Part shown: positions 1 through 64,000 of the stretch, piece by piece | Numbering within the stretch: position 1 is the stretch's first letter | Layout: every line of letters begins with the position of its first letter | Source: Flavobacteriaceae bacterium | GTDB lineage: Bacteria; Bacteroidota; Bacteroidia; Flavobacteriales; Flavobacteriaceae | Length of the DNA stretch: 64,000 nucleotides | Direction: 5' to 3' | Assembly: GCA_016649715.1 (NCBI GenBank) | Contig: JAENXC010000008.1 | Span: forward strand, 62,001 to 126,000 | The notes under the pieces: model-generated | Database searches by the model: none | The model's input: the letters and a program-made list of their open reading frames with translations, nothing else | What the model was told of the DNA's origin: nothing | Made by a program: the position numbers and the translations under genes

Positions 1-1332
1 AAAGCAGGCGCTTGGTTTCCCATTACCGCAAAAAAGAACCTGCGTGCCCAGGAAATTTCCATCGAAAACCGTTTGCCCATCATCTATTTGGTGGACAGTG
101 CGGGGGTTTACCTTCCTATGCAGGACGAAATTTTCCCTGATAAGGAACACTTCGGAAGAATTTTCCGTAACAATGCCGTAATGAGCAGTATGGGCATTAC
201 GCAGATTGCAGCCGTGATGGGCAGTTGCGTTGCTGGTGGTGCATATCTTCCCATTATGAGCGATGAAGCTTTAATCGTTGACAAAACCGGAAGTATTTTT
301 CTGGCGGGAAGTTATTTGGTGAAAGCTGCCATTGGCGAAAGCATCGATAATGAAGAACTTGGCGGCGCAACAACACATTGTGAAGTTAGTGGCGTTACCG
401 ATTACAAAGCCAAAGACGACAAAGATGCCCTCGATAAAATAAAAAACATAGTTTCCAAAATAGGCGATTTTGACAAAGCTGGTTTCAACCGTGAAAAGGC
501 GGTAAAACCAAAGGAAAACCAAGAAGATATCTACGGAATCATCCCAAAATCGCGCGCCGAGCAGTACGATATGCGCGAAATAATAAAACGCCTCGTGGAT
601 GATAGTGATTTTGAGGAATACAAAGAAGGCTACGGACAAACAATCCTAACAGGTTATGCGCGTATTGACGGTTGGGCCGTGGGTATTGTAGCCAACCAAC
701 GCACTTTGGTAAAAACTACCAAGGCAAAAACCAAACCCAGCGAAATGCAGTTCGGCGGCGTAATTTATAGCGACAGTGCTGACAAAGCCACCCGCTTTAT
801 AGCAAACTGCAACCAAAAGAAAATACCACTCGTGTTTTTGCAGGACGTAACAGGTTTTATGGTAGGTAGCAAAAGCGAACACGGAGGCATCATTAAAGAC
901 GGTGCCAAAATGGTGAATGCCGTGAGCAACAGCGTTGTTCCTAAATTTACAATTATAATTGGCAACAGTTACGGCGCCGGAAATTACGCTATGTGCGGCA
1001 AGGCGTACGATCCACGGTTAATAGTAGCGTGGCCAAGTGCTGAACTCGCGGTTATGAGCGGAAACAGCGCTGCAAAAGTTTTGCTTCAAATTGAAACTGC
1101 TTCGCTTAAAAAGAAAGGTGAAACAATAACCCCTGAAGTGGAAAAAGAGCTCTATGACAAAATCAAGGCCCGCTACGACAGGCAGATTTCCCCCTATTTT
1201 GCAGCATCCAGAATTTGGACCGACGCCGTGATAGACCCGTTGGATACTCGCCAGTGGATTTCGATGGGCATTGAAGCGGCAAACCATGCACCTATTGAGA
1301 AGGCTTTTAATATGGGGGTTATTCAAGTTTAA
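1..1332 (+). CDS. Acyl-CoA carboxylase carboxyltransferase (beta) subunit, 5' end missing
   Basis: Carboxyltransferase half of a biotin-dependent acyl-CoA carboxylase, which moves CO2 from carboxybiotin to an acyl-CoA. The frame is open from base 1 (KAGAWFPIT), so the real start lies to the left. 443 residues are present of a family usually near 540. Visible features are the crotonase-like N half with GGAYLPIMSDE and the C half with SYGAGNYAMCGKAYDPR. The wording of both halves is closest, from memory, to methylcrotonoyl-CoA carboxylase beta (leucine breakdown) rather than propionyl-CoA carboxylase. An internal TTG at 73 is not a start. The family call is firm; the exact acyl-CoA is inferred. 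Confidence 0.9.
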   Translation, partial: KAGAWFPITAKKNLRAQEISIENRLPIIYLVDSAGVYLPMQDEIFPDKEHFGRIFRNNAVMSSMGITQIAAVMGSCVAGGAYLPIMSDEALIVDKTGSIFLAGSYLVKAAIGESIDNEELGGATTHCEVSGVTDYKAKDDKDALDKIKNIVSKIGDFDKAGFNREKAVKPKENQEDIYGIIPKSRAEQYDMREIIKRLVDDSDFEEYKEGYGQTILTGYARIDGWAVGIVANQRTLVKTTKAKTKPSEMQFGGVIYSDSADKATRFIANCNQKKIPLVFLQDVTGFMVGSKSEHGGIIKDGAKMVNAVSNSVVPKFTIIIGNSYGAGNYAMCGKAYDPRLIVAWPSAELAVMSGNSAAKVLLQIETASLKKKGETITPEVEKELYDKIKARYDRQISPYFAASRIWTDAVIDPLDTRQWISMGIEAANHAPIEKAFNMGVIQV

Positions 1333-1860
1333 AACTTTCCACACGTTTCTATGTTTTGCTGGGTATTATCGATAACTCACCGTTCTCATTATATTTAAGC
1401 GCAAACTACCAAAAAAACTCACTTCCACTGTCGGGCCGTACTTGCCCTGCCTGCGAATTCGCAACTTGGGGACGGGAAACAATCTGCTGTTAACCCATAA
1501 TAGGATCCTACAAATGGAACCTAATTGAGGAAACTGATGAATAATTAGTCTCTTTTCCCAATTTTTATTTTAGAAAAAAAACGCTCCCATTTATTTTTTC
1601 AATACTATTTTTTTATAATTTTATTCTTATAAACAAGTTAACTATTTGAAAATAGATGAGTTACAATTTTCAAAATCTGGTTTCTCCCCTAAAAAATATT
1701 AGTGCAAATTATAAAATTAATGTATTCGACCTTCGTTGAGAATGCATAACCTACGAGGTCCAAAAATTGTTTTTTTTTAGCCCATTCATTGATTAGTGAC
1801 CATAATTTACATATCCCCAATTTGTCCAACAGAATGTTTTTGTTTTATCTAAAATTTAAA
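1333..1860. other. AT-rich intergenic stretch, nothing recognised
   Basis: About 530 bases between the carboxylase stop and the most likely cytochrome start. It is AT-rich with poly-T runs. A GCGAATTCGC palindrome lies near 1457 inside a GC-richer patch (about 1430-1485). I see no convincing ORF, RNA gene or exact TAnnTTTG promoter. Confidence 0.5.
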
Positions 1861-2823
1861 ATGATGAAAAAAGTTTTAAAATTTTTGGGAATTGGTATTG
1901 CCGCAGTTTTACTTTTGGCTGGCGTATTTGTAATTTATATTTACGCAACCCCCATTCCCTATTACGATGTGGAAAAAATAGCCTTCCAAGCAAAGGCAAC
2001 TCCACAAACGGTTGAAAGAGGTGAAAAACTGGCACAAATGCTCTGCGTCCATTGCCATCTCAACCACGAAACTGGAAAACTCGTGGGAAGAAGGCTCTTG
2101 GATGTTCCAACAGAATTTGGGGAGATTTATTCGCAGAATATAACCCAAGATAAAGTATATGGTATCGGGAATTGGACCGATGGGGAATTGGTATATCTGC
2201 TGAGAACCGGGATAAAGAGGAACGGGCAATACAGCCCTCCGTATATGAACAAACTCACCAATATGGCAGATGAAGATATCAACGCAATCATCGCCTTCCT
2301 GAAATCAGACAATCCCATGGTAACCGCAGATGCCACTCCCGATATACCGCCACGGCCATCCCTACTGACCAAAATATTAGCCCGTATCGCGTTTAAACCT
2401 TACGCGTTGCCCACAAAACCAATCCCAATGCCGGACACCACCAATGTACAGGCATTAGGAAAATACTTGGCCTATAATCTAGAATGTTTTTCTTGCCATT
2501 CTGCCGATTTCAAAAGCGACGATTATTTAAATCCCGAATTGAGTGTAGGTTATTTTGGTGGCGGCAACAAACCCTTGGACGATCAAGGTAGAGTGAAGCC
2601 GACCCCAAATTTAACCCCTGATAAGGAAACCGGAATAGGAAATTGGACTCGGGAAGATTTTGTAAATTCCCTAAAAAATGGAATTGTAAAAAACGATGTT
2701 GCACTGACCTCACCCATGTCGCCATACATTCAACTCACGGACAAGGAAGCTGCCGCTATATACGAATATCTTCGAACCATAAAGCCTATACATAACAAAG
2801 TGGTGCGAGCTATTTATGAATAG
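1861..2823 (+). CDS. Membrane-anchored dihaem c-type cytochrome
   Basis: A 320-residue electron-transfer protein expected in the periplasm, tethered by an uncleaved N-terminal helix (residues about 4-25). There are two haem-attachment CxxCH motifs, CVHCH at 62-66 and CFSCH at 209-213, so there are two cytochrome c domains in tandem. Each domain is followed by the same NxTxDKxxGIGNWT pattern, as expected from an internal duplication. I start at the ATG at 1861 (MMKKVLKFLG) because the signal-anchor begins there. The open frame reaches back to a TTG at 1789, but that extension is not signal-like. Neighbours do not reveal its redox partner. Confidence 0.85.
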   Translation: MMKKVLKFLGIGIAAVLLLAGVFVIYIYATPIPYYDVEKIAFQAKATPQTVERGEKLAQMLCVHCHLNHETGKLVGRRLLDVPTEFGEIYSQNITQDKVYGIGNWTDGELVYLLRTGIKRNGQYSPPYMNKLTNMADEDINAIIAFLKSDNPMVTADATPDIPPRPSLLTKILARIAFKPYALPTKPIPMPDTTNVQALGKYLAYNLECFSCHSADFKSDDYLNPELSVGYFGGGNKPLDDQGRVKPTPNLTPDKETGIGNWTREDFVNSLKNGIVKNDVALTSPMSPYIQLTDKEAAAIYEYLRTIKPIHNKVVRAIYE

Positions 2824-2879
2824 TTAAGGGAATTTAAAATTCAATATTTATAAAGCCAGTAAAAAAAAGCAAACAAATT

Positions 2880-3947
2880 TTAAATACTCCTAAGTTCTTT
2901 CAATATATCCGCCCGTTTTATCTTTCCGGTTTCTGTGTAATGAAATTCTGGAATCGAGTAGATTTTCTTGGGTTCTTCATAAGGAGTTAATGTGAGAAAA
3001 GCATCTGGAAAATTTTCAAAGTGCAATTGTTTTTCACTCTCAATTATCAGAATTACCCGTTCTCCCAAAGCCTCATCGTTTTCAGAAGCAATAAAAAATG
3101 GCAGGTTTATGTGAAGAGATAGTTTTTCTTCCACCGTTTCGGGATGCACTTTTGCGCCGCCTGTATTTATAACATTGTCAATTCTTCCCAAAAACTTAAA
3201 GGAAGTTGGGGAAAGCAATTCAACCACATCATTGGTGATAACTGTTTCCTCTGAAATTTCGGGAGCATGAATCTGCAAACAACCATTTTCAATTTGCGAA
3301 AAATTCACTTTTGGAAGTGCCGAAAAAACGAACGATTCCTCAGTTCCGTTCAACGGTCGCACCGCAATATGGCTGATGGTTTCAGTCATTCCGTAAGTTG
3401 CGAAAACTTTGGTGGAAATTTGCTGAAGTTTTTCTTCCAACTTCCACGGCACCGCCCCGCCGCCGATAATAAGTTTTTTCACTTTGTGCAAACTTGCCAA
3501 TGAATGAAAAACTTGGTACGGAACCATAGCCGTAAAGTCAAAGTCGCCGTCTATATTTTCAAGTGGATTTTTTTCGGGAACAGCAATTTGCAAATTCCAA
3601 CCCGCCGTCATTGCACGGACGAGCATCATTTTACCCGCAATAAATTCCGAAGAAAGGCAGAGCAATGCTTTTGTGTTTTCCTTTAAATCGAAATAATTCA
3701 CAGTAGCTTCCGCACTGTTGAAAACATGCTCTTTTTGAAGTGTGATTTCTTTAGGAATTCCCGTGGAACCAGATGTCTTTACGGTTATAAAACCATTTCC
3801 GTCAAGCCATTCCAAAATGAATTTTCCAATAGCCCTTTCGTCATCCTTTCCTTTTTCAAATAAATGATTTGCGTGCAACTTTAAAGCTTCCGCAGTATAA
3901 AATGCTTCGCCGTTTAATTTGAAATTGGGATGCAACAATGGTTTCAC
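2880..3947 (-). CDS. menE: AMP-binding acyl-CoA ligase, MenE-like (o-succinylbenzoate-CoA ligase)
   Basis: ANL-superfamily adenylate-forming enzyme of 355 residues. The P-loop TSGSTGIPKE is at about 58-67 and the A5 motif YGMTET at 185-190; the GRIDNVINTGGAKVHPE segment marks the hinge to the C-terminal lid. This short form is typical of MenE in Bacteroidota, which activates o-succinylbenzoate in menaquinone synthesis. The rest of the men cluster is not in the window, so the substrate is inferred. The start is a GTG overlapping by one base the stop of the upstream CPBP gene, so the two are translationally coupled. Confidence 0.8.
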   Translation of the reverse strand: MKPLLHPNFKLNGEAFYTAEALKLHANHLFEKGKDDERAIGKFILEWLDGNGFITVKTSGSTGIPKEITLQKEHVFNSAEATVNYFDLKENTKALLCLSSEFIAGKMMLVRAMTAGWNLQIAVPEKNPLENIDGDFDFTAMVPYQVFHSLASLHKVKKLIIGGGAVPWKLEEKLQQISTKVFATYGMTETISHIAVRPLNGTEESFVFSALPKVNFSQIENGCLQIHAPEISEETVITNDVVELLSPTSFKFLGRIDNVINTGGAKVHPETVEEKLSLHINLPFFIASENDEALGERVILIIESEKQLHFENFPDAFLTLTPYEEPKKIYSIPEFHYTETGKIKRADILKELRSI

Positions 3948-4918
3948 TATTCGATAAAAGTTGAATTCTGGTTATTTTCTTGGGCTACAACTATGGGTGC
4001 TTCCACCTTCCCGAAAAGTTTTCCGCCCCAATCGCGCCATTTATAACGCCAAGCCATAATGAGCAGAAAAATAGGGTATAAAATCAATACCGGAGCAATA
4101 ACGTCGAAACCTGCGGAGGGTTCCGAAATATCTTTCAAAACCGAATGGGTTTTAAAAACAGTCCAATCTGCCGTTACCAAAAGTGCCGTAATCAAGTTAT
4201 TCCCGGCGTGAAAACCGAGGGCGAGTTCCATTCCTTCATCCATCAACGTCATAATTCCGAGGAAGAATCCCGTACCGATATAGTAGATCATTATAATATT
4301 TCCGAATTTATCCACTTCGGGGTTTGCCAAATGAAGTGCTCCAAAAACTACGGAAGTAATTACCAAAGGCAACCATTTGTTCTTCGCCAAAACGCCAATG
4401 CCCTGCATCAAATAGCCACGGAAAAGATATTCCTCAAAACTGGTTTGCAACGGAATCATAATCACGGCAATCACGGCGAGAATCACAAAGGGAACCAAAT
4501 CAAACTGCAAAACATAATCCTCTGGATTGCTATTGTAATCCAGCAACGTAACCACAAGGGTGGTAATGGTTATCAGGCCAAATGAAAAGAATACGCGGCC
4601 CCAATCGGTTTTTTTGCGGGAGGTTGTAAGTTCAACAAATGGTTGTCTGTGAAGGTATCGCACCACCAAATAAATAGCCAATAAACCCACTGCAAAGCTG
4701 AGCAACATCAAAAACAGCGTGAGGTTAGAATCCAGCACAGTCATCAATACTGTTTGGTCTTGGAGTTCATTTATGTCACCTCCGTTTGAAAATATTTTTA
4801 GTGCCACTGCAAGAATTAAGGGAATAGAACCAATCTGGCTGGCAATAAAAATAATAATGAAACCTACCAGATAGCGCCACCATTCGTGAAGGGATTTAAA
4901 GGCTTGTTTTATGTACAT
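3947..4918 (-). CDS. CPBP-family intramembrane metalloprotease
   Basis: A polytopic membrane protein of 323 residues with about eight hydrophobic segments. The CPBP (Abi/CAAX-protease-like) signature is present: EEYLFRG at 162-168 and FGALH ending at H196, with a further conserved HAGNN near 240. Members are glutamate intramembrane proteases, or act as immunity or processing factors; the substrate here is unknown. The gene overlaps the menE-like start by one base and probably shares its transcript. Immediately upstream lies a short run of degenerate GGGATTAG-type repeats (4920-4962). Confidence 0.85.
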   Translation of the reverse strand: MYIKQAFKSLHEWWRYLVGFIIIFIASQIGSIPLILAVALKIFSNGGDINELQDQTVLMTVLDSNLTLFLMLLSFAVGLLAIYLVVRYLHRQPFVELTTSRKKTDWGRVFFSFGLITITTLVVTLLDYNSNPEDYVLQFDLVPFVILAVIAVIMIPLQTSFEEYLFRGYLMQGIGVLAKNKWLPLVITSVVFGALHLANPEVDKFGNIIMIYYIGTGFFLGIMTLMDEGMELALGFHAGNNLITALLVTADWTVFKTHSVLKDISEPSAGFDVIAPVLILYPIFLLIMAWRYKWRDWGGKLFGKVEAPIVVAQENNQNSTFIE

Positions 4919-5077
4919 ATTTGGGATTTGGTTTTTGGGAGATTAGCGATTAGGGATTAGTAAATGTGAAAAAATGAAAACGCAAATCTATAATCACCGC
5001 AAATTTAGGATAAATAATTCTATATCTTTTAAAAGATATTACTTTAGCATTAGGCAGAAAGCATCACACCTAAACCA

Positions 5078-5130
5078 TAACTGCAGCCGCATACTCCTAC
5101 TGTAAACAGCAACTGTCTACTGCTACTTTT
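5078..5130. repeat. CTACTGNNAACAGC-type degenerate repeat at a gene end
   Basis: A run of CTACTG / CAGCAACTG / CTACTGCTAC words that overlaps the 3' end of the polyprenyl synthase gene. The same vocabulary (CAGTAGGCAGT, GCAGTTTGCAGT) recurs at 52186-52235, 53009-53041, 54008-54067, 58810-58830 and 59370-59400. Confidence 0.5.
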
Positions 5131-6100
5131 TGCGGTCAATAACGTAATTCACCATCAGTTCCAAAGATTCTTTGTAGGGCGACTCCGGATAGGTTTCCAA
5201 AAGCTGAAGAGCTTCCTGTTGGTATTCCTTCATTTTTTCAACAGCATAATCAAGGCCGCCGTTTTCCTTCACAAAAGTGATGACTTCCTTTACTCGCTGT
5301 TTATCTTTGTTATGGTTTTTTACGGAATTGATGAGCCATTTTTTTTCTTCGAAAGTAGAATTATTTAAGGCATATATTAAAGGCAACGTCATCTTTTGCT
5401 CCTTAATATCAATGCCTGTTGGTTTGCCGATGTGTTCGTTTCCGTAATCAAATAAATCATCTTTAATCTGAAAAGCAGTACCGATTAGCTCCCCGAACTT
5501 ACGCATTTTTTCAACTTCTTCGTCCGGGGCCATTACGGAGCGGGCGCCCATTGCGCAACAAGCAGCAATCAATGTGGCCGTTTTTTGACGAATAATTTCG
5601 AAGTAAATTTCTTCAGTTATATCCAGTTTTCGGGCTTTTTCTATTTGAAGCAGTTCGCCCTCGCTCATTTCGCGAACGGCGACGGAGATTATTTTCAGCA
5701 GATCAAAATCATCGTTATCTATGGAAAGTAGCAATCCTTTTGAAAGCAAATAATCGCCAACGAGGACGGCAATTTTGTTTTTCCAAAGTGCATTTATGGA
5801 GAAAAATCCACGGCGGCGGTTACTGTCGTCCACAACGTCATCGTGCACGAGGGTGGCGGTGTGGATAAGTTCTATTACTGCGGCTCCGCGATAGGTGCGC
5901 TCGTTCACTTCGCCATTGCCGGTCATTTTTGCGATGAGAAAAACGAACATGGGTCGCATTTGTTTTCCCTTTCGGTTCACTACATAATGTGTGATTCTGT
6001 TCAGTAGCGAAACTTTGGAAGACATGGAAGCAGTGAACTTTTTCTCAAAAAGCTCCATTTCCTTTTCAATGGGAAGTTTAATGCGCGAAACTATCTTCAT
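5123..6100 (-). CDS. Polyprenyl (octaprenyl-type) diphosphate synthase
   Basis: A trans-isoprenyl diphosphate synthase of 325 residues that extends allylic diphosphates with isopentenyl diphosphate, most likely to make the menaquinone side chain. Both aspartate-rich Mg-binding motifs are present: DDVVD at 87-91 and DDLFD at 214-218. GKQMRP (about 45-50) is the conserved substrate-binding segment. Length is normal for the family. Product chain length cannot be read from sequence alone. It sits near a MenE-like gene, which fits a quinone role but does not prove it. Confidence 0.9.
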   Translation of the reverse strand: MKIVSRIKLPIEKEMELFEKKFTASMSSKVSLLNRITHYVVNRKGKQMRPMFVFLIAKMTGNGEVNERTYRGAAVIELIHTATLVHDDVVDDSNRRRGFFSINALWKNKIAVLVGDYLLSKGLLLSIDNDDFDLLKIISVAVREMSEGELLQIEKARKLDITEEIYFEIIRQKTATLIAACCAMGARSVMAPDEEVEKMRKFGELIGTAFQIKDDLFDYGNEHIGKPTGIDIKEQKMTLPLIYALNNSTFEEKKWLINSVKNHNKDKQRVKEVITFVKENGGLDYAVEKMKEYQQEALQLLETYPESPYKESLELMVNYVIDRKK

Positions 6101-6206
6101 AAAGGTTCAAAGATAGGGAAAATGGGGTGGGTTTTATGTATATGATTATCTGTAAACAAATAAAGAGCTATCAGTCTGGTTTCTTTTTTAAATTGCGGAA
6201 AAATAA

Positions 6207-8753
6207 TTAAGTTTTATCCTTCGCTTTAACCGCTATGTTTCGGTAGAGTGATTTATCAATACATTTGGCCATTTCTTTTTTATTCAATTCTAATCCTACA
6301 AATTTTTCAACCTTGTCTATCATTTCCTCTGGATTCTCGAGCACATTTTTATAATCAACGTAAATCAATTCTATGCCCGGTTCTTTTTCTTTCCATTTTT
6401 CTATGGTCTTTAACTGTTCCACGTATGCATTGAAGAGTTTGACCGGAAATGTCTCAGGATCTCTTCCTATCATTTTTTGTTGTGATTTTACAACTTCATT
6501 CAGATCCCGATTCATAAAGATTATTTTATACCTGTATTGAAAATCCAAGCGCTTTAATAATGGAGCTACAATTTTTACAGCTTTGTCCTTTGCCTTATCA
6601 AGCCAAGCATTGTCTTTATGAAGAGACATTACGGGTTCGTATTCATAATAGCCCTTGGGGTTGGATTCATCTGCTTCTCTTTTTTTGTCTGTTAGTATGT
6701 CCATCCCTCCCTTTTCGAGCATCTGCATCATCAATGAAGTACCGGAACGAGGCAAACCGGAAACCACAACTATCTGGTCTTTTCTGTATTTGAATTGATT
6801 TTTATCTTTAAAATCTTTTGGAGCTTTAAGTTTTTCCTCAACATTCTCAAGGGCTTTCTCGGCCCTGTGATACGTTTTTTGTTTTAAACTTGCGGCAGTT
6901 TTATAGGCTATTTTTGCATTTTCAAGGTCACCCATTTTCTCCAACGCCTTGCCTAACATATAATGTGCCGCGGGATAATATTTGATCAGCTCTATACTGG
7001 TTAAAGCATGCTCCGCACTTTCCTGATATTCCCCAAGTTCATAAAGAGTTTCGGCCATTGCTTTATGGAATTTAGCTCTATCTTGTTCCATCTCTATAGC
7101 AAAATCAAATGCCTTTTTAGCGTCTTCATATCTCTGGAGGATGAAGTAACAGTTCCCAATTTTAAACCAAACTTCTGCGTTTGGTTTTATATCCTTGGCT
7201 TCTTCCAAAATCTTAAGGGCCAACTTGGTTTTGCCTTTTCCTACCAGTATATCGGCTTCAATAAAATGGATATTGAACTTAACTTCGGTTTTGATCGTTT
7301 TAAATTTCTTTAAATAGGTATCTGCTTGATCGAAATCTTTCAAACCTAAGCAAACATTCATCATATCTATGTAATATGGTGCGACATCAATTGGTTCTTT
7401 TTCCAGCATTAACTCAGATAATATGTCTTTTGCATTTTCAAAATCTTTCTTTCCTAAATATACTCGGGCCAAATTGTGTTTTAATTCACATTTTGTTTTT
7501 AAAATGGCAACCTCTATTTTTTCATCAGGTCTTTCAATATATCCAAGTTCAATAAGCTGTTCCATGGTCTCATTATCAGAAAGAGCATCCACTTCTTCCT
7601 GTTCAAGTTCTCCAAAATCTCCTTTTACATTTTCCCAGCTTTCTATTGTCTTCGAGGGTTGAGTTTCTTTAAAAATATCGAGAATTACTTTCCCATCCAT
7701 ATCTTCCCCTACGGGCAAACCAAAGTGGTGCAATATGGTGGGTGCCACATCTATTAATCCAAGTCCAAATATCTTTTCATTCTTTTTAATATTTGGACCA
7801 CTAGCCACAAAAATCCCGAACTGTCTATGATCCAGTGCAGGGGCCGCGGTAACCTTTGGCATTTTTAAAATTCGTTTGTTCCCCGACTCAAAACCATGGT
7901 CAGACATTATTATTACTGTTGTGCTCTCATCAATTAAGTCCATAACCCTTCCCAGCATCATATCCTGGAAACGATATGCACCTACAACTACATCTTTATA
8001 AAGGTCATATTTTTCTTGTGAGATTTTGGAAAGTTTGGGTGGGTGGTATTTCATAAAAGAATGACAGAAGTGATCTATAAGATCATAATAAATCGCCATA
8101 AAATCCCAATCTGTTTTACGTAATAGATAGGTGGCAGCATTATGTACCGACACGTTTTGAGAAAGTATTCTTGAAAGCGGCACGAGTCCATTACCCTCTT
8201 CTTTTTGAACAATCGCTGCCGCATTAGGGATAAAAGGAAGTATATGTTCCTTGGTGAGCTCAAAAGGAAACATTCTTAAATCCTTAAGTTCATCCACCAA
8301 ATTTTCAGGATGGATGGTGCCTTTAACAACTGGACTCGGTTTAGATGGATCTGGGCTTACCTTTTGAAATTTATCGGAAACCACCACCCCATTTATAGGT
8401 TCCGCAGGAAAACTTGGCCACCATCCTACAACATTACTTTTATAACCTTGATTGTGAAGAATATTCCAGATAGCCCGAGATTTCCTTGAATTTGCGGTTA
8501 CGGGTCTCAAAGCCTTTTTATTGGGTACCACTTCCACAAACCCCAAAACTCCATGTTTATCTGGGGTTTTACCAGTAGCAACTGAACTCCATAACATAGG
8601 GCTATAGGGTGGGTTCATAGTGCTCATATTGCCATACACACCAGTGTCAATTAATTTTTTTAAGGAAGGCATCAAACCTTTGGCCAACAAAGGACCTATT
8701 ATTTTCCAGTCTGCTGCGTCCCAACCTATTAGTATTAACTTATTTTTTCCCAT
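6207..8753 (-). CDS. Type I phosphodiesterase-TPR-sulfotransferase fusion
   Basis: A three-part protein of 848 residues with no signal peptide. Residues 1 to about 370 are an alkaline-phosphatase-superfamily phosphodiesterase: GWDAADW near the N-terminus, a candidate nucleophile region around NPPYSPMLWSSVATG, then DLIDHFCH, SDHGF and DHRQFG as metal ligands. Residues about 420-645 are TPR helices. Residues about 655 to the end are a sulfotransferase-like domain with the PAPS-binding loop SGLPRSGTS. The substrate is unknown. I start at the ATG at 8753, because it overlaps the end of the small upstream gene (8740-8901); the frame also extends to a TTG at 8774. The two genes overlap by 14 bases and are probably coupled. 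Confidence 0.8.
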   Translation of the reverse strand: MGKNKLILIGWDAADWKIIGPLLAKGLMPSLKKLIDTGVYGNMSTMNPPYSPMLWSSVATGKTPDKHGVLGFVEVVPNKKALRPVTANSRKSRAIWNILHNQGYKSNVVGWWPSFPAEPINGVVVSDKFQKVSPDPSKPSPVVKGTIHPENLVDELKDLRMFPFELTKEHILPFIPNAAAIVQKEEGNGLVPLSRILSQNVSVHNAATYLLRKTDWDFMAIYYDLIDHFCHSFMKYHPPKLSKISQEKYDLYKDVVVGAYRFQDMMLGRVMDLIDESTTVIIMSDHGFESGNKRILKMPKVTAAPALDHRQFGIFVASGPNIKKNEKIFGLGLIDVAPTILHHFGLPVGEDMDGKVILDIFKETQPSKTIESWENVKGDFGELEQEEVDALSDNETMEQLIELGYIERPDEKIEVAILKTKCELKHNLARVYLGKKDFENAKDILSELMLEKEPIDVAPYYIDMMNVCLGLKDFDQADTYLKKFKTIKTEVKFNIHFIEADILVGKGKTKLALKILEEAKDIKPNAEVWFKIGNCYFILQRYEDAKKAFDFAIEMEQDRAKFHKAMAETLYELGEYQESAEHALTSIELIKYYPAAHYMLGKALEKMGDLENAKIAYKTAASLKQKTYHRAEKALENVEEKLKAPKDFKDKNQFKYRKDQIVVVSGLPRSGTSLMMQMLEKGGMDILTDKKREADESNPKGYYEYEPVMSLHKDNAWLDKAKDKAVKIVAPLLKRLDFQYRYKIIFMNRDLNEVVKSQQKMIGRDPETFPVKLFNAYVEQLKTIEKWKEKEPGIELIYVDYKNVLENPEEMIDKVEKFVGLELNKKEMAKCIDKSLYRNIAVKAKDKT

Positions 8754-8901
8754 TTTCTCTTTCTCGGTTTTCAATTTTTATTTTTCTCCATGCCTTAAAA
8801 GCAATATCACCGTATGCTAAAAATCCCAAGGAACTGTTCAAAGGTATTTCTGATAAATTTATTTTTACTTTTTCTTCCTTTTTTATTATTTTTTTATCCA
8901 T
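8740..8901 (-). CDS. Small hypothetical protein (53 aa) coupled to the phosphodiesterase fusion
   Basis: An ATG-started ORF of 53 codons lying just upstream of the phosphodiesterase-TPR-sulfotransferase gene and overlapping its start. It begins MDKKIIKKEEKVKINLSEIP and has a central stretch LGFLAYGDIAFKAWRK, with charged ends. It could be an amphipathic peripheral helix rather than a membrane span. I do not recognise a family. Reality is supported by position, the coupled overlap and a sensible composition. An alternative is that this is only the leader of the larger gene. Confidence 0.5.
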   Translation of the reverse strand: MDKKIIKKEEKVKINLSEIPLNSSLGFLAYGDIAFKAWRKIKIENRERENGKK

Positions 8902-9030
8902 ACCTATAAAAGTTAACTTAATATATTTTGAAATTAGATGATATATTTATTATATTTATCTTACATTTCAATAATCTAAGATTAAAGTTTTGTAAAAAAA
9001 CAAAAAGTTAATCGTTAAAACTTAAGAATT

Positions 9031-9828
9031 ATGAAAAAAATTACAAAAAACAATCTTTCAAAAAGATTGGCACAGTACGGTGCTTTGTCTCTAGCGATTG
9101 CTGGTGTTGCCGATGCTTCTGGACAAATTATTTACACAGATGTAAATCCAGACTTTGTTGGTGGTCTTACAGATAGTTTTGCTGTCGATTTTGATGGCGG
9201 TAGTGTGAATGACGTAACTATAATACAATCAAATAATGGTAACTATGAATTGGTAAAGGCAATGCCTTACTCAACTAACGGAGTTTTGGCCGCATCAAAC
9301 GGCGGTTACTTCTACGCTTCCAATATTGCTTATGGTACTCCTATTGATGCTGGAGCAGGAGCTTTTAGAAGTTTTGGATCCTTTTGTGCTGGTGTTGGAT
9401 ACGCTGGCAGCCAATTTTGTGGAGCCGGACCAGGTTATATAGGTGTTCAGTTCGACTTGAGTGGAAGCACTCATTACGGATGGGTTAGAGTGGACATAGC
9501 AGACAGTTCAAACTTTATTGTAATGGATTTTGCCTATGAATCTACTCCAGATATGGCAATAAATGCAGGAGACAAAGGTCCGTTGGGCGTTGGAGAACAA
9601 ATGTTTGAAGGCTTCAAATATTACGTTACAAACAACCAACTGAACCTTTCCGCAAATACTGCAATGGAAAAAGTTGTGCTTCACAACATGTTGGGTCAAC
9701 AAATTGTCTCACAAAAACTAAATAGCAGTAGCGAAACTATCAATCTCTCTGGCTTGCAGGCTGGTGTTTACATCGCTACTGTTTCTATTGAAGGAGCAAG
9801 CAAAACTTTCAGAATCGTAAAAAACTAA
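9031..9828 (+). CDS. Secreted protein with T9SS type A sorting domain
   Basis: A 265-residue exported protein. A basic N-terminus and a hydrophobic stretch (about 13-30, ending ADASGQ) form a signal peptide. The last 70 residues are a T9SS sorting domain: LSANTAMEKVVLHNMLGQQI, then NLSGLQAGVYIATV and the basic end FRIVKN. The middle is Gly/Ser/Tyr-rich with two cysteines about 14 residues apart and a YIGVQFDL...HYGWVRVD segment common in Bacteroidota surface proteins. No enzymatic motif is visible. It is transcribed away from the phosphodiesterase operon and ends at a strong terminator shared with rlmN. Confidence 0.85.
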   Translation: MKKITKNNLSKRLAQYGALSLAIAGVADASGQIIYTDVNPDFVGGLTDSFAVDFDGGSVNDVTIIQSNNGNYELVKAMPYSTNGVLAASNGGYFYASNIAYGTPIDAGAGAFRSFGSFCAGVGYAGSQFCGAGPGYIGVQFDLSGSTHYGWVRVDIADSSNFIVMDFAYESTPDMAINAGDKGPLGVGEQMFEGFKYYVTNNQLNLSANTAMEKVVLHNMLGQQIVSQKLNSSSETINLSGLQAGVYIATVSIEGASKTFRIVKN

Positions 9829-9851
9829 ATTACGTTTAGTATTGATTTGAG

Positions 9852-9877
9852 AAGAGCGGCCAAAAGCCGCTCTTTTT
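9852..9877 (+). terminator. Rho-independent terminator, probably bidirectional
   Basis: A perfect 9-bp stem, AAGAGCGGC (9852-9860) with GCCGCTCTT (9866-9874), a 5-base loop and a T-run. It lies 23 bases after the T9SS gene stop and abuts the convergent rlmN stop. Confidence 0.9.
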
Positions 9878-10916
9878 ATTGCTTGTTCGCCAACTGTCCG
9901 CAGGCGGCATCAATATCCTTTCCACGGCTTCGGCGAACGGTTACGGGAATATGAGCGTGCTCCAGCACTTCAATATAATCATCAATAACGGTTGATGGAG
10001 CTTGCTGAAAATGGCCGTCGTCAATTGGGTTGTATTCAATAATGTTTACTTTGCAGGGCACGTATTTGCAGAAAGTTACGAGGGCTTCCATGTCTTCCCA
10101 TTTATCGTTGATGTCTTTCCAAACGATGTATTCGTAAGTTATTTTCCGCTTCGTTTTGCTGTACCAATACTCCAAGGATTCGCGAAGGTCTTCCAAAGTA
10201 AAGTTTTTGGCGAAAGGCATAATTTGCTCCCTCGTTTCCTGAATGGCGGAATGAAGCGAAACGGCAAGATGGAATTTCACTTCGTCATCGGCCAATTTCT
10301 TTATCATTTTCGGTACGCCAGAAGTGGAAACCGTGATTCGTTTTGGCGACATTCCCAAACCTTCATCACTGGTTATTTTCTCAATGGAATCCAGTACGTT
10401 TTTATAATTCATCAACGGTTCGCCCATCCCCATAAAAACAATGTTTGAAAGGGGCTTATCGTGATATAAACGGCTTTCTTTATCTATAGCTACTACTTGG
10501 TCGTAGATTTCATCGGGGTTTAAATTCCGCATTCGTTTCAACCTTGCAGTGGCGCAGAATGTACAATCCAAACTGCAACCCACTTGGGATGAAACACAGG
10601 CGGTAGTTCTTTTTTTTGTAGGGATCAAAACCGATTCCACCACCAAGCCATCGTGAAGTTTCACTGCATTTTTGATGGTGCCATCGTTGCTCTTTTGAAG
10701 AAAGTCAACCTTTATATGATTGATTACGAAGTTTTCGTTCAAATGCGCACGGGTTTCTTTTGACAGGTTTGTCATTTCGTCAAAACTGTGGCTGGCTTTG
10801 CTCCACAGCCATTCGTAAACCTGCGTTCCGCGGAAGGCTTTATCGCCAATGCTCACAAAAAAGTCTCTAAGTTCTTCTTTTGAAAGTGCGCGTATGTCCT
10901 TTTTTTCTGAAATCAT
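9876..10916 (-). CDS. rlmN: 23S rRNA (A2503-C2) / tRNA (A37-C2) methyltransferase RlmN
   Basis: A radical-SAM enzyme of 346 residues that methylates C2 of A2503 in 23S rRNA and A37 in some tRNAs. The [4Fe-4S] cluster cysteines are C114, C118 and C121 (GCSLDCTFC). The C-terminal DAACGQL holds the methyl-carrying cysteine and the TTACVSSQ segment precedes the cluster. GEPL near GMGEPLMNY binds SAM. Length is normal. It appears to be a single-gene unit, with a hairpin at 10946-10975 separating it from the next gene upstream. Confidence 0.97.
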   Translation of the reverse strand: MISEKKDIRALSKEELRDFFVSIGDKAFRGTQVYEWLWSKASHSFDEMTNLSKETRAHLNENFVINHIKVDFLQKSNDGTIKNAVKLHDGLVVESVLIPTKKRTTACVSSQVGCSLDCTFCATARLKRMRNLNPDEIYDQVVAIDKESRLYHDKPLSNIVFMGMGEPLMNYKNVLDSIEKITSDEGLGMSPKRITVSTSGVPKMIKKLADDEVKFHLAVSLHSAIQETREQIMPFAKNFTLEDLRESLEYWYSKTKRKITYEYIVWKDINDKWEDMEALVTFCKYVPCKVNIIEYNPIDDGHFQQAPSTVIDDYIEVLEHAHIPVTVRRSRGKDIDAACGQLANKQ

Positions 10917-10945
10917 CGTGCAAAATTACTGTATTTTAAAGGAAA

Positions 10946-10975
10946 AAGCCTCTTTCCTTTTCAGAATAGAGGCTT
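10946..10975 (-). terminator. Rho-independent terminator of the secreted protease gene
   Basis: A 7-bp stem AAGCCTC/GAGGCTT with a 16-base loop, followed on the minus strand by a T-rich tail. It lies 24 bases beyond the stop of the 10999-12657 gene and before the rlmN start. Confidence 0.7.
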
Positions 10976-10998
10976 AACACATAACATAGAATTATGGT

Positions 10999-12657
10999 TT
11001 ATTTTTTTATGATAATTTTTTTGGTAATGGAATCCTTACTGTCTTCATCAACGAGATGAAGGAAATAGACGCCTTCTGAAAGATTGTCAACCGCAATGGT
11101 GTTCATAGTATTTGAAAGCGAACCTGAATAGATGCGCTGCCCCACTGCATTTGAAAATACGTAAGATAAATGCGGATAGCGATTGTTCATCACGGTAATA
11201 AAAGTACTTGCAGGATTGGGATAAATTTTTAGTTCGCCAATTAATTGAAAATCTGGTACGGTCAATAAATTTTGAAGCGTTTCCACAGTAGTATGCCCAG
11301 TATTTGCAGGGTCCAACCAATCTTTTAAACGTGTTTCGGGAGAATTTCCATTATTCCAAGAAATGCCAAACCTTCCATAAATATCATAATCGTGATTGTT
11401 CTCCAAACCGTTACAGGCAGATTGGCCTGCATATAATTGCCCGATAATCCTTCCGTTTTGGTCAAAAAGAGGTGAGCCCGAAGAACCACTTTCAGTAGTT
11501 CCTAATTCCCAGCCGTTGCCAGTACCGTGGGTTCCTCCACCAATCAGCCAAACTTGTGTGCCATTGGCATCCACTTTTTGTGCGCCGGAATTGTCGCGGC
11601 AAATTTTCATAATATCGCCGTTGGGATGATGTATTCCCACCTCAAACTGCGGGTTGGTATCAGAATTGTCCCAACCTGCAAAAGCAACATCCCAAGATCC
11701 TGGAATTGGGTCGAAAAGTTTTACCAATGCAAAATCGCTCAAACTGTTGTTCGCCTTTAATTCTGCACCGCTTATGGTGAAGTTTGTCTGCAAATCGCCG
11801 CTTTCTTCGCCAGTAGCACAAACAGGAGTTGGGCTTACCCAATTGAACCGGACGGACCAAAGGGCGGGATTGCTGTTTTGCAAACAATGGTTTGCGGTAA
11901 GTAAATAGGGAGTTTTATCGTTTTTAGCATTGTTTGTAAGCGATGTCGAACACAAATGGCCATTGCCCAAATTCAAAAGTGCTACTGCTTTTTTTAGCAA
12001 ATCTTTCTTTTGGTCAAAATCATTACCAATGGGACAATTAACGTCATAATTACATTCCCCGGAATCATTCAATCCGCGATTGTCATCAACAAGCACATTC
12101 ACCCTTCCCATTCTATAACCGTGGATCACGCTATTAATTTGAAGCCTCGGGGAACCATGAATTCCCTGGGGTTGGTAATACTCTATCCAAATAATATCAC
12201 CTTCCACGAACCAAGTGCCCAATTGGCCTTCAGCCCTGTTTTGCGTGCTGGTAAAGGTTGAAGTAATATCCGTATGGTCATTGTTGTAAAGTTGGAGCCG
12301 AGAGCCTGAGGGCAAGAAAAAATTATCAAAATTTACGCTTAAATTCAGGGCACCGGAAGATTGAATGGTTGCCCGCCAAATTTTTCCGCCATCGGGCAAA
12401 ACCGTCCAAAGACCGCCGTTCTGCATGTTGAATTCCACAGGCCTTTCAATGCCATACCGCCAAGGCAATGTTTTGTCCAAATCGTTGATGCTGTCTTGCT
12501 GAATTATATTTTCAAAATCCAAAAGCGGAAGGCGAACAATGCCTGGAACTTCCTCTATATTCAAATCCCAACTTTCTGGAAAATCATCAGACCCGCCCTG
12601 TGGAAAGGCGGTAAAGAAGATAAAACTTAAAATGAAGAAAAGTATTGTTTTTTTCAT
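10999..12657 (-). CDS. Secreted trypsin-like serine endopeptidase with T9SS sorting domain
   Basis: A 552-residue exported protease resembling lysyl endopeptidases. The order is signal peptide (1-20), a beta-rich propeptide (to about 200), a chymotrypsin-fold domain (about 215-465) and a T9SS type A sorting domain (about 475-552, starting IYPNPASTF and ending KIIIKK). The catalytic triad is visible: H257 in TANHC, D308 in SDFALVKL and S393 in GSSGSP. Several paired cysteines fit an extracellular enzyme. Specificity for lysine is only an analogy. Flanking repeats separate it from queA. Confidence 0.88.
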   Translation of the reverse strand: MKKTILFFILSFIFFTAFPQGGSDDFPESWDLNIEEVPGIVRLPLLDFENIIQQDSINDLDKTLPWRYGIERPVEFNMQNGGLWTVLPDGGKIWRATIQSSGALNLSVNFDNFFLPSGSRLQLYNNDHTDITSTFTSTQNRAEGQLGTWFVEGDIIWIEYYQPQGIHGSPRLQINSVIHGYRMGRVNVLVDDNRGLNDSGECNYDVNCPIGNDFDQKKDLLKKAVALLNLGNGHLCSTSLTNNAKNDKTPYLLTANHCLQNSNPALWSVRFNWVSPTPVCATGEESGDLQTNFTISGAELKANNSLSDFALVKLFDPIPGSWDVAFAGWDNSDTNPQFEVGIHHPNGDIMKICRDNSGAQKVDANGTQVWLIGGGTHGTGNGWELGTTESGSSGSPLFDQNGRIIGQLYAGQSACNGLENNHDYDIYGRFGISWNNGNSPETRLKDWLDPANTGHTTVETLQNLLTVPDFQLIGELKIYPNPASTFITVMNNRYPHLSYVFSNAVGQRIYSGSLSNTMNTIAVDNLSEGVYFLHLVDEDSKDSITKKIIIKK

Positions 12658-12777
12658 TCAAATAGCTGGTTGGCATTCAATTAAAGGATGACTAAGGTAA
12701 ATTTTTATTTTGACATTTGAAAACCAAACGATTAAAAAAAAAGGCTCCTCTTTAAAACAGAACGAAATAACAAAATT

Positions 12778-12882
12778 GACATAGGACAAAAGGACGTAAG
12801 ACATAGGACTAAAACACTTTGAAATTTACTTTTAGGTCCAGTACTATTTTGTCTTACGTCCTATGTCTTACTGTCCTACGTC
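12778..12882. repeat. Long imperfect inverted repeat, GACGTAAGAC family (copy 1)
   Basis: A left arm of stacked GACATAGGAC / GACGTAAGAC words (12778-12809), a 41-base AT-rich centre, and the complementary right arm (12851-12882). Arms are about 32 bases with a few mismatches. Further copies lie at 14071, 21751 and 37271. The 308-base gap between the protease and queA holds this and the terminator at 12915. Confidence 0.8.
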
Positions 12883-12914
12883 ATATTATAATTCATAACC
12901 CAAGTGGATATTAA

Positions 12915-12942
12915 CAAAAAAATCCCGATTTTCATCAGGATT
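12915..12942 (-). terminator. Rho-independent terminator of queA
   Basis: On the minus strand a 9-bp stem AATCCTGAT/ATCGGGATT (one G-U pair) closes a GAAA loop and is followed by six T. It lies 24 bases after the queA stop. Confidence 0.85.
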
Positions 12943-12965
12943 TTTTATGGGTTATATGAAATTTA

Positions 12966-14015
12966 TTAGATAATCAACATAGCGTCGCCGTAGGTGTAAA
13001 ATCTGTATTTCTCCTTTATAGCTTCGGCATAAGCTTCCTTTATAAAATCGTGTCCCGCAAAAGCGGAAACCATCATCAATAAAGTAGATTTTGGAGTGTG
13101 GAAATTGGTAACCATTGCGTTTGCAATACTGAAATCATACGGCGGAAAAATGAATTTATTGGTCCAACCCGTATAAGCATTCAAAGTGTGGTTTGAAGAA
13201 ACCGAACTTTCCACAGCACGCATCGCGGTTGTGCCCACAGCACAAACACGTTTTTTCTTTTTGATACCGGTGTTTATAATATCTACTGCGTCTTGGAGGA
13301 TACTCATTTCCTCCGAATCCATTTTGTGTTTTGAAAGATCTTCAACCTCAACGGAACTGAAGGTTCCCAAACCTACGTGAAGGGTAACTTCGGCCATATT
13401 CACGCCTTTAATTTCAAGACGTTTTAAAAGGTGTTTTGAGAAATGCAAACCTGCGGTTGGAGCGGCTACGGCACCTTCAATTTTGGCAAAAATAGTTTGA
13501 TAGCGTTCCGCATCTTCGGGCTCTACTTCTCTTTTTATATATTTTGGAAGTGGGGTTTCACCCAATTCGGTCAATTTATTTCGGAATTCTTCATAAGAAC
13601 CATCAAAAAGGAAACGAAGCGTTCTTCCGCGGGAAGTGGTGTTGTCTATCACTTCAGCTACAAGGGTTTCGTCATCGCCAAAATACAACTTGTTGCCTAT
13701 CCTGATTTTTCGTGCTGGATCTACCAAAACGTCCCAAAGACGGGTTTCTGGGTTCAATTCCCTCAAAAGGAAAACTTCAATACGGGCACCCGTTTTTTCT
13801 TTGTTTCCGAAGAGACGCGCGGGAAAAACTTTGGTGTTATTGGTAATCAAAACATCGTCTTCCTCAAAATAATCAATAAGGTCCTTGAAGGTTTTGTGCT
13901 CAATGGTTTTGTTTTTTCGGTTCAGGACCATCAAGCGGGATTCGTCGCGGTTTGGAGCCGGATATTCTGCCAATAATTCCTCTGGAAGGTTAAAGCTGAA
14001 ATTTGAAAGTTTCAT
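12966..14015 (-). CDS. queA: S-adenosylmethionine:tRNA ribosyltransferase-isomerase QueA
   Basis: Transfers and isomerises the ribosyl group of SAM onto 7-aminomethyl-7-deazaguanine in tRNA, giving epoxyqueuosine. It has 349 residues of the expected QueA fold: [17 protein letters not shown] near the N-terminus, [32 protein letters not shown], and [16 protein letters not shown] near the C-terminus. I start at the ATG at 14015 because family members begin MKLS; an in-frame ATG six bases earlier (14021) is possible. It lies at the end of the rsgA-to-queA gene run, but a repeat-filled gap of about 300 bases before it could hold its own promoter. Confidence 0.96.
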
Positions 14016-14070
14016 TCCCATAATTCGTGGTGTCTATTTTATGATCGTTGGTAAATATTATTGTTGGTAT

Positions 14071-14181
14071 GACGTAAGACTAAAGGACTTAAGACATATG
14101 ACTATTACGTTATAATAAATATTGTTTTTTTAAGAGTTAGGATTTTTTGTCCTACGTCTTAAGTCATAAAGTCCTAAGTCG
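14071..14181. repeat. Long imperfect inverted repeat, GACGTAAGAC family (copy 2)
   Basis: The left arm (14071-14103) starts GACGTAAGACTAAAGGAC; the right arm (about 14149-14181) carries the complement, GTCCTACGTCTTAAGTC and GTCCTAAGTC. An AT-rich centre of about 45 bases lies between. It fills most of the 318-base gap between aroA and queA; I see nothing else there. Confidence 0.8.
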
Positions 14182-14333
14182 TTTCAAAAGGCTGCAAATA
14201 TACAATCTCAAAACAGGCGTTGTCAAGTAAATAGAGGTTTATTATTTGGAAATGTTGGTTGATGTAAGACAGGGGCACGATGACAGGAGCTAAACAAGGA
14301 ATAAGAAATCCTTTTATTAGAAAATTTAATCCC

Positions 14334-15599
14334 TTAACTCTCTAAATTCATAAGCATTAAACCAATTCCCGTTCGCTGAATGTCTTTCCAAAAGTTAGGG
14401 TATGATTTTGAAACCACTTCGGCATTATTTATAGTGAGGTTTGTCTTCAAAGCCAGCGGAGCGAAAGCCAGCGCCATTCTATGGTCTTGGCAGGTTTCAA
14501 TGGTTTTGTTGAAATGGATTTTTGAAGTTTTTTCGAGATTTAGGGATTTGTTGTCAACTTGAATTTTGGCACCCAGCTTTTCCAATTCATTCTTTAAAGC
14601 CAAAAGTCTGTCGGTTTCTTTAATTTTCAAAGTATGAAGTCCTGTGAGTTTGCAACCAATACCCAAGCCGAAGCAGGTAACAGCTATTGTCTGGGCCAAA
14701 TCTGGTGTGTTCAATAAATCGAGCAGCACGGAATCTGGTAGTTCCGTGTTCTTTTTTGAAAGTGTAATTGTTTTTGCCAAAGTATTAAAAACCGTCTGCA
14801 CGCCCAAGGAATCATATATCTGTGCTAAAGCTACATCGCCCTGCAAGCTATCTTCTAAAAAACTGCTTAAAGTGATTTTGCAATTTTCGTCCTCGTTTGC
14901 AGACAAGTTGGAAAGTGCTACCAAACTGTAAAAATAGGAAGCCGAGCTCCAGTCTGATTCAACTATCAACGTTGAGTCGTCAATTTTTTTTGCTGAAGGA
15001 ATTGTGATTTCATTTTTGTTGAAATTTCCTTTTATTCCAACGTTTTTTAAAAGTGAAAGTGTCATTTCAATATAGGGGACCGAAGTGGTTTTTCCTTCCA
15101 AAAAAATCTTTAAACCATTGGGAAGCAATGGCGCCATTAGCATTAACGCTGAAATGTACTGACTGCTTACATCGGCTTTGATTTTCACTTCGCTTTTCTG
15201 AAGTTTTTTTCCTATTATTTTTAGGGGCGGAAAACCTTCGTTTTTGAGATATTCAATGTCCGCACCCAAACTTTTTAGCGCATCCACCAAAATTCCGATG
15301 GGGCGTTCCTGCATCCGTTGGCTTCCCGTAAGCGTTATTTCTGCTCCTTCTTTTGCAGCGAAATAGGCCGTTAAAAAACGCATTGCCGTTCCCGCGTGAT
15401 GCACATTGACAATTCCGTTTTTTGTTTTCAAACCTTTTTGAAGTACAACGGTATCATCGCTTTTGGAAAGATTTTTTATTGAAATATTTGGGAACTGCGC
15501 CTGCAAAATCAACAATCTGTTCGATTCACTTTTGGAGCCGCTGATATTGATTTTTATCTTTTTTTGGGGAAAATTTCCACGTTTGAGTATGGCTTTCAT
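14334..15599 (-). CDS. aroA: 3-phosphoshikimate 1-carboxyvinyltransferase (EPSP synthase)
   Basis: Condenses phosphoenolpyruvate with shikimate-3-phosphate in the shikimate pathway; cytosolic. It has 421 residues, close to the usual 430. Recognisable parts are the N-terminal SGSKSESNRLLIL, the substrate-loop region NVHHAGTAMRFLTAYF, SSQYISALM, and the C-terminal KETDRLLAL and CQDHRMALAFAPL. It overlaps the stop of the small membrane protein gene upstream by four bases, so it is co-translated in the rsgA-queA run. Aromatic synthesis is also represented by the DAHP synthase at 22404. Confidence 0.95.
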   Translation of the reverse strand: MKAILKRGNFPQKKIKINISGSKSESNRLLILQAQFPNISIKNLSKSDDTVVLQKGLKTKNGIVNVHHAGTAMRFLTAYFAAKEGAEITLTGSQRMQERPIGILVDALKSLGADIEYLKNEGFPPLKIIGKKLQKSEVKIKADVSSQYISALMLMAPLLPNGLKIFLEGKTTSVPYIEMTLSLLKNVGIKGNFNKNEITIPSAKKIDDSTLIVESDWSSASYFYSLVALSNLSANEDENCKITLSSFLEDSLQGDVALAQIYDSLGVQTVFNTLAKTITLSKKNTELPDSVLLDLLNTPDLAQTIAVTCFGLGIGCKLTGLHTLKIKETDRLLALKNELEKLGAKIQVDNKSLNLEKTSKIHFNKTIETCQDHRMALAFAPLALKTNLTINNAEVVSKSYPNFWKDIQRTGIGLMLMNLES

Positions 15600-15838
15600 T
15601 GTCTGGATTCCTTTTCCTTAAGCTTCGCGCGAAACTTTCCGAAGGTCACAAAAAACCCATAAACAAAACCCGCAAGTAGTAAGGTTAATACAAACATCCA
15701 AGGATTCCTTTCAGTAAAATAAGCTATTTCAAAACCCTCAATGGCCCATTTAATGATTGCAAAAAGAACCGCAAAAACTACTGCCAATGAAATTACCGAT
15801 TTCCAAAAACCTTTTGTATTTATTACTCTTTTGAACAT
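15596..15838 (-). CDS. Small two-helix membrane protein, unknown function
   Basis: 80 residues with two predicted transmembrane helices (about 13-32 and 46-65), a short loop containing ERNPW, and a basic-acidic tail KFRAKLKEKESRQ. No family is recognised. It is wedged tightly between the MazG-like gene (its ATG abuts that gene's stop) and aroA (4-base overlap). This coupling and the clean membrane topology support a real gene. The context gives no functional clue. Confidence 0.75.
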   Translation of the reverse strand: MFKRVINTKGFWKSVISLAVVFAVLFAIIKWAIEGFEIAYFTERNPWMFVLTLLLAGFVYGFFVTFGKFRAKLKEKESRQ

Positions 15839-16165
15839 TTATTTAAGTTTTTCGTTTCCGTGGTGCCTGTCGTGGTCGCGTTTGGTTTTGAGTTCCAATT
15901 TTTTCTCGAAAGCTTTTTCAAGGTCCACCCCAGTTTGGTTGGCGAGGCAAAGCACTACAAAAATAACATCTGCAAGCTCCTCGCCCAAATCTTTGTTTTT
16001 GTCGCTTTCCTTTTCACTCTGTTCGCCGTAACGACGGGCAATAATACGCGCCACCTCGCCCACTTCCTCAGTGAGCTGCGCCATATTTGTCAGCTCGTTA
16101 AAGTAACGGACGCCGTGTTCCTGTATCCAGGCATCAACTGCTTTTTGTGCGTTTTTTATATCCAT
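15839..16165 (-). CDS. MazG-like nucleotide pyrophosphohydrolase
   Basis: A compact all-alpha NTP pyrophosphohydrolase of 108 residues. The Mg-binding pattern is visible: LTEEVGEVAR around 31-40 and GEELADVIFVVLCLA around 61-75, the EExxE...ExxxD signature. Such single-domain proteins clean up non-canonical or excess nucleoside triphosphates. The His/Asp-rich tail (DHDRHHGNEK) is unusual but short. The start overlaps the stop of the upstream DUF3857 gene by one base (TAATG). Confidence 0.88.
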   Translation of the reverse strand: MDIKNAQKAVDAWIQEHGVRYFNELTNMAQLTEEVGEVARIIARRYGEQSEKESDKNKDLGEELADVIFVVLCLANQTGVDLEKAFEKKLELKTKRDHDRHHGNEKLK

Positions 16166-18183
16166 TATGTCTTTGAAAGTACAACTTTTTCGTTTTCCTT
16201 CGCAATTAAAAGTTCATAGAATTTTTTAAGGTTGCCGTATTCCTCCGCAGCTATGAAAGATTGGTTTATTGCAAATTCCACCGAAAGCTGCAGCTTGTTG
16301 CCAACTTGGGAAATAAGATAACGATAACTTCCCGTTTTTTCACCCAAATTAAAGACCGCATTTTCAGGCATTGATTCCACTTTGTAGCCTTCGGGCAAGG
16401 CAATGTTGATGATGTACCGATTCTTCATAGGAAATCCATAATCAATCGGATACTGCCGCGTTTCGGACTTAAATGGGGTTTCTTTGGTTGCCATAAAAAC
16501 CATTGGTGAAAAATAGAGTTTTCCGGCAACATCTTCCACCGCATCGAGTGCTTCAAAATCATATTCCAATGAAACAGGCTCTCCAATGGAGTTCAAGTTT
16601 TCAAAATGCAAATTGGTGAGTTCGGCTTGGCTGCTGTTTTTCTCTATCGCTTTTCGCTGTGCGTCTTCGTTCAAACTTTTATATTCTGTTCTGTATTGAA
16701 AAGCGTAATTGCCCGTGAACCTATTCTTCGCACTTCCGCTAACGGACATATCTGGCTTGATTTCAACATTCACCATAGCACTTTTTACGGCAGGAACAAT
16801 GGAACTCAAAGAAACCCAACTGGAAGTGCCATTTTTTAGTATAACACGTCCTTGCCAGTTTAAAATATTCGACTTTAAAACGCCTATTTCAGCATCTTTG
16901 TTGGTTGCATCCAGCAATAATGTTCCTTGCGGAAGATCAACAGCTGCAATTACGTAATTGAAACCGTTTCGAGTTGGAAACAAAGGAATGCCGTGTTCTT
17001 TTGTACTCACCAAAACCGGATTGGCATCCAGTTTTGCGTGGCGCAACATAGCCACCAACATTAGGTTAATATCGGCAACATTGCCAGAACCCTTTTTGTA
17101 TGCAGTCTTAACACCTTCGTTGGTATAAAAGCCATTGAAGCCATTCCAAGTCATTTTGTTCAAAACGTACGAAAATATTCGGCCAATCTTTTCTTCGGGC
17201 TTTGTAACGCCACTCAAAAGATTATCAATATCAGCTTCAAAATAATTGTTGCGCTCCAATTCTGTACCAAATTCACTTACTCTGTAAATACTTTTTGAAA
17301 CGTCTTCCCAAGTAGTGGCATAGGTTTTCAAAGGACTTCCGGGAAAATCCATATAACTCATTTCAAACTGTAATGCAGTGGTATAATTATTTAAGTTTCC
17401 CGCATAAGCTTCATCTTTAAGTGCTGGAACGTTATCCAGTTCTACAGTATAGGTGTCTTCTTCAAACTTCACTTCTCTTAATGTGGTTTCTGGAATACCA
17501 ATTCCAAAACTCTTTGTGTCCTGCTGCTCTGTTTGCCTGTAAGACATTGTTCGTTCCCTTCTTTCCGAATTTACTTTATAAGGAACCCAGCCCCTTTGGT
17601 GAGTTTTGTAAACGAAATATTCCGGGGTTGTGAAAAGCACTTTTATTTTATCAACAGGAATGATTTCCTGAAACTTAAATTCATCTATATTGAAGATGAA
17701 GGGCGAATTGACAGTGTATTTATATTCAATAATGCAACCTTCCCGAACATCGGGCATGGTAATTTTTGTTTGCTTAAGGTATTTGTTGGTCTCTTCTTCA
17801 AAAATACCATCGCTTTTAAGTTTCACTTCTTCCACTTTGCCGTCTGCACCTAAATAATAAGTGTACCCTTTCAGCCCAAGTAGCTTATCCTCGCCATCTC
17901 CTTTATAAAGATCGATTGTTGCATTTGCCCATTCAAAACCTTCTTTGGTGTAAATTTTTACCCGCTCAAAATAGTCGGTAACCATATACCAACCCGAGTC
18001 CTGTGTGTATTGGAAATCGGTTTTGGTTTCACGGTAAAGCACTGCAGCGTCTGCAGTTGGATCAGTTGGGTGCTCTTTTTGGAGCAATTCCTCTTTGGAA
18101 ACTTTTCCGAATTTATAATTTTGGGCAACTGAAACATTCAAAAAGAATGAAAATGTAATTGCTGTGAGGATAATCGTTTTCAT
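16165..18183 (-). CDS. DUF3857/transglutaminase-like exported protein lacking the catalytic cysteine
   Basis: 672 residues with a signal peptide (1-20, ending VSVAQ), an N-terminal DUF3857 beta domain (about 45-250), a transglutaminase-like core (about 300-430) and a C-terminal beta domain. In active papain-fold transglutaminases the core has GxCxD. Here the matching segment reads GSGNVADINLMLVAMLRHA, so cysteine is replaced, while the downstream VSTKEHG retains a histidine position. It is therefore probably a non-catalytic paralogue of the adjacent 18197-20098 product, 13 bases away. Role unknown; expected in the periplasm or outer membrane. Confidence 0.82.
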   Translation of the reverse strand: MKTIILTAITFSFFLNVSVAQNYKFGKVSKEELLQKEHPTDPTADAAVLYRETKTDFQYTQDSGWYMVTDYFERVKIYTKEGFEWANATIDLYKGDGEDKLLGLKGYTYYLGADGKVEEVKLKSDGIFEEETNKYLKQTKITMPDVREGCIIEYKYTVNSPFIFNIDEFKFQEIIPVDKIKVLFTTPEYFVYKTHQRGWVPYKVNSERRERTMSYRQTEQQDTKSFGIGIPETTLREVKFEEDTYTVELDNVPALKDEAYAGNLNNYTTALQFEMSYMDFPGSPLKTYATTWEDVSKSIYRVSEFGTELERNNYFEADIDNLLSGVTKPEEKIGRIFSYVLNKMTWNGFNGFYTNEGVKTAYKKGSGNVADINLMLVAMLRHAKLDANPVLVSTKEHGIPLFPTRNGFNYVIAAVDLPQGTLLLDATNKDAEIGVLKSNILNWQGRVILKNGTSSWVSLSSIVPAVKSAMVNVEIKPDMSVSGSAKNRFTGNYAFQYRTEYKSLNEDAQRKAIEKNSSQAELTNLHFENLNSIGEPVSLEYDFEALDAVEDVAGKLYFSPMVFMATKETPFKSETRQYPIDYGFPMKNRYIINIALPEGYKVESMPENAVFNLGEKTGSYRYLISQVGNKLQLSVEFAINQSFIAAEEYGNLKKFYELLIAKENEKVVLSKT

Positions 18184-18196
18184 TGAGTCAAGTTGT

Positions 18197-20098
18197 TTAT
18201 TGTGAGTTCTGTTTTAAAAGTATTTTTGTTTTGTCCAATCGCGCAATGGACCTTAAAAATTCACGATAATTTTCATATTCTGAAGGAGGGTATTCGCCTT
18301 TATTGATGCGCAGTTTTCGGTTGTACATCAATTTGTTTTCAGAAGTTTTGCTAAAACCTATCTCGTATTTTCCAAATTTTGTTTCCAAAACACTTGCTTC
18401 GGGCAAGGCTTCAATACTGAAGTTTTCGGGGATTTCAACTTCAACAGAATCCAAATCCACAAAGCCATGGCCTAAATAGAGATTTTGTTTTCGGTCCTCA
18501 ATGCGCGGCGGAATGTGCTGACTTTGGTTGAATATATTGGGGCAGAAAAGATAGTCATCGCCCACGGGGTTTGCGTATTTGGGAATGGACAAAGCAATAG
18601 TTTCAGTAAAAACTATGTTTTCACGATCGTTGTTGAATTCAAAATTGTTCAGTGAAAACCTATTTATATAACTCCATCGGTTTTTGTAATATTCATCTAT
18701 GTCTTCTTTTTTTTTCTTCGGAAGCAAATATTTATCATCATATTTAAGCCCTTTGGAAACGCTTTCAAAAGCTGCGGTTACATTTCCTTCGGCATCCACT
18801 TTTACTTTTGAAGTGTTGGTTTGTGTGTTTTTTTGGGTCTCATAAATTTTGGTATGGGCAATTTTTCCACCTTCGGGGGTAATCATCAACACATCGCGAT
18901 CGTCTGTGAAATCGCCTAAGTAGCCAAAGGGAATATCTTGATCTGTGCATTCCAACCAAGTTATTTCGTCTCCTTCTGGAATTCCAAGAATAATGTGATT
19001 TCCCTGAAAAGATGTGAAATCCGGCAGTATATCCCTTTCCTCGGAATCACCATATAAAACGGTGTAATAGGAGGGCACGCCAACGGCATCCAGCAATGCT
19101 TTTGTATAGTTGGTCAACGCCTTGCAATCGCCATAGCCCAGCTTATCCACTTCTGATGCGAGCATCGGTTTCCAGCCGCCAATACCAATACTGATACTGA
19201 CATATCGGACTTTATCCTGCACAAATTGGTAAATTTTTCGCGCTTTCCCTTCGTTTGTGGTTTCGTTGGCTACGAGGCTCTTTACACGTGCCACCGTACC
19301 TTCTGGAAGAGAGTTAACATCTGAAAGCAAGCTTTTGTTCATCCAGCTTCCAAATTGTTGCCAATCTTTGCCAGAGCCTGAAGTTCCTTTCAGCTTAAAC
19401 GCATCGAGTGCAATGAGTACATTCGGCAAAATATCGCTCCGTGAAGGGCTGTGCTCCTCATATCGGATTGTCTTTAAATTTGAAGCCGAAAAAGTAATTT
19501 CATTCAGCGTTTCAGATATTGAAATATCAAAACCTTCCAAATTTTGGGGTCTGTATTTCGGTTTGTTTGCGGGATCGAATTTTATTTTTAGTATGCTTTT
19601 TTGAGTGCTTTCGGCATAATCATCCAACGGGTACCAAGGTTTAATAAATGCAGAATCCCCACTTTCGGTTTCACTGTCATAGACTACAATGTAGGGATAA
19701 GTTGTTGGGGTATAATTCAGATACAGCACACGGTCATCACTATAAATACTGATTCCCGTGCGGCTTACATCAGTAAAATCTTTCTTTTTGAAATGGCTTA
19801 TTTCTTTCCCAAAAGCGTCATAAACCCAGACTTCAATGTTTTTTACGCGCGAATTTACATCGTAATATTCATAAAGACGGGTGTCGCTATCGCCCATTTT
19901 GTTCAGCACAGCCCTAACAGTATGTGTTTTGGTTTTCATTTTGTTGATGTCGGTGACGTCAATTTCAACCAATTCATCAATCAAAACACTATTGGAATAC
20001 TCCGTAAGTTCCTTATTTATTGAAGTTATGGAATATTCTTTTTGAGAATATATATAGGCAGAGCTAAGTAATATAATAAAACAAAAAATCTTTTTCAT
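18197..20098 (-). CDS. DUF3857 and transglutaminase-core exported protein
   Basis: 633 residues: signal peptide (1-18), DUF3857 domain (about 50-240), transglutaminase core (about 265-400) and a C-terminal beta domain. The core keeps the catalytic cysteine in YGDCKALTNYTKALLDAVGVPSYYTVLYG, followed later by GNHIILGIP with the histidine. It is likely catalytically competent, unlike its neighbour. Members are widespread in Bacteroidota, usually in pairs, with no settled function. It is co-transcribed with dtd upstream (63-base gap) and the paralogue downstream. Confidence 0.85.
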   Translation of the reverse strand: MKKIFCFIILLSSAYIYSQKEYSITSINKELTEYSNSVLIDELVEIDVTDINKMKTKTHTVRAVLNKMGDSDTRLYEYYDVNSRVKNIEVWVYDAFGKEISHFKKKDFTDVSRTGISIYSDDRVLYLNYTPTTYPYIVVYDSETESGDSAFIKPWYPLDDYAESTQKSILKIKFDPANKPKYRPQNLEGFDISISETLNEITFSASNLKTIRYEEHSPSRSDILPNVLIALDAFKLKGTSGSGKDWQQFGSWMNKSLLSDVNSLPEGTVARVKSLVANETTNEGKARKIYQFVQDKVRYVSISIGIGGWKPMLASEVDKLGYGDCKALTNYTKALLDAVGVPSYYTVLYGDSEERDILPDFTSFQGNHIILGIPEGDEITWLECTDQDIPFGYLGDFTDDRDVLMITPEGGKIAHTKIYETQKNTQTNTSKVKVDAEGNVTAAFESVSKGLKYDDKYLLPKKKKEDIDEYYKNRWSYINRFSLNNFEFNNDRENIVFTETIALSIPKYANPVGDDYLFCPNIFNQSQHIPPRIEDRKQNLYLGHGFVDLDSVEVEIPENFSIEALPEASVLETKFGKYEIGFSKTSENKLMYNRKLRINKGEYPPSEYENYREFLRSIARLDKTKILLKQNSQ

Positions 20099-20161
20099 GC
20101 AATCAGCTTATAGACTGGCAATATATAAAATTTCTGAAAGGTTAAGAAAAAGTTAAAGAGA

Positions 20162-20614
20162 TTATTCTCTCTTTTTTGAATCTATCCAAATAGTAACGGG
20201 GCCATCGTTTATGAGAGACACATCCATCATTGCCCCAAAAGTTCCCGTTTTTACTTTTTTAGATGTTTCATTTTCAAGTTGAAGTACAAATTTTTCGTAA
20301 AGAGGAATGGCAATTTCGGGTTTTGCAGCTTTTATGAATGAAGGGCGGTTTCCCTTTTTTGTATTCGCGTGAAGTGTGAATTGACTTACCACCAAACAAT
20401 CGCCAGAAATATCCTGCACCGAAAGGTTCATCGCCTCATTTTCATCACTAAAAATCCGCAAACGTGCAATTTTTCCTGCCAACCAGTTGATGTCCTCTTG
20501 GCTGTCTTCCTCTTCAATCCCCAACAAAATGAGCAACCCTTGGTTTATTTCAGAAAATATTTTCCCATCAATGGTCACGGATGCTCTTTTTACTCTTTGG
20601 ATTAGTGCGCGCAT
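20162..20614 (-). CDS. dtd: D-aminoacyl-tRNA deacylase
   Basis: Removes D-amino acids (and glycine mischarged on tRNA-Ala) from tRNA. The 150 residues match the DTD fold length. The two signature segments are present: SQFTLHANTKKGNRPSF in the middle and NDGPVTIWID (the Gly-cisPro motif) at the C-terminus. It starts MRALIQRVKRASVTIDGK as expected. It sits after rsgA across an 80-base gap containing GAATCTTGAATCTTGAA-type repeats. Confidence 0.96.
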   Translation of the reverse strand: MRALIQRVKRASVTIDGKIFSEINQGLLILLGIEEEDSQEDINWLAGKIARLRIFSDENEAMNLSVQDISGDCLVVSQFTLHANTKKGNRPSFIKAAKPEIAIPLYEKFVLQLENETSKKVKTGTFGAMMDVSLINDGPVTIWIDSKKRE

Positions 20615-20694
20615 TTTCGTGTTATTGATTATTGAGTTACTGCAACTGACTATTGCGCACTCAATATTGAATTTTGAATCTTGAATCTTGAAAA

Positions 20695-21642
20695 TTATTT
20701 TTCATAAATATCCTTCCTAAAATTTTCCTCTTCCCCTTCCAAAATCTGCATATAGCTTTTATAACGCGACCAAGCAATCTCTTCGTTTTCCAACGCTTCT
20801 TTAACGGCGCATTGTGGTTCCTCGAGATGCAGGCAGTTGTTGAATTTGCAGTTTTCCTTCCTTTTAAAAAACTCTGGAAAGTAATCGCCCAGTTCCTCTT
20901 TGTCTATTTCCACCACCCCAAAACCTTTTATTCCGGGCGTGTCAATTATTTGTCCGCCAAAGGAAAGATCGAACATTTCGGCAAAAGTTGTGGTGTGTTG
21001 GCCCTGCAGATGTTGATCAGAAATTTTCGAGGTTTTAAGGTCGAGGCCCGGTTCCACGGCATTTATCAAAGTTGATTTCCCAACACCACTGTGGCCGGAA
21101 AACATGGTTACTTTGTCCTTCATCAAAGCTATCACTTTGTCAATATTTTTCCCCGTGGTTGCTGAAATGCCAATACATTCGTAACCAATTTTTCGGTATA
21201 GCGCAGCAAGGAATTTTATTTCGAGCAGTTCCTCTTCGTTGTAGGTATCAATTTTATTGAAGAGAAGTACGGCTTTAATGTGATATGCTTCCGCAGTAAC
21301 CAAAAAACGGTCAATAAAAGTGGTGAAGGTTGGCGGATTGTTCAATGTAATCAATAAAAAAGCAACATCAATATTGGCCGCAATAATGTGGGTTTGTTTG
21401 GAAAGGTTTACCGATTTGCGGATGATATAGTTTTCGCGCGCGTCAATATGTTTTATAACGCCCACTGTTTCATCGCTCTTTTTTTCAATATCAAAACCCA
21501 CGTGGTCGCCAACAGCTACGGGGTTTGTACTTTTAATTCCCCCAATGCGGAATTTGCCTTTTATACGGCAATCGTAAAAAGTTCCGTTTTCCGCTTTCAC
21601 GGAATACCAACTGCCGGTAGATTTATAGACGAGGCCTTTCAT
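20695..21642 (-). CDS. rsgA: Ribosome small-subunit biogenesis GTPase RsgA
   Basis: A circularly permuted GTPase of 315 residues that acts late in 30S maturation. After an N-terminal OB-fold domain, the G motifs occur in permuted order: NKID (G4) first, then the P-loop GHSGVGKSTLIN (G1) and DTPGIKGFG (G3). The C-terminal zinc-binding helical domain shows C-x4-C-x-H-x5-C (CKFNNCLHLEEPQC). It is the first gene of the minus-strand run to queA and is divergent from parD. Confidence 0.96.
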   Translation of the reverse strand: MKGLVYKSTGSWYSVKAENGTFYDCRIKGKFRIGGIKSTNPVAVGDHVGFDIEKKSDETVGVIKHIDARENYIIRKSVNLSKQTHIIAANIDVAFLLITLNNPPTFTTFIDRFLVTAEAYHIKAVLLFNKIDTYNEEELLEIKFLAALYRKIGYECIGISATTGKNIDKVIALMKDKVTMFSGHSGVGKSTLINAVEPGLDLKTSKISDQHLQGQHTTTFAEMFDLSFGGQIIDTPGIKGFGVVEIDKEELGDYFPEFFKRKENCKFNNCLHLEEPQCAVKEALENEEIAWSRYKSYMQILEGEEENFRKDIYEK

Positions 21643-21750
21643 TGCTGCAAAAATCCGAAAATTAAAACAAACGACAATCTTTTAATTGTTGGGATAAATA
21701 ATATTTCATAAATTGCACCAATAGTATGATGATAAACATATTCAAAAAAT

Positions 21751-21861
21751 GACGTAAGACTTTAGGACGTAAGACAAAAGACTAAAAAATCCATTCATTT
21801 GAAAAGATTTTAAATTATAATAAACTAGTCCTACGTCTTACGTCCTATTGTCATAAGTCTT
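21751..21861. repeat. Long imperfect inverted repeat, GACGTAAGAC family (copy 3)
   Basis: Arms at 21751-21783 (GACGTAAGACTTTAGGACG...) and 21828-21861 (GTCCTACGTCTTACGTCC...) with an AT-rich centre. This copy lies between divergent genes (rsgA and parD), ending 12 bases before the parD start, so a simple terminator role is unlikely here. Confidence 0.8.
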
Positions 21862-21873
21862 AAATTAAAAAAA

Positions 21874-22131
21874 ATGGCGGTAATACGAAAAACAGTAACC
21901 TTTACAGAGCAGCAAGACAAATGGATAAAAGCCCAAATTGAAGCGGGTGAATTTACCAATGATAGCGAATATCTTCGAAATCTAGTGCGACAGGACCAAG
22001 CAAATAATGCCCAGTTTCTGGCCCTTAAACAGGAACTCATTGATGGGCTGAAAAGCGGTGTAAGCAACAAATCACTCCCAGAAATAATGGAAACGGTTGA
22101 AAAACGGATGAAAGCTGATGGGCGTATATAA
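21874..22131 (+). CDS. parD: ParD-family type II antitoxin
   Basis: An 85-residue ribbon-helix-helix DNA-binding antitoxin. The N-terminal strand RKTVTFTEQQDKWIKAQI and the GEFTNDSEYLRNLVRQD helix are typical of ParD/CopG-like proteins, and the C-terminal part is the toxin-binding tail. Such proteins bind their own promoter and neutralise ParE. The gene overlaps the downstream toxin frame by 14 bases, as is common for these pairs. Because the toxin is frameshifted, the antitoxin may now act alone. Confidence 0.9.
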   Translation: MAVIRKTVTFTEQQDKWIKAQIEAGEFTNDSEYLRNLVRQDQANNAQFLALKQELIDGLKSGVSNKSLPEIMETVEKRMKADGRI

Positions 22132-22407
22132 ACTATCCGGAAATGCCGAAATTGACCTCGATGAGATGTACGAATACGGCATTGTAAAATTCGGATTGCT
22201 TCAAGCCCAAAATTATTTTTTTGAAATGGAGGAGCTTTTTAAGCTCTTATCCCAAAATGCTGAACTCGGAAGGGATGCCTCCGAATTTATTCCGCAGTTG
22301 AAACGTTTTTCATTTAAAGCCCATACCATTTTTTCTTGCCAACAGATTACGGAGTATTTATTGTTGGTGTTTTAAGCCAAAGAGTGGATTATGCCAGTAA
22401 CCTCTAA
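22118..22407 (+). pseudogene. parE: ParE-family toxin, frameshifted near the C-terminus
   Basis: The first 70 or so codons give a normal RelE/ParE toxin (YKLSGNAEIDLDEMYEYGIVKFG, then ELGRDASEFIPQLKRFSFKAHTIF). After the T-run at 22329-22334 the frame changes and ends early at 22375. The missing tail is present in another frame: LPTDYGVFIVGVLSQRVDYASNL, stopping at 22407. Adding one T to the run restores a full ParE of about 96 residues. Either the toxin is genuinely broken or the homopolymer was miscalled. The restored gene would overlap the convergent DAHP synthase stop. Confidence 0.8.
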
Positions 22408-23486
22408 TCATTGATTACCTTTTTCTGATGATTGATGGATTCTTGGTGGATGGCCTTGAAAATCCGTAAAATAAATTCCTCACTCAGCTTGTTTTCATCG
22501 CCTTCCAAGATCATTTTATCCAAAATCTCGTTCCAGCGTTTTGTTTGAAGAATGGCAACATTGTTTTTCTTTTTCAACAACCCAATATCATCGGCAATTT
22601 TCATGCGTTTTCCCAAAGATTCAATCAATTGGTGGTCCAACACATCGATTCTTGTTCGCAGCATGTTCAGTTTATTTTTGAATTCCACCGCGTCGCCTTC
22701 CTGCTTTCTAATTTTTAAATCTACCGTCATCTGTTTCAAGGTTTCGGGCGTAATTTGTTGTGCGGCATCACTCCAAGCGTTGTCTGGGTCAAAATGTGTT
22801 TCCACCATCAAGCCGTCATAATTCAAGTCCAGCGCGGTTTGGCAAAGGTCAAAAATAATATCCCTGCGCCCCGCAATGTGCGATGGATCCAAAATTAAAG
22901 GCAAATCTGGAAATTTATTTTGAAGGTCAATCGGTATCTGCCATTCCGGATTGTTTCGGTAGCGCATTTTTTCGTAGGTTGAAAACCCGCGGTGGATTAC
23001 GCCCAGATTTTTCACATCCGAAGCATAGAAACGTTCCACAGCGCCCAGCCACAGTGCCAAATCAGGATTCACTGGATTTTTTATCAAAACAATTTTATCA
23101 GTGCCTTTTAAAGCATCCGCTATTTCCTGCACAATAAATGGCGAAACCGTGGTGCGCGCACCCACCCAAAGAATATCCACATCGTGTTTCAGCGCTAAAT
23201 CTACGTGGTTGGCGTTTGCCACTTCAGTTGCGGTCATTAATCCAGTTTCCTGTTTCGCTTTTTGGAGCCATTTCAATCCCAAAGCTCCCACGCCCTCAAA
23301 ATTTCCGGGGCGGGTTCGGGGTTTCCAGATGCCGGCCCGCATAACCGTGGTATCCGTTTCTTTTAATTGGTGTGCTATTTTTAGAACTTGTTCTTCCGTT
23401 TCGGCACTGCAAGGTCCAGCTATTACAATTGGGTGGGTAAGTTCCATTTTGTTCAGCCAATTGCGGAGGTTTTTATTATTTTCCAT
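22404..23486 (-). CDS. Bifunctional DAHP synthase / chorismate mutase (type II)
   Basis: 360 residues. Residues about 1-260 are a DAHP synthase of the KdsA-like class (IVIAGPCSAE, MRAGIWKPRTRPGNFEG, VGARTTVSPF, LPLILDPSHIAGRRD, VETHFDP), the first step of the shikimate pathway. Residues about 270-355 are an AroQ-type chorismate mutase (LRTRIDVLDHQLIESLGKRMKIADDIG), which acts at the branch to Phe and Tyr and may serve as a regulatory domain. The upstream region holds a small Trp-Trp peptide frame and a terminator 12 bases before the start codon, suggesting attenuation. The gene is divergent from gldA. Confidence 0.94.
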   Translation of the reverse strand: MENNKNLRNWLNKMELTHPIVIAGPCSAETEEQVLKIAHQLKETDTTVMRAGIWKPRTRPGNFEGVGALGLKWLQKAKQETGLMTATEVANANHVDLALKHDVDILWVGARTTVSPFIVQEIADALKGTDKIVLIKNPVNPDLALWLGAVERFYASDVKNLGVIHRGFSTYEKMRYRNNPEWQIPIDLQNKFPDLPLILDPSHIAGRRDIIFDLCQTALDLNYDGLMVETHFDPDNAWSDAAQQITPETLKQMTVDLKIRKQEGDAVEFKNKLNMLRTRIDVLDHQLIESLGKRMKIADDIGLLKKKNNVAILQTKRWNEILDKMILEGDENKLSEEFILRIFKAIHQESINHQKKVIND

Positions 23487-23498
23487 AAATTCAATTTC

Positions 23499-23526
23499 AA
23501 AAAAAAAAGCCCCAAAAGGAACTTTT
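23499..23526 (-). terminator. Candidate attenuator terminator in front of DAHP synthase
   Basis: On the minus strand AAAAGTTCC (from 23526) and GGGGCTTTT (to 23505) pair over 9 bp with two G-U pairs and a TTTT loop, followed by six more T. It ends about 12 bases before the ATG at 23486. No minus-strand gene lies upstream before the divergent gldA, so the hairpin can only act on the leader of this gene. Confidence 0.6.
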
Positions 23527-23556
23527 CAAAGTATCTATAAAAATACAGTAATCCCT

Positions 23557-23622
23557 TTAGCGAATGTTGTTTAACATGTGCCACCAAGCTTTGGAAAGAT
23601 TGTAAATAAGATTTTCAAACAT
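23557..23622 (-). CDS. Putative leader peptide with tandem tryptophan codons
   Basis: An ATG-started frame of 21 codons between the gldA promoter region and the DAHP synthase gene. Residues 13-14 are Trp-Trp (SKAWWHMLNN). It ends 30 bases before the terminator hairpin. The AAAGCTT that includes its Lys-Ala codons could pair with GGGCTTT of the terminator, an alternative fold. A Trp-sensing leader would suit the first enzyme of aromatic synthesis. The frame is short enough to be chance; reading frame, position and hairpin together make it worth recording. Confidence 0.4.
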   Translation of the reverse strand: MFENLIYNLSKAWWHMLNNIR

Positions 23623-23714
23623 AGCCACTAAAGTAGCTAATATTTGTGATTTTGAGAACGTTTTATGAAAAATTATATATAATGAAGCCCATCTAATTTG
23701 GAAGAAAATTTATG

Positions 23715-23722
23715 TAGTTTTG
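23715..23722 (+). promoter_or_regulatory. -7 promoter element for gldA
   Basis: TAGTTTTG matches the Bacteroidota -7 consensus TAnnTTTG and lies 13 bases before the gldA start codon, implying a very short leader. The nearest TTTG upstream is only 14 bases away, so the -33 element is unclear. Confidence 0.55.
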
Positions 23723-23735
23723 TTTTTCTGAAAAC

Positions 23736-24635
23736 ATGTCCATACAAGTAGAAAATATTACCAAAACCTACGGCGAACAAAAAGCGCTGAACAAGGTTTC
23801 CTTTACTATTGAAAAAGGTGAAATCGTTGGTTTTCTCGGTCCCAACGGCGCTGGAAAATCTACCATGATGAAGATTTTGACTGCTTTTATACCCGCTTCG
23901 GAAGGTGTGGCATTTGTGAACGGTTTTGATGTTAACAAAGACGATATTGCCGTGAAAAAAAGTGTGGGCTATCTGCCGGAACACAATCCGCTTTATTTGG
24001 ATATGTACGTTCGGGAATACCTTCTTTTTAATGCTGGGATTTATAATATTCCAAAAACAGAAGTTGAAAGTGTGATTGAAAAAACAGGGTTGACTCCCGA
24101 AGCGAACAAAAAAATAGGTCAGCTTTCAAAAGGGTATAGGCAACGTGTTGGGCTTGCAAATGCATTGCTTCACAATCCAGAAGTCTTAATTCTCGATGAA
24201 CCCACAACAGGTTTGGACCCCAATCAATTGATAGAAATTAGACAGCTAATAAAAAATGTTGGAAAGGAAAAAACGGTTCTTCTTTCCTCACATATTATGC
24301 AGGAGGTTGAAGCAATTTGTGACCGCGTAATAATTATAAACAAAGGCGAAATTGTTCTCGATAAAAAACTTTCAGATTTAAAGAACAACAAGCAGCAGAT
24401 TGTAGAAGTAGAATTCGATTATCGCGTGGAAGAATTGGCACTTCAGCAACTTCCGAAGATTGAAAAGATTGAAAACTCAATAGGTTTTGTTTATCAACTC
24501 TATTTTGAAACAGATCAGGATATGCGCGGAAAAGTATTTGATTTTGCACACGACAATGGATTGAAGATTCTTCAGTTGCATCAAAAGAATACTACTTTAG
24601 AAAAATTGTTCAGCGAGTTAACTATTCAAAAATAA
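23736..24635 (+). CDS. gldA: Gliding-motility ABC transporter ATP-binding protein GldA
   Basis: An ABC ATPase of 299 residues, the nucleotide-binding part of the GldA-GldF-GldG transporter required for gliding in flavobacteria. Walker A is GPNGAGKST (35-43), the signature region is LSKGYRQRVGLANAL, and Walker B is VLILDEPTTGLDP. The D-loop and H-loop (LSSHIMQEVEAICDR) are intact. The roughly 80-residue C-terminal extension is typical of GldA. gldF and gldG are not adjacent, which is common since gldA is often separate. Its 3' end overlaps the convergent GIN-domain gene by 14 bases. Confidence 0.9.
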   Translation: MSIQVENITKTYGEQKALNKVSFTIEKGEIVGFLGPNGAGKSTMMKILTAFIPASEGVAFVNGFDVNKDDIAVKKSVGYLPEHNPLYLDMYVREYLLFNAGIYNIPKTEVESVIEKTGLTPEANKKIGQLSKGYRQRVGLANALLHNPEVLILDEPTTGLDPNQLIEIRQLIKNVGKEKTVLLSSHIMQEVEAICDRVIIINKGEIVLDKKLSDLKNNKQQIVEVEFDYRVEELALQQLPKIEKIENSIGFVYQLYFETDQDMRGKVFDFAHDNGLKILQLHQKNTTLEKLFSELTIQK

Positions 24636-25371
24636 GCCGTCCCCGATAAAGCTCCTCCACTTCCACAATCGGTGGTCTGTTTTTGGAAATAACATTGCCC
24701 AAGCTCACTATTTTTCCAATGATGGATTGTTGTGGGTTCACGACCATATTGCCTGTGCTTCTGTGATAAACTTCTAAATTCTGGACTATCAAGTCTTGGG
24801 AGAATATTTTACAATCTCCAGCATAAAGTCCAAAACTGGCACTGTTAGCACTTCCGTTTAAATAGAATTTTGAAAGACCGTTGGCTACGATTTCCAAATA
24901 CCCTACTTCCAAATCTAGTTTAAAATCACCATCAGTGTGATATTGGTCCTCATTTTCCTGATCCTCGGAAAGAAGCGTTAAAGATGGATACCGAAGCACC
25001 CCGATACTTTCCACTTCCAAGCCGGTGCTACTGCGTATTTCGGTTATATTTGGAGAAGTTACATACACCTTTGTCAGCCCATAATCGCGCACCAAATTGC
25101 AACGGTTGTTGTTGTAAATTTCAAGTTTATCGCCCGTGACGACCACCGTTACATCGCTCAAAAGATTTTCTCCAGTTTCCACCACCACTTTCTGTTCAGG
25201 GCCCTGCTTTACAAAAAGTTTGGTGCGTTCCCAAACGAGGATTTTTGTGAAAGAAGGAACGGGTATTTCAGTCTCAATGATAGTCCCCGCTTCTCGGAAA
25301 CAGTCCCAACTATTGTCAGTATTGCACCCTGCAAAAAGAAGAATCGTTACTATATAAACTATATTTTTCAT
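24622..25371 (-). CDS. GIN-domain (DUF2807) lipoprotein
   Basis: 249 residues: a lipoprotein signal peptide with lipobox LLFAGC (Cys 16), then a right-handed beta-helix type GIN/DUF2807 domain typical of Bacteroidota surface or periplasmic proteins. Characteristic elements are VVVETGENLLSDVTVVVTGDKLEIYNN and repeated short strands. No catalytic motif is seen and the function of the family is unsettled. It converges on and slightly overlaps gldA, and is followed upstream by the PagL-like gene in the same direction. Confidence 0.82.
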   Translation of the reverse strand: MKNIVYIVTILLFAGCNTDNSWDCFREAGTIIETEIPVPSFTKILVWERTKLFVKQGPEQKVVVETGENLLSDVTVVVTGDKLEIYNNNRCNLVRDYGLTKVYVTSPNITEIRSSTGLEVESIGVLRYPSLTLLSEDQENEDQYHTDGDFKLDLEVGYLEIVANGLSKFYLNGSANSASFGLYAGDCKIFSQDLIVQNLEVYHRSTGNMVVNPQQSIIGKIVSLGNVISKNRPPIVEVEELYRGRLIFE

Positions 25372-25410
25372 AATATTTCCATTTTCCTATTCCCCTTTGG
25401 GGGCTAGGGC

Positions 25411-26520
25411 TTATAACCTATATCCCACCCCAAATTCCACAGCCTCCGCTTTGGCCCAATGGGCGTGCACGGTTACGGTGGCGAATATTTTATCATCAAA
25501 GAAATAACGCTTCAATCCCAAACGGTTGTAAATGCGATTTTCAAAAGCGTACGGCCAATACACATAATAACCCAATTGTGAAACAAACGCAACCCGATTG
25601 AAACGCCATTCATGGCCCACAAAAAGGCCAACGCGTTTGTAATCTTCATCACCTGAAAGCCCATCTTCAGGGTAGGCAATGGAACGATAATTTATCAATT
25701 CCTTCAAAAAAGTGGAAAAGAAAACATCAACTCCTGCTGTAAGTGAGCTTTTATAATTTAAACGTTTGTCCACAAAAAAAGACAATTCATAAAATGGTTC
25801 TTGCCCAAGGCCGTTTACATCGCTTTCGTTGATTCCTGTTCTAAAAGCTAAGTTGTATTTAAACCGTTCCGCGTGGGTTTTGGAGAGCGAATCTACTTTG
25901 TGAATATATTCAGGAAATTTCTTATAATCCAATTGATAACTCACTCCCGCATTCAGCGCAAAAGTGTTGGTGCTGGTATTTGGCGACTTGAAATTGGCAT
26001 TACTGTAATGAATAAACGTAAACCCAGCGTGAATACCGAGACCTTTCCAAATATTTTCGCGCACAAAATTTCCCTTCAAAAAAGTGGTGCTCAAAAGATG
26101 GGTTCCGTATGCATTGTTGTTATAATTGGTTTCTTGGTCATACGGAATCACAGAATAGGCAATTCCCTGTCCCACACGTACCATTAAATTTCTGTTTAAA
26201 AAATACCAGTTCATGTGCCCATAAACGCTCACCACATTTCCCAAATATTCGTTGTGCATATCCTGATAAGCAGCCGTAAAACCCCAATCGGGATAGTTGT
26301 AGCGGCGCTCCCATTCATTGAAACCATACGTTTTTCGGTTATAGGAAAGGAAAAAACCTGCAGGATGCCCCGTTATTAAATGCTCAATATCTGGGTTGTG
26401 TTCAAGAATACTTCCGTAGAAAAAATCGGCATCTAAGGAAACGGGCTTCAATTCCTTTTCCTGTGAAAAGAGTGGAAAACTTAAAAAAATAACTGTGAAT
26501 ACGGAAAGAAGATGCTTCAT
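25411..26520 (-). CDS. Acyloxyacyl hydrolase / PagL-like lipid A deacylase
   Basis: 369 residues with a signal peptide (1-19) and a beta-barrel-like body rich in aromatic strands. The segment GLGIHAGFTFIHYSNANF contains the His-Ser pair and following Asn that mark PagL-type outer-membrane lipid A 3-O-deacylases. Many Bacteroidota carry such enlarged versions whose activity has not been shown, so the enzymatic call is from family resemblance. It ends with a typical outer-membrane aromatic C-terminus (FGVGYRL). Confidence 0.75.
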   Translation of the reverse strand: MKHLLSVFTVIFLSFPLFSQEKELKPVSLDADFFYGSILEHNPDIEHLITGHPAGFFLSYNRKTYGFNEWERRYNYPDWGFTAAYQDMHNEYLGNVVSVYGHMNWYFLNRNLMVRVGQGIAYSVIPYDQETNYNNNAYGTHLLSTTFLKGNFVRENIWKGLGIHAGFTFIHYSNANFKSPNTSTNTFALNAGVSYQLDYKKFPEYIHKVDSLSKTHAERFKYNLAFRTGINESDVNGLGQEPFYELSFFVDKRLNYKSSLTAGVDVFFSTFLKELINYRSIAYPEDGLSGDEDYKRVGLFVGHEWRFNRVAFVSQLGYYVYWPYAFENRIYNRLGLKRYFFDDKIFATVTVHAHWAKAEAVEFGVGYRL

Positions 26521-26593
26521 AATTTTTTCAACGCCGGTAAAGATAAACTAATCTTTAAAAAATGAATAAAAGACGAATATTTTCTTTTCCCAT

Positions 26594-27550
26594 TTAAAAA
26601 ACCTGCGAAGCTATCTCCTTAATATTGCTGCTCTTTCCCATAGAATAATAATGAAGAAACGGAACACCAGCTTTTACCAGTTCCTTGCTTTGCTGCACGC
26701 ACCAATCAATCCCGATTTGCCGAATGGCTTTGTTATCCTTGGCTTTCACCACTTCCATAACCAACGCATCGGGCAAATCCACTTTAAACCGGTGCGGAAT
26801 TAGGTTGAGATGCGACTTTACCGAAAGTGGTTTCAACCCCGGAATAATGGGGACGGTAATGCCTTCTGCCCTACATTTATCATAAAATTTGAAGAATTTT
26901 TCATTGTCAAAAAACATTTGGGTAACGATGTATTCCGCGCCATTTTTGATTTTCTTTTTAAGGAAATGAATATCGCTTTCACTGCTGGGCGCCTCCATAT
27001 GTTTTTCGGGATATCCAGCCACACCCACACAAAAATCGGTCGGGAATGTATTTTGAAGTTCGTCATCCAAATACCCGCCTTTGTTCAAAGCATTTATTTG
27101 CGAAACCAGGTCGCAAGCGTATTTATGTCCATTTCTTTCAGGAGTGAAATAAATCTCACTTTTCACCGCGTCACCACGGAGGGCCATCACGTTATCAATG
27201 CCCAAAAACTGAAGGTCTATCAAAAAGTTTTCGGTTTCTTCTTTCGTAAATCCACCACAAAGTATGTGCGGCACGGCATCAAGGTGATATTTATTTTGAA
27301 TTGCAGCACAAATACCAACCGTGCCCGGACGTTTACGAACGACTTTCTTTTCAATCAACCCATCCTTTAATTCCTTAAAAACGTACTCTTCGCGGTGATA
27401 CGTAACGTTTATATAAGGAGGCTGAAACTCCATCAACGGGTCAATATTATTGAAAATGGCCTGAATGTTTTCACCCTTTAATGGCGGTAAAATCTCAAAG
27501 GAAAACTGGGTTTTCCCGTTTCCGTTTTTTATGTGTTCGGTTACTTTCAT
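26594..27550 (-). CDS. metF: 5,10-methylenetetrahydrofolate reductase
   Basis: A flavin-dependent TIM-barrel enzyme of 318 residues that reduces methylene-THF to methyl-THF, the methyl donor for methionine synthase. Recognisable segments: FSFEILPPLKGENI (catalytic Glu), NVTYHREE, ILCGGFTKEE, DNVMALRGD, and YIVTQMFFDNEKFFKFYDKC. It is last in the methionine gene run behind the SAM-I riboswitch at 32613-32720. It is separated from metH by 141 bases containing CCCCCGAAGGGGG-type repeats, so it may be partly uncoupled. Confidence 0.95.
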   Translation of the reverse strand: MKVTEHIKNGNGKTQFSFEILPPLKGENIQAIFNNIDPLMEFQPPYINVTYHREEYVFKELKDGLIEKKVVRKRPGTVGICAAIQNKYHLDAVPHILCGGFTKEETENFLIDLQFLGIDNVMALRGDAVKSEIYFTPERNGHKYACDLVSQINALNKGGYLDDELQNTFPTDFCVGVAGYPEKHMEAPSSESDIHFLKKKIKNGAEYIVTQMFFDNEKFFKFYDKCRAEGITVPIIPGLKPLSVKSHLNLIPHRFKVDLPDALVMEVVKAKDNKAIRQIGIDWCVQQSKELVKAGVPFLHYYSMGKSSNIKEIASQVF

Positions 27551-27702
27551 AAGCCCCCTAACCCCCGAAGGGGGAACTATGCCCCCTTGCCCCCGAAGGG
27601 GGAATGGATGCGGTTAAACTTTTTGATTTTAAATTTCTCATTATTTTATTTTTATTTTTCATTCAGTTTATAAAAGTCCCCCTTCGGGGATTTAGGGGCT
27701 TA
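27551..27702. repeat. CCCCTAACCCCCGAAGGGGG-type interspersed repeats
   Basis: Two blocks, at 27551-27602 (two tandem CCCCCGAAGGGGGAA units) and 27677-27702 (CCCCCTTCGGGGATTTAGGGG), form short GC-rich hairpins in an otherwise AT-rich gap. Related pieces occur at 25389-25413 and 60186-60208. The second block overlaps the metH stop codon region. Confidence 0.75.
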
Positions 27703-30439
27703 GGTTTGGTCTGAGCCAGTTCGTGGCCTCTTCAAAATTCATGTTTTTTCGCTTTGCGAAATCTTCAATTTGGTCTTCCTTAATTTTTCCAAGCCCAAAA
27801 TAGCGCGCTTCGGGATTGGCAAAATAATAGCCCGAAACCGAAGCCGCTGGCCACATGGCCATATGTTCCGTAAGCTCAACGCCTATGTTTTCCTTAACTT
27901 TCAAGACTTCCCAAATGGTCCGTTTCTCCAAATGGTCCGGACAGGCGGGATAGCCCGGTGCTGGGCGGATACCTTTATATTTCTCTGAAATCAGATCTTC
28001 ATTAGTCAGGTTTTCTTCGGAAGCATAGCCCCAATATTTGGTGCGGACCTCTTTGTGAAGATATTCCGCAAAAGCCTCAGCTAAGCGGTCAGCCAGCGCT
28101 TTTACCATTATGGCGTTGTAATCGTCATGCTCTGCAACATATTTTGCAGCCAATTCGGCAGTTCCAAAACCAGTACTTACACAAAAACAGCCAACGTAAT
28201 CCTGAATGCCACTTTCCTTTGGTGCAATAAAATCTGCCAAGGCGATGTTAGGTTTTCCGGCCGCTTTTTGGGATTGTTGACGTAGAGTTCGGAAAATGTG
28301 ATTTGGGATTTGGGATTCGGGATTTGGGATTTGAACCGCAATATCATCATCATCAACTGTATTCGCCTTAAAAACTCCGAAAATCGCTCGAGCGGTCAAT
28401 AGTTTTTCTGAAATTATCTTTTGAAGTATTTTCAGCGCATCGGCAAACAATTCCGAAGCTTGTTCGCCCACAATTTTATCGGTTAAAATATTTGGAAACC
28501 GACCGTGAAGTTCCCAACTTCTGAAAAATGGGGTCCAATCCAAATAATCTCGAAGAAGGTTTAAATCGAAATTTTTCAAAACGTGAACACCTAATTGATT
28601 TGGTTTAACAATTTCTGAATTTTTCCAATCAATTTGAAACTTGTTTTTCCGAGCTTCGGAAATTGTCAAATAGGTTTTTACTTTCTGACGTTTCAGGAAA
28701 TCCTTTCGGAAGGTGTCATATTCTTGCTTAATGTTTTCTTTATAGGCTTCCGAAGTTTCCTTTTTCAACAAATCGCCAACTACTGTAACTGCTCGTGAAG
28801 CATCGTTTATATGAACCACGGCACATTCGTACTGCGGGTCAATTTTTACAGCAGTGTGAGCCCTACTTGTTGTAGCACCTCCTATCAGCAACGGAACTTT
28901 AAAGTTTTGTCGTTGCATTTCCTTCGCCAAAAAAACCATTTCGTCCAATGAAGGGGTTATCAATCCACTTAAACCAATAGCGTCCACGTTTTCTTCCTTT
29001 GCGGTTGCTATTACTTTTTCCGGCGGAACCATCACGCCCAAGTCAATTATTTCATAATTATTACAGGCTAATACAACGCCAACAATGTTTTTTCCGATGT
29101 CGTGAACGTCGCCTTTAACGGTTGCCATCAAAATTTTTCCAGCGTTTTTTGAATCGCTTATCTGCGGATTTTTTAATTTTTCTTCTTCTATAAAAGGTAA
29201 AAGGAACGCCACCGCTTTTTTCATTACTCTTGCACTTTTTACCACTTGCGGCAAAAACATTTTTCCGCTTCCGAAAAGGTCGCCAACCACGTTCATTCCG
29301 GTCATTAAATGTCCTTCAATAACTTGAATCGGTTTGGAAACGCTTTGTCTCGCTTCTTCAATATCTTCTATAATGAATTCGTCTATTCCTTTTACCAATG
29401 CCCTTGTAATACGATTTTGCAATGGTTCTTCCCGCCAAGACAAATCAATTTTGCTTTCTTTTGATTTTCCAATGACGGTTTCGGCAAAATCCAGCAAACG
29501 CTCTGTTGCATCTTCGCGTCGGTCAAACATTACATCTTCCACGCGTTCCAAAAGATCTTTTGAAATATCGTCATACACCTCCAACATCGCGGGATTTACA
29601 ATGCCCATATTCATGCCAGCTTGGATGGCGTGATACAAAAACACCGAGTGCATCGCTTCGCGAACGGGATCATTTCCACGGAAACTGAAAGAAACATTGC
29701 TCACGCCACCGCTCACGCTAACGTGCGGCAAATTTTTACGAACCCAGCGCGTGGCTTCAATAAAGTCGATTGCGTTCCTACGATGCTCGTCCATTCCTGT
29801 GGCAACGGGAAAAATGTTTAAATCGAAAATGATGTCTTCAGGAGAAAATTTTACTCGATTCACCAAAATATCATAGGAGCGTTTGGCAATTTCAATTCGT
29901 CGATCGTAATTATCTGCTTGGCCAGTTTCGTCAAAAGCCATTACAATTACCGCGGCGCCGTAGCGTTTTATAAGTTTTGCGTGATGGATAAATTCTGCTT
30001 CACCTTCTTTTAGACTGATGGAATTCACCACACATTTTCCCTGCACCACTTGCAATCCGGCTTCAATGATTTCCCATTTGCTGCTGTCAATCATTATTGG
30101 AACTCGTGAAATATCGGGCTCCGCAACAATTAGGTTTAGAAATTTTACCATCGCCTCTTTCCCATCAATCAAACCGTCGTCCATATTCACGTCTATAATT
30201 TGAGCCCCGTTTTCAACTTGCTCACGGGCTACGGAAAGGGCTTCTTCAAAATTTCTATCTTTTATAAGTCGAAGAAATTTCTTTGAACCCGCCACATTGG
30301 TGCGTTCCCCTACGTTTATGAAATTGCTTTCAGGGGTGATGATTAGAGGCTCTAAGCCTGATAATTTTAGATATTTTTTATTTTTTATTTCAACTTCATT
30401 TTCCTCTGCGTTCTCTGTGTCTCTGTGATTTATATTCAC
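27692..30439 (-). CDS. metH: Cobalamin-dependent methionine synthase, folate/B12/activation part
   Basis: 915 residues that lack the homocysteine-binding module, which is encoded separately at 31426-32439. Order: pterin-binding domain (about 30-310), B12 cap (about 335-425), B12-binding domain with GDVHDIG (443-449, H446 as lower cobalt ligand) and a C-terminal SAM-binding activation domain (about 580-915, with [12 protein letters not shown]). Two repeat scars are visible. The N-terminus ([10 protein letters not shown]) is encoded by an interspersed repeat and starts with GTG, with no ATG before the conserved domain. [10 protein letters not shown] (704-713) is another repeat inserted in frame. 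Confidence 0.92.
28299..28334. repeat. ATTTGGGATTTGGGATTCGGG repeat inside metH
   Basis: Five imperfect copies of a 7-base word (GGGATTT and variants) lie in the activation-domain coding region and are read as [10 protein letters not shown]. The same words occur in intergenic gaps at 4920-4962, 34054-34240 and 45330-45390. Confidence 0.75.
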
Positions 30440-30463
30440 ATGGAGGCACAGAGGACACAGAGA
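30402..30463. repeat. CTCTGTGTCTCTGTG inverted repeat at the metH start
   Basis: CTCTGTGTCTCTGTG (about 30413-30427) faces its imperfect complement CACAGAGGACACAGAG (about 30447-30462) across a short centre. The left arm encodes the first residues of MetH and the right arm ends at the stop codon of the dehydratase gene. A weaker relative, CACAGAGAACACAAAGG, is at 47064. Confidence 0.75.
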
Positions 30464-30466
30464 TTT

Positions 30467-31429
30467 CTAGAATGGCAAATTCTTCAAATCCACATTTCCG
30501 CCGGAAATAATAATCCCAACTTTTTTATTTTTAAATCGTTCCTTTTCGCGAAGCAACGCTGCAAATGCAACGGCGCTGCTGGGTTCAACGATTATTTTCA
30601 TTCGTTCCCAAATGAGTTTCATTGCTGAAATAATTTCGGTTTCTTCAACTCTAATTATTTCTGAAACCAATTCTTTTATTATTGGGAAATTTACATCGCC
30701 AAGAAAAGTTTTTAGTCCGTCGGCGATAGTGTTTGTGGTTTCGTTGAATTCAATTTTTCCACTTTTAAGGCTTCGGAAAGCATCGTCAACTTCAAAAGGT
30801 TCGCCGCCGATGGTTTTACAATCTGTGCCGAAATATTTTGCTGAAAGTGAAGTTCCTGCAATTAATCCGCCACCGCCGACGGGCGCGAATACGTAATCCA
30901 AATCTGGATGGGATTGCAGTAATTCCGCTGCGGAAGTTGCATTTCCGAGAATGACATTTCTGTCGTTTGAGGGATGAATAAAAGTAGCACCTGTTTCTTT
31001 TTGAATTCGTTCCGCTTCCTGTTCGCGAGCAATTGGGGTTGATGCAGATTCTGTGATGATTCCACCGTAACCTTTAACCGCATCTTTTTTTACTTGCGGT
31101 GCATTTTCTGGCATAACGATATACGCCTTTACTCCCAAATTTTTCGCCGCCAACGAAAGAGCTTGCGCGAAATTTCCCGAGGAATGGGTTACAACTCCAA
31201 CCTTTTTCTGCGCTTCGGAAACCTGCCCGTTTGGCAGGCAGGCTTGCAAAATGGCATTGGTTGCGCCCCGCATTTTAAAGGCACCCATCTTTTGGAAATT
31301 CTCGCATTTAAAGAAAACATCCGCGCCAGAAAGTTCATTTAGATAAGTTGATTTTAGCACGGGCGTATTGTGAACGTAAGGTTTAACACGTTCACAGGCT
31401 TCCTCAACTTCTTTTTTTGTGGGAATCAT
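30467..31429 (-). CDS. PLP-dependent threonine/serine dehydratase (or serine racemase-like)
   Basis: A fold-type II PLP enzyme of 320 residues. The cofactor lysine lies in ENFQKMGAFKMRGA (K in GAFK), the phosphate-binding loop is PVGGGGLIAG, and THSSGNFAQALSLAA is the conserved Asn region. There is no C-terminal ACT domain, so this is the catabolic or racemase-like type rather than biosynthetic IlvA. Residues about 63-67 (LPNGQ) are encoded by a palindromic repeat insertion. It is unusual to find this gene between the two halves of MetH. Its start overlaps the upstream stop as ATGA. Confidence 0.88.
   Translation of the reverse strand: MIPTKKEVEEACERVKPYVHNTPVLKSTYLNELSGADVFFKCENFQKMGAFKMRGATNAILQACLPNGQVSEAQKKVGVVTHSSGNFAQALSLAAKNLGVKAYIVMPENAPQVKKDAVKGYGGIITESASTPIAREQEAERIQKETGATFIHPSNDRNVILGNATSAAELLQSHPDLDYVFAPVGGGGLIAGTSLSAKYFGTDCKTIGGEPFEVDDAFRSLKSGKIEFNETTNTIADGLKTFLGDVNFPIIKELVSEIIRVEETEIISAMKLIWERMKIIVEPSSAVAFAALLREKERFKNKKVGIIISGGNVDLKNLPF
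31222..31243. repeat. CCTGCCCGTTTGGCAGG palindrome inside the dehydratase gene
   Basis: CCTGCC-CGTTT-GGCAGG is a 5- to 6-bp stem element, extended on one side by a further GCAGGC. On the minus strand it reads as CLPNGQV. A second copy lies in the OsmC gene at 37118-37141 in the same orientation and frame. Confidence 0.8.
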
Positions 31430-32439
31430 ATTTCGGCATTTTCAACATTAAAAACAGCACGCGGTTTGTATTGTGAGGCGATTTCAGCAATGGCTTTTAT
31501 ATGTTCGGGCGTGGTGCCGCAACAGCCCCCGATGATGTTTACCAACTGTTTGTCCAAATATTCTTTTATCTGTTCCGCCATTTGTGACGGACTTTCATCG
31601 TATTCGCCGAACGCGTTTGGCAAGCCAGCATTTGGATAGGCACTCACGGCAAGATTGGTGCGGTTTGCTATCACTTCAAGATGGGGCGTGAGTTGTTTGG
31701 CGCCCAAAGCACAATTGAAACCTACGCTCAACAGTGGAATATGTGAAATGGAAATCAAAAATGCCTCTGCCGTTTGGCCGGAAAGAGTTCGTCCGGAAGC
31801 ATCGGTGATTGTTCCACTTATCATTACTGGGATATCGAGATTTCGCTCTTCCTTTATTTCATCGATTGCGAAAAGTGCTGCTTTTGCATTTAACGTATCA
31901 AAAATAGTTTCCACCAAAAGGATATCCACACCGCCGTCAATCAATGCTTCGGCCTGTTGTCTGTATGCAATTCGCAATTGTTCAAAAGAAATTGCACGAA
32001 AACCTGGATCGTTTACATCGGGGCTCATACTTGCGGTTTTGTTGGTTGGGCCCATGGCACCAGCTACAAAACGAGGTTTGTTTGGCTCTTTTGAAGTGAA
32101 TTCATTCGCTATTTTTTTTGCGATTTTGGCAGATTCATAATTGAGTTCATAAACCAAATCCTGCATATCGTAATCGGCCATTGCGATGGTGGTGCTGGAA
32201 AATGTGTTGGTTTCCACAATATCTGCACCGGCGGCGAAATACTTTGAATGGATTTCGGCAATTGCCTGAGGCTGCGTAATTGAAAGCAAATCGTTGTTTC
32301 CTTTTACAGATTTGTGAAAATCCTTAAACCGTTCGCCACGAAAATCTTCTTCCGAAAATTTATAGCGTTGCAGCATCGTGCCCATTGCGCCATCGAGGAT
32401 CAATATTCGGTTTTGAAGTGCTTGTTGTATTTTGTTCAT
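31426..32439 (-). CDS. Methionine synthase, homocysteine S-methyltransferase part
   Basis: A zinc-dependent homocysteine-binding TIM barrel of 337 residues, corresponding to the first module of MetH. The zinc cysteines are in GFNCALG and IIGGCCGTTPEH. The N-terminus RILILDGAMGTMLQRY and ETNTFSSTTIAMADY are typical. It must cooperate with the 27692-30439 product to make methionine; this split is known in Flavobacteriia. It is the first gene after the SAM-I riboswitch, with a leader of about 170 bases between aptamer and start codon. Confidence 0.94.
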   Translation of the reverse strand: MNKIQQALQNRILILDGAMGTMLQRYKFSEEDFRGERFKDFHKSVKGNNDLLSITQPQAIAEIHSKYFAAGADIVETNTFSSTTIAMADYDMQDLVYELNYESAKIAKKIANEFTSKEPNKPRFVAGAMGPTNKTASMSPDVNDPGFRAISFEQLRIAYRQQAEALIDGGVDILLVETIFDTLNAKAALFAIDEIKEERNLDIPVMISGTITDASGRTLSGQTAEAFLISISHIPLLSVGFNCALGAKQLTPHLEVIANRTNLAVSAYPNAGLPNAFGEYDESPSQMAEQIKEYLDKQLVNIIGGCCGTTPEHIKAIAEIASQYKPRAVFNVENAEI

Positions 32440-32519
32440 TTCTCAATTTTTGATTTTAGTTCAAATCTGCGTGAGGGATGGAGGCTTTGTTTGAGCTCTT
32501 TATTTTTTTGAAAATAAAA

Positions 32520-32575
32520 ATAAAAGCGAGTGCCGAGAGCCCGACCCGTTTTTCGCGGGGCACGCCATAAAAAAA
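32520..32575. repeat. GC-rich hairpin element between SAM-I aptamer and metH
   Basis: On the minus strand GCGTGCCCCGCG-AAAAA-CGGGTCGGGC is followed by TCTCGGCACTCGC and, further on, CCTCACGCAG. The block is much more GC-rich than its surroundings. From memory similar sequences are scattered in Bacteroidota genomes. It occupies the place where the riboswitch expression platform should be. Confidence 0.5.
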
Positions 32576-32612
32576 ATATATCAAGAAAAGGTGAAGGAAA
32601 AACCTGTTTTTT

Positions 32613-32720
32613 GTTATCTATTCCCAAATTGATTTAAGGATAGAATGTAGCACCTTCCCCGAAAGTTCGGGAGGTTGCTAAGGCGTCAAAGGGTCTATTC
32701 CCTCGGCCTTTCTTGATAAC
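32613..32720 (-). promoter_or_regulatory. SAM-I (S-box) riboswitch upstream of the methionine operon
   Basis: On the minus strand the RNA begins GTTATCAAGAAAGGC, continues GAGGGA...GACCC, then GACGCCTTAGCAACCTCCC, then GAAGGTGCTACATTCTA, and closes with GATAAC pairing to the first GTTATC. These are the conserved S-box landmarks: P1, the kink-turn GA region, GGCAACC-type core and P4. It should bind SAM and reduce expression of the homocysteine methyltransferase, dehydratase, metH and metF genes. Confidence 0.93.
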
Positions 32721-32746
32721 TTTTTCATTGTGTGAATGAACTGCTG

Positions 32747-32777
32747 CAAAGTAAGGGGATAAAATTGTCAATACAAA
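32747..32777 (-). promoter_or_regulatory. Promoter of the SAM-I controlled methionine operon
   Basis: On the minus strand TTTG (32777-32774), 19 bases, then TTACTTTG (32754-32747), one mismatch from TAnnTTTG. Transcription would start about 20 bases before the aptamer. Confidence 0.6.
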
Positions 32778-32858
32778 ATTATACTGCCCTAAATATTGCG
32801 GAACTAATAAATTTTTATGTTTTGGATTGATTTCGAAGAAACAGAGGAACCAGCTGAT

Positions 32859-33035
32859 TTATTGGGGTTTTACCTTTCCGGTTTTTTTGTCAAAACCATA
32901 CGGACAGTGGCGGCAACCGCTTTGGCAGCAGTAACCACGCTTTAAATGGTATTGCTCTGTAAAACATTTATAGCCTTCGGGAGTGAGGTAATAATCGCCT
33001 TCTTCCTCTTCAATTTTTTTCTTTGGGAAAAGCAT
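32859..33035 (-). CDS. DUF5522-type cysteine-rich small protein
   Basis: 58 residues from an ATG at 33035. The centre reads YKCFTEQYHLKRGYCCQSGCRHCPYGF, with five cysteines and two histidines in a pattern that suggests a bound metal or Fe-S cluster. I recognise it as the DUF5522 family, common in Bacteroidota, of unknown function. The conserved CCxxxCRHCPY core makes a chance ORF unlikely despite the small size. It is divergent from era and sits upstream of the SAM-I promoter, presumably as its own short transcript. Confidence 0.85.
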   Translation of the reverse strand: MLFPKKKIEEEEGDYYLTPEGYKCFTEQYHLKRGYCCQSGCRHCPYGFDKKTGKVKPQ

Positions 33036-33165
33036 GTTGCAAAAGTAGGGATTTCGGCATTAAAATTTTCACGACCAAACAAAATGGGTTAATTTGGGTT
33101 TTGCGGTTCAAATACAGTTAGTTCGCCTAAATTAACCGTAATTTTACAACTTCAATTTCAAGCAA

Positions 33166-34053
33166 ATGACAAAACACAAAGCCGGATTCGTAAATATTAT
33201 TGGAAACCCGAACGTTGGCAAAAGCACCCTGATGAATGCTTTTGTGGGCGAGCGACTTTCCATAATCACTTCCAAGGCGCAGACTACGCGCCACCGCATT
33301 TTGGGGATTGTGAACGGCGACGATTTTCAGGTGCTTTTGAGCGACACGCCAGGCATCATAAAACCTGCTTACCAATTACAGGAAAGCATGATGGATTTTG
33401 TAAAATCTGCTTTTGAAGATGCCGATATCCTTCTGTATTTGGTGGAACTGGGCGAAAAGGAACTGAAGGACGAAGCGTTTTTCAACAAAATAACCAATTC
33501 CAAAATACCTGTACTGCTTCTTATAAATAAAATTGACATTGGCAACGAAGAACTGCTTGCTGAAGCGCTGAAACTATGGCAGGAAAAGGTTCCGAATGCT
33601 GAAATTTTTGCCATTTCCGCACTTCAAAATTTTGGGGTGCCAGAAGTTTTTAATCGAATAATTGAACTGCTTCCAGAATCGCCAGCATTCTACCCAAAAG
33701 ATCAATTGACGGACAAGCCCGAGCGGTTTTTTGTAAATGAAGCCATTCGCGAAAAAATATTGATTCACTACAAAAAGGAAATTCCATATTCCGTAGAAAT
33801 TGATACGGAGGAATTTTTTGAGGACGAAACCATCATCCGCATCCGAAGTGTAATTATGGTGGAACGCGAAACTCAAAAGGGAATCATCATCGGTCATAAA
33901 GGTTCGGCCTTAAAAAGAGTTGGTACGGAAGCCCGAAAGGATTTGGAAAAGTTCTTCGGAAAGCAAATCCACCTCGAACTTTATGTGAAAGTGAATAAAA
34001 ACTGGCGCAGCGACGAGCGGCAGTTGCGAAGATTTGGGTATAATCAGAAGTAA
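33166..34053 (+). CDS. era: GTPase Era
   Basis: Ribosome-assembly GTPase of 295 residues that binds the 3' end of 16S rRNA in the maturing 30S subunit. G1 is GNPNVGKSTLMN near the N-terminus, G3 is DTPGI and G4 NKID. The C-terminal KH domain is marked by GIIIGHKGSALKRVGTEARKDLEKFFG. Length is typical. It is followed by a gap with AAATTCCAAAT-type repeats and a probable terminator. Confidence 0.97.
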   Translation: MTKHKAGFVNIIGNPNVGKSTLMNAFVGERLSIITSKAQTTRHRILGIVNGDDFQVLLSDTPGIIKPAYQLQESMMDFVKSAFEDADILLYLVELGEKELKDEAFFNKITNSKIPVLLLINKIDIGNEELLAEALKLWQEKVPNAEIFAISALQNFGVPEVFNRIIELLPESPAFYPKDQLTDKPERFFVNEAIREKILIHYKKEIPYSVEIDTEEFFEDETIIRIRSVIMVERETQKGIIIGHKGSALKRVGTEARKDLEKFFGKQIHLELYVKVNKNWRSDERQLRRFGYNQK

Positions 34054-34114
34054 AATTCCAAATTTCAAGCACCAAATTCCAAATAAAATTCAAAAAACAA
34101 ATTTCAAATTACAA

Positions 34115-34148
34115 CTCCAGCTTTCCCAAAGGGATTGAGCGGTTTTTT
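34115..34148 (+). terminator. Probable terminator after era
   Basis: An imperfect hairpin (AGCTTTCCC-AAA-GGGATTGAGC) followed by seven T. It lies about 65 bases after the era stop, inside a gap otherwise made of degenerate AAATTCCAAAT words (34054-34206). Confidence 0.45.
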
Positions 34149-34206
34149 TAAACAAGTTCTACTTTAATTTAGATTAGTCTGTTTTTAAAATTTTGAAGTT
34201 TGGGAG

Positions 34207-34728
34207 TTATTTGGAATTTGGTATTTGTTTATTGGAATTTTTAAGTGTTTCCACCATAAAATCATACAACTGCCTCATTCCCGGTTTTCCTTTTTTCTTT
34301 CCGACTGCTCCCGAAAAATAGAGCAACATCCAAGCCAAAACCAACACAATTGCGATGCCTATTTGAAGCCCGATGGGGTTTCCCAAATTGTAGTTTGAAT
34401 ACAGCCAAGTTGCGTTCACCATAAAGAGGATTCCCACCGCCACATGCAAAAACATAAACATCGTCCAAACGGTTGGGTTGGGTCCAAAAAAACCGTGGAG
34501 CGAACATTTGTTTTCAGAAATTTCCGATAGTTCCAAATGCAACTGTGGCGACCAAAAGTGCTGTTGGCTATTTGGGAACTTTATAAAAATTTGGTCGTCC
34601 ACACAGGAAACTACAAATTTGTCTTGAGATTTTTTCACCTCCGAAAACCTTGTAAGCATCTGTGGATAGGGCATCTCCAGTTCCATTTGGAAGCGAGGAC
34701 GCAATGCTATTTCGTTGGAAAGCTGCAT
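34207..34728 (-). CDS. Conserved-looking two-helix membrane protein, unknown function
   Basis: 173 residues. A soluble N-terminal half (about 1-85, with FPNSQQHFWSPQLHLEL) is followed by two transmembrane helices (about 92-110 and 122-142) and a short tail. I start at the ATG at 34728; a TTG one codon earlier is also in frame. The last residues, NSNKQIPNSK, are encoded by the neighbouring ATTCCAAATACCAAAT repeat, so the original stop may have been displaced. No family is recognised. It lies between era and der, reading against both. Confidence 0.7.
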   Translation of the reverse strand: MQLSNEIALRPRFQMELEMPYPQMLTRFSEVKKSQDKFVVSCVDDQIFIKFPNSQQHFWSPQLHLELSEISENKCSLHGFFGPNPTVWTMFMFLHVAVGILFMVNATWLYSNYNLGNPIGLQIGIAIVLVLAWMLLYFSGAVGKKKGKPGMRQLYDFMVETLKNSNKQIPNSK

Positions 34729-34784
34729 CAAATTATTTGTTTTTTTAAGCAGTTAAAATAGTATTTTTTCTGCCAACAAAAACC

Positions 34785-34792
34785 TATTTTTG
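34785..34792 (+). promoter_or_regulatory. -7 promoter element for der
   Basis: TATTTTTG matches TAnnTTTG and ends 18 bases before the ATG at 34811. It overlaps the TTG at 34790, which argues that the TTG is not the translation start. Confidence 0.6.
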
Positions 34793-34810
34793 CACCCTAA
34801 AATCAAGATT

Positions 34811-36115
34811 ATGAGCATTGTTGCCGTTGTGGGAAGACCGAATGTGGGGAAATCCACTTTTTTCAATAGATTGATTCAGCGCAGGGAAGCCATTGTGGAT
34901 GCCGTGAGCGGCGTTACGCGCGACCGTCATTACGGAAAAAGCGATTGGAACGGAAAGGAATTTTCGTTGATAGACACAGGCGGTTATGTGAAAGGGAGCG
35001 ACGATATTTTTGAAGCCGAAATAGACAAACAAGTAGAGCTTGCCATTGATGAAGCCGATGCCATTATTTTTATGGTGGACGTGGAAAGCGGCGTAACCGG
35101 AATGGATCAAGACGTTGCCAAAATGCTTCGCCGTTCAAAAAAACCAATATTTTTAGCAATCAATAAAGTAGATGCAGCTTCACGCGTAAACGATGCATTG
35201 GAATTTTATTCGCTCGGTTTCGAAAACCAGTACAACCTTTCCAGCATTAACGGCAGCGGAACTGGGGAATTGCTCGACGATTTGGTAAAAGCATTGCCAG
35301 ATCGCGAAGAAGAAGATAACAGCGAACTACCACGTTTTGCGGTTGTTGGGCGTCCAAATGCGGGAAAATCTTCCTTCATCAACGCGTTAATCGGCAAGGA
35401 CAGATATATTGTCACCGATATTGCAGGGACAACCCGTGATAGTATTGATACAAAGTACGACCGTTTTGGGTTTGAGTTCAATTTAGTTGATACCGCCGGG
35501 ATTCGCAAAAAAAGCAAAGTAAAGGAAGATTTGGAATTTTATTCCGTAATGCGAAGCGTTCGCGCCATTGAGCATTGCGATGTAATCATTCTCATTTTTG
35601 ACGCCACCCGCGGTTTTGACGGGCAGGTTGAAAATATTTTCTGGCTGGCACAGCGCAATAATAAAGGTATTGTAATCATCGCCAACAAATGGGATTTGGT
35701 GGAAGATAAGGACACCAGTAGCGTGAAGGATTACGAAAAATACATCCGTCAGCAGTGCGAACCTTTTGTGGATGTGCCGATTGTTTTTGTCTCGGTATTA
35801 ACAAAACAACGCATTTACAAAGCCATAGAAACTGCTGTTGAAGTTTACCAAAACCGAAGCAAAAAGATTAAGACCAGTGAGCTGAACGAAGTGATGCTTC
35901 CAATAATTCAGGCTTATCCGCCGCCAGCTTACAAAGCGAAATACGTTAAAATAAAATTCTGTACCCAACTGCCTACGCCCTACCCAAGTTTTGCGTTTTT
36001 CTGTAACCTTCCACAGTATGTGAAAGACCCATACAAGCGTTTCATCGAGAATAAATTGCGTGAAAACTTTGATTTTTCGGGGGTGCCGATTACGGTTTAT
36101 TTTAGGAAGAAATAA
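34811..36115 (+). CDS. der: GTPase Der (EngA)
   Basis: Essential 50S-assembly GTPase with two G domains in tandem, 434 residues. The first P-loop is [12 protein letters not shown] near the start and the second is [12 protein letters not shown] around 180. Each has its DTGG/DTAGI G3 and NKVD/NKWD G4 motifs, and a C-terminal KH-like domain ends [11 protein letters not shown] start at the ATG at 34811 ([11 protein letters not shown]) because the G1 motif follows at once and a promoter element lies just upstream; the frame is open to a TTG at 34790. Confidence 0.97.
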
Positions 36116-36239
36116 TATTTCATTTTTCTATTCTTTATTGCTTATTTAAATTATTTGACGCATCAACCTCTTTGTTGCTACAGAATTTATGTTAGCTGTA
36201 TTCATTCAGTTATTTTTTAAGTGATTAAACTGTTTTCGC

Positions 36240-36247
36240 TAATTTTG
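36240..36247 (+). promoter_or_regulatory. -7 promoter element for the 36270 lipoprotein gene
   Basis: TAATTTTG matches TAnnTTTG, 22 bases before the start codon. No clear TTG at -33 was found. Confidence 0.5.
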
Positions 36248-36269
36248 GAATAACTAAATATAAAACATT

Positions 36270-36641
36270 ATGATGCCATTTATTTACAAAATTTCCTTTT
36301 TGATATTTGCCTTTTCAGGCTTCACGTCCTGTTGTTCCACAAAAAAGAATAACGTTGTTTCCGAAAACACTTCTAAAATTGAAACTCAAAATATGGCGAA
36401 GAAAATGATACAAGAAGGGTTTAGCAAAGGCACTGTTTTGTATTCCGACAAAGAAAGTGATTGCGAATACGTGCTCGTGCTTGAAGATGGAACTACAATG
36501 TTTGATCCAATAAACCTGGACAACGCTTTCAAAAAAGATGGAATGAAAGTATGGTTCACTTTCTCCCCATTAAGGAGGATGAACCGTTGCGACAAAGCGA
36601 ATCCCATTAATTTAATAGATATACAAAAAAGGGACGAATGA
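36270..36641 (+). CDS. Small lipoprotein, unknown function
   Basis: 123 residues with a lipoprotein signal peptide (hydrophobic 5-18, lipobox FTSC with Cys about 21, followed by a second Cys). The mature part contains YVLVLEDGTTMFDPINLDNAFKKDGMKVWFTF and a later RMNRCDKANPINLIDI, a pattern seen in small beta-rich lipoproteins of Bacteroidota that I cannot assign a function. It has its own promoter and terminator, so it appears to be monocistronic. Codons 1 and 2 are both ATG. Confidence 0.78.
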   Translation: MMPFIYKISFLIFAFSGFTSCCSTKKNNVVSENTSKIETQNMAKKMIQEGFSKGTVLYSDKESDCEYVLVLEDGTTMFDPINLDNAFKKDGMKVWFTFSPLRRMNRCDKANPINLIDIQKRDE

Positions 36642-36703
36642 TTATTTGAGTGGTTTATTCCAAAATTAGAAATCCATTTCCTAAAGTGCATAAGTAAAAA
36701 ATT

Positions 36704-36727
36704 GCGGGTATCCCCCGCTATCTTTTT
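36704..36727 (+). terminator. Rho-independent terminator of the small lipoprotein gene
   Basis: GCGGG (36704-36708) pairs with CCCGC (36714-36718) around TATCC and is followed by TATCTTTTTT. It lies 63 bases after the lipoprotein stop. Confidence 0.75.
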
Positions 36728-36796
36728 TACTTGAATTTTTACATATCCTGAAATTGGAAGGAAAATAGAGCCATATTCAGGATTTGTATTTGCGAT

Positions 36797-37237
36797 TTAA
36801 ATTTTCTTCCCGTTAAGCACAATGCCATACGTTATTTTCACCGAAGCCTCCAGCGTGATGGAAACCGAACAGTACTTTTCAAAACTAAGTTGCGCCGCAC
36901 GGATGGCTTTTGCCTCGTCAATTTTACCTTCCAAATAAATGGTAACGTGTATTGCCTCAAACGGTTTGGCATCGCGAACTTCCTTTCGCTTGCCTTCCAC
37001 TTCCATTTTATAGGAAGTGATTTCCTGCCTTTGTTTTTTCAAAATTGAAACTACATCTATCGCGCTGCAACCGCCAACACCCATCAACAAAAGCTCCATT
37101 GGGCTTGCACCTTTTGAGCCTGCCTGCCCGTTTGGCAGGGGTTCGTCGGTTTTATTATCGATTAAAACCGAAACGCCGGAAGCACCTTTTGCTTCAAATA
37201 GATAGTTGTCGTTTATTCTGTTCAGGGAAACTTTCAT
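36797..37237 (-). CDS. OsmC/Ohr-family protein
   Basis: 146 residues of the OsmC fold, small thiol peroxidases that reduce organic hydroperoxides. The two redox cysteines are visible in MGVGGCSAIDVV and FEKYCSVS. Between the N-terminal strands and ASPMELLLMG the protein reads DEPLPNGQAGSKGASP, where LPNGQAG is encoded by a palindromic repeat (37118-37141). The insertion falls in a loop and keeps frame. The neighbouring gap upstream holds a GACGTAAGAC inverted repeat. Confidence 0.88.
   Translation of the reverse strand: MKVSLNRINDNYLFEAKGASGVSVLIDNKTDEPLPNGQAGSKGASPMELLLMGVGGCSAIDVVSILKKQRQEITSYKMEVEGKRKEVRDAKPFEAIHVTIYLEGKIDEAKAIRAAQLSFEKYCSVSITLEASVKITYGIVLNGKKI
37118..37141. repeat. CCTGCCCGTTTGGCAGG palindrome inside the OsmC gene
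   Basis: GCCTGCCTGCCCGTTTGGCAGG is the second copy of the element at 31222-31243, again read on the minus strand as LPNGQ. Confidence 0.8.
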
Positions 37238-37270
37238 TGTTTAAATTTTGTTTATAATATGATTTGAAAT

Positions 37271-37362
37271 GACATAGGACAATAAGACGTAGGACGTATG
37301 ACTAAATTATGCAGGACTCTTTTTTGTCTTATGTCTTACATCTTATAGCGAAGCGGTCTTAC
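37271..37362. repeat. Long imperfect inverted repeat, GACGTAAGAC family (copy 4)
   Basis: The left arm (37271-37303) is GACATAGGACAATAAGACG...; the right arm (about 37326-37362) is GTCTTATGTCTTACATC... and GTCTTACG. Arms are more diverged than in the other copies. It lies between the OsmC gene and the homoserine dehydrogenase fragment. Confidence 0.7.
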
Positions 37363-37369
37363 GCCTTTT

Positions 37370-37771
37370 TCAATCTTTATCGCTTATTCTCAAAATATCC
37401 CCAAAAACCCCTCGAGCTGTAACAGCTGCTCCGGCTCCTGCGCCTTGGATTACAATTGGATTGTCGCCATAGCTTACGGTGTATATTTCAAAAATTGAAT
37501 CGGTGCCGCGAAGAGCGCCCAACATACTATTTTTGGGAACCGAAACCAAGTTTGCATTTAAAATTGCACCCGTTTCTTTTGAAAGGTCACCGTGCAAATC
37601 TGCTACGTATCTAAAAACACAATCCTTTGGAATTAGGTTTTGAATAGAAATATCTGCAAACTCGTTGTGCAAATCCAATTCACGAGCCAAGATAAGCAAT
37701 TTTCGTCCAACGTCATAGCCGCAAAGGTCTTCACGAGGGTCAGGTTCTGTAAATCCTTTTTCTATTGGAAA
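37370..37771 (-). pseudogene. Homoserine dehydrogenase, C-terminal fragment
   Basis: About 130 codons matching the end of homoserine dehydrogenase or the HSD part of a ThrA-type aspartokinase fusion: KGFTEPDPREDLCGYDVGRKLLILARELDL, then GALRGTDSIFEIYT and GAGAGAAVTARGVFGDILRIS. The NAD-binding and catalytic parts are missing. In this frame a stop lies just upstream (TAA at 37774-37772), and the preceding sequence is the N-terminus of a different enzyme, so a deletion has joined two genes. It cannot make a working enzyme. Confidence 0.85.
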
Positions 37772-37780
37772 TTACAAAAC

Positions 37781-38014
37781 CTAATCAATGGCAACCAGAC
37801 CTGTTGCAATGGCAAAGCCAGAATAGCCGTTTTCAAGTTTTGCGACCATATCTTCAAGCACTTTGCGTGTTGGATTATTGCTTCGGGCGTAATCAAAACC
37901 TTTGTTGACGCCCGCCGCTTCTTGAATAAAAGTTGAAGTTTGGTAAACCGGTACAGCAATGGCACCCGTTAACGGATCACTTGGAATGGAATGGATAATT
38001 TTTGTTGCACTCAT
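37781..38014 (-). pseudogene. Trans-sulfuration PLP enzyme (MetB/MetY type), N-terminal fragment
   Basis: 77 codons from an ATG at 38014: TKIIHSIPSDPLTGAIAVPVYQTSTF, then YARSNNPTRKVLEDMVAKLENGYSGFAIATG, the classic start of the Cys/Met-metabolism PLP family. It then stops at TAG (37783-37781), before the cofactor lysine. Only about a fifth of the enzyme remains. It is the first frame after the SAM-I riboswitch at 38140-38256, consistent with a former homocysteine-forming enzyme in methionine synthesis. Confidence 0.85.
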
Positions 38015-38139
38015 TTTTCTAATTTTTTTGAGTTAATAAATAGATTAAACCAAAAGTCAATTTCGAAATAAATTCGGGACAATAGAAAAATGTTAAAAAG
38101 AATGAAAGCGATTTTTCAGGAACGAAAAATTGTCTTGTC

Positions 38140-38256
38140 GTTATCTATCGTCAATTCTGAAATTTCAGAATCGTTGTAGAATGTAGCACCTTCCCCGATT
38201 AATCGGGAGGTTGCTAAGGCGTCATAGGGTCTATTCCCTCGGCCTTTCTTGATAAC
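38140..38256 (-). promoter_or_regulatory. SAM-I (S-box) riboswitch upstream of gene remnants
   Basis: On the minus strand: GTTATCAAGAAAGGCC, GAGGGAATAGACCC, GACGCCTTAGCAACCTCCC, a GGGGAAGGTGCTACATTCTA block, and GATAAC closing P1. The core is almost identical to the aptamer at 32613-32720. The peripheral loops differ (CGATTAATCGG here). All core elements look intact even though the genes it controlled are now fragments. Confidence 0.92.
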
Positions 38257-38286
38257 ATTTCAATAAAGGTTTGAACTTTGTGAGCG

Positions 38287-38319
38287 CAAATATAATGTCA
38301 TAAAAATTTAATATCCAAA
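38287..38319 (-). promoter_or_regulatory. Promoter of the second SAM-I leader
   Basis: TTTG (38319-38316), 21 bases, then TATATTTG (38294-38287), an exact TAnnTTTG. It is about 30 bases before the aptamer. The rest of the 519-base gap to 38533 holds nothing else I recognise. Confidence 0.7.
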
Positions 38320-38533
38320 AATTTTTAGAAAAATGTAGGACTGGCCATCCCATATCAAATGGATCCCATCAAATTATATTGGTTACCAACACTTAACGAA
38401 TTCAATTGCGCCATTGGATAATTAACATAAGTTTATTATAAAACGTATTTATTGTCAGTTATCTTTCAGAGTTAATTCGTCCTTTTTCTACAAGAAAATT
38501 AACAAAAGAAATTGAACCATCAAAACTGACATT

Positions 38534-41500
38534 TTGGGCAAACCAAAAAAAAATCTTACCAAATCTGCGAACAAATTTCCCGTAGTGGGCATAGGTGCCT
38601 CGGCAGGCGGTCTTGGCGCATTTAAGAAATTTTTGGAAGCAATCCCAGAAGATTCGGGCATGGCCTTCGTGCTCGTACAACACCTAGACCCCAACCACGA
38701 AAGCCTGCTGCCGGAGCTGCTGCAAAAGGTAACCAAAATCCCGGTGCTGGAGATCTCGGATGATATTAAAGTAGAATCTGATCACATATACATCATCCCC
38801 AGTAACAAAATGCTGCTGGCCAATGATGGGGTTCTGGAGCTTAGCCCCCGGCCTACTCCCGATAAGATCCAACGAAACCTGCCCATAGATCTCTTTTTCA
38901 GTTCGCTGGCAGAAGTGCACCAAACCCATTCCTTGGGCGTAGTGCTTTCTGGCACGGGTGCAGACGGAACTGCAGGACTAAGAGCTATTAAAGAAGGAGG
39001 CGGAATTACCTTTGCGCAAGACCAACAATCAGCCGAATGGGGAGATATGCCTAGGAACGCTGTAGATGCGGGCGTGGTGGATTTTATACTCAGGCCCGAG
39101 GAAATACCCGCCAAACTATTAGAGCTGGTAAGCACTATTGATGGAAATGGTTTTGAGAAAGAGGACATTTCACAACAGGAAGAAGATGTTTTCAGAAAGA
39201 TACTTTCGTTGTTGCGTATCCGGAAGGGAACGGATTTTACTTATTACAAACAGACCACTATCCGCCGAAGGATACTCCGCAGGATGGCCATCAATAAAAA
39301 CAAAAAGGCTGCAACATATCTTACCTATTTAAGGGAAAACAGGAACGAGCAGGATGTGCTGTACCAAGATTTGTTGATTCCAGTAACTTCATTTTTCAGG
39401 GATGTGGACATTTTTGACAATCTATGTGAACGCGTGATGCCACTACTGATGCAGCACAAAAAGGAAAATGATTCCATACGGCTTTGGGTGGCAGGATGCA
39501 GCACCGGCCAAGAAGCTTACTCCCTTGTTATTTGCTTGAAGGAATACCTAAATGCAAACCCGGCACTAAATGGCGACTCAATAGGTATTGCAGGCATTAA
39601 AATACAGTTATTTGCTACTGACATCAGTGAACCCGCTATAGCAAAGGCGCGAAAGGGAATGTACACCAAAAGCGAATTGGAAAACGTAAGCCCTAAGCGG
39701 TTGAAGGAATTTTTTACCAAAACCAAAACAGGGTACCAGCTCAACAAAGAAATCAGGGAGATGTGCGTTTTTGCGGTCCACAATTTCCTAACAGATCCAC
39801 CTTTTGGGAATATGGACATTATAACTTGCAGAAATGTTCTTATCTATTTGCAGCCCTATTTGCAAAAAAAGGCCCTTAGTACTTTTCATTACTCCCTAAA
39901 TGAAAGCGGGTATCTGCTGCTTGGAAAATCGGAAACAGACAGCAGCAAGTCAGATCATTTTACATTAGTAAACAAAAACGACAAGCTATTTATGCGGAAA
40001 AACACAGCAACATCTGCTATGAAGTCATCCGCGAGGCATAGCGAACATAGGTTGCATAATGATATTGAGCCCGAAGCCGAAAAAAAACGCACCGATTTTC
40101 AAAAAATAGCGGACGAATTGTTATTAAGCCGTTACACTCCTGCCAGCATCGTGGTGAACGAAGCTATGGAGATTGTTCTTTTTCACGGCGATACCAACAG
40201 CTATTTGGGCCAGCAAGGTGGCAAACCCAGCCACAACCTTATCAAGATGGCAAAAGGAAGTTTGGCGTTTGAGTTGCGAAACATCATCCATAAAGTAAAA
40301 AAAAGTGGCACTTCGGTTACAAAGGAACGTATCCCTTTTGTTGTAAACGACGTTCAGGAGATGATCTGCATAGAGACCGTGCCGCTTCCCAATGTGGTGG
40401 AACCGCATTATTTGATATTGTTTCACCAGCGGTTGGCAGCCCTGGAAGATCCTACCCTAAATAAAAAAACTTCCAAAAATGACGAAAAGGACCTGCGCAT
40501 CAAGCAATTGGAAAAAGAGCTTGAGCAGACCCTTGAAGATATGCGCGGCACCACCGAGGACCAAGAGGCCGCCAATGAAGAACTGCAAAGCGCCAACGAG
40601 GAACTGCTGAGCGGAAGCGAGGAATTGCAAAGCCTGAACGAGGAACTGGAAACCAGCAAGGAAGAGCTGCAGAGCACCAATGAAGAGATCACGGTAATAA
40701 ACCACGAGCTCATCAACTTGAACGAGCTGGTAACCGAAGAGCGGAATTATGCCGAAGCCATCGTGGAAACCATCCATGAACCCTTGATGGTTTTAGACAA
40801 GAACCTAAAAGTGACCACCGCCAACAGTGCTTTTTATAGAACCTTCCGTGTTAAAGAAGAGGAAACGGAAGGCAAGTTGATCTATGACCTTGGCAACAAC
40901 CAATGGGACATCCCCGAACTACGGAGGTTGCTTGAAACAATCCTACCCAAAAAAGATAGCCTTGACGATTTTGAGGTAATCCACACTTTTGAAAACATAG
41001 GAGAACGCACCATGCGCCTAAATGCAAAGGAGATCCAGCGAGAGGACCGATCCAAAAACTTAATCCTTTTGGCCATTGAGGATATTACTGAGCAAAAACA
41101 ACTTCAGGCAAAAGAACAGGAACACTTAGCGAAATTCAAAAACTTAATTATGCAGGCCCCTGTTGCTATTGCGTTTTTAAAAGGCAAAGATTATCATGTG
41201 GAATTAGCTAACGATTTTTATCTACAACTCGTGGAAAAAGATAACAGTATTGTGGGCGAACCCCTTTTTGAATCCATGCCCGAGCTAAAAAAACAAGGGA
41301 TCAAGAAATTGTTGGATTCCGTGATGAAAAGTGGGGAAGCCTATCATGCCGAAGAAATAGAAGTGATTATCTCGCGGAAGAAAAAAAGCAGGAAGGGGTT
41401 TTATGATTTTGTGTGCCAGCCCCTGTTGAATGAAGACAAAACCGTTAATGGCCTTATGATTATCGTTACCGAGGTAACCGAGCAAGTAATTGCCCGAAAA

Positions 41501-42985
41501 AAAGCGGAAGAAAGTGCCCAACGCTATAATGAGATGATCCACTCTTCCCCCTCGCTGATTGCCATCCTCGAAGGAAAAGATTTAATAATATCCACGGCCA
41601 ACGATGCTATTTTAAAATCCTGGGGCAAAGATAAAGACGCCATTGGTAAATCGTTGATGGAGGCCTTGCCCGAACTTAAAGGCCAAGGTTTTGACAAAAT
41701 TTTGCTTGGGGTCCTTAAAACGGGAGAAGCTTACCACGCCCATGAAATGCCCGCAACGGTTGTACGCAATGGAAAACAAGAACTCATTTATTATAATTTT
41801 GTTTATCAGGCCCAAAGAGATTTATACGGAGATATTGAAGGTGTGGCCATTATCGCAACAGAAGTAACGGAGGAAGCCGAACTTCATAAAAAAATAAGGG
41901 AAAACGAAGCCCGATTTCATCAAATGACCGATCTGGTTCCAGACATGATATTCAATGCAAACGTGGATGGAGAAGTATTTTATTTTAACAAAGTCTGGAC
42001 CGATTTTTCGGGATGGAGTACGAAAAAGATAAAAAAAGAAGGCTGGGGGAAACTGATGCACCCAGAAGAGTTGCAAGCAGTGGAACGCAACTGGCAGCAA
42101 GCTATAAAAACGGGAGACAATTTTGAAATGGAATTAAGGATTCTTGATAAAAACGGCGATTTTAAGTGGCATATAAGCCGCGCCATCCCCGTGAAAGATG
42201 GTAGCGAGAAAATCATTATGTGGTTAGGCGCCAATACCGAAATTCAGAAAATAAAAGAAGAGGAAAAAATCAAAGAGGATTTCCTGAAAATGGCGAGCCA
42301 CGAGCTCAAAACCCCTGTTACGTCCATTAAAGGATATACCCAATTATTGTTGAGCATGTTAAAAAATGGGGGGCAGCAAAAATTTGACACCATTCCTTTA
42401 GTTCCTGCTCTGGAGCGTATAGAAAATCAGGTATCACGACTTACCCGTCTAATCTCGGAAATTTTGGATCTTTCGCGCATGGATGAAAGCAAACTTGAGT
42501 TGCAACGGGAAACATTCAGCATGAACGAACTCGTGGAAAGCAGTGTCCAGGATTTAAAATATACCAACGACGAATACAAAATAAAGATAACCCACGATGA
42601 TACATTCAGTGTTTATGGCGACAAGGACAGGATCAATCAGGTCTTGATCAACTTCATCACCAATGCCATTAAATATTCCCCCAATGATAAAAACATCATC
42701 GTTCGCCTTTATAAAGAAGATGGCGGAAATGCCGCAGTTAGTGTAAAGGACAAAGGGATCGGGATCGACAAAAAGGACCATGAGCACCTTTTTGAAAGGT
42801 TCTACCGCGTAACCAGAAAGGACGAAACTACCTTTACCGGTTTTGGAATCGGACTTTATTTAGCCAAAGAGATTGTAGACCGACACCAAGGGCAGGTGGC
42901 CGTAAAGAGCATAAAGGGGAAAGGATCCGAATTTATTTTTACCCTTCCCATTGTTTCCGAAATTAAATCGAAAAAAGAGAAATGA
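38534..42985 (+). CDS. CheB-CheR-PAS hybrid sensor histidine kinase
   Basis: A soluble signalling protein of 1483 residues. Order: CheB methylesterase-like domain (about 15-200, VGIGASAGGLGAF, VQHLDP, SGTGADGTAG), CheR methyltransferase (about 225-490, WVAGCSTGQEAYSL, NVLIYL), a long coiled coil of EELQS/NEEL repeats (about 640-720), several PAS domains (about 730-1240), HisKA with MASHELKTP, and HATPase (NFITNAIKYSP, DKGIGI, FGIGLYLA). No ATG fits; the start is probably TTG at 38534. Base usage is visibly more GC-rich than in neighbours. It overlaps the first response regulator (ATGA). Confidence 0.92.
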   Translation: MGKPKKNLTKSANKFPVVGIGASAGGLGAFKKFLEAIPEDSGMAFVLVQHLDPNHESLLPELLQKVTKIPVLEISDDIKVESDHIYIIPSNKMLLANDGVLELSPRPTPDKIQRNLPIDLFFSSLAEVHQTHSLGVVLSGTGADGTAGLRAIKEGGGITFAQDQQSAEWGDMPRNAVDAGVVDFILRPEEIPAKLLELVSTIDGNGFEKEDISQQEEDVFRKILSLLRIRKGTDFTYYKQTTIRRRILRRMAINKNKKAATYLTYLRENRNEQDVLYQDLLIPVTSFFRDVDIFDNLCERVMPLLMQHKKENDSIRLWVAGCSTGQEAYSLVICLKEYLNANPALNGDSIGIAGIKIQLFATDISEPAIAKARKGMYTKSELENVSPKRLKEFFTKTKTGYQLNKEIREMCVFAVHNFLTDPPFGNMDIITCRNVLIYLQPYLQKKALSTFHYSLNESGYLLLGKSETDSSKSDHFTLVNKNDKLFMRKNTATSAMKSSARHSEHRLHNDIEPEAEKKRTDFQKIADELLLSRYTPASIVVNEAMEIVLFHGDTNSYLGQQGGKPSHNLIKMAKGSLAFELRNIIHKVKKSGTSVTKERIPFVVNDVQEMICIETVPLPNVVEPHYLILFHQRLAALEDPTLNKKTSKNDEKDLRIKQLEKELEQTLEDMRGTTEDQEAANEELQSANEELLSGSEELQSLNEELETSKEELQSTNEEITVINHELINLNELVTEERNYAEAIVETIHEPLMVLDKNLKVTTANSAFYRTFRVKEEETEGKLIYDLGNNQWDIPELRRLLETILPKKDSLDDFEVIHTFENIGERTMRLNAKEIQREDRSKNLILLAIEDITEQKQLQAKEQEHLAKFKNLIMQAPVAIAFLKGKDYHVELANDFYLQLVEKDNSIVGEPLFESMPELKKQGIKKLLDSVMKSGEAYHAEEIEVIISRKKKSRKGFYDFVCQPLLNEDKTVNGLMIIVTEVTEQVIARKKAEESAQRYNEMIHSSPSLIAILEGKDLIISTANDAILKSWGKDKDAIGKSLMEALPELKGQGFDKILLGVLKTGEAYHAHEMPATVVRNGKQELIYYNFVYQAQRDLYGDIEGVAIIATEVTEEAELHKKIRENEARFHQMTDLVPDMIFNANVDGEVFYFNKVWTDFSGWSTKKIKKEGWGKLMHPEELQAVERNWQQAIKTGDNFEMELRILDKNGDFKWHISRAIPVKDGSEKIIMWLGANTEIQKIKEEEKIKEDFLKMASHELKTPVTSIKGYTQLLLSMLKNGGQQKFDTIPLVPALERIENQVSRLTRLISEILDLSRMDESKLELQRETFSMNELVESSVQDLKYTNDEYKIKITHDDTFSVYGDKDRINQVLINFITNAIKYSPNDKNIIVRLYKEDGGNAAVSVKDKGIGIDKKDHEHLFERFYRVTRKDETTFTGFGIGLYLAKEIVDRHQGQVAVKSIKGKGSEFIFTLPIVSEIKSKKEK

Positions 42986-43347
42986 AAAACATATTGATAG
43001 TAGATGATGACCGCACAATAGGTGAAATGTTGAAATATATGTTTAACTTTAGGGGTTATGAAGTATTGGTAACCGCACAAGCTGGCGAAGCGTACCATAC
43101 CATAATCAAACACAAGATAGATTTGATACTTTTGGACATGTACTTGGATGGCTTGGACGGCATGTCACTTTGCAACACGCTAACAACAAACAAGCATACA
43201 GCACACGTCCCGATAATTATGATGTCTGCACACCCTGAGATAAAAACGGAATGTTTGCGAGCAGGGGCATCCGCATTTATATCAAAGCCATTTGAAATGA
43301 ATATGTTGTTTGAAAAGATTGAAAAGGTTTTGGGCAAAGAAATTTAA
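42982..43347 (+). CDS. Single-domain response regulator (CheY-like) 1
   Basis: 121 residues, receiver domain only. Acidic pair in ILIVDDD, phospho-acceptor Asp in LILLDMYLDG, the switch Ser in MMSAHP and Lys in AFISKPFE are all present. It overlaps the kinase gene by four bases, so it is the obvious phosphoryl acceptor of the CheB-CheR-PAS kinase. Without an output domain it likely acts by protein interaction or as a phosphate sink. Confidence 0.92.
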   Translation: MKNILIVDDDRTIGEMLKYMFNFRGYEVLVTAQAGEAYHTIIKHKIDLILLDMYLDGLDGMSLCNTLTTNKHTAHVPIIMMSAHPEIKTECLRAGASAFISKPFEMNMLFEKIEKVLGKEI

Positions 43348-43373
43348 AATATCAAAAAAGAATTGTAACCAAT

Positions 43374-43733
43374 ATGAACAAAATACTGATAGTAGAGGAC
43401 GACCACAACTTGGGCATCATGATCCAGGACATGCTCGGGTTCAGCGGTTATGACGTTTTGCTCTCAAGAAAACCTAACGATACCAATGAAAATATCATTG
43501 AACACAACATAAAATTGGTATTGTTGGACAAACTTATTTTCGGCGTGGACGGAACCGATGTGTGCGCCAAGATCAGGGAGCACGGATCTATTTCTGGAAC
43601 TCCCGTACTGATGATGTCTGCACTTAACAACGCTCGGGAAATCTGTATGAATGCCGGCGCATCCGATTTTATCTCCAAACCCTTCGATATGACCGATTTG
43701 ATATCAAAGATTGAACAGCTTTTACACAAGTAA
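43374..43733 (+). CDS. Single-domain response regulator (CheY-like) 2
   Basis: 119 residues, a receiver domain paralogous to the preceding one (26-base gap). The key residues are intact: VEDD, the acceptor Asp in LVLLDKLIFG, MMSAL and DFISKPFD. The acceptor loop differs from that of the first (KLIFGVDG against MYLDGLDG), so the two may have different lifetimes. It is part of the kinase operon. Confidence 0.92.
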   Translation: MNKILIVEDDHNLGIMIQDMLGFSGYDVLLSRKPNDTNENIIEHNIKLVLLDKLIFGVDGTDVCAKIREHGSISGTPVLMMSALNNAREICMNAGASDFISKPFDMTDLISKIEQLLHK

Positions 43734-43831
43734 GAGTCCCTTCGATCTTGTGTTTTTCCTTAGTAACATAAACCCTGTCTTGTTGGCATTAAACCAATCC
43801 TAAATTTTTCTCCAAAAAACTCCAAATAAAA

Positions 43832-43860
43832 TTGCGGTTCGTTTAATTTTTTTACTTTTG
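43832..43860 (+). promoter_or_regulatory. Promoter of the metK leader
   Basis: TTG (43832-43834), 18 bases, then TACTTTTG (43853-43860), an exact TAnnTTTG. Transcription would start a few bases before the SAM-II aptamer. Confidence 0.75.
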
Positions 43861-43872
43861 CCCAAGACAAAT

Positions 43873-43970
43873 TTAGAGGAAAGATTTGACTGATTGCAAC
43901 CTCTTCAGAATCGGACAAACCGATGATGAGATTCTGCACTAAATGCGGGATTAAAAATGCTAAAGGCAGT
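43873..43970 (+). promoter_or_regulatory. SAM-II riboswitch, with an extra internal stem, upstream of metK
   Basis: AGAGG (43875-43879) pairs with CCTCT (43900-43904) to form P1. The loop AAAGATTTGACTGATTGCAA matches the SAM-II loop. TAAATG (43940 on) and AAAAATGCTAAAGG (43953-43966) supply the pseudoknot and SAM-binding strands. Between P1 and TAAATG, where the core I remember has only a few bases, there is a perfect 7-bp stem CAGAATC/GATTCTG (43906-43912 with 43930-43936) holding a smaller hairpin. It should lower metK translation when SAM is high. Confidence 0.82.
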
Positions 43971-44033
43971 GAAAACTATCCTTCGGCGCTTTCGTCAAAT
44001 CTTCTGAAAATTATAAATTTTTAAATCCATTTT

Positions 44034-45287
44034 ATGGCCTATTTATTTACTTCGGAAAGTGTTTCCGAAGGACACCCAGACAAAGTTGCGGATCAAATTA
44101 GCGATGCGCTTTTGGATAATTTTTTGGCTTTCGACCCTGAAAGCAAAGTTGCTTGTGAAACTTTAGTAACCACCGGACAAGTTGTTTTGGCGGGTGAAGT
44201 GAAAAGCAACACCTACCTCGATGTACAGACTATTGCGCGTGATGTAATCAACAAAATTGGCTACACAAAAGGAGCCTATAAATTCAGTGGGGATTCCTGC
44301 GGTGTTATATCCTTGATCCACGAACAATCTCAGGACATCAACCAAGGTGTTGATCGCGAAAACAAAGAAGAACAGGGCGCTGGCGACCAAGGAATGATGT
44401 TTGGTTACGCCACCAAGGAAACCGAAAATTATATGCCATTGGCCTTGGATATTTCGCATAAAATCTTAATTGAATTGGCTGCGCTTCGGCGTGAAGATTC
44501 CGAAATTAAATATTTGCGCCCCGATTCAAAAAGTCAGGTTACCATTGAATACAGCGACGATAACGTGCCACAGAAAATTGTTGCGATTGTAGTTTCTACG
44601 CAGCACGACGAGTTTGATGAAGACGAACCGATGCTGAAAAAAATAAAACAAGATATTGTTGGGATCTTGATTCCAAGAGTGAAAAAACTACTTCCAGTAT
44701 ATGTTCAAAAATTATTCAACGATGATATTATTTACCACATAAATCCAACTGGAAAATTTGTTATCGGTGGCCCACACGGCGACACAGGCTTAACGGGAAG
44801 AAAAATTATTGTTGATACCTACGGTGGAAAAGGTGCTCACGGCGGTGGTGCTTTCAGCGGAAAAGACCCGAGCAAAGTAGATAGAAGTGCGGCTTATGCT
44901 GCGCGACACATTGCTAAAAATCTTGTTGCGGCAGGAGTTGCCGATGAAGTTTTAATTCAGGTTTCTTACGCTATCGGCGTTGTGGAACCGACTTCCATTT
45001 TTGTGAATACTTACAATTCCTCAAACCTTAAAATTTCAGACGGCGACATCGCAAAAAAGGTTTCAGAAACTTTCAATATGCGTCCAGCTGCAATTGAAAA
45101 AAGATTGAAGCTGAGAAACCCGATTTATTCCGAAACAGCTTCGTATGGACATATGGGAAGGGAACCACAACTCATTACCAAAACTTTTGAAAGTCCTTAC
45201 AACGGAAAAATTGAAAGAGAAGTGGAACTTTTCACTTGGGAAAAGTTGGATTATGTTGATAAAGTGAAGCAAGCTTTTGGAATTTAA
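44034..45287 (+). CDS. metK: S-adenosylmethionine synthetase
   Basis: Makes SAM from methionine and ATP; 417 residues. Family signatures include TSESVSEGHPDKVADQISDA at the start, GAGDQGMMFGYA in the middle and GGGAFSGKDPSKVDRSAAYAAR (the phosphate-binding loop). KFVIGGPHGDTGLTGRK is also present. It is preceded by a SAM-II riboswitch, so its product would repress it, and followed by a 17-bp stem terminator. It is a single-gene unit. Confidence 0.98.
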   Translation: MAYLFTSESVSEGHPDKVADQISDALLDNFLAFDPESKVACETLVTTGQVVLAGEVKSNTYLDVQTIARDVINKIGYTKGAYKFSGDSCGVISLIHEQSQDINQGVDRENKEEQGAGDQGMMFGYATKETENYMPLALDISHKILIELAALRREDSEIKYLRPDSKSQVTIEYSDDNVPQKIVAIVVSTQHDEFDEDEPMLKKIKQDIVGILIPRVKKLLPVYVQKLFNDDIIYHINPTGKFVIGGPHGDTGLTGRKIIVDTYGGKGAHGGGAFSGKDPSKVDRSAAYAARHIAKNLVAAGVADEVLIQVSYAIGVVEPTSIFVNTYNSSNLKISDGDIAKKVSETFNMRPAAIEKRLKLRNPIYSETASYGHMGREPQLITKTFESPYNGKIEREVELFTWEKLDYVDKVKQAFGI

Positions 45288-45307
45288 ATTCCAATTTTCA
45301 AACACCA

Positions 45308-45325
45308 TCCCGATAGCTATCGGGA
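45308..45325. repeat. 18-bp perfect palindrome TCCCGATAGCTATCGGGA
   Basis: A perfect palindrome 20 bases after the metK stop. The CCCGATAGCTATCGGG core is, from memory, frequent in Bacteroidota intergenic DNA. It lies among AAATTCCAATTT-type words. Confidence 0.75.
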
Positions 45326-45345
45326 CCAAATAAATCCCAAATTAA

Positions 45346-45393
45346 AAATCCCAAATTCCAAATAGTACTTTTGGAATTTGGGATTTATTTTTT
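45346..45393 (+). terminator. Terminator of metK built from AAATCCCAAATTCCAAA repeats
   Basis: AAATCCCAAATTCCAAA (45346-45362) and its exact complement (45370-45386) form a perfect 17-bp stem with a 7-base loop, followed by ATTTTTTT. It stands between the convergent metK and M28 peptidase genes and could work both ways. Confidence 0.85.
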
Positions 45394-45409
45394 TGATGCT
45401 TTATGGAAA

Positions 45410-46954
45410 TTACATTCCCCCTTTTCTTTCCGGAACTCTCGGCGTAGGCCAAGTTTGTGGCTCGCCAGTTTTTTCATCTATGGGTAGGATAACTTTTTCC
45501 CAAGATGTTTTTGAATCGTCTTCCGAAGCCATGTAGGCTAAAATTGCCGTTAGAATTACGTTGCTTTGCACATCGTCAAACACAATTTTATCATAGGTAT
45601 CGCGGTTTGTGTGCCAAGTGTAATTCCAATAATCCCAACTTAAGGAACTCAAACTAAAAGCGGGTGCACCGGCAGCCACGAATGAGGCATTGTCCGAACC
45701 TCCGCGTGCGGGCCAGCCAGGAAAAGTGGTTTCAATATTCTTGCGAATAGTATCGGGAACGGCCTTCAACCAACGTGAAATATAATCGTATGATTGCAAA
45801 AATCCAGCACCGTTAATACTCGTAACCCTTCCAGTTCCATTGTCTTGATTGAAAACCGCTTGAATGTTATTTACAATTTCGGGATGATCTGCCACGAAAG
45901 ATGAGGAGCCATTTAAACCTTGCTCCTCGCTTCCCCAATGTCCTACCAAAATGGTGCGTTTTGGGTTTGGATATACTTTTTTCAGAATTCGCATCGCTTC
46001 CATCATTACCAAAGTTCCCGTTCCGTTATCAGTTGCGCCAGTTCCACCATCCCAAGAATCAAAATGGGCTGAAAGAATCACGTATTCATCGGGTTTTTCT
46101 GTTCCTTTTATTTCTGCAATTGTATTGAAAGTGGGCACTCTTCCCAAATCTTTCGATTCTGCAACTACGTGTATTTTCGGTTTGTCGCCGTGCTCCACCA
46201 TTCGGTAAAGCAGGGTGTAGTCTTCTAATTGAATATCTACGGTAGGAATTTTTTTGGTTCGTGCGCCGAAGATTTTGTTTACCCCAAATCCTTTTGACCA
46301 ATAGGAATCAACTATTCCCACTGCTCCAGCTTCTTCTAAAACGGGAATGATGCTTCGTTTGTCATAACCACTTCGCTTTATGTTTTCATCCCACGCTTTG
46401 GTCATTTCATCTCTTTCCTTCTTCATTTTTTCAAAAGATTCGGGCGTGGCCCATTCTTTCCAGTTCTCATCAGGACGGCCCGTGGGTTGTTGCATTGCAA
46501 TCATCACGAATTTCCCTTTTACATTCGGCAACCATTTTTTAAAAGAAATGGAATCTTTAATTTCGGGAAGCACAATCAATTCCGCAGTTATTCCTTTTGG
46601 AGAAGTGCCTGGATTCCAAGCTAATTGAGTTCCGTCTAAAGTTTGAACCCGCGGCGAAACCATATCAATATGGGTTATGCCACGCTCCCAACCTTTCCAC
46701 TCACCCCATTGTTGGTTTTCTGCGGAAATACCCCAGGTTTTATATTTTGCTACGGCCCAATCGTGCGCTTGTTGCATTTGTGGCGTTCCAACCAATCGCG
46801 GCCCGATGTCGTCCATCAATTCGTGACCAAGAATTTCGAGTTGTGAGTTGTTGTAGGCTTCCTTTTGGAAGTTTTCAATTACAAGATTTTTTTCCTGTGA
46901 AAAACCCGAACAGAAAAATAATAAAAGAAAAAAAATTGAGAGTAACTTCTGCAT
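45410..46954 (-). CDS. Secreted M28-family zinc peptidase (carboxypeptidase Q-like)
   Basis: 514 residues with a signal peptide (1-19, CSGFSQ). A protease-associated insert (about 130-260) precedes the M28 core. Zinc ligands are visible in SAHFDSWDGGTGATDNGTG (His, bridging Asp), EEQGLNGS (Glu pair), and WHTNRDTYDKI near the end (His). The family cleaves dipeptides or N- or C-terminal residues; here the preference is unknown. It has no T9SS domain, so it is probably periplasmic. It converges on metK. Confidence 0.9.
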   Translation of the reverse strand: MQKLLSIFFLLLFFCSGFSQEKNLVIENFQKEAYNNSQLEILGHELMDDIGPRLVGTPQMQQAHDWAVAKYKTWGISAENQQWGEWKGWERGITHIDMVSPRVQTLDGTQLAWNPGTSPKGITAELIVLPEIKDSISFKKWLPNVKGKFVMIAMQQPTGRPDENWKEWATPESFEKMKKERDEMTKAWDENIKRSGYDKRSIIPVLEEAGAVGIVDSYWSKGFGVNKIFGARTKKIPTVDIQLEDYTLLYRMVEHGDKPKIHVVAESKDLGRVPTFNTIAEIKGTEKPDEYVILSAHFDSWDGGTGATDNGTGTLVMMEAMRILKKVYPNPKRTILVGHWGSEEQGLNGSSSFVADHPEIVNNIQAVFNQDNGTGRVTSINGAGFLQSYDYISRWLKAVPDTIRKNIETTFPGWPARGGSDNASFVAAGAPAFSLSSLSWDYWNYTWHTNRDTYDKIVFDDVQSNVILTAILAYMASEDDSKTSWEKVILPIDEKTGEPQTWPTPRVPERKGGM

Positions 46955-47096
46955 AATGAGGATTTTAGATTTCTAAGTGATTTTGAAAAATGAAATCTAA
47001 ATCTACAAATTATTTGTGAGACCAACCATGGGATTTTTTAATCACATAGGTAGCAAAGGGTTTCACAGAGAACACAAAGGGGGGGAATCATATTTC

Positions 47097-47129
47097 AGAC
47101 CTCACAGGTCTTCGAGACCTGTGAGGTCT
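47097..47129. repeat. AGACCTCACAGGTCT interspersed hairpin repeat
   Basis: A 15-bp perfect stem, AGACCTCACAGGTCT with AGACCTGTGAGGTCT, and a TCG loop. It lies 10 bases beyond the regulator stop at 47139 and is probably used as its terminator. I remember the same hairpin as a dispersed element in other Bacteroidota. A CACAGAGAACACAAAGG fragment of another repeat lies at 47064. Confidence 0.85.
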
Positions 47130-47138
47130 TATTAAACC

Positions 47139-47786
47139 TTAAATAATATTATGATTTCTCGCTTTTTGTACCGCTTCAATTTTGCTGTGCACTTGCAATT
47201 TTTTGTAGATGTTTTCAATGTGTTTGCGCACCGTACTTGGCGAAAGGAAAAGATGGTCAGCAATAATGGTGTAACTCAACCCTTTGCTAAGCTGTTCCAA
47301 AACCTCCACTTCGCGAGTGGAAAGTGAAATTTCTTCTTGGTCCCGCGGGTTTTGGATATCTATGGGGTTTCGCAATAGTTTTAAGGTTTTCATTGCGATG
47401 GAAGGATTCATCGCCGCGCCGCCGCTCAGCGTTTCCTGGATTCCTTCGTATAAATCTTTTGGATTGATTTCTTTCAGCAAATAACCATCGGCACCCGCTT
47501 TTATGGCGTTGAAAATATGCTCGTCATTATCAAAAGCCGTGAGCATGATTATTTTGATGTGCGGGTATTTTTGTTTTACAATTTGGGTAGTTTCAATACC
47601 GTTGAGGACGGGCATTTCAATATCCATCAAAATTAAATCGAGATTGTGATTTTCTTCTAGCTTCGTGAGTAGTTCGCTGCCGTTCAGTGATGTGTGTTTT
47701 ATCTGTACATCTTCAAAAAAAGAAAGTTTTTCCTTTATTGCATTTATAAGGAAGGTGTTATCGTCAACTATTGCAATTTTGAGCAT
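47139..47786 (-). CDS. NarL/LuxR-type response regulator
   Basis: 215 residues: receiver domain (1-125, IAIVDDNTF, phospho-Asp in LDLILMDIEMPV, MLTAFD, YLLKEI) and a C-terminal LuxR helix-turn-helix (about 150-212, LSTREVEVLEQLSKGLSYTIIADHLFLSPSTVRKHIENIYKKL). It should bind DNA as a dimer once phosphorylated by the adjacent HisKA_3-type kinases. A 20-bp near-palindrome (47844-47863) lies 57 bases before its start, and three more copies lie in front of neighbouring genes, making it the natural candidate binder. An internal -7-like box lies at 47815-47822. Confidence 0.93.
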   Translation of the reverse strand: MLKIAIVDDNTFLINAIKEKLSFFEDVQIKHTSLNGSELLTKLEENHNLDLILMDIEMPVLNGIETTQIVKQKYPHIKIIMLTAFDNDEHIFNAIKAGADGYLLKEINPKDLYEGIQETLSGGAAMNPSIAMKTLKLLRNPIDIQNPRDQEEISLSTREVEVLEQLSKGLSYTIIADHLFLSPSTVRKHIENIYKKLQVHSKIEAVQKARNHNII

Positions 47787-47814
47787 CCCTGGTTAGTTAG
47801 AGGTTTAAAGATAC

Positions 47815-47863
47815 TAAAAATACGTTTTAAGATTTATACCGGAAATAGGGCAATTGACGTATT
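47815..47863 (-). promoter_or_regulatory. Operator-promoter module 1 (response regulator gene)
   Basis: On the minus strand AATACGTCAATTGCCCTATT (47863-47844), then 21 bases, then TATTTTTA (47822-47815), resembling TAnnTTTG. It faces the regulator gene at 47786 and lies in the 118-base gap after the first kinase. Confidence 0.75.
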
Positions 47864-47904
47864 AAACAGATAGTAGGGATTTGGGATTAGATGGCAAAAA
47901 AAAA

Positions 47905-49698
47905 TCATTGTTTTAGTGTTGCTTTTGCTGGAAAATTTAGAATCACTCTTGTGCCTTTATTTATTTTTGAAATATATTCGATATTTCCACCAATTTCTCG
48001 GGCGCGTTTTTTCATATTGTTCAAACCATTGCCGGGCTCAACGACCTCTTGGTCAAAACCGATACCATTATCTGTGATTTCAATTCGAAATTGGTCTTCT
48101 ACTTTTGAAATGTTCACTTCAGTTTCGTCTGCGGAAGCATATTTTAATGCATTGTTCACTGCTTCTTGAATGATCCGATAAATGTTCATTCCTTCAACGG
48201 AAGTAAAAACGTGTGTTTTATCCACGTCTTCATCTATATTAAACGAAAACCCAGTTTTTTCCGAAGCGTTTTTTGCGTGCTCAATAAAGTTTGCAATACG
48301 CGCCTGTAGGTCTTCAAAAGTTATGATTTCCTTGTTCATTGCCCAAATGGTATCGCGCAGTTCATAAATTGTTTGCGAGGTGAAAGCACTAATATTGGTT
48401 AGTTTGTTGCCCAATTTCTCGCCGATGTCCTTGAACCCAAACTTCAGATTATCGATGCTTGAAATAATAAATGTGAGCTGTGCGCCAATGTTGTCGTGCA
48501 AATCTCTTGAAATCCGCAAGCGTTGTTCCTGGAGTTTATTTTGGGTTTCAATTTGTGCCAAGGCGGTTTTCAGTTCGCCCTCCTTTTGAAGTTGACGGTT
48601 TTTGAGCTTTTGTTGGTTGTAGAAAAGATAGCCAATTAAACCCAGTAAAATTGCCAACCCCAAACTGCCGAAGATAATGTTGTTTTTTCGGCGCACTTCC
48701 AAATCTTTTTCGGCCAGTTGGGCGCGTTGTTCCAGAATTTGGTTTTGTTTCTTTTCTGTTTCAAATTCAATATTCAGTGCAGCAATGCTTTGTTGTACTT
48801 TTAAGCTGTGAACACTATCCTTCACCTCCGAATACTGTTCAAAATAATACAATGCCGAATCTGTATTTTTCAGCTTTTTGTAAATATCTGAAAGCATTTT
48901 GAAGTTGTACTGCGTAAGGTTTTGATATTGCTTTTTCAGCGAAATGGGCAATGATTTGTGCATAAATGGTATTGCGTCCTTCCATTTTTTCTCAGCCATA
49001 AAAACTTCACCAAGCTGGGTGTAATTTTCAGCAATTCCCAAAGAATCTGCCCATACCAATCTTTGCAGAAGTGATTTGTTGAAATACTCCCTCGATTTTG
49101 AATAATTTTCCTGCAGCCCATAAACTCCGGCCATATTGCTCCAACTATATGGAATGCCAATGGTATCGTTGATTTTCAGTTTAATTTCCAAGCCTTTGTT
49201 GAAATAAAACAACGCACTGTCCAGCTCTTTGTTTATTTCCTTTAAAACGCCATAATTATTGTAAATATCCTTTAATTCTATCTCAAAATTATTCGCTTCG
49301 GCAACTGCTTTTCCCTTCTGCATATAATAAAGCGCCTGATTTAAATCGCGGTATTTCATACTGTATCCCATTTCGGCATAGTAATCTGCAACTCGGTCAA
49401 GTTGGTTCAGTTTCTCATAAATTTTTATGCCTTTAATAGTGTTTTTGGCGCTTTCCTCATATTTTCCCTGATACCCATAAACCAAGCTGAGCTGAGAATA
49501 GGCGTCGGCCATACCAAGTTCGTATGAAATTTTTTCGGCGTCTCTTAAATTTTTATGAAATAAAGAAACAATGGAATCTTGGGGAATATTGAGCCCTTGA
49601 ACATAGAGTTTGTTAATGGAATCAATGGTTCGTTTATCCTGTGAAAAGGAAGAAGTGAAAATAAAAACGACAGCTAACTGAAGCAGAAATCGATTCAT
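47905..49698 (-). CDS. TPR sensor histidine kinase (HisKA_3 type) A
   Basis: 597 residues: signal sequence (1-19), tetratricopeptide repeats (about 50-300), one transmembrane helix (about 345-365, IIFGSLGLAILLGLIGYLFY), a coiled coil, HisKA_3 with RISRDLHDNIGAQLTFIISS (phospho-His), and HATPase_c (EAVNNALKYA, DNGIGFD). The TPR part is expected to be periplasmic. This kinase type partners NarL-type regulators such as the one downstream. The C-terminal half is strikingly like kinase B at 50016-51977. It is preceded closely by a small membrane protein gene. Confidence 0.93.
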   Translation of the reverse strand: MNRFLLQLAVVFIFTSSFSQDKRTIDSINKLYVQGLNIPQDSIVSLFHKNLRDAEKISYELGMADAYSQLSLVYGYQGKYEESAKNTIKGIKIYEKLNQLDRVADYYAEMGYSMKYRDLNQALYYMQKGKAVAEANNFEIELKDIYNNYGVLKEINKELDSALFYFNKGLEIKLKINDTIGIPYSWSNMAGVYGLQENYSKSREYFNKSLLQRLVWADSLGIAENYTQLGEVFMAEKKWKDAIPFMHKSLPISLKKQYQNLTQYNFKMLSDIYKKLKNTDSALYYFEQYSEVKDSVHSLKVQQSIAALNIEFETEKKQNQILEQRAQLAEKDLEVRRKNNIIFGSLGLAILLGLIGYLFYNQQKLKNRQLQKEGELKTALAQIETQNKLQEQRLRISRDLHDNIGAQLTFIISSIDNLKFGFKDIGEKLGNKLTNISAFTSQTIYELRDTIWAMNKEIITFEDLQARIANFIEHAKNASEKTGFSFNIDEDVDKTHVFTSVEGMNIYRIIQEAVNNALKYASADETEVNISKVEDQFRIEITDNGIGFDQEVVEPGNGLNNMKKRAREIGGNIEYISKINKGTRVILNFPAKATLKQ

Positions 49699-49701
49699 AG
49701 T

Positions 49702-49944
49702 TTATGTTTGGATTTCTAGTTGAACCGCCAATGCTTCATTTAAATTATATTTTAAAAAGTCGTACCTGTTAAGACTGGAATTTCTAAAATTAATTTGAAA
49801 CCGATTTCTGGAAATGCTGTCTTCCAAATCCAAAATGTTTTGATTGTGGATGCGAAACATTGTATTCTTTCTCTTGAAAAACCATAGAAAAAGTACCATA
49901 ACAGACAGTAGTAAAAATAAGGTTATAGCAATTTGCAAATACAT
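49702..49944 (-). CDS. Small single-pass membrane protein between the two kinases
   Basis: 80 residues: an N-terminal transmembrane helix (about 4-24, IAITLFLLLSVMVLFLWFF) and a basic, Asn/Arg-rich tail that would face the cytoplasm or periplasm. No family is recognised. It ends three bases before kinase A, and an operator-promoter module lies 24 bases before its start codon, both of which support a real gene. It may be an accessory subunit of the kinase, but this is inference from position. Confidence 0.65.
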   Translation of the reverse strand: MYLQIAITLFLLLSVMVLFLWFFKRKNTMFRIHNQNILDLEDSISRNRFQINFRNSSLNRYDFLKYNLNEALAVQLEIQT

Positions 49945-49967
49945 TTTTTGGGCTTGGTTTAAAAACT

Positions 49968-50016
49968 TAAAGATAGTTGTATTTCACTTTTAAGCACATA
50001 GGGCAATTGTCGTATT
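49968..50016 (-). promoter_or_regulatory. Operator-promoter module 2 (small membrane protein and kinase A)
   Basis: On the minus strand AATACGACAATTGCCCTATG (50016-49997), 21 bases, then TATCTTTA (49975-49968). The operator overlaps the stop codon of kinase B by one base and faces the 49944 start. Confidence 0.75.
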
Positions 50017-51977
50017 TAAAAAATCAATTTTACAGTGGTCCCCTTTCCTTTTTCTGAAGCGACAGCGACGCTTCCATCCAAATCTTTAGCGCGTTTTTTA
50101 ATATTCGCAAGGCCGTTTCCAAATTCGGTATTTTCCAAATCAAAACCTTTTCCGTTGTCTAAAATCTCAACTTTCAAACCTTCTTTATCTGCTTCGGAAG
50201 ATTTTTCAATACTTACTTTTATGTTTGTGGCTCCTGAATATTTAAGCGAATTATTTACTGCTTCCTGTATAATTCTATAAATATTCATGCCTTGTACGGA
50301 GGTAAAATGCATCTCTTTTAAAATGGTATTGTCCACCTCAAACTTAAAATTGACATCGCTCGCAATTTTGGCTTTTTCAATAAAATTTGAAATGCGCGCT
50401 TGTAAATCCTCCACCGAAATATCGGTTTTGTTCATCGCCCAAATTGTATCGCGAAGTTCATAAATGGTCTGTGAGGTAAACTCGCTTATTTTTCCCAATT
50501 TATTGGTTACCGAAGTAGTGGCGCCTTCCAGCCCATACTTTAAATTGTCTATGGAAGAAATGATGAAAGTAAGTTGCGAACCAATGTTGTCGTGCAAATC
50601 GCGGGATATGCGGAGCCGCTGTTCCTGCAATTGATTTTGGGTCTCAATTTTTGCGAGAGCGGTTTTTAGCTCGCCTTCTTTTTGCAGTTGGCGGTTTTTT
50701 AGTTTTTGTTGGTTGTAGAATAGATAACCGATAAGGCCTAAAAGCAGCGCAAGCCCCAAGCTTCCGAAGATAAGATTATTTTTCTGCTCCACCTCAAGTT
50801 CCCTTTCGGCCAAGTTTGCGCGGGTTTCTGCAAGAGCCCGCTCTTTTTCGGAAATATTGAATTTAGTTTCCAGTACCGCCGTATTTTCTGCATTTTGTTG
50901 TGAAAAAATACTGTCCCGTAATGCAATAGCCTTTATAAAAAACTCATTGCCTTTTTTTGGGTCGTTGTTCAAGAAATTGGCCTGTGCTACCGCATAATAA
51001 TATTCAGAAATACTTACCTTTTGTTCTGGAAATTGCTGGATTAAATTTTCGCCCTTCTTCAGTATTTTAAGTGCTTCTTTTATATTGTCTTTTAGAATAT
51101 AAGCTTCCGCAAGATTATTGATTGAAGTAATCACTTTATCTACACCAATATTGGTAGAAAGCCTACCATCTATCACTTCTTGTAAGAGAGGTATGGCAAG
51201 ATCGGTTCTGTTCGTTTTTTGGTATAGGCTAGCCAAGGAATGGGTAATGGCAAAATACAAATCCTGATTCCCAACTTCTTTGGCCAGATTTCTACCTTCA
51301 AGCAACATTTTTTTGGCTTCCGGGAAATCTCCCTTATCCTGTAGGTTAATGGCTATGTTGTTAAGAGAAACCGGTATATCCTTTGTTTTGTTATATTTCC
51401 GGCGAATTGCAAGGGCCTTTTGATGATATTCCAAGGCTTTATCGGCCATGTTCATATCCTGATAAATAAGACCAATGTTATTCAAGAAAGTATCGTCTTT
51501 ATCGGGTGTACCGTATTTTCTGTTCAGCACAAGTGCCTGAAAAAAATAGTCCAAAGCTTTTTGATAGTTTCCTTGGTTCCAATTGGACATTCCAAGACCG
51601 TTCGTACATCTTGCCTCAAGGTCTGGAAAGCCATATTTTTTACTCATCAAAAGGGCTTTCTTGAAATAAAACTGGGCAGAATCATAAATTCCTTTAACAT
51701 CATAGTAAATTCCATAGGTGTTGGTGAGCCGTATTTTACTGTAAGCTGTATTTGGCGTAGTATTTTCCTTTAATCCTTTTTGAAGAAAACTTTTTGCTTT
51801 TTCCGGTTCATTAAAAATATAATAAAAGCCCAAATCATTATAGATTGCAAGCCTTGTGGAATCGTTAGCAGTTTTGGCAACTTGCATCAAGCTGTCCATT
51901 TTCTTTTCTGCAGATTGAGAAAAGAGGGTGGAAATTCCCAAAGCCCAAAACAAAAAAACATACAAAATACCTTTCAT
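50016..51977 (-). CDS. TPR sensor histidine kinase (HisKA_3 type) B
   Basis: 653 residues: signal sequence (1-22), more TPR units than kinase A (about 50-370, with motifs such as KALEYHQKALAIRRKY), a transmembrane helix (about 408-428), HisKA_3 (RISRDLHDNIGSQLTFIISSIDNLKYG) and HATPase_c (EAVNNSLKYSG, DNGKGFD). From the helix onward it is nearly the same as kinase A, while the sensing part differs. No second regulator is encoded, so both kinases probably feed the regulator at 47139. Its leader contains a candidate short RNA and terminator. Confidence 0.93.
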   Translation of the reverse strand: MKGILYVFLFWALGISTLFSQSAEKKMDSLMQVAKTANDSTRLAIYNDLGFYYIFNEPEKAKSFLQKGLKENTTPNTAYSKIRLTNTYGIYYDVKGIYDSAQFYFKKALLMSKKYGFPDLEARCTNGLGMSNWNQGNYQKALDYFFQALVLNRKYGTPDKDDTFLNNIGLIYQDMNMADKALEYHQKALAIRRKYNKTKDIPVSLNNIAINLQDKGDFPEAKKMLLEGRNLAKEVGNQDLYFAITHSLASLYQKTNRTDLAIPLLQEVIDGRLSTNIGVDKVITSINNLAEAYILKDNIKEALKILKKGENLIQQFPEQKVSISEYYYAVAQANFLNNDPKKGNEFFIKAIALRDSIFSQQNAENTAVLETKFNISEKERALAETRANLAERELEVEQKNNLIFGSLGLALLLGLIGYLFYNQQKLKNRQLQKEGELKTALAKIETQNQLQEQRLRISRDLHDNIGSQLTFIISSIDNLKYGLEGATTSVTNKLGKISEFTSQTIYELRDTIWAMNKTDISVEDLQARISNFIEKAKIASDVNFKFEVDNTILKEMHFTSVQGMNIYRIIQEAVNNSLKYSGATNIKVSIEKSSEADKEGLKVEILDNGKGFDLENTEFGNGLANIKKRAKDLDGSVAVASEKGKGTTVKLIF

Positions 51978-52007
51978 AAAAAATTATTGTAGAGGCTTCT
52001 AAAGTAC

Positions 52008-52043
52008 ATAAAAAAACAAACCCCATAGTTTAACATGGGGTTT
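52008..52043 (-). terminator. Strong terminator inside the kinase B leader
   Basis: On the minus strand AAACCCCAT, an 8-base loop, ATGGGGTTT, then GTTTTTTT: a perfect 9-bp stem (52018-52026 with 52035-52043). It lies about 40 bases before the kinase B start, so it either ends a separate RNA or attenuates kinase B. Confidence 0.85.
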
Positions 52044-52118
52044 CTGAACTTTGGGCACTCCTCACATCGTCCTCGGTTTGAAAAATAATCTGGTTAGCAG
52101 ATTATTTCTTAAATATTA
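52008..52118 (-). ncRNA. Candidate small RNA or attenuated leader upstream of kinase B
   Basis: The interval between the third operator-promoter module (expected start near 52118) and the terminator at 52043-52008, about 110 bases. It contains a second perfect 9-bp hairpin, AATAATCTG/CAGATTATT (52084-52106), followed by T's on the minus strand, and a GC-richer middle (GAGGACGATGTGAGGAG). I see no peptide frame. It matches no RNA family I know. Confidence 0.5.
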
Positions 52119-52123
52119 TTAAA

Positions 52124-52172
52124 CAAATTTGCTTCATAATAAAGCTGAAATCAATAGGGCAATTGACGTATT
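52124..52172 (-). promoter_or_regulatory. Operator-promoter module 3 (short RNA / kinase B)
   Basis: On the minus strand AATACGTCAATTGCCCTATT (52172-52153), identical to module 1, then 21 bases, then CAAATTTG (52131-52124), one mismatch from TAnnTTTG. Confidence 0.72.
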
Positions 52173-52185
52173 CTCAGTTTTCAAG

Positions 52186-52235
52186 TATTCAGTAAGTCAG
52201 TAAATCGGCAATTCAGTACGCATTGGCCTGAGGTC
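52186..52235. repeat. CAGTAAGTCAGTAAATCGGCAATTCAGT-type degenerate repeat
   Basis: A run of TATTCAGT / GTCAGT / AATTCAGT words in the gap between kinase B and the DUF-type lipoprotein gene. It belongs with the CAGTAGGCAGT family seen at 53009 and 54008. The rest of the gap from here to 52377 shows nothing recognisable. Confidence 0.5.
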
Positions 52236-52377
52236 AGTGAAATCTTGAAAAACCTCTAAACTTTTAAACTCCTCAACTTATCGACCTTTTTTCAAAAAAT
52301 ACCGGAGGAAAAACTTGCGTTTCGCCCCCGGCCCACGTAAAAACCTCAACACTGAGATTTTCTTAAGTGCCTTTGAA

Positions 52378-52902
52378 CTATTTAAAATTCAAGTCAAAAG
52401 AACCATCAGTGATGTTCTTCAAGGATTGGTCACCATTTACATTCTTGGCCGTATAGTGAAAAGTTCCTTTAATATTAGTATCCGTTTTCTCGGAAACCTT
52501 AATTTCGCCTACAACCCCGCTGCCCTCATAAGGTGCGCTCCACGATTGTGCATTTTGCGGATTGTTTACGTCTATCTCGATATAAGTAGAATTCACAAAC
52601 ACATTTGTATCGCTGATCTCATAGGTGCCCGGTCCATCAAAACCGCCATTTATGCCAATCATAATAGCTTTTCCCGAAGCATCGGAACCTTGAATTATAA
52701 CTGTTGTTGCTCCATTTCCACTTGAAATGCTTGCGTAGGAAGCGATTTCAAGCGAGGTGAAATTGTTACCGTCCACTTTGGCCACAATTGTACCGGCACC
52801 AGCAGATCCGCCGCCGCCGCCGCCATCGTCTTTTTTACAAGAAGTTAAACTTATGGCAGTTACGGCCATCAATACTAAAATTGTTTTGTTGAGTATTTTC
52901 AT
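52378..52902 (-). CDS. Bacteroidota beta-sandwich lipoprotein with poly-glycine linker
   Basis: 174 residues. A lipoprotein signal peptide (lipobox SLTSC, Cys 22) is followed by KKDDGGGGGGSAGAG, a flexible linker after the lipidated cysteine that often marks surface-exposed lipoproteins. The rest is a small beta domain (VDGNNFTSLEIASYASIS, GPGTYEIS, GTFHYTAKN, ITDGSFDLNF) of the DUF6252-like type found in Bacteroidota. Function unknown. Operator-promoter module 4 lies 52 bases before the start, so it is the most likely non-regulatory output of the two-component cluster. Confidence 0.8.
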   Translation of the reverse strand: MKILNKTILVLMAVTAISLTSCKKDDGGGGGGSAGAGTIVAKVDGNNFTSLEIASYASISSGNGATTVIIQGSDASGKAIMIGINGGFDGPGTYEISDTNVFVNSTYIEIDVNNPQNAQSWSAPYEGSGVVGEIKVSEKTDTNIKGTFHYTAKNVNGDQSLKNITDGSFDLNFK

Positions 52903-52953
52903 TTTATTTTGGTTTAGTGTCCCGACGTGGCGGGTACGTTATTATTGTTGAAG

Positions 52954-53002
52954 CAAAATTGTGGCAATAGGGAAGGTTTCACAATAGGGCAATTGCCGTA
53001 TT
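52954..53002 (-). promoter_or_regulatory. Operator-promoter module 4 (lipoprotein gene)
   Basis: On the minus strand AATACGGCAATTGCCCTATT (53002-52983), the most symmetrical copy, then 21 bases, then CAATTTTG (52961-52954), one mismatch from TAnnTTTG. Confidence 0.75.
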
Positions 53003-53008
53003 CTTTTT

Positions 53009-53041
53009 AGTAGGCAGTATTCAGTGGCAGTAGGCAGTAAC
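53009..53041. repeat. TAGGCAGTATTCAGTGGCAGTAGGCAGT repeat
   Basis: Four to five copies of a GCAGTA/TTCAGT word directly after the GSCFA gene stop and before operator module 4. Same family as 54008-54067. Confidence 0.6.
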
Positions 53042-54003
53042 TAAAATTGAATGTGTCGAAATCTTTTTTGAAGAGAAGAAATCTTATGCTGTAGTTTTTC
53101 AGAAAACTGAATATGTTCGGAACTTTCCGGGTTGAAGGGCTTGTGGTTTAAACCATTTTGAATGGAAGCAATTTCCTTTTGAAGCGATTCTGTTTCCGAA
53201 TTAATCCAAACTTTGGAGAATTTCTTCCATATTATTTCAATGGCAGTTTTGTTGGGATGAAGCATATCATCGGCATAAAACCGATAATCGCGGAGCTCGT
53301 CCATCATTATTTCAAAAGAAGGAAAGTAGAAGGATTTACGATTTAGGATTGACGATTTACGATTTAAGAACTCGTGGATTGCGGAATGTAAATGTGCTTT
53401 GCTTCGCGAATTTTCTACAAAACCATCTTTAATATGACGCACGGGCGAAACGGTAGTTATAATTGAAATTTTTGGGTTTACAGTTGAAATCTTTTCTATT
53501 GTATTTTGAATACTTTTTGAAATAGTTTCAATGGAAAGCAATTCTTTTGTAAAATTCCGCTGCGGAAGTTTATGGCAGTTGGCAACTATTTCACCGTTTT
53601 CAATATTCCGATAAACCCAAGCCGTTCCAAAAGTGAAAATGATATGGGTTGAAGAAAAAAGCGCATCTCGCAAATGCTGAAGCGCCGAATTAAGATTCTT
53701 TAAAAATTCAGTTTTATCCAAAGATGAAAGCTCCGAATGGGTTTCAAAACATTTCCAAATTCCATTGTGCTGAAAAACGGTCGTTTCGGAAAAGGTTTCG
53801 TTTTCAATCGCCCGATAAATCAACTTCTCAATGGAAACCGGATTGAAAATTACCCCAAACGGATTCTGCAAATTCTGAAATTTAAAATAATCAAACTTCG
53901 ACCCGATATTCTCAGAAAAACAGCTTCCCAACAATAGTATTTTTGAAGAATAATCTATTTGATTTTCTTCGGGGTTAAGCGGTATTTCGGTTTGGAGTTT
54001 CAT
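53041..54003 (-). CDS. GSCFA-domain protein
   Basis: 320 residues. The name-giving motif appears as LLGSCFSENIG near residue 30 (GSCFSE), the nucleophile region of an SGNH-hydrolase-like fold. Later blocks NPFGVIFNPVSIE, HIIFTFGTAWVYR, TTVSPVRHIKDG and ADDMLHPN carry the Asn, and the Asp/His pair expected of the family. The substrate is unknown. Residues about 213-224 (NRKSSILNRKSF) are encoded by a GATTTACGATTTAGGATT repeat and look like an in-frame insertion. Confidence 0.85.
   Translation of the reverse strand: MKLQTEIPLNPEENQIDYSSKILLLGSCFSENIGSKFDYFKFQNLQNPFGVIFNPVSIEKLIYRAIENETFSETTVFQHNGIWKCFETHSELSSLDKTEFLKNLNSALQHLRDALFSSTHIIFTFGTAWVYRNIENGEIVANCHKLPQRNFTKELLSIETISKSIQNTIEKISTVNPKISIITTVSPVRHIKDGFVENSRSKAHLHSAIHEFLNRKSSILNRKSFYFPSFEIMMDELRDYRFYADDMLHPNKTAIEIIWKKFSKVWINSETESLQKEIASIQNGLNHKPFNPESSEHIQFSEKLQHKISSLQKRFRHIQF
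53333..53368. repeat. GATTTACGATTTAGGATT repeat inside the GSCFA gene
   Basis: Two GATTTACGATTTA units separated by GGATTGAC, read on the minus strand as LNRKSSILNRKS. Similar words occur in intergenic gaps, for example 4940-4962. Confidence 0.7.
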
Positions 54004-54007
54004 GTTT

Positions 54008-54067
54008 TAGTATTCAGTTTACAGTAGCAGTTTGCAGTACTGAATACTGCCACTGCAAACTGCTACT
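54008..54067. repeat. Inverted repeat AGTAGCAGTTTGCAGT at the end of alaS
   Basis: AGTAGCAGTTTGCAGT (54023-54038) and its perfect complement (54052-54067) form a 16-bp stem with a 13-base loop. The right arm includes the alaS stop codon, so it probably serves as the alaS terminator or stabilises its 3' end. Confidence 0.75.
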
Positions 54068-56675
54068 TTATAAATTCTTTTGCTTTTTCCAAAGCCTCAT
54101 CAATTCCCGCTGGATTCTTCCCTCCCGCGGTTGCAAAGAAAGCTTGTCCGCCGCCGCCGCCTTGAATGTATTCGCCCAATTCGCGGATAATTTTTCCGGC
54201 ATCGAGGTTTTTTTCGGTTGCCAATTCTTTTGAAATATAGCACGCCAACAATGCTTTTTCGTCTTGTTCGGCACCAAAGACCAAAAATAAATTTTCGGTT
54301 TCACCACCCATTTCGAAAGCCAAATCTTTCATGCCACCCGCGTCCAAATCAATCTTTTTGGCGAGGAAATTCACACCGTTGATATTTTTTATTTCAGCTT
54401 TCAATTCGCCTTTCATATTCTTGGCTTTCTCCTTCAACAACTGCTGAATTTGTCTCTGCAAATGGCTATTTTCTTCCTGTAATGATTCAACCGCTTTTAC
54501 AGGATCCTGCGCATTGTTCAACGCTTTTTGAAGTGATGCGAAAGATTCACTTCTGTCCATAAAATACCGTTTCGCTGCATCGCCGGTAATAGCTTCAATC
54601 CTTCTGATTCCTGAGGCAACCGCTCCTTCCGAAGTGATGATAAAATGCCAAATATCATTCGTGTTTTGCACATGCGTTCCGCCGCAAAGCTCCATCGATT
54701 TTCCAAATTTTATGGCACGAACGGCATCGCCATATTTCTCTCCGAAAAGAGCAATTGTACCTTCGTCTATCGCTTGTTGATATGGGATATTTCGTCTTTC
54801 TTCCAAAGCAATTCCTTCGCGGATACGGGCGTTTACAAAATCTTCAACTTGTTTCAGTTCCTCATCGCTCACTTTTGCGAAATGTGAAAAATCAAAACGC
54901 AGGTTTCGGCTGTGCACCATACTTCCCTTTTGGGCCACGTGTGTTCCGAGAATATTTCGCAAGCCTTGGTGCAGCAAGTGCGTGGCCGTGTGGTTTGCTG
55001 CGGTACGATTTCGCTGTTTTTCATCTACAACAGCTATAAAAGAGGATTCAGGATTTCGCGGAAGTGTTTTTGTAAAATGAATAATAAGATTGTTCTCCTT
55101 TTTTGTATCAACAATATAAGTTATGCCACCATCCGTAGCTTTTAAATAGCCTTTGTCGCCCACTTGGCCGCCGCCTTCGGGATAAAAAGGCGTGAGGTTG
55201 AAAACCAATTGGTACATTTCACCATCTTTTTTGCTTTCCACTTTTCGGTAGCGGGTAATTTTTACTTGGGTTTCCAAAGTATCGTAGCCCACAAATTCCT
55301 CAACATCATCTTTTTCCAAAACAACCCAGTCGCCCGTTTCTACTTTTGTGGCGGCGCGGGAACGTTCTTTTTGTTGTTGCAGTTCGGCATCAAATTCTTT
55401 TTCAATTAAGGAATACCCGCGTTCGCGAAGTATTAAGGCCGTTAAATCTATCGGGAAGCCAAAAGTATCGTAAAGTTCAAATGCTTTTTTTCCTGAAATT
55501 TCTTTGGAATCTGCCGTTTCAATAACGTTTTCAAGCAACACCAAACCTTGGTCCAACGTTCGCAAAAACGATTGTTCCTCTTCTCGAATAACGTTTGTTA
55601 TAAGATTTTTTTCAGTAATAAGTTCAGGGAAAGCCTCGCCCATTTGCGCGGAAAGCGTTTCAATCAACTTATAAATGAAAGGTTCTTTTTTGTCCAAAAA
55701 CGTAAATCCGTAACGGATTGCTCTTCTTAAAATCCTTCTTATTACATAACCAGCGCCGGTATTGCTCGGAAGCTGACCGTCTGCAATTGAAAATGCAACA
55801 GCACGAACGTGATCCGCAATCACTCGGGTTGCTATGTCTTTTTTCTCATCGTTTCCGTATGTTGAATTGGTAATTGCTCCAATTTCACGAATTAAAGGTG
55901 TAAAAACATCAGTGTCATAATTACTCTGTTTATTTTGAAGCGCCATGCACAAACGCTCAAAACCCATCCCGGTATCAACGTGCTGCGCGGGCAGTTTTTC
56001 GAGGTTACCGTTGGCTTTCCGGTTGAATTGCATAAAAACCAAGTTCCAGATTTCCACTACTTGCGGATGGTCGTTGTTTACCAAATCCTTCCCGGGAATT
56101 TTAGCTTTTTCTTCCGCAGAACGGATATCCACGTGAATTTCGCTGCACGGACCGCAGGGGCCTTGGTCGCCCATTTCCCAGAAATTATCTTTTTTGTTCC
56201 CGTTCAGAATTCGTTCTTCCGGCACAAATTGTTTCCAAAGATTATACGCTTCGGTATCGCGCTCCAAACCTTCGTTTTCGTCGCCTTCAAAAATGGTTAC
56301 GTACAGATTTTCTTTGTCAATTTTATATACTTCGGTCAAAAGTTCCCACGCCCACTCTATTGCTTCTTTTTTAAAGTAGTCTCCAAAACTCCAATTCCCC
56401 AGCATTTCAAACATGGTGTGATGATAGGTATCCATCCCCACTTCTTCCAAATCGTTGTGTTTTCCACTAACGCGAAGGCATTTTTGGGTATCGGCAATTC
56501 GTTTGCTTTTCGGCTTTCCATTTCCCAGGAAATATTCCTTAAACGGTGCCATCCCGCTATTTATGAACATCAGCGTTGGGTCGTTCTTTACGACCATGGG
56601 TGCCGATGGAACAATAAGGTGTTGTTTCGACTTAAAAAATTCTAAAAACTGGGAACGTATTTCCTTGGAGTTCAT
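54063..56675 (-). CDS. alaS: Alanyl-tRNA synthetase
   Basis: Class II synthetase of 870 residues that charges tRNA-Ala. The N-terminal catalytic core shows [16 protein letters not shown] and [11 protein letters not shown] (motif 2 area) and [13 protein letters not shown]. The editing domain has the zinc-binding [11 protein letters not shown] and CGGTHVQNT. The C-terminal C-Ala domain ends with the glycine-rich [22 protein letters not shown]. Full length for the family. It is divergent from the M23 peptidase gene. Confidence 0.97.
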
Positions 56676-56704
56676 TTCTTATAAATTTATGCTAAAATTA
56701 AAGG

Positions 56705-56736
56705 TTGCGCGCACTGGCAAACAATTTCTATATTTG
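56705..56736 (+). promoter_or_regulatory. Promoter of the M23 peptidase operon
   Basis: TTG (56705-56707), 21 bases, then TATATTTG (56729-56736), an exact TAnnTTTG. The start codon is about 60 bases further on. Confidence 0.7.
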
Positions 56737-56798
56737 TAAAAACGTTACCTTTAATTCGCGCAAACAAGCAACGCGCAAAAATAGCAATTTTTTAATGC

Positions 56799-57776
56799 AT
56801 GTCTAAGGTTAAATATTACTACGATAGCGACACGCTTTCGTATCGAAAAATAGAAAGGAAAAAGGGACGAAAACTCAAGATTTTTGCTCTGAGCCTTTTG
56901 GGAATGTTTTTGAGCGGATTTTTACTGCTTTTGGTTTACATAAATCTTCCTTCCGTTCAAACGCCAAAGGAGCTTTCTTTACAACGGGAGTTGAACAATA
57001 TGCAGCTTCAGTTTGAACTTTTAAACAAAAAAATGAATCAGGCACAGGCTGTTCTCGGAGAAGTGGAGGACCGCGACAACAATTTGTACCGCGTTTATTT
57101 TGAATCAAACCCCATTCCCGAGGAACAGCGAAAAGCAGGATTTGGAGGGATAAACAGATATAAGGATCTGGAGGGTTTTGACAATTCAAAATTGATTATA
57201 AACACTACACGAAATCTGGATATTTTGACAAAACAGATTGTGGTGCAGTCTAAATCTTTGGATGAAATTGCCAAACTTGCAGAGGAAAAGGAAAAGCTTT
57301 TGGCTGCAATCCCAGCAATTCAACCCGTGAAAAATGAAGACTTGACACGAATGGCTTCTGGCTTTGGTTACAGGACCGATCCTTTTACAAAAGCGCACAA
57401 GTTCCATTACGGAATGGATTTTACCGCCCCACGCGGAACTCCCGTTTATGCCACGGGCGATGGCGTAGTAGCGCGCGCAGATAATACTGCCACTGGCTAT
57501 GGAAACCACGTTGTGATAGACCACGGTTACGGTTACGAAAGTCTGTATGCACATTTGTACAAATACAATGTTCGTGCGGGACAAAAAGTGCAGCGCGGGG
57601 ACATTATCGGTTTTGTGGGAAGTACTGGAAGAAGTGAAGCCCCACACTGCCATTACGAAGTTTTTAAGGACGGTGAACGCATAAACCCCATTAATTTTTA
57701 TTACGGAAGTTTAACCGCGGAAGAATTTGCGGAAATACTGAAAAAATCACAAGAGGAAAACCAATCTCTTGATTAA
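56799..57776 (+). CDS. M23-family (LytM-type) metallopeptidase, membrane-anchored
   Basis: 325 residues: a basic N-terminus, one transmembrane helix (about 29-49), a coiled coil (about 60-95) and a C-terminal LytM domain. Zinc ligands are visible: H and D in HKFHYGMDFTAP and the HxH in APHCHYEVF; GTPVYATGDGVV and GNHVVIDHGYGYESLYAHL are standard. It should cut peptidoglycan cross-links or activate an amidase. The following MerR gene is 43 bases away and probably co-transcribed. Confidence 0.92.
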   Translation: MSKVKYYYDSDTLSYRKIERKKGRKLKIFALSLLGMFLSGFLLLLVYINLPSVQTPKELSLQRELNNMQLQFELLNKKMNQAQAVLGEVEDRDNNLYRVYFESNPIPEEQRKAGFGGINRYKDLEGFDNSKLIINTTRNLDILTKQIVVQSKSLDEIAKLAEEKEKLLAAIPAIQPVKNEDLTRMASGFGYRTDPFTKAHKFHYGMDFTAPRGTPVYATGDGVVARADNTATGYGNHVVIDHGYGYESLYAHLYKYNVRAGQKVQRGDIIGFVGSTGRSEAPHCHYEVFKDGERINPINFYYGSLTAEEFAEILKKSQEENQSLD

Positions 57777-57819
57777 AAACAATTCAAAACTCATAACTCA
57801 TAACTCATAACTAAAAATA

Positions 57820-58149
57820 ATGCACATAGACCTGCCCGAAAAACTATATTACAGCATTGGCGAAGTGGCCGAGGCTTTTAGCGTGAACACCTCGCTAATA
57901 CGGTTTTGGGAGAAGGAATTTGATGCGCTAAAACCAAAAAAAAACGCCAAGGGCAACCGAAAGTTTACACCGCAGGACATCCAAAACCTGGAACTCATTT
58001 ATCATCTGGTAAAAGAACGCGGGTTCACGCTTGAAGGCGCAAAAATCCACTTAAAGGAAAACAAACAAAAAACGCTGGACCAGTTTGCGATTATCCGTAA
58101 ATTGGAAGGAGTAAAAGCAGAACTTTTAAAAATCAAAGAACAACTCTAA
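57820..58149 (+). CDS. MerR-family transcriptional regulator
   Basis: 109 residues: a MerR winged helix-turn-helix (YYSIGEVAEAFSVNTSLIRFWEKEFDALKPKKNAKGNRKFTPQDI) and a short coiled coil, with no C-terminal effector domain. Ligand and targets are unknown. It is preceded by three tandem TCATAAC words (57788-57812), a local direct repeat that overlaps the probable leader. Co-occurrence with an M23 peptidase upstream and lemA downstream is a common Bacteroidota arrangement as far as I remember. Confidence 0.9.
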   Translation: MHIDLPEKLYYSIGEVAEAFSVNTSLIRFWEKEFDALKPKKNAKGNRKFTPQDIQNLELIYHLVKERGFTLEGAKIHLKENKQKTLDQFAIIRKLEGVKAELLKIKEQL

Positions 58150-58163
58150 AAATCAATTTTATC

Positions 58164-58772
58164 ATGAAAAAATGGCTACCTATCATTATTATTCTCGGCA
58201 TCATCCTGCTAATTGGCGCCTATATGGCGAGATTAAACAACAAACTGGTCGTGCTGGACCAAAATGCAATTGCGCAGTGGGCAAATGTTGAAAGCTCCTA
58301 CCAGCGCCGAGCAGACCTTATCCCCAATATTGTGAGCACCGCAAAAGGCTATGCCGAATTTGAACAGTCCACTTTAATTGCCGTGACGGAAGCCCGAAGT
58401 AAGGCAACATCCGTAACTATTGATCCTTCAAACATTACACCCGAACAACTGGCACAGTATCAAGAAGCCCAAGCAGGTGTTACCTCTGCCCTTTCGCGTT
58501 TGTTAGCCGTTTTTGAAAGATATCCAGATTTAAAGGCTAACGAAAATTTCAAGGAATTAATTAACGAATTGGAACGCACAGAAAACCGCATCAATGTTGA
58601 ACGCAACAGATTTAATGGTGCTGCTAAAGAATTGAACACTAAATTAAATCAATTCCCGACAAAAATATTTGCGGGTATGTTGGGCTTCCACGAAAAAGCA
58701 TATTTCAAAGCAGATGCCGGCAGTGAGAACGCTCCAAAAGTGGATTTTGACTTCGGAAAAGATAAGAAATAA
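58164..58772 (+). CDS. LemA-family membrane protein
   Basis: 202 residues: an N-terminal transmembrane helix (about 5-22) and the LemA helical domain with NNKLVVLDQNAIAQWANVESSYQRRADLIPNIV, the family hallmark. LemA proteins are of uncertain function and usually sit beside TPM-domain proteins, as here. It is 14 bases after the MerR gene and 125 bases before the first TPM gene; that gap contains a GGCAGTAGCAGTTGGCA repeat. Confidence 0.93.
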   Translation: MKKWLPIIIILGIILLIGAYMARLNNKLVVLDQNAIAQWANVESSYQRRADLIPNIVSTAKGYAEFEQSTLIAVTEARSKATSVTIDPSNITPEQLAQYQEAQAGVTSALSRLLAVFERYPDLKANENFKELINELERTENRINVERNRFNGAAKELNTKLNQFPTKIFAGMLGFHEKAYFKADAGSENAPKVDFDFGKDKK

Positions 58773-58897
58773 GTATCTCCACCTGCGCTGAAAAAGCTTT
58801 GGTGGACAAGAGTTGGCAGTAGCAGTTGGCATTTGTTGCGGCTGAAAGTATTGTTAGCTGAAAATTATTTTAGGATTTATAAAAACCCAAAACAACC

Positions 58898-59359
58898 ATG
58901 TCTAAAGTTGAAGATTTTCTTACTTCGGAAGAAGAAGTCGCTATTATTGAAGCCATTCGCATTGCTGAAAAAAATACTTCGGGCGAAATACGCGTGCATT
59001 TGGAACCCACTTCCATTTCTGCAGAAGAACCCAAAGAACGCATTGATGCCTTTGACCGCGCAGCTGAAGTTTTTGATATGCTCCACATGGACAATACCAA
59101 AGAGAGCAATGGCGTGCTCATTTACGTTGCGGTGCAAGACAGAACGCTCGTAATTATGGGCGATAAGGGTATCAACGATATTGTGGGCCAGAATTTTTGG
59201 GAAAGCACCAAAGACATTATCATCAACCATTTCAAAAATGGCGATATGAAACAAGGCTTGGTGGAAGGAATCTTAAAGGCCGGCGAACAGTTGAAAAAAT
59301 ATTTCCCGTATAAAAAAGACGATAAAAACGAATTGTCGAATGATATTTCGGTGGGGTAA
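58898..59359 (+). CDS. TPM-domain protein, cytosolic form
   Basis: 153 residues with a single TPM (YgcG/TPM phosphatase-like) domain: FLTSEEEVAIIEAIRIAEKNTSGEIRVHLE, then ESNGVLIYVAVQDRTLVIMGDKGIN and the ending GDMKQGLVEGILKAGEQLKKYFP. There is no signal peptide or membrane helix. It is the middle gene of a lemA-TPM-TPM set. The following 46-base gap contains a GGCTGTTGCAGTTGGCAGT repeat. Confidence 0.9.
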   Translation: MSKVEDFLTSEEEVAIIEAIRIAEKNTSGEIRVHLEPTSISAEEPKERIDAFDRAAEVFDMLHMDNTKESNGVLIYVAVQDRTLVIMGDKGINDIVGQNFWESTKDIIINHFKNGDMKQGLVEGILKAGEQLKKYFPYKKDDKNELSNDISVG

Positions 59360-59405
59360 TTTTAAGTAATCAGGTGGCTGTTGCAGTTGGCAGTAATAAA
59401 TTTCA

Positions 59406-60185
59406 ATGAAAAAAAATCTTCAGAAATATAAAATACTATTTGCTTTAATTGCCATTGCATTTTTGTCTGAAAATGTTTTGGCGCAATATGAAATTCCTCC
59501 AAAACCTTCCGTTCAGACTTCACTTTATGATTATGTAAATCTGCTTACGCCTTCACAAAAAACTGCACTGGAAAACAAGCTGATTCGTTATGCCGATTCC
59601 ACTTCCACACAAATTGTTTGTATCATTATTGGCTCCACAAATGGAGAGGACATTTCAATGCTCGGCGCAGAATGGGGCCAGAAATGGGGTATCGGCCAAA
59701 AAGGAGAGGACAACGGAATTGTAATTACACTTGCCAAAGACGACCGAAAAGTTGATATAAATACGGGATACGGAATTGAATACCGGATCACCGATTTAAT
59801 GTCTGAACGCATCATAAACCGCATCATGATTCCCGAATTTAAAGAAGGGAACTTCTATGCAGGTTTAGATCAAGGCAGCGATGCCATTTTTGCAGCCTTG
59901 AAAGGCGAATTCAAGGAAGACCGCGATTTCGGAAAAAAAGACAGCGGCCACATTCCGTTTTTTATCATCTTCGTTTTTATCATCATTATTCTTGCTTTAA
60001 TCCGTAGAGGAGGCAAAGGCGGAAAAGGTGGCGGCGGAAGTTTGCTTGATATTATTGTGCTCAGCAGTCTTGGCCGTGGCGGATTTGGCGGTGGCGGAGG
60101 TAGCTTTGGCGGCGGAGGCGGTGGTTTTGGTGGCGGCTTTGGCGGTGGTGGCTTTGGTGGTGGCGGTGCAAGTGGTGGGTGGTAG
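59406..60185 (+). CDS. TPM-domain protein, exported and glycine-rich
   Basis: 259 residues: signal peptide (about 1-26), TPM domain (about 38-165, YVNLLTPSQKTALENKL, NGIVITLAKDDRKVDINTGYGIEYRITD), a transmembrane helix (about 178-197) and a tail that is almost pure Gly/Phe/Ser (about 200-259). The glycine tail is typical of the exported TPM partner of LemA. The catalytic potential of the domain in this setting is not established. Confidence 0.92.
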   Translation: MKKNLQKYKILFALIAIAFLSENVLAQYEIPPKPSVQTSLYDYVNLLTPSQKTALENKLIRYADSTSTQIVCIIIGSTNGEDISMLGAEWGQKWGIGQKGEDNGIVITLAKDDRKVDINTGYGIEYRITDLMSERIINRIMIPEFKEGNFYAGLDQGSDAIFAALKGEFKEDRDFGKKDSGHIPFFIIFVFIIIILALIRRGGKGGKGGGGSLLDIIVLSSLGRGGFGGGGGSFGGGGGGFGGGFGGGGFGGGGASGGW

Positions 60186-60208
60186 AAGCCCCTAACCCCC
60201 GAAGGGAA
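60186..60208. repeat. CCCCTAACCCCCGAAGGG repeat after the TPM gene
   Basis: A single unit of the family at 27551-27702, directly after the stop codon. The rest of the 187-base gap before hutU shows nothing recognisable. Confidence 0.6.
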
Positions 60209-60372
60209 CTGCCAGTGAACATAAAATTTGTCTTTTCAATTGGTTAATCATTCAAAGATTCTTCCAAACCCAGAGCAGTGGAAAATAGTACTGCCGAATT
60301 TTGCATTTACAAATCCAGTAAAGTATTTTAGTTACTGATAAAAAAACTTAGTGCCTTAAAAATTATCAAAGC

Positions 60373-62355
60373 ATGAATTTTAAAGACCAAATTAAACAAG
60401 GCATTCCGCCAGAACTTCCGAAGAAAAAAGAATATGATAAGGATATAAACCACGCCCCTAAACGGAAAGAAATTCTTACAAAAGAAGAAAAAGAATTGGC
60501 GTTGCGCAACGCACTTCGCTATTTTGAGCCAAAACATCACGCCACGCTCCTGCCCGAGTTTCGAAAAGAGCTTGAAACTTATGGCCGTATTTATATGTAC
60601 CGTTTCCGTCCGGATTATAAAATTTACGCTCGGCCAATTGAAGAATATCCAGGTAAGTGTGAGCAAGCAAAAGCAATTATGCTGATGATTCAGAATAATT
60701 TGGATTACGCCGTGGCACAGCATCCGCACGAACTTATTACCTATGGCGGCAATGGGGCGGTTTTCCAAAACTGGGCGCAGTATCTCTTGGTGATGAAATA
60801 CCTTTCGGAAATGACTGATGAGCAGACTTTGGTGATGTATTCCGGGCATCCGCTCGGTTTGTTTCCTTCACATAAAGATGCCCCGAGAGTGGTTGTAACC
60901 AATGGAATGATGATCCCGAATTATTCCAAACCAGACGATTGGGAAAAATTCAACGCTTTGGGCGTAACGCAATACGGACAAATGACAGCGGGAAGCTATA
61001 TGTACATAGGTCCGCAGGGAATTGTGCACGGAACCACTATTACTGTTCTGAACGGTTTCAGAAAAATTAAGAAAGAACCTATTGGTGGTTTGTTTGTAAC
61101 CTCTGGCCTTGGCGGAATGAGCGGTGCACAACCCAAAGCTGGGAATATTGCAGGCTGTGTAACAGTTTGCGCCGAAGTGAACAAAAAAGCTACGGAAACA
61201 AGACACAGCCAAGGCTGGGTGGACGAAGTTATTTCAAACTTGGACGCACTTTCAAAACGCGTAAAAGAAGCAATGACCAACAAGGAAACCGTTTCTATAG
61301 CTTACGATGGAAACGTGGTTAATGTCTGGGAAACATTTGCTGAAGATAACATTCACATTGACTTGGGAAGTGACCAAACTTCCTTACACAATCCGTGGGC
61401 TGGCGGGTATTATCCAGTTAGCTTGACGTATGAAGAAGCCAATGAAATGATGGCCAACAATCCAGAACAATTTAAAAAAGAAGTGCAGAAAAGTCTGCGT
61501 CGCCAAGTGGAAGCCATCAACAAACACACCGCCAAAGGAACCTATTTCTTCGATTACGGAAATGCTTTTCTTTTGGAGGCTTCACGTGCTGGTGCCGATG
61601 TTTTTTCCGAAGATAAAAACAAGGAGTTTAAATATCCTTCATATGTTCAAGACATCATGGGGCCGATGTGTTTCGATTATGGATTTGGACCTTTCCGCTG
61701 GGTTTGCGCTTCAGGAAAAGCAGAAGATCTTCAAAAGACGGATGAAATTGCATCAGAAGTTTTGGAAGAATTAATGAAAAATTCGCCAAAGGAAATCCAG
61801 CAGCAAATGCAGGACAACATCACTTGGATACAAGGTGCACAGGAAAATAAATTGGTGGTAGGCTCGCAAGCGCGGATTCTTTATGCCGATGCCGATGGAC
61901 GTGTGCAGATTGCTTCCGCTTTTAACAAAGCAATTTCCGAAGGAAAGATTGGCACCGTTATTTTGGGCCGCGACCATCACGATGTTTCGGGAACCGATTC
62001 GCCTTATCGCGAAACTTCAAATATTTATGACGGCAGCAGGTTTACGGCAGATATGGCCATCCAAAACGTGATTGGCGATAGCTTCCGTGGCGCCACATGG
62101 GTAAGCATCCACAACGGTGGTGGCGTGGGCTGGGGTGAAGTTATTAACGGTGGCTTCGGTATGGTTCTTGATGGTAGTAAAGATGCACAACGACGCTTGG
62201 AAAACATGCTTTTCTGGGATGTGAACAACGGAATTGCACGACGTAGTTGGGCACGAAATGACGAAGCTGTTTTTGCTATTAAAAGAGCGATGAAAAACAA
62301 TCCAAATTTAAAGGTTACGCTCCCGAATTTCGTCGATGATAATTTATTCAAATAA
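60373..62355 (+). CDS. hutU: Urocanate hydratase
   Basis: NAD-dependent second enzyme of histidine degradation, turning urocanate into imidazolone propionate. At 660 residues it is longer than the roughly 555-residue enterobacterial form and matches the larger Bacteroidota type. Recognisable blocks: YGGNGAVFQNWAQYL, YSGHPLGLFPS, GGLFVTSGLGGMSGAQPKAG, GRDHHDVSGTDSPYRETSN and THPSxxx-like WVSIHNGGGVGWGEVINGG. No other hut genes are in the window. DUF4136 follows after nine bases. Confidence 0.95.
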   Translation: MNFKDQIKQGIPPELPKKKEYDKDINHAPKRKEILTKEEKELALRNALRYFEPKHHATLLPEFRKELETYGRIYMYRFRPDYKIYARPIEEYPGKCEQAKAIMLMIQNNLDYAVAQHPHELITYGGNGAVFQNWAQYLLVMKYLSEMTDEQTLVMYSGHPLGLFPSHKDAPRVVVTNGMMIPNYSKPDDWEKFNALGVTQYGQMTAGSYMYIGPQGIVHGTTITVLNGFRKIKKEPIGGLFVTSGLGGMSGAQPKAGNIAGCVTVCAEVNKKATETRHSQGWVDEVISNLDALSKRVKEAMTNKETVSIAYDGNVVNVWETFAEDNIHIDLGSDQTSLHNPWAGGYYPVSLTYEEANEMMANNPEQFKKEVQKSLRRQVEAINKHTAKGTYFFDYGNAFLLEASRAGADVFSEDKNKEFKYPSYVQDIMGPMCFDYGFGPFRWVCASGKAEDLQKTDEIASEVLEELMKNSPKEIQQQMQDNITWIQGAQENKLVVGSQARILYADADGRVQIASAFNKAISEGKIGTVILGRDHHDVSGTDSPYRETSNIYDGSRFTADMAIQNVIGDSFRGATWVSIHNGGGVGWGEVINGGFGMVLDGSKDAQRRLENMLFWDVNNGIARRSWARNDEAVFAIKRAMKNNPNLKVTLPNFVDDNLFK

Positions 62356-62364
62356 AAAAAACTT

Positions 62365-62904
62365 ATGAAAGCACTTAAATTTTTACCCCTGTTGTTGCTT
62401 TTTGTTTTCGCTTCCTGTTCCACCGTTCGAGTGGCGACAGATTTCGACAAAGAAGCAAATTTTAACCAATACCATTCCTTCGCTTTTTTTAAGCCAGGGA
62501 TTGACAAAGCTGAAATCAGCGACCTCGACAAAAAGCGCATTCTCCGCGCTATTGAAGAAAACCTTACTGCAAAAGGAATGTCCAAAACAGAAAATCCAGA
62601 TTTGCTCGTTAGCATTTTTACAAAAGAACGCCAGCGTGTTGATGTTTACAACAACAATTTTGGCTACGGCTGGGGCTGGAACCCATGGTATTATGGTAGC
62701 TATTATGGTGGAAGCAACGTTTCCCGTTCCACCGAAGGCACGCTTTATATTGATTTGATTGACGCCAAAACCAATAACCTAGTTTGGCAAGGTATGGGAA
62801 GCGCTGATTTGGTGACCAGCGATATGGAACGAAAAGAAGAGCGTATTCGAGAAATAGTCTCTAAAATTTTAGCGGAATATCCTCCAGGAGCTACGAAGAA
62901 GTAA
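62365..62904 (+). CDS. DUF4136 lipoprotein
   Basis: 179 residues: lipoprotein signal peptide (lipobox VFASC, Cys about 18) and a DUF4136 domain with TDFDKEANFNQYHSFAFFKPG, AIEENLTAKGMSKTENPDLLVSIFTKE, a Tyr/Gly/Trp-rich turn (FGYGWGWNPWYYGSYYGG) and DLIDAKTNNLVWQGMGSADL. The family is common in Bacteroidota and probably sits in the outer membrane; its role is unknown. It is very close to hutU, so the two may share a transcript, and it ends before a strong terminator. Confidence 0.9.
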   Translation: MKALKFLPLLLLFVFASCSTVRVATDFDKEANFNQYHSFAFFKPGIDKAEISDLDKKRILRAIEENLTAKGMSKTENPDLLVSIFTKERQRVDVYNNNFGYGWGWNPWYYGSYYGGSNVSRSTEGTLYIDLIDAKTNNLVWQGMGSADLVTSDMERKEERIREIVSKILAEYPPGATKK

Positions 62905-62924
62905 AAAATCCAAATACTGAAAGA

Positions 62925-62962
62925 TAAAAAAAGCCTTCCCGATAAACAGGAAGGCTTTTCAG
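62925..62962 (+). terminator. Bidirectional terminator between DUF4136 and T9SS genes
   Basis: A perfect 9-bp stem, AAGCCTTCC (62931-62939) with GGAAGGCTT (62949-62957), with A's before and T's after, suited to both converging genes. Confidence 0.88.
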
Positions 62963-62984
62963 AATATTGGGGAAAAAAATAAGT

Positions 62985-64000
62985 TTACTGTTTAACCAGT
63001 TTTAGTCCTTTTTGCATTCCTTCTTTTGTGGAAACATTCATAAAATAAATTCCTGAAGTCCAGTTTTGAGTATTGATATTTATTGCGTTTTCACCATTAT
63101 ATTTAGCACTAAATAATTGTTGTCCCAAAACATTGAATATTGAAATTGTTTCAATTGATGAGTTACTTTTTATAAGCATTTCATTTTTTATAGGATTTGT
63201 AAAGAATATTGAAACATTTGGAAAATCTTCAACACCTACGGTATCATCTTCAATATTTTGAGCGTATATTTTCATGCCGGTGCCTTTGTCCTCAACAAAA
63301 ACAGCCACATTCTGCATATTTGCCTCTTTCGTGAAATTCACTCTGGTTTTAGCAGCTACAAAAGTGGCAACGGGGCGTGTTTCTTCCTGCCAAACAAAAT
63401 CGCCATTATCGTCAAGATACACAGCGTTCAAAGTGGTTGGTGCAACTCCGTTGTTTTCACCTTCTTCCATAAGAAATAAAGGGCTGTTGTTTCTTAAATG
63501 AAGTGAACCTGCATGGACCTTATCTCCACCTATTGGGAAAATTACTTTCGCATTATCTGTCAATTCACGAGCACCAGAATCTTTATCAAATTTTTGAACA
63601 TTCTCCCCGCGTTCACTTTGGATAGAATTGGTGTAGGTTGCAACGGCCCAGATATATTGTGACCCCGTTTGAAAAGCAATTTCAGTTTCCATTTCATAAT
63701 CGGTTTCATTGATATCAAAATCGGAACCGTTGATGCCCCAAGGCAATGTTCCGTCTGGATTTATTCGTTGTAAATAAGAATCAAAACGAGTTCCCGCTGA
63801 AGCATAATAACCCATATAAACTACATCCCCATCCTGTAGTCCTGAATAGGAGCGAATAAAAGCGGTGGCTCTATTAGAAATTTGGGTGGCGTTTGCCCAC
63901 ACTGGATTACCATCACTATCATAACGTTGGGCATAAAGGGTAGAGTTGATGCCACTAAGTATTTTATGAAAAACAGCTATAAATTCGCCGCCAGAAATTT
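62985..64000 (-). CDS. Secreted protein with T9SS type A sorting domain, N-terminal part outside the window
   Basis: The frame stays open to the right edge (EFIAVFHKILSGINSTLYAQRYDSDGNPVWAN), so the start is beyond 64000; a GTG at 63902 is internal. The visible 338 codons contain repeated motifs such as YLQRINPDGTLPWG and YLDDNGDFVWQE, which suggest a beta-propeller-like surface protein. The last 80 residues are the sorting domain: FFTNPIKNEMLIKSNSSIETISIFNVLGQQLF, then NWTSGIYFMNVSTKEGMQKGLKLVKQ. No enzyme motif is seen. Confidence 0.85.
   Translation of the reverse strand, partial: ISGGEFIAVFHKILSGINSTLYAQRYDSDGNPVWANATQISNRATAFIRSYSGLQDGDVVYMGYYASAGTRFDSYLQRINPDGTLPWGINGSDFDINETDYEMETEIAFQTGSQYIWAVATYTNSIQSERGENVQKFDKDSGARELTDNAKVIFPIGGDKVHAGSLHLRNNSPLFLMEEGENNGVAPTTLNAVYLDDNGDFVWQEETRPVATFVAAKTRVNFTKEANMQNVAVFVEDKGTGMKIYAQNIEDDTVGVEDFPNVSIFFTNPIKNEMLIKSNSSIETISIFNVLGQQLFSAKYNGENAININTQNWTSGIYFMNVSTKEGMQKGLKLVKQ

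Follow-up and report, generated by a model that had tools for sequence, protein, structure and literature searches.

A shared operator-promoter module and a conserved structured RNA in an apparent two-component regulon of Aequorivita

The window analysed here is a stretch of 64,000 nucleotides from a Flavobacteriaceae assembly (GCA_016649715.1, contig JAENXC010000008.1, positions 62,001 to 126,000), and all the features described below lie on its minus strand. A response regulator of 215 aa is encoded at 47139..47786. It carries a receiver and a GerE domain above the Pfam cut-offs (Response_reg 86.8 bits, cut-off 30.2; GerE 64.5 bits, cut-off 23.5), which places it in the NarL/FixJ (LuxR-type) group, although it stays below the NarL equivalog level of NCBIfam (130.8 bits against a cut-off of 250). 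A close homologue of this regulator was found in all 28 Aequorivita genomes. Two kinases, which we call A (47905..49698) and B (50016..51977), each combine TPR, HisKA_3 and HATPase_c domains in Pfam, and both are HisKA_3 histidine kinases with HisKA_3 and HATPase_c above the cut-offs. In the FimS/FimR system of Porphyromonas gingivalis FimR is LuxR-type, and kinase B has the same make-up as FimS; nevertheless, the two kinases of the window reach only 90 (kinase B) and 47.5 bits on the FimS equivalog model (NF053520), far below its cut-off of 600.

Directly upstream of kinase A lies the gene of a small membrane protein of 80 aa (49702..49944), for which Pfam and NCBIfam give no match and which has homologues in most Aequorivita loci. 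Similar small proteins beside kinases were also seen by eye in other genera. The last protein gene of the cluster encodes a lipoprotein-like, DUF6252-related protein of 174 aa (52378..52902); its score of 26.5 bits is just below the DUF6252 cut-off of 27.2, and its homologue in genome G021 reaches 39.4 bits.

A preliminary description of this DNA had reported four nearly identical operators, each followed at a fixed distance by a -7-like box. The four copies are indeed present, with a near-identical core (ATACGNCAATTGCCCTAT). Operator 1 (47844..47863, core 47845-47862) is upstream of the regulator gene, and in most Aequorivita loci operators likewise stand before the orthologue of this regulator; the box of operator 1, TATTTTTA, is at 47815..47822, and a second box, TATCTTTA, begins 9 nt further. 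Operator 2 (49997..50016, core 49998-50015) precedes the small protein with kinase A and shares one base, the final one, with kinase B; its box, TATCTTTA, is at 49968..49975. Operator 3 (52153..52172, core 52154-52171) is upstream of a non-coding RNA described below, with the box CAAATTTG at 52124..52131 and a transcription start probably near 52118. Operator 4 (52983..53002, core 52984-53001) is upstream of the lipoprotein gene, with the box CAATTTTG at 52954..52961. The offset from operator to box is identical in the four modules.

As had been claimed, the window holds no further copy: only these four places were found at up to 3 mismatches, where shuffles gave an expectation of 0.05. In the whole genome, a 3.4 Mb Aequorivita genome (G000), they are also the sole places with 0-1 mismatch to ATACGNCAATTGNCSTAT, all of them in the cluster. 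With the symmetric pattern ATACGNCAWWTGNCGTAT a further place appears at 1 mismatch (C48:259750), and the box at the fixed offset is absent both there and at its counterpart in G013. Regarding other Aequorivita genomes, extra operator copies of the form ATACGTCAAATGCCTTAT were discarded; in the three that were inspected they lay within a coding gene.

The spacing is maintained well beyond this genome. After 93 sites from 29 Aequorivita loci were thinned to 52 at 75% identity of the downstream 60 nt, 44 of these non-redundant sites had a [TC]AnnTTT[GA] box at exactly one offset, the background frequency of the box being 0.0026 per position. Outside Aequorivita, 48 of 73 sites showed the box at that offset in one orientation or the other. 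For module 3 the alignment from operator to box is free of gaps in 21 of 21 sequences. The operator is also conserved before the orthologous clusters, both in Aequorivita and in named genera, and in the latter the operators cluster around the regulator gene; in the 79 named loci (1.49 Mb) behind the best 80 regulator matches we counted 33, 48 and 47 sites at 0, 1 and 2 mismatches, against 0, 0 and 1 in one block shuffle. Some species have further operators away from the cluster, before genes of secreted proteins.

The proposal that the adjacent regulator is the one that acts here gains from co-occurrence. The operator was found in 42 of 48 genomes with a match to the regulator (E ≤1e-45) and in 9 of 100 without (Fisher p 1.4e-21, a value that ignores the relatedness of the genomes); outside Aequorivita the figures were 14 of 20 against the same 9 of 100. 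In six of the 48 regulator-bearing genomes no operator was found when 1 mismatch to the symmetric pattern was allowed. The palindrome being the site of another regulator, or of the adjacent one acting as a repressor, is rather unlikely: the first option does not fit an operator that follows the adjacent regulator across genomes and clusters around its gene in the named genera. Repression would be compatible with the position of the operator end, which overlaps the -33 position, and with the trinucleotide that starts at the last core base, which reads TTG before the RNA and the lipoprotein, so in two of the four modules (TTT before the regulator, TGT before the small protein). On the other hand, no column of the interval between operator and box exceeds 0.35 bits apart from its first two bases and the one immediately preceding the box, as if an activator replaced the contacts at -33. 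The earlier statement that the site stands just upstream of the -33 element or in its place is only partly right, because the operator reaches with its end into the place where -33 is expected, and the bases there differ by module.

That the four modules and the adjacent NarL-type regulator form one regulon is, judging from sequence, well supported. The two-component regulon of the preliminary description is thus strengthened by the rarity of the operator elsewhere, the conservation of the cluster, the box spacing and the co-occurrence with the regulator, whereas its third module had been misread. The modules would be the promoters of one autoregulated two-component system made up of the regulator, the two TPR-domain HisKA_3 kinases and the small membrane protein. 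Very probably a dimer of the regulator recognises the palindrome ATACGNCAWWTGNCGTAT, and it may activate from there, the centre of the site being some 43 nt before the start and its end overlapping -33.

Module 3 had been assigned to a kinase B leader, under the view that each module faces one transcription unit. Actually, it first meets a conserved and terminated RNA and only then kinase B. This new structured RNA (52009..52110, about 110 nt) consists of three hairpins: hairpin 1 at 52083-52107, hairpin 2 at 52048-52077 with the loop AUGUGAGGAG at 52058-52067, and a terminator stem-loop at 52018-52043 followed by a T-run, which ends the RNA 31 nt before kinase B. It was found in 28 of 28 Aequorivita genomes. 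In the structural alignment (A4, which is fitted to the model) 91.6% of the cells are paired and both sides changed in 20 of 28 pairs, a level reached by none of 500 shuffles; the count uses 28 distinct rows, including one artefact row (a minus-strand match of L227). The loop UGAGG is kept in 27 of the 28 genomes amid compensating stem changes of hairpin 2, and it is lost in G008. In the RNA of the window itself hairpin 2 is degenerate, with 6 of 10 pairs by eye in alignment A3. The Rfam families, FopS among them, gave nothing above threshold for the RNA: the stretch in the window has two weak matches far below the gathering score, among them rimP, which overlaps the RNA at 22.3 bits where 47 are required, and seven related loci gave none at E ≤1. 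The R2 matches, present in 288 of 397 genomes of the family at E ≤0.01, were not counted as this RNA, as most of the weak ones seem to be terminators alone.

The position of the RNA might suggest that it acts in cis, as a leader or attenuator by which transcription into kinase B is tuned, since about 31 nt lie between the end of its terminator and the start codon of kinase B, and no separate promoter was recognised there by eye. We consider this quite improbable and reject it as the main reading because the gene downstream of the RNA varies by genome (kinase B, the small protein, a DUF6498 gene and others): kinase B follows only in some genomes, while in half of them the RNA trails a beta-propeller gene. 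Furthermore, the minimum-energy folds contain no antiterminator pairing.

The beta-propeller gene points to where the RNA may come from. In 14 of the 28 Aequorivita genomes the RNA trails this operator-driven gene. In the other 14, G000 included, the gene was not found (three of them, G003, G007 and G019, are less than 90% complete) and the RNA is kept in all. Of the 14 genomes without the propeller gene, 13 have an operator and box at a distance of 56-134 nt upstream of the RNA, against 0 of the 14 with it, in a search that allowed up to 5 mismatches and found 0-3. On the tree, the presence and absence of the gene require at least 4-5 changes; the tree is a quick one with SH-aLRT only and five rows under half filled, and the changes do not separate gain from loss. 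We infer loss because the gene is present in the three outgroups and an apparent 3' remnant of it is kept in G025. As a structured 3' end that is conserved behind a regulated gene and closes with an intrinsic terminator, the RNA is a candidate 3'UTR-derived sRNA of the CpxQ type; CpxQ ends in a terminator. At its origin the RNA would have been the conserved, terminator-bearing 3' end of a secreted beta-propeller gene under operator control, and after loss of the propeller reading frame the promoter would still transcribe it; in G025 the lipoprotein operon would do so.

Comparable 3' ends occur outside Aequorivita. Behind the propeller gene, a UGAGGAG stretch with a terminator is present in 9 genomes of 6 other genera, and in G358 this stretch lies outside any clear hairpin loop. 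For loci L236-L265, L269-L273 and L296-L308 only matches with TGAGG[AG], a stem of at least 5 and a terminator were examined (16 rows), among which L252 and L254 were set aside, the latter being behind another gene.

It is possible to see in the RNA a mere strong 3'-end terminator with a stabilising hairpin of the propeller mRNA, which stayed behind passively after loss of the gene. That the RNA is the terminator-ended 3' end of the propeller gene in 14 genomes agrees with this, as does a different short element before the terminator at 12 of 24 propeller 3' ends in named loci outside Aequorivita. We nevertheless hold it to be improbable: a passive remnant would explain neither the compensating changes around a loop that stays UGAGG in nearly all the genomes, nor the survival of the RNA in every genome lacking the gene, nearly always behind its own operator and box, nor the recurrence of the loop core in an RNA at another locus. 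In the preferred reading the RNA is active, and its near-invariant UGAGG loop probably makes contact with target mRNAs by base pairing, or with a protein.

The RNA at the other locus, a second RNA with a box of its own, is situated between coxA and ruvB and has the loop UGAGGA. Of 17 Aequorivita coxA-ruvB gaps, 16 contain it with the loop core, and G001 is without it; 4 of these gaps were reached through the loop search, 1 through the model and 12 through synteny (11 of the 12 with the second RNA), and a 13th stretch found by synteny, in G009, stopped at the contig end. Minimum-energy folds of the second RNA lacked the expected hairpin in 1 of 5 cases.

As to targets, each candidate is either restricted to a few genomes or fails in G000. 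The exact loop complement CTCCTCACTTC has 42 matches in the 28 genomes, 15 of which belong to the first RNA; of the 27 that remain, 20 were retrieved and comprised 4 in the second RNA, 7 antisense and 6 sense in reading frames, and 3 in gaps. One secreted-protein gene (MIKTLLTSLLLC.. or MFKLLLTSVFFF.., homologous in G005, G010 and G016) carries an 11-nt loop complement over its codons 4-8, and a different gene of G012 has it at about the same place. This match is likely to arise by chance because these are signal-peptide codons, therefore we treat it as a lead only. A WG-repeat gene, found in 22 of the 28 genomes, was dropped as a target since loop and leader agree only in part of the cases: among the 18 leaders parsed (3 were not located by the script and one locus was partial), CTCCTCA is at the homologous place in 10, elsewhere in G001 and missing in 7, G000 included.

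Known systems offer partial parallels. In Enterobacteriaceae the two-component activator CpxR drives the envelope-protein gene cpxP, whose conserved 3' end is the sRNA CpxQ (PMC9438474, PMC4817254), an arrangement of regulator, envelope-protein gene and 3'-end sRNA like the one proposed here. Unlike CpxQ, the present RNA belongs to another phylum and another sequence context, and its parent gene is absent in half of the genomes, the promoter then standing before the RNA. The paralogous sRNAs GibS and FopS of Bacteroides thetaiotaomicron have a common seed under different promoters, and one FopS member is 3'UTR-derived (PMC11697453); the two RNAs described here, as putative Bacteroidota sRNAs, would be like them in having a loop core in common under different promoters. 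The FopS seed is in a single-stranded 5' part, whereas the conserved letters here form a hairpin loop, in an RNA with no Rfam family above threshold. Rfp18 of Flavobacterium psychrophilum, a structured sRNA conserved in related flavobacteria, is needed for precise metalloprotease expression (PMC9723704), and the present RNA resembles it in being structured and conserved among related flavobacteria.

Taken as a whole, the best explanation, which we regard as probable, is an autoregulated two-component regulon with a trans-acting RNA freed from the 3' end of the propeller gene. Its outputs would be the regulator, the small protein with kinase A, the lipoprotein and the trans-acting small RNA. 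More tentatively, and at somewhat less than an even chance, this RNA arm of a Bacteroidota two-component system may be a hairpin-loop sRNA acting in trans, freed by repeated loss of its parent gene, with a loop core in common with the second sRNA, which has another promoter at coxA-ruvB, so that two signals would reach one target set.

No operator or RNA of this kind was found in the titles and abstract openings of the literature searched. It appears from the sequences that this signalling system marks its own genes with a common DNA switch, and that the RNA behind operator 3 is previously unrecognised and is kept by close relatives even without the parent protein gene. The operator comes with its regulator, a promoter geometry and a list of outputs across species, so that the signal and the regulon are testable. 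The genomes with the parent gene, with an apparent remnant and with none form a natural series of how a 3'UTR RNA may turn into a stand-alone sRNA. To our knowledge rather few sRNAs have been characterised in Bacteroidota, and the element described here adds to the phylum an RNA that covaries and has a loop which is a clear candidate for contacts.

The pattern scan of the window recovered the four operator copies where the preliminary description had placed them, all on the minus strand (47844-47863, 49997-50016, 52153-52172 and 52983-53002), with the four boxes sharing one offset from their operators. The claim that there is no copy elsewhere in the window was borne out as well, with zero further places at up to three mismatches against 0.05 expected. 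The scan was extended to the whole Aequorivita genome (G000, with 3,398,296 bases over 71 contigs; positions 62001-126000 of contig C25 make up the window), and copies at 0-1 mismatch to the asymmetric operator pattern were limited to these four cluster operators.

The fixed spacing proposed between operator and box is seen across Aequorivita. We collected 93 sites at up to two mismatches to ATACGNCAWWTGNCGTAT from 29 Aequorivita loci and thinned them to 52 non-redundant ones, in 44 of which [TC]AnnTTT[GA] begins exactly 23 nt past the 18-mer core. The box background is 0.0026 per position, that is, around 0.14 sites expected at any one offset; the runner-up offset, 32, had 12 sites, among them the regulator promoter with its second box. 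Outside Aequorivita, 48 of 73 sites with at most one mismatch had the box at +23, counting either orientation. Regarding the spacer of the 52 Aequorivita sites, the two bases past the core are mostly T, then G or T, and no later column exceeds 0.35 bits until the base preceding the box. The Bacteroidota promoter consensus is TTG at -33 and TAnnTTTG at -7; judged by it, the -33 position is overlapped by the end of the operator, whose centre is near -43. This geometry suits a class II kind of activator, and repression is also compatible with it.

Among 148 genomes the regulator (E <=1e-45) was found in 48 and the operator (at most one mismatch to the symmetric pattern) in 51: both in 42, regulator only in 6, operator only in 9 and neither in 91, an odds ratio of 71, uncorrected for kinship. 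Outside Aequorivita the corresponding numbers were 14, 6, 9 and 91 (odds ratio 24, likewise uncorrected). A reversed control pattern turned up in 16 of all 148 genomes, roughly as often as the operator does in genomes without the regulator. In addition, the 79 loci around the regulator homologues that were best among the matches listed in named genome records (61-96% identity; Aequorivita, Flavobacterium, Mesonia, Psychroserpens, Polaribacter, Roseivirga and others) contained 33, 48 and 47 operator sites at 0, 1 and 2 mismatches, versus 0, 0 and 1 in one block shuffle.

Receiver and GerE domains were identified in the regulator, and TPR repeats, HisKA_3 and HATPase_c in each of the kinases A and B; the lipoprotein is DUF6252-related. 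Directly upstream of kinase A lies the 80-aa small membrane protein (49702-49944), for which Pfam and NCBIfam searches gave zero matches; by eye, a C-terminal motif close to LNxYDFLKYNLNEAL looks conserved, and small proteins resembling this one are found beside the kinases in other genera. It is a candidate accessory of the kinases. The usual Aequorivita order is AlaS, GSCFA, lipoprotein, (propeller), RNA, (kinase B, DUF6498 or other), small protein, kinase A, regulator, (M28) and MetK. The operators are conserved upstream of the orthologous clusters: in most Aequorivita loci the regulator and the small protein are each preceded by one, as are the lipoprotein and the propeller or RNA. Within the cluster of genome G009 a 2075-aa secreted protein, apparently repetitive, is encoded (L095:7059-13286).

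Several Aequorivita genomes have extra operators outside the cluster, before secreted-protein genes. One precedes a 298-aa protein in G016 and G024, with the box at +23. Others, in which a perfect box at +23 is absent, precede a papain-like peptidase (G024, G015) and, in G024, its 612-aa neighbour, as well as a T9SS-sorted protein (G013, and G027 by likeness). In G024 (L120:1212-6003) the peptidase, which also occurs in G015, adjoins a WD40-caspase protein, and upstream there is an operator-like site.

As for the units that the operators face, the assignment of module 3 to the kinase B leader needs correction: the operator and its box first face a three-hairpin stretch of around 110 nt with a terminator, and kinase B begins only 31 nt further on. 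The fold of this RNA reaches -28.7 kcal/mol (z -3.9; 0 of 200 shuffles as low), and those of five relatives range from z -0.4 (locus L089, terminator clipped) to -3.9. A model made from six copies matched the RNA once in each of the 28 Aequorivita genomes, with an additional weak match in G007 and weak matches in G088, G089 and G103. In the alignment (28 distinct rows, one an artefact) 91.6% of the cells pair and in 20 of 28 pairs both partners vary; none of 500 shuffles reached any of five measures, and sliding the partner by 1-3 columns lowered the pairing to 33-49%. The loop of hairpin 2 contains UGAGG in 27 of the 28 genomes, 15 of them as GAAGUGAGGAG, and G008 has lost it. Rfam gave no family above threshold for this RNA; the sole match over it was rimP, at 22.3 bits versus the 47 needed.

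In 14 Aequorivita genomes the RNA comes after the stop codon of a propeller gene of around 621 codons, whose product is PQQ_2/BamB-like (G009 copy) and whose start lies 55-80 nt past an operator. The other 14, the window genome included and three of them less than 90% complete, gave no match to this protein at E <=1e-20. Allowing up to five mismatches, operator and box lie 56-134 nt before the RNA in 13 of the 14 genomes without the gene (0-3 mismatches observed) and in none of the 14 with it. The exception, G025, has an apparent remnant of the propeller 3' end behind the lipoprotein, followed by the RNA. On a tree of MetK, regulator and AlaS, propeller presence takes at least five changes, four of which well supported branches make unavoidable; all three outgroups have the gene. 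In 9 genomes belonging to 6 other genera (G088, G103, G159, G186, G283, G358, G369, G386, G421), the propeller gene is followed by UGAGGAG and a terminator; the motif lies in a hairpin loop in most of them, G358 being an unclear case. Of 24 propeller 3' ends in named loci outside Aequorivita, 12 (L138, L139, L143, L145, L148, L149, L151, L152, L164, L168, L174, L181) share a different short element, ATCTTGTTGTTGAGATT, between the stop codon and a terminator; beyond these, L140 has a close element.

A second RNA with a like loop lies between coxA and ruvB in the window genome (C48:125052-125125, locus L308; 35.5-bit model match). It has a TAGCTTTA box of its own and a terminator, and its hairpin carries the loop UGUGAGGAG. 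It occupies this gap in 16 of the 17 Aequorivita genomes examined (G001 lacks it), four of the gaps having been located via the loop itself and one via the model, and G088 has a copy downstream of coxA. Five copies folded at z -2.3 to -5.7, one minimum-energy fold being without the hairpin. Both RNAs of the window genome contain GATGTGAGGAGT; GAAGTGAGGA is found in the remaining 15 Aequorivita second RNAs and likewise in 15 of the 28 first RNAs. A shared target or protein would account most simply for the common core. The loop variants do not agree in every genome: in G020 the first RNA has GATGTGAGGAGC and the second has GAAGTGAGGAA. By eye, an inverted-repeat-like stretch lies upstream of the second RNA, around TACGTA...GTAGTACTACGTA in relatives, and may be another operator.

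Regarding targets, in G005, G010 and G016 one homologous secreted-protein gene (L314, L328 and L313) has, over codons 4-8, an 11-nt stretch exactly complementary to the loop of the first RNA in these genomes; we regard this sequence match as a lead, and it may be a chance effect of signal-peptide codons. In 10 of the 18 Aequorivita genomes parsed, the leader of a WG-repeat protein gene (L268:3548-4681) has CTCCTCA, complementary to the loop, at one and the same position; this candidate is absent in the window genome.

Among the papers listed by searches of the open-licence PMC library, no title or abstract opening described this operator or RNA. The closest known arrangement is CpxR-CpxP-CpxQ (PMC9438474; PMC4817254), and in Bacteroidota the nearest are the GibS/FopS sRNAs (PMC11697453) and Rfp18 (PMC9723704), the latter likened by description only. 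We propose that the system would be an autoregulated two-component switch, probably envelope-sensing because its parts are membrane and secreted, whose outputs would be surface proteins and a small RNA.
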